A DNA stretch of 21,455 bases, taken from positions 1 to 21,455 of the IMG/VR virus record IMGVR_UViG_3300027721_000090. The stretch is one strand, 5' to 3'. Source of the stretch: a virus. A program made the translations under genes and the position numbers. The notes below the pieces were generated by a model that was given only the letters and a program-made list of their open reading frames with translations, was not told the DNA's origin and searched no databases. Below are positions 1-21,455 of this stretch, piece after piece (the stretch's first letter is position 1; each line of letters begins with the position of its first letter).

Positions 1-1018
1 CAACAATGTCGTACCCCTTCAGGAACTCTATGCCTTCTTCCACTGATTTCGGGCCTTTGACGGCCGTCATTATCTTTGGGAAACCGTTCTTGCGCATGTG
101 GCTGATTGTCTCTGGCCTGGCTGAATCTGCAACTATTGGCCATTTCTCAGCCTCTGGAACGGTCATAAACAACTCAGGCGTGTTCACAATCTCGCAGCCA
201 ACCATGTAGGCCTCGTGATCAATATAGAGCGTGCGGCCAATGATGTGACAGCGCACCAGGACCGTCGGGTCAATCGCAAAGCCCCAGTCAGCGCCCAGCC
301 GGTGGATAGCGTCTGGTGGTGCATCAAACTCGTCAATCTTCCAGTTCTTAAACACCCTGGCGCTGCTGTTGGTCAGGTAAGAACCTTGCCAAACGTGCTG
401 ATACTTGTCTGGATCGCGCCGCTTGTCGTACTCCATTTCGTCGCGGAGTACCTGCGGAAACCACGGGTTATCGCTGAAATTGACCTTGATGACCGTGGAA
501 TCTTTGGGCGGTGTCGGGCCACGCAGCAGGAAATCTACCGGGTCGCTGTTTTGCCGCGGGTTCCAGGTAAACCACAACTCGCTGTCTGGCTTGCGGATTG
601 TCGGCCGAAGCAGGTCAAGACTGGTCTGGGACAGGCTCTGTGCTTCCTCCACCCAGGCGCAATCGTAGCCCTCCAGCGATTTAATCGAGTCGGCAGTGTG
701 ATTCTGCATCCCTTGGAAAATAATCGCGCCATCGCCCTTTTTGGCCTTAATGACGGCATCCTGCACTTCAAAGTAAGCGCCGGCGTTCATGTCTTGGATC
801 TTTGTCTCAAGCAGCCGCTTGACGGACTGGTTCAGCGATTTCTGGATTTCTCGCACGCAGACGCTTCTCCGTTTTTGGTCAATGATGTGCGCCTCAATCA
901 TCAGTTCGGCGAACATGTGAGACTTGCCAGATCCACGACCACCCCATGCGCCTTTATATCGGCTGGCCTCCAGCAGGGGTAACGCCCATTCAGGCGTTTG
1001 AAGTTGGAGAGTTGTCAT
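1..1018 (-). CDS. terL: Terminase large subunit (TerL), C-terminus cut by window edge
   Basis: ATPase/nuclease motor that packages phage DNA into the prohead. The first 339 codons are present and the frame stays open to the left edge, so the C-terminal end lies outside. A Walker A motif GGRGSGKS is at residues 26-33 and a Walker B-like YDCAWVEEA at about 118-126 with the catalytic glutamate. The nuclease half begins around GADWGFAIDP (about 242-251), with Asp244 a likely metal ligand and a second acidic segment ADSARPE near residue 300. The pattern fits the PBSX/Terminase_3-like group of TerL proteins (family knowledge). The ATG at 1018 overlaps the stop of the upstream methyltransferase by ATGA, so translation is probably coupled. 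Identity is secure; the exact subfamily is not. Confidence 0.95.
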   Translation of the reverse strand, partial: MTTLQLQTPEWALPLLEASRYKGAWGGRGSGKSHMFAELMIEAHIIDQKRRSVCVREIQKSLNQSVKRLLETKIQDMNAGAYFEVQDAVIKAKKGDGAIIFQGMQNHTADSIKSLEGYDCAWVEEAQSLSQTSLDLLRPTIRKPDSELWFTWNPRQNSDPVDFLLRGPTPPKDSTVIKVNFSDNPWFPQVLRDEMEYDKRRDPDKYQHVWQGSYLTNSSARVFKNWKIDEFDAPPDAIHRLGADWGFAIDPTVLVRCHIIGRTLYIDHEAYMVGCEIVNTPELFMTVPEAEKWPIVADSARPETISHMRKNGFPKIMTAVKGPKSVEEGIEFLKGYDIV

Positions 1019-1521
1019 TCGTTTGCCGTCATGCGGGTCAAAAAACCCAAGTCTTGCATTGATTCAAGTGCGGCCACGTTGGTAGTACCCCAAGCCACCA
1101 ACATAGAGCCGCTGCCAGCGCCGCTTCCACCAGTCACGCCTAGCCCGTCAACAAACTTTACACGACCTTTTAGAAACAGAATGGCGTCTGCCTTGGCCAC
1201 TGATTCGTGGAACCAAGCGCAATCTGTTCTTGCGAACACTAGTGCAATTCCGTTGCGGTGGCTGTGCATCTTTTTTAGCCACGCTTGTGTGTGCTTGCCG
1301 TAAGGTGGATTAAGCCAAACGCGTCCAGCCCACGGCTGTGTGAGTCCGTCATCCTTCAGCGTGTATCTCAGCTTTGCGGGAATCCAAGGGATTGCCGTTT
1401 CTGGTTGGCACGGGTCAAGGTCAAATTCAATACCAAGACGTTCAAAAATCCACGGAGGCGTGTACCAGTCCACATTTATGCTGCCTCTATTTTCATGGCC
1501 AAAGCCTTTTAAATCGCTCAT
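1015..1521 (-). CDS. Phage Dam-type DNA N6-adenine methyltransferase
   Basis: Predicted SAM-dependent adenine methyltransferase, 168 aa, of the phage Dam family (Dam, PF05869 type). FDLDPC at residues 33-38 is the SAM-binding strand, NPPYG at 71-75 is the catalytic D/NPPY motif, and LVFARTDCAWFH follows at 95-105. The frame is open further upstream, but the ATG at 1521 is preferred because it overlaps the terminase small subunit stop by ATGA; the longer version would run through that gene. It lies between the two terminase subunits, coupled to both. Members of this family often methylate GATC, but the target here is not visible. Likely roles are protection of phage DNA from host nucleases or marking of DNA for packaging (inference). 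Confidence 0.88.
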   Translation of the reverse strand: MSDLKGFGHENRGSINVDWYTPPWIFERLGIEFDLDPCQPETAIPWIPAKLRYTLKDDGLTQPWAGRVWLNPPYGKHTQAWLKKMHSHRNGIALVFARTDCAWFHESVAKADAILFLKGRVKFVDGLGVTGGSGAGSGSMLVAWGTTNVAALESMQDLGFLTRMTANE

Positions 1522-1934
1522 ACCTTCACTACCACGCGCTCGATGCGCTGAACCAGCGGGTTTGCCGGGTCTCCAGAAACCTCCAGCTTTTCGCCGTATT
1601 TCCTCGGGGCCAGCTTGGACAACAGCCATTTGCGCGTATCAACCTGCAATTTATGCTTTTGGATGGCTTGCCAATCCTTTCTGCCGTCACCAGTCTCAGG
1701 CACTTCTTTGTCGCTCAGATCAAGCACTTCTTGGGCCATGCGTTCCAGCAAATCTTCTCGCGCACGCGCATAACTGTCGGAAAGTTCAGCATCTTCTCCA
1801 ACCCATCCGATAAAAGTCGAATGACTTACGCCGGCCGCTTCGCATGACTTGAACGTGCTTTTACCGCCTCTCATGCCTTCCAGCACCTTGGCGCAAATCT
1901 CTTGCTTGTTGTCGCTGTATTTGGATTTACGCAT
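1518..1934 (-). CDS. terS: Terminase small subunit (TerS)
   Basis: Predicted DNA-recognition subunit of the packaging terminase, 138 aa. An N-terminal helix-turn-helix-like segment (KSCEAAGVSHSTFIGWV) is followed by a helical region. A segment RKWLLSKLAPRKYGEK near the C-terminus is typical of one terminase small subunit family. The ATG at 1934 is chosen because GGAG sits five bases upstream; an in-frame TTG at 1952 would add six residues but lacks a better ribosome site. Two genes away from terL, which normally follows terS directly. The stop overlaps the methyltransferase start by ATGA. The family assignment rests on the C-terminal signature, position and size. Confidence 0.85.
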   Translation of the reverse strand: MRKSKYSDNKQEICAKVLEGMRGGKSTFKSCEAAGVSHSTFIGWVGEDAELSDSYARAREDLLERMAQEVLDLSDKEVPETGDGRKDWQAIQKHKLQVDTRKWLLSKLAPRKYGEKLEVSGDPANPLVQRIERVVVKV

Positions 1935-2157
1935 TGATTCTCCATTGGACAAGCCAAGCGGGTGATATCCCCGACTTCAGCCATCTTTCGACTACTGCAC
2001 CCATAAGGTCAGGCTTCCATTTCCAGAGCGCCCGTATCGTTGGGCTAATCGTCACATCACCGTTCTGCTCTGTTCCTGAGATACCGCCTGCAAGTTCTCG
2101 CGCTGGCTTGTCAGTAAGCGCATCACTTTTCTCGATAGCAACCGTAACAGGGTTCAT
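1927..2157 (-). CDS. Small hypothetical protein upstream of terS
   Basis: Predicted 76-aa protein of unknown function. I do not recognise a family. It is hydrophilic, with a tryptophan-rich C-terminal third (ALWKWKPDL, then VERWLKSG and AWLVQWRINA). The ATG at 2157 is preferred because it overlaps the upstream small frame by ATGA; an in-frame GTG at 2199 would extend it into the structured segment. Its 3' end overlaps the terS start by eight bases, so the two are probably translated together. It could assist the terminase, but nothing in the sequence shows this. Confidence 0.6.
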   Translation of the reverse strand: MNPVTVAIEKSDALTDKPARELAGGISGTEQNGDVTISPTIRALWKWKPDLMGAVVERWLKSGISPAWLVQWRINA

Positions 2158-2315
2158 TGTTTCGCCATCAGCAATCGGTACTGGAACGCAAAAAGCCACT
2201 TTCTACTGCGTTCTGATGCTGCAACATCAGTTCCCTTGTGGGGTAACGCATGAGAAAATGGCCTCATTTGGTCTTGTGTTGCAGCACTTGACGTTGAAAT
2301 TATAGCCAGTTTCAT
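2154..2315 (-). CDS. Possible 53-aa ORF across the structured segment
   Basis: Short frame starting MKLAIIST with ATGA-type overlaps at both ends: its ATG overlaps the stop of the membrane protein (2312-2315) and its stop overlaps the next ATG (2154-2157). This spacing is what real genes in this operon show, and is the main support. Against it, the same 160 bases hold a TATAAT box and a strong predicted RNA fold (2207-2250). The peptide (HALPHKGTDVAASER in the middle) also looks like translations I associate with P4 ash / P1 icd-type regulatory regions, where RNA rather than protein is often the product. That last point is memory, not a search result. Confidence 0.35.
   Translation of the reverse strand: MKLAIISTSSAATQDQMRPFSHALPHKGTDVAASERSRKWLFAFQYRLLMAKQ
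2207..2292 (-). ncRNA. Candidate small structured RNA (three-way junction)
   Basis: Read on the minus strand, TGCGTT (2250-2245) pairs with AACGCA (2212-2207) and encloses two hairpins. One has CCC and GGG arms around CACAA (2243-2233). The other is the near-perfect palindrome at 2230-2213 (plus strand CTGATGCTGCAACATCAG), which folds as seven pairs with a UGCA loop and one U-G wobble. A further stem ATGAG/CTCAT (2267-2263 with 2254-2250) sits just upstream and shares base 2250. A -10 box TATAAT at 2304-2299 would start a transcript near 2292. The arrangement recalls the short c4/CI antisense RNAs of P1 and P4 phages, but I cannot run a covariance search, so the assignment is tentative. Confidence 0.4.
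2299..2304 (-). promoter_or_regulatory. Consensus -10 box (TATAAT) upstream of the terminase genes
   Basis: A perfect TATAAT on the minus strand. The best -35 candidates 16-17 bases upstream match TTGACA at only about three positions. It could drive the candidate small RNA and/or the terS-dam-terL genes. It lies within the first codons of the possible 53-aa frame. Confidence 0.4.
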
Positions 2316-2485
2316 ATTTTCTTGAAAAATGGCCAAAAACACCAGAGCAGCAGGAGCCAGGGAATACCAAACAGACCCAGCATAATCAGACCCATCCCGA
2401 ATCTGTCGGTCATCATTGCAATGCCGCCCAGCAAGATCAATGCGCCAATCACCACATAAAGCCTCACAATAATTGTTCTGATCAC
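2312..2485 (-). CDS. Small two-helix membrane protein
   Basis: Predicted 57-aa inner-membrane protein with two hydrophobic segments: about residues 7-22 (VRLYVVIGALILLGGI) and about 29-52 (GMGLIMLGLFGIPWLLLLWCFWPF), separated by a short polar turn and ending FFKKI. The GTG at 2485 is chosen because it forms a GTGA overlap with the stop of the HNH-like gene and has GAGG upstream. Function unknown; no holin-specific feature is seen. It lies in the nin-like part of the operon, where small membrane proteins are common. Confidence 0.65.
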   Translation of the reverse strand: MIRTIIVRLYVVIGALILLGGIAMMTDRFGMGLIMLGLFGIPWLLLLWCFWPFFKKI

Positions 2486-2757
2486 TGCAATGCCCTCATG
2501 GTTCGCTGATGCGCTTTCTGCCACATTTCCTGCCTTTCGAGTTTAGTTAGTTTAACACCTTGGTCTATTTCCCAGTGGCATTTCAGGCATAGCGCGGCTA
2601 CCAGGTTGTCATCAGCTTTTATTCCCCTGCCTTTGCCGCCGCCCCAGTTGCTGTGCGCTGCCTGCACCGTTTCCCCGCTGCCGCAGTGCTGGCAATCAAG
2701 CTGCGCCACCCGTTTTAGCAAGGCTTTGTCGCGGACATAGGCGTGTTTAAGAAACAT
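2482..2757 (-). CDS. HNH/zinc-binding nuclease-like protein (DUF1364/YbcO-like)
   Basis: Predicted 91-aa protein with a compact zinc-binding HNH-type layout: Cys22-x2-Cys25, then AAHSN with His35, then a GKGRGIKADDN stretch, and finally Cys57-x2-Cys60-His61 leading into EID. This order resembles the YbcO/DUF1364 phage endonucleases (family knowledge). The start at 2757 has AAGG about seven bases upstream and overlaps the ninB stop by eleven bases; an in-frame upstream extension is rejected because it would run deep into ninB. It follows NinB, the position where lambdoid phages carry NinG or junction-processing nucleases. It probably acts on recombination or replication intermediates; catalytic activity is inferred. 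Confidence 0.7.
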   Translation of the reverse strand: MFLKHAYVRDKALLKRVAQLDCQHCGSGETVQAAHSNWGGGKGRGIKADDNLVAALCLKCHWEIDQGVKLTKLERQEMWQKAHQRTMRALQ

Positions 2758-3154
2758 CGATGCCCTTATCTGCTGACCAGGCCAGCAAGAATTCGATGAA
2801 CTCGCTGCTCTCACTCGTGGTGAATTTGTGGCTTTGCAGGCCAAGCTGAACGATTCTCTCGCCATCCAGGCTTGGGCAGACCTTGCCGATCTTGCGGTTT
2901 GTGTCGTGCGCCCACTGGTCGATCAGCAATCTTTTCCAGTCATCTGCTGTCCAGGTGCTGCCGGCCGAAGCCATTTGCTTGGCTATTTTGTCGATCATGC
3001 TGTGAAACATTGCGTTCTGTTCCACGCTCCGCTTGCTCTGCTTGATTTCAATCGTCATCCGGTGGCCGGCAATCAGCATGGATTTCAGCATCGGCCAAAC
3101 AACGGTCATCATTTCTTTGTGTGCTTGGACGGGTTCCCAGCAAGTGACTTTCAT
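2747..3154 (-). CDS. ninB: NinB-family recombination protein
   Basis: Predicted 135-aa homologue of lambda NinB (Orf), a recombination mediator that binds single-stranded DNA and helps load annealing or RecA-type proteins. The core TIEIKQSKRSVEQNAMFHSM matches the NinB pattern of an isoleucine-rich strand followed by R-S-x-x-Q-N, and FTTSESSEFIEFLLAW matches its C-terminal helix. Length is close to lambda NinB (about 146 aa). The ATG at 3154 overlaps the upstream nuclease stop by ATGA. The plus strand carries an ERF annealing protein and exonuclease, which could be its partners, although they are transcribed divergently. Confidence 0.88.
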   Translation of the reverse strand: MKVTCWEPVQAHKEMMTVVWPMLKSMLIAGHRMTIEIKQSKRSVEQNAMFHSMIDKIAKQMASAGSTWTADDWKRLLIDQWAHDTNRKIGKVCPSLDGERIVQLGLQSHKFTTSESSEFIEFLLAWSADKGIDVS

Positions 3155-3417
3155 TTTAAAACTCCAATCATGCGTAAAGCGGCCTCAGAGCCGTCAATTC
3201 TCGCCAAGGTACTACCAGACCAATTCTTAAAAAAATCGTCTTGTAGGGCCGTTAAACGCTTCCTAGGGCCATCTTTGACCTCAACCAGAAACGTGTGGCC
3301 TTTGTAGCCGACCAAAAGGTCAACAGGTAGGCCAATGATCCAAACGTAAGCGCCAGCTGCCCGTAGTACCGAAACGATCTCTTGCTGGTTTTTGTCAACC
3401 CTGGCTGCGTGTCTCAT
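3151..3417 (-). CDS. PD-(D/E)XK (VRR-NUC/Hjc-like) nuclease
   Basis: Predicted 88-aa nuclease with a compact PD-(D/E)XK fold. A helical start is followed by GLPVDLLVGYKGHTFLVEVKDG, giving Pro31-Val-Asp33 and Glu46-Val-Lys48 as the metal-binding motif. The size and pattern match short VRR-NUC or archaeal-Hjc-like Holliday junction resolvases in phages (family knowledge). The motif is complete, so activity is plausible. It is coupled to ninB downstream and to a small unknown gene upstream by ATGA overlaps. Next to NinB and the HNH-like gene it probably processes branched DNA before packaging. Confidence 0.78.
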   Translation of the reverse strand: MRHAARVDKNQQEIVSVLRAAGAYVWIIGLPVDLLVGYKGHTFLVEVKDGPRKRLTALQDDFFKNWSGSTLARIDGSEAALRMIGVLK

Positions 3418-3620
3418 TTCAGCGCCTTAATTCGTTCGATGATCATTGATCGCGATCCCGGCAAATCTTGTTCCAATTCCCGAAAGCGTTGAAGTAGGTA
3501 CTCTCGGCGTCCATCCTTTAGGGCTTGATCCCCACCAGCTAACGCCATCAGTGCATATGTCTGGATCAATGTCTCCAGTGAGTTCCAGGGCTGCGGTAAT
3601 GTCGGCTTCGGTGTGGTCAT
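3414..3620 (-). CDS. Small hypothetical protein, overlaps another frame
   Basis: 68-aa frame of unknown function with a charged helical C-terminal half (RREYLLQRFRELEQDL). Its stop overlaps the start of the PD-(D/E)XK gene by ATGA, which supports it. Its own start at 3620 has only a weak GAGCAGG upstream and lies inside the frame 3427-3669. Its C-terminal half looks more protein-like than the same DNA read in the other frame. It may be an independent nested gene or the C-terminal half of a frameshifted product. Confidence 0.5.
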   Translation of the reverse strand: MTTPKPTLPQPWNSLETLIQTYALMALAGGDQALKDGRREYLLQRFRELEQDLPGSRSMIIERIKALK

Positions 3621-3669
3621 AACCTGCTCTTGTTTCGTCTAGCAGCTTGTGGGCTTGGTAGTAGTTCAT
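3427..3669 (-). CDS. Small hypothetical protein, N-terminal part conserved-looking
   Basis: 80-aa frame starting MNYYQAHKLLDETRAGYDH and continuing to AALELTGDI. The first 33 or so residues look like a common small phage protein and are preceded by a good ribosome site (AAAGGAAT). The rest (from about TDGVSWWGSSPKG on) is polar, Gly/Ser/Pro-rich and shadow-like, while the overlapping frame 3414-3620 looks better there. Either the protein ends in an unrelated tail, or a +1 shift joins the two frames. Function unknown. Confidence 0.5.
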   Translation of the reverse strand: MNYYQAHKLLDETRAGYDHTEADITAALELTGDIDPDICTDGVSWWGSSPKGWTPRVPTSTLSGIGTRFAGIAINDHRTN

Positions 3670-3722
3670 GCTATTCCTTTTGTAGCTATAACGTCAATAT
3701 CCATGCGGGTTAGAGGCATATT

Positions 3723-3965
3723 TCACCACTTTTCATCGGGTTGTTTGTACCAATCAGCAACAGGCTTAGTCAGCGGCTGGCGGTCTGCCCATCGCTTGTA
3801 GCTCATCGTGCTTTCGTTCTTTGGCTTTGCGCCCCACTGATGCCGGCTGCACTTCGGTGGCGATCCTTCCAGGCGCACGCTCCACAGGTTTCCGCAGCCG
3901 TTAACGCTGCACAGCAGGCTTGGGCCGTCATCACGGTTCTTTGATTCTGGTGGTGCAAAACTCAT
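3723..3965 (-). CDS. Small zinc-finger-like protein
   Basis: 80-aa protein with a likely zinc site: Cys19 and Cys24 (CSVNGCGNLWSVR) followed by Cys39 and His42 (PPKCSRHQW). The C-terminal third is rich in W, K and P. Similar short C-x4-C...C-x2-H proteins often follow the replication initiator in beta-proteobacterial phages (general impression). The ATG at 3965 is chosen for its ATGA overlap with the initiator stop; an in-frame upstream extension to about 4019 would lie inside the initiator gene. Its position suggests a replication accessory role, which is unproven. Confidence 0.65.
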   Translation of the reverse strand: MSFAPPESKNRDDGPSLLCSVNGCGNLWSVRLEGSPPKCSRHQWGAKPKNESTMSYKRWADRQPLTKPVADWYKQPDEKW

Positions 3966-4729
3966 TTTGTGTACTTCCCATCTATGATTTTTTGAAAGTT
4001 GGTGGCATTCATTACCCATTCCAGATCAGGCCGCCACGTTCTGCCTGCTGTTTCAAAACCGTTTGACAAGCTGGTGTCTCGGGCAATGTAGTTAAAAAAG
4101 CTGTCCCACCACTTGATGCCTGCGGCTTCCGTCTGATAACCGTCAGGGCTGTATGCGCTTGGCCGGCTGGCCTGGTTCCATCGCTGCTTGGTGTTTGCTC
4201 GGCGTGATCCTTCCCAGCTTCTCGGCTGCGCAAGGTGCGGTAGATGCTTTGCCCAAAGTTTCAAAATCTCCTCTTGCGGACAGGCCATCAGCTTTGCTGT
4301 GGACAAAGTAGCTTTAGCTACTGGTATTAATAATGGTTCTTGGTTATTGGTTATTGGTTCTTGGTTAGCATCGAAAACAGGTTCGTTCGCATTGCGTTCG
4401 GTATGCGTTCGCATAGCATTCGCATTGTTCCAGCGTGCGTTCGCACTGTTTGCCGCCTTCCCTTTCTTCTCGTGATAGTCGGCAATCTCTTTGTCGCAAC
4501 GCTTATGGCGCCACCCTTCATCTTGCAAAACAAAGAAGTGATGGAGAATCAAGCTGATTGTTTTCGCATCCGAACGCATAGCAAACGCAATGCTTTCGCA
4601 TTCGTCTTTCAGCGGCTTTTCGTCTAAGTAGTAGCGCCAGAGCATCCGAAGGTAAACGCCCATCTGGTCGTTACTTAGGTGTCCGGTGTCTTTGAGAAAG
4701 TCACCAATGTGGTGACGGTAATAGTGCAT
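3962..4729 (-). CDS. DUF1376-family replication initiator (lambda O-like role)
   Basis: Predicted 255-aa replication initiation protein. The first about 95 residues, beginning MHYYRHHIGDFLKDTG and including GVYLRMLWRYY, match the DUF1376/YdaU winged-helix domain found in phage replication proteins. The middle (about 100-135) is a low-complexity N/E/P/T-rich linker encoded by the repeat arrays described separately. The C-terminal part (about 150-255) has several tryptophans (LWAKHLPHL, WWDSFFNYIA, TWRPDLEWVM). The layout matches initiators whose gene carries the origin between DNA-binding and partner-binding halves, as in lambda O. The ATG at 4729 has TAAGG upstream. No helicase or helicase loader is seen next to it, so it may recruit the host helicase. 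Confidence 0.85.
   Translation of the reverse strand: MHYYRHHIGDFLKDTGHLSNDQMGVYLRMLWRYYLDEKPLKDECESIAFAMRSDAKTISLILHHFFVLQDEGWRHKRCDKEIADYHEKKGKAANSANARWNNANAMRTHTERNANEPVFDANQEPITNNQEPLLIPVAKATLSTAKLMACPQEEILKLWAKHLPHLAQPRSWEGSRRANTKQRWNQASRPSAYSPDGYQTEAAGIKWWDSFFNYIARDTSLSNGFETAGRTWRPDLEWVMNATNFQKIIDGKYTK
4307..4322. repeat. Perfect inverted repeat AGTAGCT-TT-AGCTACT
   Basis: Seven-base arms with a two-base centre, lying directly beside the DnaA-box-like sequence and just before the A+T-rich heptamers. It may be a protein-binding dyad of the origin. It lies in coding sequence, so it is not a terminator. Confidence 0.6.
4333..4367. repeat. Five tandem 7-bp repeats (consensus TTGGTTM)
   Basis: The heptamers are ATGGTTC, TTGGTTA, TTGGTTA, TTGGTTC and TTGGTTA without gaps. 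A 21-base period makes the encoded peptide repeat as NQEPITN-NQEPLL on the minus strand. The run is A+T-rich and could serve as a DNA-unwinding element. Confidence 0.8.
4384..4448. repeat. 11-bp iteron-like repeats, cluster 1
   Basis: CGTTCGCATTG, CGTTCGGTATG, CGTTCGCATAG and CATTCGCATTG run in tandem (4384-4427), then CGTTCGCACTG follows after ten bases (4438-4448). Eleven bases put each copy on nearly the same face of the helix. The period is not a multiple of three, so selection at DNA level is more likely than a peptide repeat. Confidence 0.8.
4560..4603. repeat. 11-bp iteron-like repeats, cluster 2 (degenerate)
   Basis: GTTTTCGCATC, CGAACGCATAG, CAAACGCAATG and CTTTCGCATTC in tandem. 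They share the core CGCAWnS with cluster 1 and keep the same 11-base spacing, about 110 bases further towards the start of the initiator gene. Confidence 0.6.
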
Positions 4730-4829
4730 TTTTTGACCTTACTTCGTTGGTCTGCTTCACTGAGAAAGAACATCGGCAGGAGGGTGAAGAATCCTCTTTT
4801 CGTCCGCTAAGACTAGCCGTGCCCAAATT

Positions 4830-4991
4830 TTATCGTACAAACCACCCTGGCCGCAACAGTTTCAGCTGCCAAATCCTTTTTTCAGGGATGACCTTCCAGT
4901 GACTGATCGCGGCCTTGGTCACGCCCAGCAGCTTTGCCAGCGCACTCTTGCTGCCAGCTTTGGCAATGATGGTGTCTAGGTCAGGTTGCAT
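4830..4991 (-). CDS. Cro/YdaS-like HTH regulator (53 aa)
   Basis: Small DNA-binding protein starting MQPDLDTIIAKAGSKSALA. The helix-turn-helix is SALAKLLGVTKAAISHWKV (about residues 15-33), followed by IPEKRIWQLKLLRPGW, a layout typical of Cro or the YdaS group. It is the first gene of the leftward operon and faces the rightward early operon across about 155 bases, so it probably regulates both. The ATG at 4991 is chosen because the HTH begins shortly after it and an extended -10 element (TGCTATACA) ends eight bases upstream. The upstream in-frame extension is A+T-rich and lies in the promoter region. The mRNA may therefore be leaderless. Confidence 0.8.
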   Translation of the reverse strand: MQPDLDTIIAKAGSKSALAKLLGVTKAAISHWKVIPEKRIWQLKLLRPGWFVR

Positions 4992-4999
4992 GGCAGCAT

Positions 5000-5008
5000 T
5001 GTATAGCA
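5000..5008 (-). promoter_or_regulatory. Leftward extended -10 promoter for the HTH gene
   Basis: Minus strand TGCTATACA, an extended -10 (TGn plus TATACA). The expected start point falls at or within two bases of the HTH gene ATG at 4991. No convincing -35 is seen at 16-18 bases. Confidence 0.45.
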
Positions 5009-5086
5009 GGCTTAACACCTGAACATAGGGAAAGTACCTAGTCGAAAAGATAAAAATAGTTGAAAAAAGGCTTTGCAGCGGTTTAG

Positions 5087-5098
5087 CTAGGTATACAA
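5087..5098 (+). promoter_or_regulatory. Rightward early promoter -10 with overlapping operator half-site
   Basis: TATACAAT at 5092-5099 lies 48 bases before the first rightward gene. CTAGGTA (5087-5093) overlaps it and is the exact inverse of TACCTAG at 5035-5041, so a regulator bound at both could cover the intergenic region. The -35 is weak (GGCTTT at 5069-5074 with 17-base spacing). Confidence 0.4.
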
Positions 5099-5146
5099 TA
5101 GCGTCAATCCCCAGCAAATTGCAAAGGGTCTTTTTAGGAAAACATC

Positions 5147-5329
5147 ATGACTCTCCAACAAATGATCAACAAAGCAGAAGCAGAAGCAGCGGCAAGCTGG
5201 GCTTTTGCCCGATTGTCAGCACGGCCTACAAAATGGGCTACCCGCCAAGAAGCTGAAAACAACAACCCAGGGTATTCATTTACTTGTTTCGCTCAGGGCG
5301 CTGATGGCTTCTGGCGGCTGGCGGCTTAA
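5147..5329 (+). CDS. First gene of the rightward early operon, 60-aa hypothetical
   Basis: Small protein of unknown function, starting MTLQQMINKAEAEAAASWA. It has an Ala-rich N-terminal helix and a C-terminal stretch with YSFTCFAQGADGFWRLAA that reads like a short beta hairpin. The ATG is preceded by AGGA seven bases upstream and about 50 bases downstream of the rightward -10. First-expressed genes of such operons are often host-takeover or regulatory proteins, but I see no motif here. Confidence 0.65.
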   Translation: MTLQQMINKAEAEAAASWAFARLSARPTKWATRQEAENNNPGYSFTCFAQGADGFWRLAA

Positions 5330-5336
5330 ACCAAAC

Positions 5337-5350
5337 GGGGCTTCGGCCCC
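5337..5350 (+). other. GGGGC-TTCG-GCCCC hairpin between early genes
   Basis: Five G-C pairs closed by C(UUCG)G, one of the most stable RNA tetraloops. It lies between the first and second early genes, thirteen bases before the next ATG. No run of T follows, so it is not a standard intrinsic terminator. It could block 3' exonucleases, separate expression levels or contribute to antitermination. Confidence 0.6.
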
Positions 5351-5362
5351 TGAAAGAACATC

Positions 5363-5695
5363 ATGAAAACTCCCATTTGGCACACTGGCTACAAGCCAAC
5401 CAAAGAAGACCTGAAGGGTCTGTACAACCATCGCTTTGAGACTGCTGGCGGTTTGGTCATTGACTGCTACTTGGCTTTTGAGGAAGAGGAACGCGCCACC
5501 TACGATCACCCTGGCTCTTCCGCCAGCATTGAGCTGGTTTGGGCTTTGGTTGAAGGCGTCGACATTTCCGAGGTAATTGGCGATACGGCTGCGACGATTG
5601 AAGATGAAGCGCTTGAGGACATGGAAGCCAAAGCAGAAGATGACCAGTACGACCGTGGCCAGGAGCGCTACGAAAACCGGAGGGATGCAGAATGA
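5363..5695 (+). CDS. Hypothetical acidic protein (110 aa)
   Basis: Unknown function. The N-terminal half (MKTPIWHTGYKPTKEDLKG to about residue 70) appears globular, with a likely strand at GGLVIDCYLAF. The C-terminal 40 residues are very acidic and helical (IEDEALEDMEAKAEDDQY). Strong acidity is seen in some phage DNA-mimic or inhibitor proteins, but no family is recognised. It starts after the UUCG hairpin with AAAGAA upstream, and its stop overlaps the next start by ATGA. Confidence 0.7.
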   Translation: MKTPIWHTGYKPTKEDLKGLYNHRFETAGGLVIDCYLAFEEEERATYDHPGSSASIELVWALVEGVDISEVIGDTAATIEDEALEDMEAKAEDDQYDRGQERYENRRDAE

Positions 5696-5961
5696 ATCAT
5701 GCAATCAATTGGACGCTGGCAGCTTTGACAGCATTGATCTTGTCTACCGCATACCTGCTTGACGGCCCTAGTGATCACCAGGCTGCGATTGATGCCGCGG
5801 CTGATGCCAAGGCTACGCAAGCAGAAAAAAGAGCGCAGGCGAGGTTTGAGAAGGCTGCACAGGCAATGTGTGGCGATAACGCAGGGTGGACGCAGCTGGA
5901 GAACGGTGCTGTCCAATGTTTCAACAAAACGGGTCGCAAGACTCAGAAAGTGCAATTGTGA
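5692..5961 (+). CDS. Membrane-anchored small protein (89 aa)
   Basis: One N-terminal hydrophobic segment (about residues 7-24, WTLAALTALILSTAYLLD) is followed by an Ala/Lys/Gln-rich probable coiled coil. The C-terminal domain has two cysteines in AMCGDNAGWTQ and AVQCFNKTG, which could form a disulfide if periplasmic. The arrangement suggests a signal anchor with a periplasmic tail. I have a general impression of similar proteins in Burkholderiales phages, without a known function. ATGA overlap upstream, GTGA overlap downstream. Confidence 0.7.
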   Translation: MNHAINWTLAALTALILSTAYLLDGPSDHQAAIDAAADAKATQAEKRAQARFEKAAQAMCGDNAGWTQLENGAVQCFNKTGRKTQKVQL

Positions 5962-6155
5962 AGATCGAAGATATCTTGTCCGGGATTACGGACATTGCCA
6001 ACCGTGCATATGAGAGTGCTGCCGCTGAAGACCGGCTGGCGTTTGAATGCGGAATGCTTTCCAGCAAGTTGCGTGAAATGGCGTATCTGTTGGAAAACGC
6101 CCAGGAGCGCATCAAGGAACTCGAAATCGAACTGGCTTACAAGGATAAAAAATGA
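5958..6155 (+). CDS. Helical hypothetical protein, GTG start (65 aa)
   Basis: Starts at GTG 5958, which forms a GTGA overlap with the previous stop; the frame is open further upstream but that would lie inside the previous gene. The protein (first residues VKIEDILSGITDIANRAYE) is predicted to be almost wholly alpha-helical, ending in a heptad-like coiled coil LENAQERIKELEIELAYK. Function unknown. Confidence 0.65.
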   Translation: MKIEDILSGITDIANRAYESAAAEDRLAFECGMLSSKLREMAYLLENAQERIKELEIELAYKDKK

Positions 6156-6340
6156 CAACTATGACCATGATTCACGACGTCAAATCGATCGAGATGACTG
6201 AGGCAAGGGAAAGCACTGGTGGTGTGGCCGGGCCTTTTTGGACGCGCAAGCTGACATTGGTGGACAGCAAGGGCAATGAAACACAGATCACACTGTTTTC
6301 TGGAAACAAAGAACCATTGCAAATTAAGGAGAAGACATGA
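6152..6340 (+). CDS. Small hypothetical protein upstream of ERF (62 aa)
   Basis: Unknown function. The segment WTRKLTLVDSKGNETQITLFSG looks like two beta strands with a turn, as in small phage proteins placed next to recombination genes. ATGA overlaps on both sides place it firmly in the operon. Two further Met codons (residues 4 and 6) are possible alternative starts. Confidence 0.65.
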   Translation: MTTMTMIHDVKSIEMTEARESTGGVAGPFWTRKLTLVDSKGNETQITLFSGNKEPLQIKEKT

Positions 6341-6933
6341 AAATTTACAAAGCAATCAATGCCGTGCAGACAGAACTGTCAACCATTGGCATCACCAAAG
6401 ATCACACCAACTCGCAAGGGTCTGGTTACAAATTCCGTGGCATTGACGATGTTTACAACGCGATCAGCCCTCTTCTGGCTAAACATGGGCTTTGCATTCT
6501 GCCGCGAGTGTTGACCAGGGAATGCGTGGAGCGCTCCAGCAAGGCCGGCGCAGCTTTGTTCTATGTGACCGTTGAGGTTGAATTTGATTTTGTTTCGGCC
6601 GAGGATGGCAGCAAACACACTGTCAAGACCTTTGGCGAAGCAATGGACAGCGGTGACAAGGCCACCAACAAAGCAATGAGTGCAGCTTACAAATACGCAG
6701 CGTTCCAGGCGTTTAGCATTCCGACCGAATCAGACAATGACGCGGATGCATCCACCCATGTTGTGCAATCAACGGAAGCAACAATTAAAGCAATACTGGC
6801 TGACATTGAAGCCTGCACAACTCACGACCAACTGAAAGAAGCATTTTTCACAGGGATAAAAGCAGCAGGCAATAACCAGATTGCCCGCGACCAGATTACT
6901 AAAGCAAAAGACTTACAAAAAGCAAAACTATAA
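6337..6933 (+). CDS. erf: ERF-family single-strand annealing protein
   Basis: Predicted 198-aa essential recombination function protein, which anneals complementary single strands during phage recombination and genome circularisation. The N-terminal ERF domain is clear: MKIYKAINAVQTELSTIGI, then GYKFRGIDDVYNAISPLLAKHG, then FGEAMDSGDKATNKAMSAAYKYAAFQAFSIPTE, which is the family signature. The C-terminal 60 residues are a less conserved helical tail ending KAKL. It is slightly shorter than P22 Erf. It belongs with the exonuclease at 7714 and the SSB-like protein at 8352, but an A+T-rich gene separates them. Confidence 0.95.
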   Translation: MKIYKAINAVQTELSTIGITKDHTNSQGSGYKFRGIDDVYNAISPLLAKHGLCILPRVLTRECVERSSKAGAALFYVTVEVEFDFVSAEDGSKHTVKTFGEAMDSGDKATNKAMSAAYKYAAFQAFSIPTESDNDADASTHVVQSTEATIKAILADIEACTTHDQLKEAFFTGIKAAGNNQIARDQITKAKDLQKAKL

Positions 6934-6938
6934 AAACT

Positions 6939-7457
6939 ATGGCAATCACAAAAAAGATGATGCTTGATTGCATAAAACGGGAATGCAAATTAGAAATTCC
7001 AGAAAGAAAACGCAAAGGACCAAGCCATCAACACCCATTATTTGCTTGGATAAAAGGAGCGCCAAAAATACAAGGTAAAAGTCGCATTCAATGTGTACTT
7101 GATAACCAAGCTCGCTGGCCTTGGACAACATTAAATTCTGTTGGGTACGATTTTAAAGACCGAATAACAAAAAAAAGAAACTTGTCGTTTGTGCAAAACA
7201 ATTTACTGCAAATTTATATTCAACATAGATTTCCTGGTCGTTATCAATGGGATAACTCATATTTTCCAGCAGACTTTTATTTGTTAGCAGAGAAAAACCA
7301 GCGTATACGAAGTGCCGGCAGAGTTACCAGTATTTTTGTAGATGAGTGTTTAAAAAAAAGAAATTTATGTGCCTACAAAAAAATGCCGTTACGTTTAATT
7401 TTGTCGCCTGAGTTTTGCATTTTGATCAACCTTAAATTTATGGAGTATTACTTATGA
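6939..7457 (+). CDS. A+T-rich orphan protein inserted in the recombination cassette
   Basis: 172-aa basic protein that I do not recognise. Segments include KGPSHQHPLFAWIKGAPKIQ, DNQARWPWTTLNSVGYDF, RFPGRYQWDNSYFPADFYLL and a C-terminal hydrophobic ending ILINLKFMEYYL. No HNH, GIY-YIG, LAGLIDADG or transposase motif is visible. Composition stands out: three sampled 60-base rows hold 22, 19 and 18 G/C, against about 28 in a row of the exonuclease gene. It has no good ribosome site, although TATAAA lies just upstream. The stop overlaps the next start by ATGA. Probably a recent acquisition (moron-like); function unknown. Confidence 0.7.
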   Translation: MAITKKMMLDCIKRECKLEIPERKRKGPSHQHPLFAWIKGAPKIQGKSRIQCVLDNQARWPWTTLNSVGYDFKDRITKKRNLSFVQNNLLQIYIQHRFPGRYQWDNSYFPADFYLLAEKNQRIRSAGRVTSIFVDECLKKRNLCAYKKMPLRLILSPEFCILINLKFMEYYL

Positions 7458-7717
7458 AAGCACCAAAAACAATGCCAGAGTTGCGTGACGCACTGGCTCA
7501 CATCATGGCTGGCGCCATCAATGGCGATGTAAAGATGGACGAAGGCCGACTTGCTTTGAATGCCGCCACCCGCATCATTGAATCTGTGCAAGCGGAAACC
7601 CGAGCCAGGGCTTTGGCGTTTGCCACTCGCCAAGTAATTGACCCTGAAATGCCATTGGTAGGAATGATTTTTCAACCTGAACAAGCTGTTTTAGAAAACC
7701 AAAAGGCAAAACTATGA
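7454..7717 (+). CDS. Small hypothetical protein between erf and exonuclease (87 aa)
   Basis: Starts MKAPKTMPELRDALAHIMAG and is mostly helical (GRLALNAATRIIESVQAETRARAL). Similar short proteins with MPELR near the start are, in my experience, found near phage recombination genes, but no function is known to me. Base composition returns to the operon norm here, unlike the preceding gene. Its end shares the bases GCAAAACTAT with the end of erf. ATGA overlaps with both neighbours. Confidence 0.7.
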   Translation: MKAPKTMPELRDALAHIMAGAINGDVKMDEGRLALNAATRIIESVQAETRARALAFATRQVIDPEMPLVGMIFQPEQAVLENQKAKL

Positions 7718-8343
7718 GCATCCTGTTTCGCGCCAGCGCATTGAGCGCAATCATGACCGACGGCAAGGGCAAAGACGAACTGTCTGTCGGTGCTAAGACC
7801 TACGTCACCAAGCTGGCCAAAGAGTTTGTCTACGGTTATGACGAGCGGGTCAGCAGCAAGTATATGGACAAGGGCATTCAGGTCGAAGACGAATCAATCG
7901 ACCTTTACAACGCTGTCCACCTGACCAGCCATGCAAAGAACACCGAGCGCCGAAACAATGCTTGGATTACCGGCGAGGCTGACATTGTGGCGGATGACAG
8001 GATTATTGACATCAAAAGCAGCTGGTGTCTGACCACCTTTCCCGTCCTGGCTGATCAAGGTGAAGACAAGGGCTATGAATGGCAGCTGCGCGCTTACATG
8101 ATGTTGTGGGACAAGCCACGGGCAGACATTGCTTACTGCCTGGTCAGCACTCCTGCGGATCTGATCGGCTGGGAGAATAAATCATTGCACCAGGTTGACC
8201 ACATCAATCGAGAACTGCGCGTAACCATCGTTCCATATGAAAGGGATGCAACACTAGAAGACAAGATCAAAGTAAAAGTCGAAGCGGCCAGGGTCTATTA
8301 CGACCAGGTTATCCAAGAAATCAGCAAACAACATACCTACTGA
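7714..8343 (+). CDS. YqaJ/lambda-exonuclease-like PD-(D/E)XK nuclease
   Basis: Predicted 5'-3' double-strand DNA exonuclease (209 aa) producing the single strands that the ERF protein anneals. The fold signature is complete: an acidic helix IQVEDESIDLY (Glu58 or Glu60), ITGEADIVADDRIIDIKSSW with Asp90 and Asp99-x-Lys101, and QLRAYMMLW (124-132), which matches motif IV of the YqaJ/RecB group. Length is near that of lambda exonuclease (226 aa). ATGA overlap with the gene before; eight bases separate it from the SSB-like gene. The pairing erf plus exonuclease is a standard two-component phage recombination system. Confidence 0.88.
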   Translation: MSILFRASALSAIMTDGKGKDELSVGAKTYVTKLAKEFVYGYDERVSSKYMDKGIQVEDESIDLYNAVHLTSHAKNTERRNNAWITGEADIVADDRIIDIKSSWCLTTFPVLADQGEDKGYEWQLRAYMMLWDKPRADIAYCLVSTPADLIGWENKSLHQVDHINRELRVTIVPYERDATLEDKIKVKVEAARVYYDQVIQEISKQHTY

Positions 8344-8351
8344 AAGAAATC

Positions 8352-8591
8352 ATGGCAATCATCAAAGAAATCAGCTGCATCGTCGGCCAATACACCAACA
8401 GCCAGGGCGAGAAGAAGAACCGCTATCAGCGCATTGGCAGCATCATTCAGGGACAGCGCGGCGATATGTTAAAGCTGGACGTTATCCCATTGAAAGAAGG
8501 CGGCTGGGATGGCTGGGCATATCTCAATGACCCCAAGCCGAAAGAGTACCAGGGCCTGCCAAAAGATGAAGACAGCGACGTGCCATTTTGA
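8352..8591 (+). CDS. Small SSB-like protein with acidic C-terminal tip
   Basis: 79-aa protein likely to act with the recombination pair. The N-terminal 60 residues read as a short beta barrel (EISCIVGQYTNSQGEKKNRYQRI, then MLKLDVIPLKEGGWDGWAYLN). The last residues DEDSDVPF resemble the acidic tip of bacterial SSB (DDDIPF), which recruits repair and replication partners. It is much shorter than SSB (about 110 or more residues), so it may be a minimal OB-like phage SSB or an SSB-tip mimic. The fold and DNA binding are inference; the tail and context are seen. Confidence 0.6.
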   Translation: MAIIKEISCIVGQYTNSQGEKKNRYQRIGSIIQGQRGDMLKLDVIPLKEGGWDGWAYLNDPKPKEYQGLPKDEDSDVPF

Positions 8592-8603
8592 GGAGAAGAC
8601 AGC

Positions 8604-8867
8604 ATGAGTATCTTAGAAGAAATTGCGGTTAATCGCGCACCCTCTCACATCGTGCGCCCCGCAGCCCTTGAGCTTCAAAAGAAAACCAAGGAAACGCTTG
8701 GGCCATACGTTGAAAGGCAGAAGCTGCCCAACGAAGTGAAGGCAGCAGAGAACAACTTGTGGCAGCGTAAACACTACAGAACTGGTGACGGTGACTACAC
8801 CGCACAGGTGCCACGGGCAGGTAGCCTTGTGGCTTTTAGCCTGCCGAGCCGGGGGAATCGGACATGA
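8604..8867 (+). CDS. Hypothetical protein (87 aa)
   Basis: Strong ribosome site GAGGAGAAG precedes the ATG. The protein starts MSILEEIAVNRAPSHIVRP and ends RAGSLVAFSLPSRGNRT, with a basic middle (LWQRKHYRTGDGDYT). No family recognised. The first residues MSIL and the DNA around the start resemble the exonuclease start, probably by chance. ATGA overlap with the next gene. Confidence 0.65.
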   Translation: MSILEEIAVNRAPSHIVRPAALELQKKTKETLGPYVERQKLPNEVKAAENNLWQRKHYRTGDGDYTAQVPRAGSLVAFSLPSRGNRT

Positions 8868-9073
8868 CAACAAACACAGGAGGCCCAGCGTTTCCGGCGC
8901 AAGTCAAATTCTTTGACGAGCCTACAACCGGCATGACCCTGCGCGATTACTTCGCGGCCAAGGCGATGGCATCATTAGGGTTTACTACCAAGCCTTACGA
9001 CACCACTGCTGAAACGGCAAAGAAATGCTACCAAATGGCAGACGCAATGCTACGTGCGAGGGAGTTGACATGA
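8864..9073 (+). CDS. Conserved-type phage hypothetical (69 aa)
   Basis: Contains the pattern GGPAFPAQV, GMTLRDYFAAKAMAS and KKCYQMADAMLRARE, which I recognise as a very common but uncharacterised phage accessory protein (GGPAFP...GMSLRDxFA...AxxYxxADAML). The role is unknown. ATGA overlap at both ends. Confidence 0.75.
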   Translation: MTTNTGGPAFPAQVKFFDEPTTGMTLRDYFAAKAMASLGFTTKPYDTTAETAKKCYQMADAMLRARELT

Positions 9074-9297
9074 CACAACCAGAAGCCTTGCGACTGGCTG
9101 ACAAGCTAGCCCCAGCGTGGGTTCATTCTCTTGCATGGTGCGAAGATGCCGCCGCCGAACTGCGCCGGTTGCATGAGGTGAATCAGGAACTGCTGGCGGC
9201 GTTGGTTTATTTGACTGCGTATGCACAACAACATGGCGTAATGCCTGCCGCATTAACTACTGCCCGTGCCGCAATAGCTAAAGGAGAAGCCAAATGA
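9070..9297 (+). CDS. Helical hypothetical protein (75 aa)
   Basis: Starts MTQPEALRLADKLAP, where the ATG overlaps the previous stop; the open frame upstream lies in the previous gene. AAAELRRLHEVNQELLAAL forms a likely coiled coil. Such proteins are common in accessory regions of beta-proteobacterial phages (impression). Function unknown. The stop overlaps the start of a 43-aa membrane protein. Confidence 0.7.
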   Translation: MTQPEALRLADKLAPAWVHSLAWCEDAAAELRRLHEVNQELLAALVYLTAYAQQHGVMPAALTTARAAIAKGEAK

Positions 9298-9425
9298 CTG
9301 ACCACAACCAAGACGACGACATCGAAGCGTTGTACAAACCCGACTGGGTAGCACTATCCCTTGCGGTGGCGATCACCACGATCTCGCTTGCTGCGTTTGC
9401 TTTCCTTGTGGGGTACTTGACATGA
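9294..9425 (+). CDS. 43-aa single-pass membrane protein
   Basis: Short gene with acidic N-terminus (MTDHNQDDDIEALYKPDW) followed by one transmembrane segment (VALSLAVAITTISLAAFAFLV). It is bounded by ATGA overlaps at both ends (9294-9297 and 9422-9425), and GGAG lies nearby upstream, so it is very likely translated. Could be an early membrane-acting peptide; no family known to me. Confidence 0.65.
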   Translation: MTDHNQDDDIEALYKPDWVALSLAVAITTISLAAFAFLVGYLT

Positions 9426-9670
9426 AACATGAAGACATCATCAAGCTGGCGCAAGAGGTTGGGTTTGAAAAACTTGGGAGAGATATTGAAGGCTGGGTTT
9501 GTTTTACCGAGGAAATTGAAGCCTTTGCCAATCTTGTTGCCGCACACAAAGCAGAGGTTGCCATTGCCGAGGCGTACCGATGTGGTCACAAGGACGGGAT
9601 GGAAGCAGCCGCTGTCATCTGTGAGAACCTTGCCTATGCTGCAACCATCAGAGCAAGGGGAAACACATGA
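9422..9670 (+). CDS. Phage hypothetical protein (82 aa)
   Basis: Begins MKHEDIIKLAQEVGF and contains EEIEAFANLVAAHKAEV and DGMEAAAVICENLA. The order EDII...AREAG...ERFANLVAA...AAxxCE is a widespread uncharacterised phage protein pattern. Entirely helical by eye. ATGA overlaps at both ends. Confidence 0.75.
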   Translation: MKHEDIIKLAQEVGFEKLGRDIEGWVCFTEEIEAFANLVAAHKAEVAIAEAYRCGHKDGMEAAAVICENLAYAATIRARGNT

Positions 9671-9930
9671 ATGAAATAGAACTACTTGAACTTGCGGCGA
9701 AGGCTTGTGGGCTGGAAGAGGCAAAGATGCGGATTGAGTTTAACCAATGGAACCCCCTCACCGACGACGGCGATGCACTGCGGCTTGCGGTGAAGTTGCG
9801 GATCAACGTTGAGCCAGTGTACGTGTGGCACGGCCCTTGGACTAATGGCGGAACCTTAGAAGATCCCTACGCGGCCACACGCCGCGCCATCACAAGGGCA
9901 GCAGCAGAAATTGGAAGGAACATGAAATGA
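9667..9930 (+). CDS. Phage hypothetical protein, DUF2591-like ending (87 aa)
   Basis: Contains FNQWNPLTDDGDALRLAVKL and DPYAATRRAITRAAAEIG, a pattern found in many phage accessory proteins of unknown role (WNPLxDDGDALRLAVxL...AxRRAIVRAAAEIG). The resemblance to DUF2591-type proteins is a suggestion only. Overlaps both neighbours by ATGA. Confidence 0.72.
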   Translation: MNEIELLELAAKACGLEEAKMRIEFNQWNPLTDDGDALRLAVKLRINVEPVYVWHGPWTNGGTLEDPYAATRRAITRAAAEIGRNMK

Positions 9931-10316
9931 CTGACCTAAGACAAGCCGCGCAGCAGGCGCTGGAGGCGTTGAGAGAGTTTGGTTATCACGGTAGTTCGCC
10001 ACGTTGGGAGCGTGTGGCTAACGCATTAACCGCCGCGTTGAAAGAGCAAGATTTAGAGCCGGTGGCGTGGATATTTACGCCAAATACAGACTTGCTTTGG
10101 CCTGCTGAAGTCGAAGCAAAAAACCCTATTGAATTAAACAGCTATCAACCCCTATACACCACCCCACCCGCAGCAAAGCCAGCACAGCGCAAGCCGCTGA
10201 CGGAGGAGGTTATTTGGGAAATTTGGCACAGGATGCCCAAAGACGGTGCAATAACAGTAACAGCATTTGCCCAAGCCATCGAAGCCGCCCACAACATCAA
10301 GGAGAAGAACACATGA
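9927..10316 (+). CDS. Modular accessory protein with PVAW / LYTTPP segments (129 aa)
   Basis: Order of segments: RQAAQQALEALREF, LEPVAWIF, YQPLYTTPPAAKPAQRKPL, and a helical end ALAQAIEAA-like (FAQAIEAAHNIKEKNT). The next two genes reuse some of these units with exact DNA repeats (see repeat entries), so the family seems to be built by shuffling. Function unknown. ATGA overlaps with both neighbours. Confidence 0.7.
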   Translation: MTDLRQAAQQALEALREFGYHGSSPRWERVANALTAALKEQDLEPVAWIFTPNTDLLWPAEVEAKNPIELNSYQPLYTTPPAAKPAQRKPLTEEVIWEIWHRMPKDGAITVTAFAQAIEAAHNIKEKNT

Positions 10317-10353
10317 CTGACATAGAAGTAATGCAGCAGGCGCTGGAGGCGTT
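9950..10353 (+). repeat. 21-bp exact direct repeat (9950-9970 and 10333-10353)
   Basis: The two copies are identical over 21 bases, starting GCAGCAGGCGCTGG, and both encode the QQALEAL segment near the start of neighbouring genes. Conservation over whole codons including third positions suggests recent duplication or gene conversion. Confidence 0.9.
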
Positions 10354-10640
10354 AAGGTCATCGACTAATTACCGCAGCGGATCAGCAATACAGGTCGAGG
10401 CCGTTGAAAACCTTTGCGAAGCACTGGAGCAGCCAGAGCCAGAGCCTGTAGTTCCGCCTGAATTGGAAGCGCATTTCCGGCATCTTGATGCACTGAAGCA
10501 GCCAGAGCAGGAGCCGGTGGCGTGGGGATTGTTTGAGGGCGATCTGTACGATATGTTTTTTACGCAAGAGGAAGCGCTAGACCTCGCTGACATGAAAGGA
10601 ACTTATGCTGATGTGCGGCCCCTATACACCACCCCACCCG
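10149..10640 (+). repeat. 22-bp exact direct repeat (10149-10170 and 10619-10640)
   Basis: Both copies start CCCCTATACACCACC and encode PLYTTPP. The flanking AGCA-AGCCA bases are also similar, and a third partial copy of the downstream piece (GCAGCAAAGCCAG) is at 10844-10856, with its first copy at 10170-10182. Confidence 0.9.
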
Positions 10641-11020
10641 TAGCACAGCCACAGCAGGAGCCGGTGGCAGTTAAACACTGCGTCACTTTCCTGATGCACG
10701 GCGAAAACATGGCTTTCAAAATTGGCAATCAGCAATTTACGCTTGACTATCAGCCATCGGAGCCGGGCGAGTTTGAGTTTATGGAAAACTGCCTAATACA
10801 GGCGCTGCACCACTTTACACTTAGTGTGCAAAGCACCCCGCCAGCAGCAAAGCCAGAGCAAGTTGTTGACTGCCCCCGCTGCGGTCACGTTTGCTCACAG
10901 CGCCCGTGGGTAGGGCTGACGAATGAGGAGTTTTTGGAAGCCTGTGAGCTTGCAGAGCGTGGGAATTACCTGCTTGCGTTTCAGCGCATACAAATCAAAC
11001 TAAAGGAGCGCAACACATGA
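10313..11020 (+). CDS. Modular accessory protein with zinc ribbon (235 aa)
   Basis: A longer relative of its upstream neighbour. It begins MTDIEVMQQALEALRS, carries an E/P/Q-rich linker (LEQPEPEPVVPPE), QEPVAWGLFEGD, PLYTTPPVAQPQQEPV, a middle beta-rich insert (LMHGENMAFKIGNQQFTLDY), then VDCPRCGHVC with Cys187, Cys190 and Cys194, and ends in RPWVGLTNEEF and LKERNT. The ATG at 10313 is chosen for the ATGA overlap; the frame is open for another 33 codons upstream. The zinc ribbon is visible, its ligand set incomplete (a fourth may be His192). Function unknown. Confidence 0.7.
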   Translation: MTDIEVMQQALEALRSSTNYRSGSAIQVEAVENLCEALEQPEPEPVVPPELEAHFRHLDALKQPEQEPVAWGLFEGDLYDMFFTQEEALDLADMKGTYADVRPLYTTPPVAQPQQEPVAVKHCVTFLMHGENMAFKIGNQQFTLDYQPSEPGEFEFMENCLIQALHHFTLSVQSTPPAAKPEQVVDCPRCGHVCSQRPWVGLTNEEFLEACELAERGNYLLAFQRIQIKLKERNT

Positions 11021-11260
11021 CTAGAGATACTGAACAAGAAGTAAAGCCTTGCGGGTTTGTAGGCGGGGCTTGCACACACTGTGAGGCCACTGAGCGAGGA
11101 GATTGTCAGGGCTGGGTTAGTTCGCCCAAGCGTGAGTGGGTAGGTCTGACGGATGAAGATGTAAACAGAGAGTCCGCCATGATTGCCTTAAAAATGAAAC
11201 TGGCATTCCACGCTGGGATGTACGTTGCTCAACAGATTCTGAAGGAGCGCAACACATGAC
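11003..11260 (+). repeat. 19-bp exact direct repeat (11003-11021 and 11242-11260)
   Basis: AAGGAGCGCAACACATGAC occurs at the 3' ends of two successive genes and spans the ribosome site, stop and next start. This makes a reusable gene-junction module. Confidence 0.9.
11017..11259 (+). CDS. Short modular accessory protein, Cys-rich (80 aa)
   Basis: Shares REWVGLTDEDV and the ending ILKERNT with the preceding gene, including a 19-base exact DNA repeat at the two 3' ends. Cys12, Cys19, Cys22 and Cys30 (PCGFVGGACTHCEATERGDC) may bind a metal. It looks like a shortened duplicate built on the same cassette. Function unknown. ATGA overlaps on both sides. Confidence 0.68.
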   Translation: MTRDTEQEVKPCGFVGGACTHCEATERGDCQGWVSSPKREWVGLTDEDVNRESAMIALKMKLAFHAGMYVAQQILKERNT

Positions 11261-11351
11261 CATCTGGCCCTTCCCTACCGAGCTACCGCCAGCGCAACCA
11301 GCCAAGCCAGTACCATTCAATCCGAGCAACTTTGAGGACGCACCATGGTAA
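11256..11351 (+). CDS. 31-aa proline-rich peptide gene
   Basis: Starts at an ATGA overlap with the preceding gene and ends seven bases inside the next, encoding MTIWPFPTELPPAQPAKP... and finishing NFEDAPW. The preceding GGAG site and tight packing favour translation. Eight of 31 residues are proline, so it is probably unstructured. Role unknown. Confidence 0.5.
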   Translation: MTIWPFPTELPPAQPAKPVPFNPSNFEDAPW

Positions 11352-11590
11352 ATGAAGACGATGAATTCGAGCGTATCGAAATGGAGTCCAAGTTTCGCTT
11401 GGACAGCACCAAAGCTGCCGTGGTTTCCACCGATTATTACTGGATACCAATCGATGCCAGCACCCCGACCGGTGTGAAAATCCTGCTGCTTGGGCGCGGC
11501 GGCGTGGCATCGCTGGGTCAGTATTTCCACCGGCCTAATGAGACACAGTTTTGGGATTTTTGGGCTCCGCTGCCCAGGAAACGGCCATGA
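11345..11590 (+). CDS. Phage hypothetical protein with YWIPID...VKILLLGRGGVA (81 aa)
   Basis: The segment WIPIDASTPTGVKILLLGRGGVASLGQYF followed by FWDFWAPLP matches a very common small phage protein pattern (WxPIxxAPxDGxxVLLxxxxG...WMPLP), which I know only as uncharacterised. GAGG lies upstream of the ATG. Stop overlaps the next start by ATGA. Confidence 0.75.
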   Translation: MVNEDDEFERIEMESKFRLDSTKAAVVSTDYYWIPIDASTPTGVKILLLGRGGVASLGQYFHRPNETQFWDFWAPLPRKRP

Positions 11591-11802
11591 GCGCAAAGCG
11601 AGAAGGCGAACCGTTGAACGTGTTCTACTCAATCAAACTAACTCAAACTCAGCGCATCCAGTTGATTAAACTTGGCGGCCCGGAGTGGATAAGGAACCAA
11701 ATTGAACGATCTACCGAACTTCCCAGCTTGGGAGAGAACAACGCTGGACAGATTTGCAGCGGACAGCTACATCAGGATGCAACAGCAGGCCGAGGCGATT
11801 GA
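11587..11802 (+). CDS. Small protein with QTQRIQLIKLGGPEWIRNQI (71 aa)
   Basis: The ATG at 11587 overlaps the previous stop; an upstream open stretch is inside the previous gene. NVFYSIKLTQTQRIQLIKLGGPEW is a conserved-looking helix-rich unit seen in small phage proteins with an HTH-like shape. The last 32 residues (from about STELPSLGENN) overlap the next gene in another frame and are Gly/Gln-rich, probably an unselected tail. Function unknown. Confidence 0.6.
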   Translation: MSAKREGEPLNVFYSIKLTQTQRIQLIKLGGPEWIRNQIERSTELPSLGENNAGQICSGQLHQDATAGRGD

Positions 11803-11860
11803 GCAGCTACGGCAAGACTTGCGAGACGCTATGCAGCTACTTCGCAGCACGGCCCTGTAG
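11702..11860 (+). CDS. 52-aa coiled-coil protein, TTG start
   Basis: Starts at TTG 11702 with AAGGA at 11691-11695 (six-base spacing). The product (M)NDLPNFPAWERTTLDRFAA then SYIRMQQQAEAIEQLRQDLR is a regular helix with heptads and looks like a family of small phage proteins. It overlaps the preceding gene by 101 bases in another frame and the holin gene on the other strand by 24 bases. No ATG is available in a better place. Last gene of the rightward operon. Confidence 0.6.
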   Translation: MNDLPNFPAWERTTLDRFAADSYIRMQQQAEAIEQLRQDLRDAMQLLRSTAL

Positions 11861-12265
11861 CTTTTCTATCGTTCTCAGGCCACCTAGCCCAAGCATCCCC
11901 ATAAGGATTGGCAGCATCTCAGTGAGGTCTGCCGGTGATAGGTTGATTGGGTGGCCGTAGATTTCCAGCCCCAGCTTAGCAACAGGCAGGCCAATCCAGT
12001 TCCAGCCGCAGGCGGCTACGCAGACCCAGCCCACCCCTGGACGCCAGCCAGACACGAACAGACTGGGGTTTGTTGCCTCTGCCTGGTTGACTTTGATCTG
12101 CTCAATCATCAAACTGGTTTCAGCCGTCAATTGTGCGAGTTCACCAGACTGCTGCATCTTGAGCAGTTCCAACTTGGCAGCGTCACGTTGGGCAGGATCA
12201 GGCCACAGCCGGTCAATGACCTTTGAGCCTATGCCAAGCAAAATGCTGATGGGATCTACTGCCAT
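11837..12265 (-). CDS. Holin of the 3TM family (GTA_holin_3TM)
   Basis: Predicted holin (142 aa) that perforates the inner membrane to release or activate the endolysin. It has an N-terminal helix (MAVDPISILLGIGSKVIDRLWPDP), a charged helical stretch, then SLFVSGWRPGVGWVCVAACGW, the family signature, and a second hydrophobic segment (MLPILMGMLGLGGL) ending in RTIEKLQG. The start overlaps the endolysin stop by ten bases. It is the last gene of the late operon and its 3' end overlaps the early operon's last gene by 24 bases. Confidence 0.88.
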   Translation of the reverse strand: MAVDPISILLGIGSKVIDRLWPDPAQRDAAKLELLKMQQSGELAQLTAETSLMIEQIKVNQAEATNPSLFVSGWRPGVGWVCVAACGWNWIGLPVAKLGLEIYGHPINLSPADLTEMLPILMGMLGLGGLRTIEKLQGRAAK

Positions 12266-12693
12266 ATGCCTGCCCTTGTTCCATCTTTGTCAATGGTGAT
12301 GATGCGGTTGATCACCTTGTCGGGGATCTTGGTCGACACATGAATCCAGGTGCCGAATTCCAATATCAACTGACCAATACCTACAATACCAATTACTGAT
12401 GCCAAGTCCTTGGCAATCTGGAATGGACTACCGGCCTTTGGAGCGCGAAAGTCAACAGCCAATGCCAATGTATGGTCGCTGCCGGGTTTGGAGCCTATGA
12501 CGCCGTTTAGGGCTTTGCAGCGGTATCCTGATGTGATTGTGATTGGCGCATCAATGTGGAACCGAATACGCTCCATCATTTCCAGCGTTTTCAGCGCGTT
12601 TTCACGCAGTTCATCAGGTAAGCGATTGTCAATGCCCAGCCTGGCCGCCGTGTCTGACTGCGTAAATTCTTCCAAGCTGAAATGCGGTGTCAT
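12256..12693 (-). CDS. M15-family peptidase endolysin
   Basis: Predicted D,D/L,D-type peptidase (145 aa) that cleaves peptidoglycan cross-links during lysis. FSLEEFTQSDTAARLGI at the start is typical of M15_3 phage lysins. SGYR is at 55-58. Zinc ligands are His74, Asp81 and His118 (WIHVS), and Glu112 is the likely catalytic residue. In the H-x-x-G-x-x-x-D motif the usual Gly is Leu77 or Ala78 (SDHTLALAVDF), a mild oddity. The ATG at 12693 is chosen because the longer frame would overlap the upstream gene. Paired with the holin downstream. Confidence 0.9.
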   Translation of the reverse strand: MTPHFSLEEFTQSDTAARLGIDNRLPDELRENALKTLEMMERIRFHIDAPITITSGYRCKALNGVIGSKPGSDHTLALAVDFRAPKAGSPFQIAKDLASVIGIVGIGQLILEFGTWIHVSTKIPDKVINRIITIDKDGTRAGIWQ

Positions 12694-12700
12694 ATTAAAT

Positions 12701-13003
12701 TTAAGCCCACCCACGCACCGGGCTGGTCGGCACCACGGCAAATGGCTCAAGCTCTGGCGCTGGCTCGGAGTGCCGCACGTTAGCGTGGTAACCTGGCACA
12801 GCGGCCATCTCGGGGTAGTCGCCCTCTTCGTTGGTCAGCATCTTGCCGGTGGGCTTGTAGATGGTGCCGATCACATCAATGGCGGCGTACTTGGGCTGCT
12901 GGACGGTCTCCACCACATCGCCTTGTAGCGTGGTTTGCTCGGTGAATAGGGTTGCCATGCACTGAGCGGCGTCGGTAAATTTGAGGCAGTAGTCGGTGTA
13001 CAT
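12701..13003 (-). CDS. Small protein between fibre and lysis genes (100 aa)
   Basis: Starts MYTDYCLKFTDAAQCMAT and has a middle AAIDVIGTIYKPTGKMLTN, then YPEMAAVPGYHANVRHSEP. I associate this composition (Y/T-rich, VIGTIYKPT) with a small conserved protein next to phage tail or fibre genes, role unknown; a fibre-assembly or virion role is only suggested by position. Six bases after the fibre gene stop. Confidence 0.7.
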   Translation of the reverse strand: MYTDYCLKFTDAAQCMATLFTEQTTLQGDVVETVQQPKYAAIDVIGTIYKPTGKMLTNEEGDYPEMAAVPGYHANVRHSEPAPELEPFAVVPTSPVRGWA

Positions 13004-13008
13004 AATGG

Positions 13009-14283
13009 TCAGGTGGTGAGGGTTTGGAGTTCGGCGTTACTCAGGCGGCGGGGGTAGTAGGTGATGCGGCGGAGCCAAGTATTTGCTGCCGGTTGAAAAC
13101 CAACTGCACCCCCGAGAGACAATGCGGCAATGGTTGGCACCGTCGCGGTGGTATCTTGAGTACCTAGCGTGCCATCAAATGCGGCTTGCACATCGTTGGC
13201 TGCATAACGCCCTGCCACTTTGTAGGACGAGTTAGCTGATTTAGCTGTTCCCGCGCCAAAATCAGCCTGCGACACGGCGCCAGCACGGACGCCAAACCGC
13301 ATTAGCCCTGCGGTGGCTGTCCATAGAACACCTATTGAGTCGTTATTGGGAGCCGCACCGACCAGCGCCGCCATGTACGGGAAAGTAGCTGCAACACCGC
13401 CCAGCAACGTGCCCTCCGCATACAACGTCCCCTCCGTCGCGTTGTACCAAGGGCTCAGCGTATTCACACTGGCTACGTCAGCAGCTCGGGTCAGGGCTGT
13501 GGTGGTGGTGGGGATGACGCTGGTGGCGAAAGCGCCCAGTTCAAGCTGGGGTAGGCCGATGCGCAGGGTGATGTCGATGGCTGCGCCGGAAAGACTAAGC
13601 AATATATAGGGAACCACAAATGCAACAGTACCGCCTCCGCTCAAAGTTGCGGCAAAAAAAGATCGCTGCGTTGACAAAGCGGCTCCCGTAACTGTCAATG
13701 CACTTGAACTGTTGGATCGTATATACGCACTGGCTGATCGTTCATCATTTTGAAGAACCGTTGAATTGACGCCTGCAAATGACCCGGTTTGCAATTTAAG
13801 ATATGTCGACAGCACCCACGTTTGCCCCGTTAAAGCTGCAACTTGGGTGTTGCTTTCAAAACCAATTGAGTAAGCTCCGGCAGCACTAGGCGTTCCATTT
13901 ACACGAATATCAATATAGGTAATTCCTGAATCTGTGCCCGTACCTACAATGGTTTGGGTCAGACCTGTTAACCCGGTAAATGCAAACCAATTCGTCGGCA
14001 CCGTCCCCGGCGTCCCAGCCACCGCCCCCACCATCGTGTTGTTGCGGATTTGGTTTGCCCTACTCTCCTCAATCAGCAGCCCCTGTGCGGCCAAGGTGCT
14101 GGGGTTGTAGTCTAGGCGAGGGGCGTTAGCGGCGGCATTGGTCAGCACACCGGCAGAGTTGAAAAAGCTACCTGTGCTGGCGCGGGTGAAGGTGATTTGC
14201 GAGGAAATATCAGTTGCGCCAGCAAACTGAAAATTCAGCGTGTAGAACTGGCCAACTCTTTTTGCTCTAAAAGGTTTTAACAT
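13009..14283 (-). CDS. Tail fibre / receptor-binding protein with lectin-like domains
   Basis: 424-aa protein with the common fibre motif ITFTRASTGSFFNSAGVLT followed by APRLDYNP and GLLIEESRANQIRNN, which I know from phage fibre proteins carrying concanavalin A-like domains. Two beta-rich halves follow, with a boundary near residue 260. It ends LRRITYYPRRLSNAELQTLT, typical of LamG-like modules. It probably contributes to adsorption, but no enzymatic motif is seen. Together with the tailspike at 15171-16877 the phage would have two receptor-binding proteins. Confidence 0.75.
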   Translation of the reverse strand: MLKPFRAKRVGQFYTLNFQFAGATDISSQITFTRASTGSFFNSAGVLTNAAANAPRLDYNPSTLAAQGLLIEESRANQIRNNTMVGAVAGTPGTVPTNWFAFTGLTGLTQTIVGTGTDSGITYIDIRVNGTPSAAGAYSIGFESNTQVAALTGQTWVLSTYLKLQTGSFAGVNSTVLQNDERSASAYIRSNSSSALTVTGAALSTQRSFFAATLSGGGTVAFVVPYILLSLSGAAIDITLRIGLPQLELGAFATSVIPTTTTALTRAADVASVNTLSPWYNATEGTLYAEGTLLGGVAATFPYMAALVGAAPNNDSIGVLWTATAGLMRFGVRAGAVSQADFGAGTAKSANSSYKVAGRYAANDVQAAFDGTLGTQDTTATVPTIAALSLGGAVGFQPAANTWLRRITYYPRRLSNAELQTLTT

Positions 14284-14289
14284 TTTTTG

Positions 14290-14544
14290 TCATTTCTTCC
14301 AAAACTGCACCAGTGAAAACACTACTGCCGCTGCCGCCCAGACGCCCATGCCGCGATTAACCCATTGGTCAATTTTGCGGTCAGTACGATGCAGCATGGC
14401 CTCATGGATGCCAAGTTGCGCTTCAACAGCACCAATGCGTTGCCCTTGGTTGGCTTGGCGTTCCTCAAACAAGATCAGCTTGCCAACAGCGTCTGTCAGC
14501 TTGTCAACCTTGCTCTCCAAGCGACGGAAATCATCGTCAGTCAT
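14290..14544 (-). CDS. Coiled-coil protein with C-terminal TM segment (84 aa)
   Basis: N-terminal coiled coil (FRRLESKVDKLTDAVGKLIL, then RIGAVEAQLGIHEAMLHR) followed by one hydrophobic segment (MGVWAAAAVVFSLVQFW) and a KK end. This looks like XhlA-type lysis-associated or small tail proteins; spanin identity is not supported. It shares an ATGA overlap with the preceding structural-type gene. Confidence 0.65.
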   Translation of the reverse strand: MTDDDFRRLESKVDKLTDAVGKLILFEERQANQGQRIGAVEAQLGIHEAMLHRTDRKIDQWVNRGMGVWAAAAVVFSLVQFWKK

Positions 14545-14894
14545 AGCCCTTGCCCTGGTGTGATGTACAAAGTGGCTGCTGCGCTTGACAGGCCGCTGAA
14601 ATAGGTGTTTATGTTAAAACGTATGATCTCCACCGCACCGGGTAGTAACACAATTGCCGATGTAGGAACACCAGCGGTAGGCGCAACAGCGTTGGCAGTC
14701 GCAATGGCTGCGGTTCCACCAGTGCCTAAGAACACGGTCGTGCTGGCTGCATTGACAATGCGGAATTGACCAGCATTCTGCGCGTTTAGCTTGCCGTTAA
14801 CAGGTGCTCGAATGCCGGTTGGCGCAACAGCAGCAGCTGCCACCACGATAGTTTGTCCAATAGGCGTGAATGCAATTTGTGAATTGTTTGACAT
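14541..14894 (-). CDS. Small beta-rich virion-type protein (117 aa)
   Basis: Ala/Thr/Val-rich protein without charged clusters, with strands such as TIVVAAAAVAPTGIRAPV, FRIVNAASTTVFLGTGG and IIRFNINTYFSGLSSAAATLYI. This resembles decoration or small tail proteins made of one jelly-roll or immunoglobulin-like domain. No family recognised, so the virion role is inferred from composition and position. Confidence 0.6.
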   Translation of the reverse strand: MSNNSQIAFTPIGQTIVVAAAAVAPTGIRAPVNGKLNAQNAGQFRIVNAASTTVFLGTGGTAAIATANAVAPTAGVPTSAIVLLPGAVEIIRFNINTYFSGLSSAAATLYITPGQGL

Positions 14895-14904
14895 GGTGAC
14901 TCCA

Positions 14905-15174
14905 TTACTTGATTAAAATTTCTGCCGATCTTGCTTCAACTTCATACGGGTTGTCCCAGTAGCCGTATCGTAGCAGCCAGTACGTGTACTTGATGAGGTA
15001 GATCAATTTACCATCGCGTTGCATCTGCTCCAGGTGCTTGCGCTCGTGGCGGATCAAAGCAGCGTGTTGCTCGTAGCCGGGGGCAAGGTAGATGCTGCCC
15101 CAAAAGCTCGTCCAGCCGTGGAAGCCGCAGCGGTTCATGTACCAGAGGATTAGGCCGGAGGCGGTGCGGGTCAT
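14905..15174 (-). CDS. Small HExxH protein (putative metallopeptidase-like)
   Basis: 89-aa protein with HERKH at residues 43-47, the classic zinc-metallopeptidase HExxH motif, followed by YEVEAR at 77-82, where Glu78 or Glu80 could be the third ligand. The rest is Trp/Tyr-rich (GWTSFWGSIYLAPGYEQH, YWLLRYGYWDNPY). The full size is far below that of usual peptidases. Located right after the tailspike, with an ATGA overlap. It may be a structural relic, a tailspike or capsid processing factor, or a host-modifying factor; none of these is shown. Confidence 0.6.
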   Translation of the reverse strand: MTRTASGLILWYMNRCGFHGWTSFWGSIYLAPGYEQHAALIRHERKHLEQMQRDGKLIYLIKYTYWLLRYGYWDNPYEVEARSAEILIK

Positions 15175-16877
15175 CTAGTTAGCCATTGACACTGGAAAAA
15201 TGTCTCGTCAGCTTCAATATCAACAGTGTCAGCGCCAAGACCATTTATTAAGATGTTAACTCGCGCCGTGTCGAGCGCATCCATATCGGCAATGATTGAG
15301 CCGTTAAATGTTATGGTGTTATCGCCAGACCGTATATTGTCAGTGTCGCCACGGAATATCACGTACTCGCGGTTAGACGTGGATATTTTAATCACGCATG
15401 TTGTTACGGCCGTTGTCACCAGTATCTTAACGCAAGTCGTAAACAGATATTTACCGGATCGTTTAGCGATAAAAATACCTGTCGCGGGATTGTACTCATC
15501 CTTGTAGTCGTAAATTTGGTTGTTGAAAACAATGCTGTATTCGGTGCCGTTACCCGTTACGTTTGGTATTTGTGCAGATAGCCCTGCGCTGAACCCAGAG
15601 AAGTCACGATCATAGCTACACAATATGCCCGTGCTGGCTGCGGATATGCTGCGCGCAGACGGTGTATTATCTTGTAAAATATTGCCCGATGCGCCGTTAG
15701 GTACGATATTCCGTAAAGAAAGTTGCCCTGTAAAAGTGCTAACCAAAGTAACAATATCGACCACATCGTTAAACGAACCCGTCAACGTATCGCCAGACAA
15801 CCCTCCAACACCGTCAATAGTAACCGCGCTATCGACATATTCTACATGGAGAAGTTTAATTAAAAGCGTGTCGTTTTCGGCGTAAATTGCGTGCGGCAAA
15901 TTAAAGCCCGTATTGCCTGTGATTGATCCGCCGTCCCATTCAAAAACAAATCCACCGACTGCCGATACCTGCTGAATGTAGACACCAGCCGCATTAACAT
16001 TTGTGCTTTCGGTAAAAATTTCGCAGTCAGAAAATTTGCAGTAGGATGCGCCGCCGTAACCGTCAGTATACAAGACTCCGTATTGCGTAGTGCCGTCAAA
16101 TATAATAGTGACGCGTTCCATACCGCAAGTTTCTTGCCATGCTTGCGTCCAAATAACACCTGTCATGTTAGTGCCGCGTGTGTCTATGAACATATCGCGT
16201 ATCCACGAACCAAACATGGCTGTCGTGCCGTTGTTGGCGTGGAACATATACGCGTCAGAAAAGCTGCTATGCGGCTTTATTTCAACTCCGCGCCCGTTAG
16301 CGCCTTGCAAACCTACGCGGTTTGGAAGCGTAATTGTTTCGCTGATAAGATACGTGCCTGTCGGGAAGTAAACCGCCATCCCTATAGCGCCGCCTATAGC
16401 AGTTGCAGCATAGGAAATTGCCGCCTGAATCGCAGCCGTGTCATTTGCAACCCCATCCCCAACAGCCCCAAAGTCCTTAACCGACACACTCTCCCGCAAC
16501 TTTGCCTGCACGGTAGTAGCCACGGCTCCGCTGCCTGCGGGGTCATAGATTACATCGTTTGCATTGATGATGCCGCCGTAGCGCTCAGTTGCGGCTGGTG
16601 CGCTGTACACAATGCTGCCATTGCGGTTCTGCACCTGAATGGAGTAATTGCTGTTGACGTAAATCCTGGCCGGCGTACCCTGGTAGACCGGATAACCGTT
16701 GAGCGTTCGGATTGGCTGCACAGCTGCAATGGTCAAAGCAGCATCCCAATAGGCTGAGATTGGGTTGACGATTGGATTTAGATTGATCGTGCCAAGCCAG
16801 ATGTAGCCATTCTCAAGAGGTTGGCCATCCGTCTCCGTAAAGATCGGGAATGGTGGCTGAATTGAGAGTGCGGACAT
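15171..16877 (-). CDS. Tailspike with P22-type head-binding and pectate-lyase-like domains
   Basis: Predicted 568-aa trimeric tailspike for adsorption and probably degradation of surface polysaccharide. Residues 1 to about 105 match the P22 tailspike head-binding domain (QPPFPIFTETDGQPLENGYI, then PARIYVNSNYSIQVQNRNG). From about 130, VSVKDFGAVGDGVANDTAAI begins a Pectate_lyase_3 beta helix. The C-terminal part (about 430-568, with VFNNQIYDY and GIFIAKRSGKYLFTTCVKI) reads like a C1q/TNF-type jelly roll. AGGAGA precedes the ATG. Catalytic residues cannot be assigned by eye. Confidence 0.88.
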   Translation of the reverse strand: MSALSIQPPFPIFTETDGQPLENGYIWLGTINLNPIVNPISAYWDAALTIAAVQPIRTLNGYPVYQGTPARIYVNSNYSIQVQNRNGSIVYSAPAATERYGGIINANDVIYDPAGSGAVATTVQAKLRESVSVKDFGAVGDGVANDTAAIQAAISYAATAIGGAIGMAVYFPTGTYLISETITLPNRVGLQGANGRGVEIKPHSSFSDAYMFHANNGTTAMFGSWIRDMFIDTRGTNMTGVIWTQAWQETCGMERVTIIFDGTTQYGVLYTDGYGGASYCKFSDCEIFTESTNVNAAGVYIQQVSAVGGFVFEWDGGSITGNTGFNLPHAIYAENDTLLIKLLHVEYVDSAVTIDGVGGLSGDTLTGSFNDVVDIVTLVSTFTGQLSLRNIVPNGASGNILQDNTPSARSISAASTGILCSYDRDFSGFSAGLSAQIPNVTGNGTEYSIVFNNQIYDYKDEYNPATGIFIAKRSGKYLFTTCVKILVTTAVTTCVIKISTSNREYVIFRGDTDNIRSGDNTITFNGSIIADMDALDTARVNILINGLGADTVDIEADETFFQCQWLTR

Positions 16878-16904
16878 TACTGGTTCTCCTGGGTGGATTG
16901 TCGT

Positions 16905-18968
16905 TTAGGGCTGGCCGGCTTTACGCTTAAGCAGTTCTTCCATTGCTTTGATTGCATTGTCTTTGTTGATGCCACGCAATCCCTCGGCTTTTTCAGCCAA
17001 TAAATCAAACGCTCTTTGCGCTATTCTGCCACGCGCAATGTCAACGCCGGTGCCTATAGCAGCCTCGGCAACTTGGCCTTTTAGCGAAGTCTGTGCAGCA
17101 GCTCCAAACATACGATCCAGTTCATTCACAAAAATAAGCTGGTTGACAACATCGTCATCAATTTTCATGCCGTACTTTGTAGCAGTTCGATTGGCCTGGT
17201 CAAGAGCATCAACTAGGTTTGCTCGCGTGCCGTAGTTGCTGGTCAGCTTACGCATTGCCGTACCCAGCGCTTTATCAGCATTGGGTGAATCAAAATTGAT
17301 CTGTGTGCCGGCTGCTTTTTGCAGATCGTCAAGCGTTTGAATTGTGTCTGAATACTTCGTATTTGCAGATCTGTAGTCAGGGAAACTTTCTCCAAGAGTC
17401 TCATTCAGATTGCGGCGCAGTGTCTTCAGTGTTCGCTCAGCTTGTGCTGTCAATGGGTTTGCAAGATTTCTTTTTCCAAAATCTACCTGAGTGTCAATAA
17501 AACGCTTGGCTGTGTGAATGCCATAAGCATCGGGTTCTTTAACAGTGCTTAAACGCTCCAGAACCATGTTTAAGACGCGTTGAGCCTGTCGATCACCTTG
17601 TATGTCAGATCCTTGCAAATTGGCCTTGGCGACCCCGCTTGCATCAAGTTCAACCTTCACACCCAAAGTGCCAAGATCATCAAGAAACGTATTGATGGCT
17701 GGGTCAAAATTTACTGTTCGCCCACGCAACTGATTGTTAGCAATTTGATTGATATCCTTTCCAGCTTGCGTGTTGGCATCCGACAAAAATTTGATTCTGG
17801 ATTCAACTGTGTCGCCCAAAATATCGGCCGGCCTGTTAAGCGCTCGGAATGCTTCACGTTTTTCGCCCAGTTTGAAGATGTTCAGCATCTTGGTCATGGC
17901 CTGACGATCTTTGTCAGATGCAGCCTTGATACTGGCAATCGTGCCATCTTTCCATCCCTGCCTAATGGCATCGGATGCTTGATTGTCTGGAACAGCTTGC
18001 GTGCCTGAAATACGGAAGTTAACAAATTCAGTGGAGTCTGGTTCTCTCTGTATTTGATTTCTAATCAATTGCTGGGTTTGTGGATCCATCTTCTCGCTAG
18101 CAGTTGCCACAATGCTTTGCAAAGATTCTTTGGTCGTTGGTGCGGTTGGTGCTTCATACCCAAGACGCAGCTGCTCAATTGTTACTGGCTCAAGTCTTTC
18201 ACGGATACCAGCACCGGCCGGTGCAACTTGTTTTGCTGCTTGTTGAGTCACCGCCCTGGTTGCTGCCGGGATGGACGGCAAAAAAGCACCACCAATCGTT
18301 GCTGCAATCTGCCCCATAGGGCCAGCACCCGATTCTTTTGCAAGACCGCCAGCAGCGCCAGCCGTTCCACCACTCAAAGTTTGTAGTCCTGGCGTTGTTG
18401 CCATTAACTGACCAACTCCACGGGCAACCGGCCCTGCTGCGGCTGCTTCCAATGTTTTACCTACGGCAACACCACCAGCGCCACCACTTGCGCCAGAGGC
18501 TGCGGTTTGTACGATCCGTTCTGCCGCTGTGCGAGGTTGGGCTACGCCGACACGGGTTAGCAAGTCTTCCATTGCATCGGTTGGCAATGTGTATTTTGTT
18601 CCGAATAGACCATTGATCCCACTAACAATTGGATCACCAACCATCCCTGCAAGGGTTGCAGCGCCTGCGCCTGCAATAGCGCCTGGTATCGCACCAACAC
18701 CAGCAAATGGAGCGCCCATAGCAGCGCCAGCAAGCGCACCAGCAGCAGGTAATGCCAATCCCCTAGTGGCAGCACCAGCAAGCCCTGTAGCCGTTGTGGA
18801 TGGCACTTGTTCAACGCCGCCATATTGAGCCGCAAGAGCCGAAAGATCAGCAGAATTTTGCCCGGCTTGTCTTTGACCGCCGCCCATAATGTCAAACGCT
18901 GTATCAGCAGGCGCTGGAGGTGTTACAAGTACACCACCAAATTGTTTTGCAAGTGCTTCGTAATCCAT
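16905..18968 (-). CDS. DNA-ejection / internal virion protein (687 aa)
   Basis: Large virion protein likely released into the host envelope during DNA entry. It begins MDYEALAKQFGGVLVTPP, and a related ALAAQYGGVEQVPS repeats at about residues 45-58. A long Gly/Ala-rich hydrophobic region (about 60-115 and again to about 230) could insert in membranes. The remainder is highly helical and charged. The sequence, size and place between other virion proteins and the tailspike fit podovirus ejection proteins (P22 gp16/gp20-like in role, not by clear homology). Start TAATG-overlaps the preceding stop. Confidence 0.72.
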   Translation of the reverse strand: MDYEALAKQFGGVLVTPPAPADTAFDIMGGGQRQAGQNSADLSALAAQYGGVEQVPSTTATGLAGAATRGLALPAAGALAGAAMGAPFAGVGAIPGAIAGAGAATLAGMVGDPIVSGINGLFGTKYTLPTDAMEDLLTRVGVAQPRTAAERIVQTAASGASGGAGGVAVGKTLEAAAAGPVARGVGQLMATTPGLQTLSGGTAGAAGGLAKESGAGPMGQIAATIGGAFLPSIPAATRAVTQQAAKQVAPAGAGIRERLEPVTIEQLRLGYEAPTAPTTKESLQSIVATASEKMDPQTQQLIRNQIQREPDSTEFVNFRISGTQAVPDNQASDAIRQGWKDGTIASIKAASDKDRQAMTKMLNIFKLGEKREAFRALNRPADILGDTVESRIKFLSDANTQAGKDINQIANNQLRGRTVNFDPAINTFLDDLGTLGVKVELDASGVAKANLQGSDIQGDRQAQRVLNMVLERLSTVKEPDAYGIHTAKRFIDTQVDFGKRNLANPLTAQAERTLKTLRRNLNETLGESFPDYRSANTKYSDTIQTLDDLQKAAGTQINFDSPNADKALGTAMRKLTSNYGTRANLVDALDQANRTATKYGMKIDDDVVNQLIFVNELDRMFGAAAQTSLKGQVAEAAIGTGVDIARGRIAQRAFDLLAEKAEGLRGINKDNAIKAMEELLKRKAGQP

Positions 18969-20587
18969 TATCTAATCCCTGCTGCTTTTTTGAAAGCGTC
19001 AGCGCCAGCTTGATTTTGGAATTTCATTGTTGATCCATTTGGCAAGGTAACAGTAACTTCCTGTCTTGCTGGCACATCTAAAGTAGGAGTCGGTAAACCT
19101 GAACGATCTGCAAGATTTTTTCTTGCTTTTTCCATCAACCTAACTGCTTCATTGACATTTTCAATAAGTCGTGCAGGGGACTGTTTCAAACCTAAATTTT
19201 GCACAGATGCTTGCAATTTATCGCCTTCTTTTTCAGAAAGAGCACCAGCTCCTTTGATTTTTGGTATTTGAGCAATGAATACTTGCGATCCAAGAGTTTC
19301 AACTAATGATTCAAAATCGGCAACATCTGCGTTAGTAGTCGGCAATCTTGATGATATTGGGCCAGTTGCAGATTCAATAATGTTTTTAGGTGTTTGCTTA
19401 ACTCGTTCGGCAGTGTTTAGGAAGTTGTCAATGTCTGCCACTTGACTGTTAAATGTTGCCGTTTGTTCTCTAGCAGCCGCATCTCGCGTTACTTGTGCAT
19501 CTTTAATTTTTTGCTCTAGTTCTTGCCGTTTTAGAGTGTTTGTTTCTCTGGCTATTGCAGCATTTAGCGCAGCAATACGGGCATTTTCTTTGTTGATCAA
19601 GATGTCTGCTTCTGTCTTCTTGATGGTTGTAGCTTTCCCTTGTGCTTCCAAAACAGCATCAGCCCTGGCAAACTCTGCAACAACTTTTGCTTTATCGGCT
19701 TGTGCTTTTGCAAGTGCTGCATCAGCGGCTGCTTTTTCTGGTGCATTGGTAGCGGTGGCTCGGGCTGTCTTTGCGTCTGCCTCAGCTTTGTCTGCATCTG
19801 CTACGAGTCTAGCAAGTGCGATCGGCGCTTGTTCTACGGCCCTGGCTTCACCGCCAACACTTGCGGCAGTCAGGGCGCGTTGCTGTGCAGCCTGTGCGAC
19901 ACGAAGGTCTTGCTCTGCTGCTAAACGTGAAGGGGTATCGTCTGCTTCAATAACGGCTTTCTTGGCCTTGGCAACGGCTTCTGCAAGCACGCTTGACCTT
20001 AATTCTTCAAGCCTGGCAGTTGATAAATTCTTGTCGATGTTTTCAAACATCTCTTTTGCACCAGGCATTGAAGCAATGATGTACGTCAGACCTTTGAACG
20101 CAACTTCTGGCCCTTGTTTTTCAGCAGTCTCTGCCATGCGCTCATACAGCGACGCCTCTTGCTCATCGCCAGATGTACGCTCAGCTAATGCGCGTTCTCG
20201 CAATAGTCTGATTCCTGCTGGTGGATCAGTTTGCAGTGCCGATAGCACTTGGCCATTGAATCTCAAAACACCTTGCTGCTGTTCTTTGCCGACGCCTTCG
20301 ATGTACGGGCGAATTGCATCTGCCTGATCTCTTGGCAATATAGACGCAAATGTCAGAGCGTCGCGCATGGTTGGCTTTGGATTTGCCAGAAACGTGTCGC
20401 GTGCTGTAGCGATTTGTTGTTGCTGTTGCATTTGCTGCGCCAGCTGCTGTTGTTTGGCAATAGCAAGTTGCTGCGCTTGTTCTTGCGCTCGTTGGTTGGC
20501 AGCATAGGTTTCACCCAGCTGCATACCGGCAATTGCCTGAGCAAATGGATCTTGGACGCCTTGAAAATAGTTGATTGGCTGAACCAT
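18968..20587 (-). CDS. DNA-ejection / internal virion protein, coiled coil (539 aa)
   Basis: Begins MVQPINYFQGVQDPFAQAIA. A Gln-rich helix (residues about 33-60, QAQQLAIAKQQQLAQQMQ) is followed by a long Ala/Lys/Glu coiled coil at about 200-390. The C-terminal 150 residues hold IDNFLNTAERVKQTP, FESLVETLGSQVFIAQIPKI and SPARLIENVNEAVRLMEKAR, the part I associate with phage DNA transfer proteins. It ends TVTLPNGSTMKFQNQAGAD. Likely an inner virion protein that assists DNA translocation. TAATG overlap with the next gene. Confidence 0.72.
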   Translation of the reverse strand: MVQPINYFQGVQDPFAQAIAGMQLGETYAANQRAQEQAQQLAIAKQQQLAQQMQQQQQIATARDTFLANPKPTMRDALTFASILPRDQADAIRPYIEGVGKEQQQGVLRFNGQVLSALQTDPPAGIRLLRERALAERTSGDEQEASLYERMAETAEKQGPEVAFKGLTYIIASMPGAKEMFENIDKNLSTARLEELRSSVLAEAVAKAKKAVIEADDTPSRLAAEQDLRVAQAAQQRALTAASVGGEARAVEQAPIALARLVADADKAEADAKTARATATNAPEKAAADAALAKAQADKAKVVAEFARADAVLEAQGKATTIKKTEADILINKENARIAALNAAIARETNTLKRQELEQKIKDAQVTRDAAAREQTATFNSQVADIDNFLNTAERVKQTPKNIIESATGPISSRLPTTNADVADFESLVETLGSQVFIAQIPKIKGAGALSEKEGDKLQASVQNLGLKQSPARLIENVNEAVRLMEKARKNLADRSGLPTPTLDVPARQEVTVTLPNGSTMKFQNQAGADAFKKAAGIR

Positions 20588-20595
20588 GATTGCCT

Positions 20596-21455
20596 TTAGA
20601 AAAATGTCCCAAGGTCAGCATTGCCGTATGCCAAGCCACTGCCAAACCCAGAACCGCCTAACGATGTACCAGAAAACCCGGCTTGCAATCCAGACAAGCC
20701 ACCAGCAAACGGATTTGTGCCTGACGTTTGACCAAAGCCAAAAGCAGCAGGAACACCTCCAAATGCTTGCTGTTGACCCATAATTCCACCAGCCCGGGCT
20801 GCGCCTTGTTGACCCAAAAGATTGGCAATGTTTGCGCCGGTTTGTTGTCCAGCCGTGCCAACACCAGCCGCAGATGCCTGGCCTATCCTTGCAAGTTCAC
20901 CTGTTGCACTCAGGCCACTAGATGCCAGGTTTTGCGCTACCGTGCCGCCTTGCGCTGCCAAACCTCCGAGCCTGCCATATTGCTGGTTGATCAATTCGTT
21001 AAGAAGTTGTGGCCTGAATTGAGCAAGTGCGCCCTGAAGATTGCCGCCACGCAGTCCACCTGTAGCAGATGCGTTTTGTAGCAATGCGTTTTCACCCTGC
21101 CGAGACATGGCCTGGAACTGCTGACCGCCCTCGATGCCAGCAATGGCTTGCCTCTGCGCTTCCGGGCCTCTCAGACCGATTAAAGCCTGCTGCTGCTCAA
21201 GTGCTGGTGCGCCGGCCTGCGCAAATTGTTGGAGTGTTGGCAATGCACCGGCGCCAGCTTGTTGATAAGGTGAATAGCCGCCTAATGCTTGGCCACCAGC
21301 TTGAACGTATGGTGCGAGTAATTGCTGGATAGCATCAAACTGACGCCGCTGTTCATCAATGCCGCCTTGCGCTGCACCTACCTGGGCTTGTGATGCACTG
21401 CTGGATGCTTGGCTCCCTTCAATCGCACCGCCGATAGCAGCGCCAATGGCTGGAG
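20596..21455 (-). CDS. Virion / DNA-transfer protein, N-terminus cut by window edge
   Basis: The frame is open to the right edge, so the start lies outside; 286 codons are seen. Ala/Gly/Gln-rich throughout, including IGGAIEGSQASSSASQAQ near the edge, IDEQRRQFDAIQQLLAPYVQAG, then a long variable helix and a C-terminal Gly/Phe/Ser-rich part (AFGFGQTSGTNPFAGGLSGL) ending NADLGTFF. The pattern of Q-R-x-F-x-A-I-Q-x-L-L-x-P-Y-x-x-A-G is typical of a phage DNA-transfer/ejection protein (P22 gp7-like in role). An in-frame TTG at 21243 is not the start, since coding sequence continues upstream. Confidence 0.7.
   Translation of the reverse strand, partial: PAIGAAIGGAIEGSQASSSASQAQVGAAQGGIDEQRRQFDAIQQLLAPYVQAGGQALGGYSPYQQAGAGALPTLQQFAQAGAPALEQQQALIGLRGPEAQRQAIAGIEGGQQFQAMSRQGENALLQNASATGGLRGGNLQGALAQFRPQLLNELINQQYGRLGGLAAQGGTVAQNLASSGLSATGELARIGQASAAGVGTAGQQTGANIANLLGQQGAARAGGIMGQQQAFGGVPAAFGFGQTSGTNPFAGGLSGLQAGFSGTSLGGSGFGSGLAYGNADLGTFF

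Follow-up and report, generated by a model that had tools for sequence, protein, structure and literature searches.

A two-gene cassette, orf172 and g87, has almost certainly been inserted at the junction between an annealing recombinase gene (erf) and a recombination exonuclease gene (exo) of an environmental phage, as judged by comparison with related loci. The DNA that we analysed is a record of 21,455 bp (hereafter, the window), in which a + strand operon has the order erf, orf172, g87, exo. A first-pass annotation of this sequence had proposed that a single orphan gene, orf172, was inserted between erf and its exonuclease and that a short repeat was the scar of the event. The empty site of relatives such as L003 bears out the insertion and its scar, but the inserted unit consists of two genes, of which g87 is the conserved one, and orf172 has relatives. 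Both orf172 and g87 are real protein genes, with g87 the more constrained of the two.

Organization of the locus

The features of the locus are as follows.

6337-6933, + strand: erf, Erf-family ssDNA-annealing recombinase, 198 aa (Pfam ERF, E 1.3e-24; phrog_155, E 2e-37)
6916-6931, + strand: left copy of the 16-bp junction repeat, formed by the final erf codons (includes 6922-6931)
6932-7715, equally 6916-7699, + strand: very probable insertion, 784 bp relative to the empty site (blastn against L003)
6939-7457, + strand: orf172, 172 aa, A+T-rich, basic (pI 9.9), predicted all-helical, first gene of the pair
7454-7717, + strand: g87, 87 aa, conserved, second gene of the pair
7700-7715, + strand: right copy of the junction repeat, formed by the final g87 codons
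7714-8343, + strand: exo, recombination exonuclease, 209 aa (phrog_5715 exonuclease, E 4.4e-64)

The erf and exo genes are the upstream and downstream flanks of the insertion, respectively. g87 starts inside the ATGA that closes orf172 and ends inside the ATGA that opens exo, and the two genes constitute a translationally coupled pair that interrupts the erf-exonuclease operon. The ATG of orf172 lies five bases past erf and lacks the upstream GGAG present in the L162 and L163 relatives (L numbers, L002-L169, designate viral contig loci), which places the left break at or beside the orf172 start codon. A scan for the sigma-70-like consensus found no + strand promoter-like site preceding orf172, and no + strand terminator-like site was found in 6337-8343, including after orf172.

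Several other features were observed in the window. Genes for a Dam methyltransferase (1015-1629), NinB (2747-3154) and a DUF1376 protein (3962-4729) are on the - strand, and NinB is set apart from erf-exo because its gene is on this opposite strand. An Rfam int-alpA RNA match (RF02996, 4754-4823, - strand; 40.9 bits, gathering score 35.8, E 1.7e-05) adjoins a 95-aa ORF (4830-5117) that is Cro-like by eye. At 8930-8968, 36-39 bp are nearly identical to Pseudomonas phages over the peptide GMTLRDYFAAKAM, and a near-identical peptide is encoded downstream of g87 in L165, L166 and L167. At 10281-10316, the window shares 36 identical bp with a Caudoviricetes record from Manatee Spring (MW202484.1), in a part of that record lacking annotation. 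The DNA surrounding these last two matches was unmatched.

The erf-exo junction in related phages

The first-pass annotation had suggested looking at whether erf and the gene starting at 7454 are adjacent in related phages. We kept 80 loci out of at least 96 confirmed exo relatives, and in 65 of them the annealing gene abuts exo, ending at most 15 bp from its start. The remaining loci had larger gaps (5), no erf match (7) or less than 150 bp of upstream sequence (3); the larger gap in L071 and L073 corresponds to a diverged erf tail, as inspected for L073. L003 is a close relative, whose Erf and Exo proteins are 97% and 98% identical to those of the window and whose junction is uninterrupted. 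By blastn, window positions 5887-6931 matched L003 2959-4002 and positions 7700-8700 matched L003 3987-4982. Since these two matched stretches overlap by 16 bp in L003, its site has one copy of the junction sequence. The exact breakpoint lies somewhere inside the repeat, giving two equivalent sets of coordinates for the insertion. A search of whole records for the pair covered 50 records, namely 44 of the 80 exo loci and six of the eight g87 loci described below (L165 and L167 excluded); in the 44 exo-relative records, neither orf172 nor g87 was found elsewhere.

The 10-bp repeat GCAAAACTAT reported in the first-pass annotation is exact at 6922-6931 and 7706-7715 (two matches, with 0.08 expected for that pattern), but its full extent is larger: it is the core of a 16-bp repeat, CAAAARGCAAAACTAT, present at 6916-6931 and 7700-7715 with 15 of 16 positions identical and a spacing of 784. 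Within a 2-kb region, nine distinct 10-mers recurred, as compared to a mean of 2.5 and a maximum of 10 in mononucleotide shuffles, and at least 10 bp were common to 3 out of 78 pairs of + strand gene starts versus 2 out of 2,980 pairs of random positions. Taken alone, the repeat would be unremarkable, as words of this length are occasionally common to gene starts of the operon; the repeat gains meaning because relatives have the uninterrupted site. In L021 and L030, the uninterrupted erf-exo junction has exactly the 16 bp of the right copy, and the 10-bp core was present at the junction position in 13 out of 79 loci. As the right copy is the sequence of an uninterrupted junction, the C-terminal residues of g87 read QKAKL, like those of erf. 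The ATGA overlap with exo, provided here by g87, is provided in many relatives by erf itself.

A deletion in the relatives instead of an insertion in the window was rejected by parsimony, as erf and exo were joined in loci whose exonucleases ranged from 99% down to 69% identity. A transposon was also discarded, since an inverted repeat was not seen at the insert ends and neither inserted gene matched a transposase family. Other small genes, of 58-166 aa, were found at the same junction in L075 (1373-1873), L076 (3505-4005), L081 (3648-3995) and L139 (4606-4782). These genes are unrelated, and filling the site in other relatives they mark the annealing-gene/exonuclease junction as a recurrent insertion site. 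Regarding the annealing gene, in many exo relatives (L002-L081) it matched the window erf only C-terminally, with matches starting at residues 64-113. This suggests that its N-terminal part may have been swapped upstream of a conserved tail.

According to passages of PMC3945230, phage Rad52-like recombinases need shorter identities than RecA; for Red-beta, they cite 23-27 bp as the minimal segment. The 16 bp of the junction repeat fall below this range, so an illegitimate or a multi-step exchange is equally possible.

Conservation of g87 and its upstream partners

Searches with g87 recovered eight other viral contigs, and a degenerate DNA pattern of its core retrieved the same eight and no others. 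These represent about six lineages, given that L166 is nearly a duplicate of L167 and that L162 is closely related to L163. g87 had no match among 72,556 plasmid records or across 84,980 scanned genomes, and exo gave none in the genome scan either. Over residues 1-60, amino-acid identities in the 21 pairwise comparisons were 68-100% and third-position identities 37-72%; dS was higher than 1.4 or saturated in 20 out of 21 pairs (the exception was L165-L166). g87 is under very strong purifying selection at the protein level.

All eight contigs carry a gene directly upstream of g87. The relatives of orf172 were located because the g87 search recovered neighbours that orf172 alone had missed: orf172 by itself found nothing among the viral contigs. 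Proteins 44-45% identical to orf172 precede g87 in L162 and L163, and a remote relative precedes it in L164 (profile E 4.2e-10). Those of L165-L167 are more remote and are linked to the orf172 family through L164 only (A5 against L164, E 1e-5), their direct comparison with the family (A4 against A5) giving an E of 0.008 and a probability of 4.9%. Relatives thus counted lie immediately upstream of g87 in six of the eight contigs. In the other two, L168 and L169, the place is taken by different, Cys-containing basic proteins, and the orf172 profile had no match in either record. The upstream proteins are basic throughout, with pI values of 9.4-10.5 (computed for the window and seven of the eight contigs, L167 excluded). 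Close pairs of orf172 relatives had dN/dS of about 0.13 (L162-L163) and 0.17 (L165-L166). g87 and its upstream basic partner travel together, and orf172, given its rare distant relatives, is not a true orphan.

Composition, structure and homology searches of orf172 and g87

The first-pass annotation had noted that orf172 is far below its neighbours in G+C and has a distinct codon character, and our measurements agreed. Its G+C is 34.7% and its GC3 30%, as compared to a mean GC3 of about 57% for 11 + strand neighbours; among 10,000 samples of 172 neighbour codons, GC3 was never below 43.6%. The 519-bp windows with the lowest G+C of the record are those of the orf172 region, the next lowest elsewhere being 39.1%. 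g87, at 48.5% G+C, is not deviant, and the A+T-rich stretch is confined to orf172. The relatives in L162, L163 and L164 are also about 10 points lower in G+C than their own contig stretches (1-2 points in L165 and L166). Judging from L162-L164, at least part of the compositional deviation is characteristic of the family.

The predicted orf172 model consists mostly of helices (mean pLDDT 62, pTM 0.58) and that of g87 is a helical hairpin (pLDDT 71, pTM 0.46). Foldseek returned no match at E <= 0.001 for g87 or for the weak orf172 model, so that, as far as such a model allows testing, the earlier statement that orf172 has no recognised fold holds. The top VIA-align row for the orf172 model, of mean pLDDT 62, was T4 UvsY (Z 3.7, rmsd 2.9, 49 aligned); such a Z is common for helical models, and we draw nothing from this row. 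Sequence searches of the PDB gave zero matches for g87 and a single one for the orf172 family (E 0.82). Neither gene had a convincing match to Pfam, NCBIfam, PHROGs, PADLOC or a solved structure, and Pfam had none for the orf172 relatives in L162, L164 and L165 or for the alternative partner in L168. Weak matches to phrog_23038 (E 0.081), HamC (E 0.035) and NF041127 (E 0.027; 12.6 bits versus a 1500-bit cut-off) were dismissed as noise. Searches of 50,697 phage records with orf172 and g87 by tblastn, and of phage records with the L162 homologue of orf172, found nothing. Alignments of the orf172 family led to no further contig, L170-L172 being the contigs of L162, L163 and L166.

Genomic contexts of the pair

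The recognisable contexts of the pair are recombination modules of three kinds. In the window, the pair lies between Erf and Exo. In L162, it is preceded by Sak4 and SSB and followed by a Gam-like gene (phrog_253, Pfam Gp157); by eye, the same genes directly flank it in L163. In L168, g87 and its alternative partner are located between a phrog_69 exonuclease followed by Gp2.5, on one side, and a DNA polymerase on the other; we take this exonuclease to be a DUF2800 member. A duf2800-gp2.5-polA order is described as a module in passages of PMC8093625. Among the ORFs scanned in L164, L165, L166, L167 and L169, none adjoining the pair was recognisable as a recombination gene. In L166, a polymerase-like ORF was noticed by eye about 2.7 kb downstream.

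Discussion

Tentatively, we interpret the pair as a mobile unit of two proteins that is accessory to phage recombination modules. Since its rare distant relatives also occupy recombination or replication regions of some other phages, it is more likely to assist phage DNA recombination than to be an isolated oddity. The empty site, the linkage of both genes, the selection on them, their contexts and the precedent of P22 and HK620 speak for such a role, and a near-invariant small helical core with a variable basic partner, set between an annealing protein and a nuclease, would fit a mediator or a modulator of host nucleases. Against it, fold searches tied neither orf172 nor g87 to recombination, and five of the eight other g87 contigs have no recognised recombination neighbour among the ORFs scanned. 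Position may also say little about function, because recombination regions are zones of gene exchange (L075, L076, L081 and L139), and L162, where a Gam-like gene already adjoins the pair, would have no need of a further nuclease inhibitor.

If the pair serves the recombination module, g87 might bind a conserved target such as the annealing complex, an SSB or a RecBCD/AddAB-type repair enzyme of the host, and the basic upstream protein (orf172 here, other proteins elsewhere) might bind nucleic acid and adapt the unit to a given phage. Jointly, they could assist in loading the annealing protein of the phage or guide a host end-processing nuclease, much as has been proposed for P22 Abc2 and Erf. 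The cassette would have been gained through short-homology recombination, in frame, restoring the ATGA coupling to exo. A broader reading, which we regard as unlikely, is that phage recombination mediators of an undescribed class, built around g87 as their conserved core, serve Erf, Sak4 and Gp2.5 modules alike, with the upstream basic partner as an interchangeable nucleic-acid-binding adaptor; evolution would then swap the adaptor and retain the g87 core.

Passages of PMC9836394 report that P22 Abc2, which binds RecBCD, has been proposed to cause this enzyme to load Erf, that the roles of Abc1 and Arf are unclear and that Arf is acidic. In HK620, as stated in parts of PMC5928155, an unrelated gene occupies the place of arf and an SSB, which stimulates the recombinase, that of abc1. 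As far as these excerpts go, P22 arf, abc1 and abc2 and HK620 hkaM are accessory genes, some mutually unrelated, at matching positions (PMC5928155, PMC9836394). The pair resembles arf, abc1 and abc2 in being composed of small accessory genes of an Erf recombination module, exchangeable between phages and at a comparable position. In contrast to Arf as described there, orf172 is basic, and the pair is situated between erf and the exonuclease gene. Compared through family models only (Pfam, PHROG and NCBIfam), Abc2, Abc1 and Arf gave no convincing match to the pair. The Gp157/Gam-like end-protection protein (phrog_253, PF05565) belongs to the same kind of module and is encoded directly downstream of the pair in L162, but it is of another protein family than orf172 and g87, and the pair does not replace it there since both lie side by side. 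Our searches of the literature on phage recombination modules brought up nothing recognisable as this pair. The kind, accessory genes of phage recombination modules, is already known; orf172 and g87 themselves seem to be undescribed.

The first-pass annotation had also speculated that orf172 was a moron. Morons are extra DNA separating genes that adjoin each other in relatives, with deviant composition and their own promoter and terminator. The pair resembles them as extra DNA (784 bp relative to L003) between genes joined in 65 of 80 loci and in the deviant composition of orf172, which g87 does not share. A classical self-contained unit is not indicated, since the sigma-70-like consensus scan gave it no + strand promoter, no + strand terminator-like site follows it, and it is coupled to the downstream gene through ATGA. 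The missing promoter and terminator on the + strand also weigh against the idea, which we find rather unlikely, that the pair is anti-defence or other fitness cargo that guards the phage and sits early in the operon only for timely expression. An accessory, rare and A+T-rich pair, inserted in one lineage at an early operon position and at a junction accepting varied small genes, would agree with such cargo, and a conserved g87 with a variable partner would suit an arms race. However, such cargo would not be predicted to recur in three kinds of recombination module, and PADLOC matches were absent or at noise level (this library covers defence systems, not counter-defence). Regulation is doubtful: the basic protein would act as a transcription or antitermination factor, with g87 as co-factor, to control early or late genes. 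The upstream proteins are indeed basic and helical, and in L164 the pair is closely followed by a gene that has a Cys-rich motif and resembles, by eye only, a Q antiterminator. Nonetheless, that gene has no Pfam match, no HTH or antiterminator family was found with Pfam, PHROG or NCBIfam models, and the operon that received the pair works without it in the 65 joined loci.

The overlap of the two short genes, their mobility and the combination of a basic with a near-neutral protein recall a toxin-antitoxin or exclusion pair, which we consider very unlikely: no toxin or antitoxin family was matched in Pfam, NCBIfam or PADLOC, the partner of g87 spans more than one family and, while such pairs are usually common in plasmids and genomes, g87 had no match in those searched. 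Still more improbable is the self-insertion of a free-standing homing endonuclease gene into a conserved junction. An A+T-rich gene between conserved genes and a clean empty site would be expected from it, but no Pfam nuclease family (HNH, GIY-YIG, LAGLIDADG or PD-(D/E)XK) was matched, D10 is the only invariant acidic position in a six-row orf172 alignment, and the relatives are located at unrelated sites, each of those found followed by g87.

Recombination modules determine how phages shuffle genes and how they survive the end-processing nucleases of the host, and several of their small accessories (Arf, Abc1 and HkaM) have no known role. A near-invariant core with a swapped partner in three kinds of module may offer a tractable route to the common target of these accessories. 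In addition, the empty and filled sites constitute a clean case of cargo gain inside an operon in which downstream translational coupling is intact.
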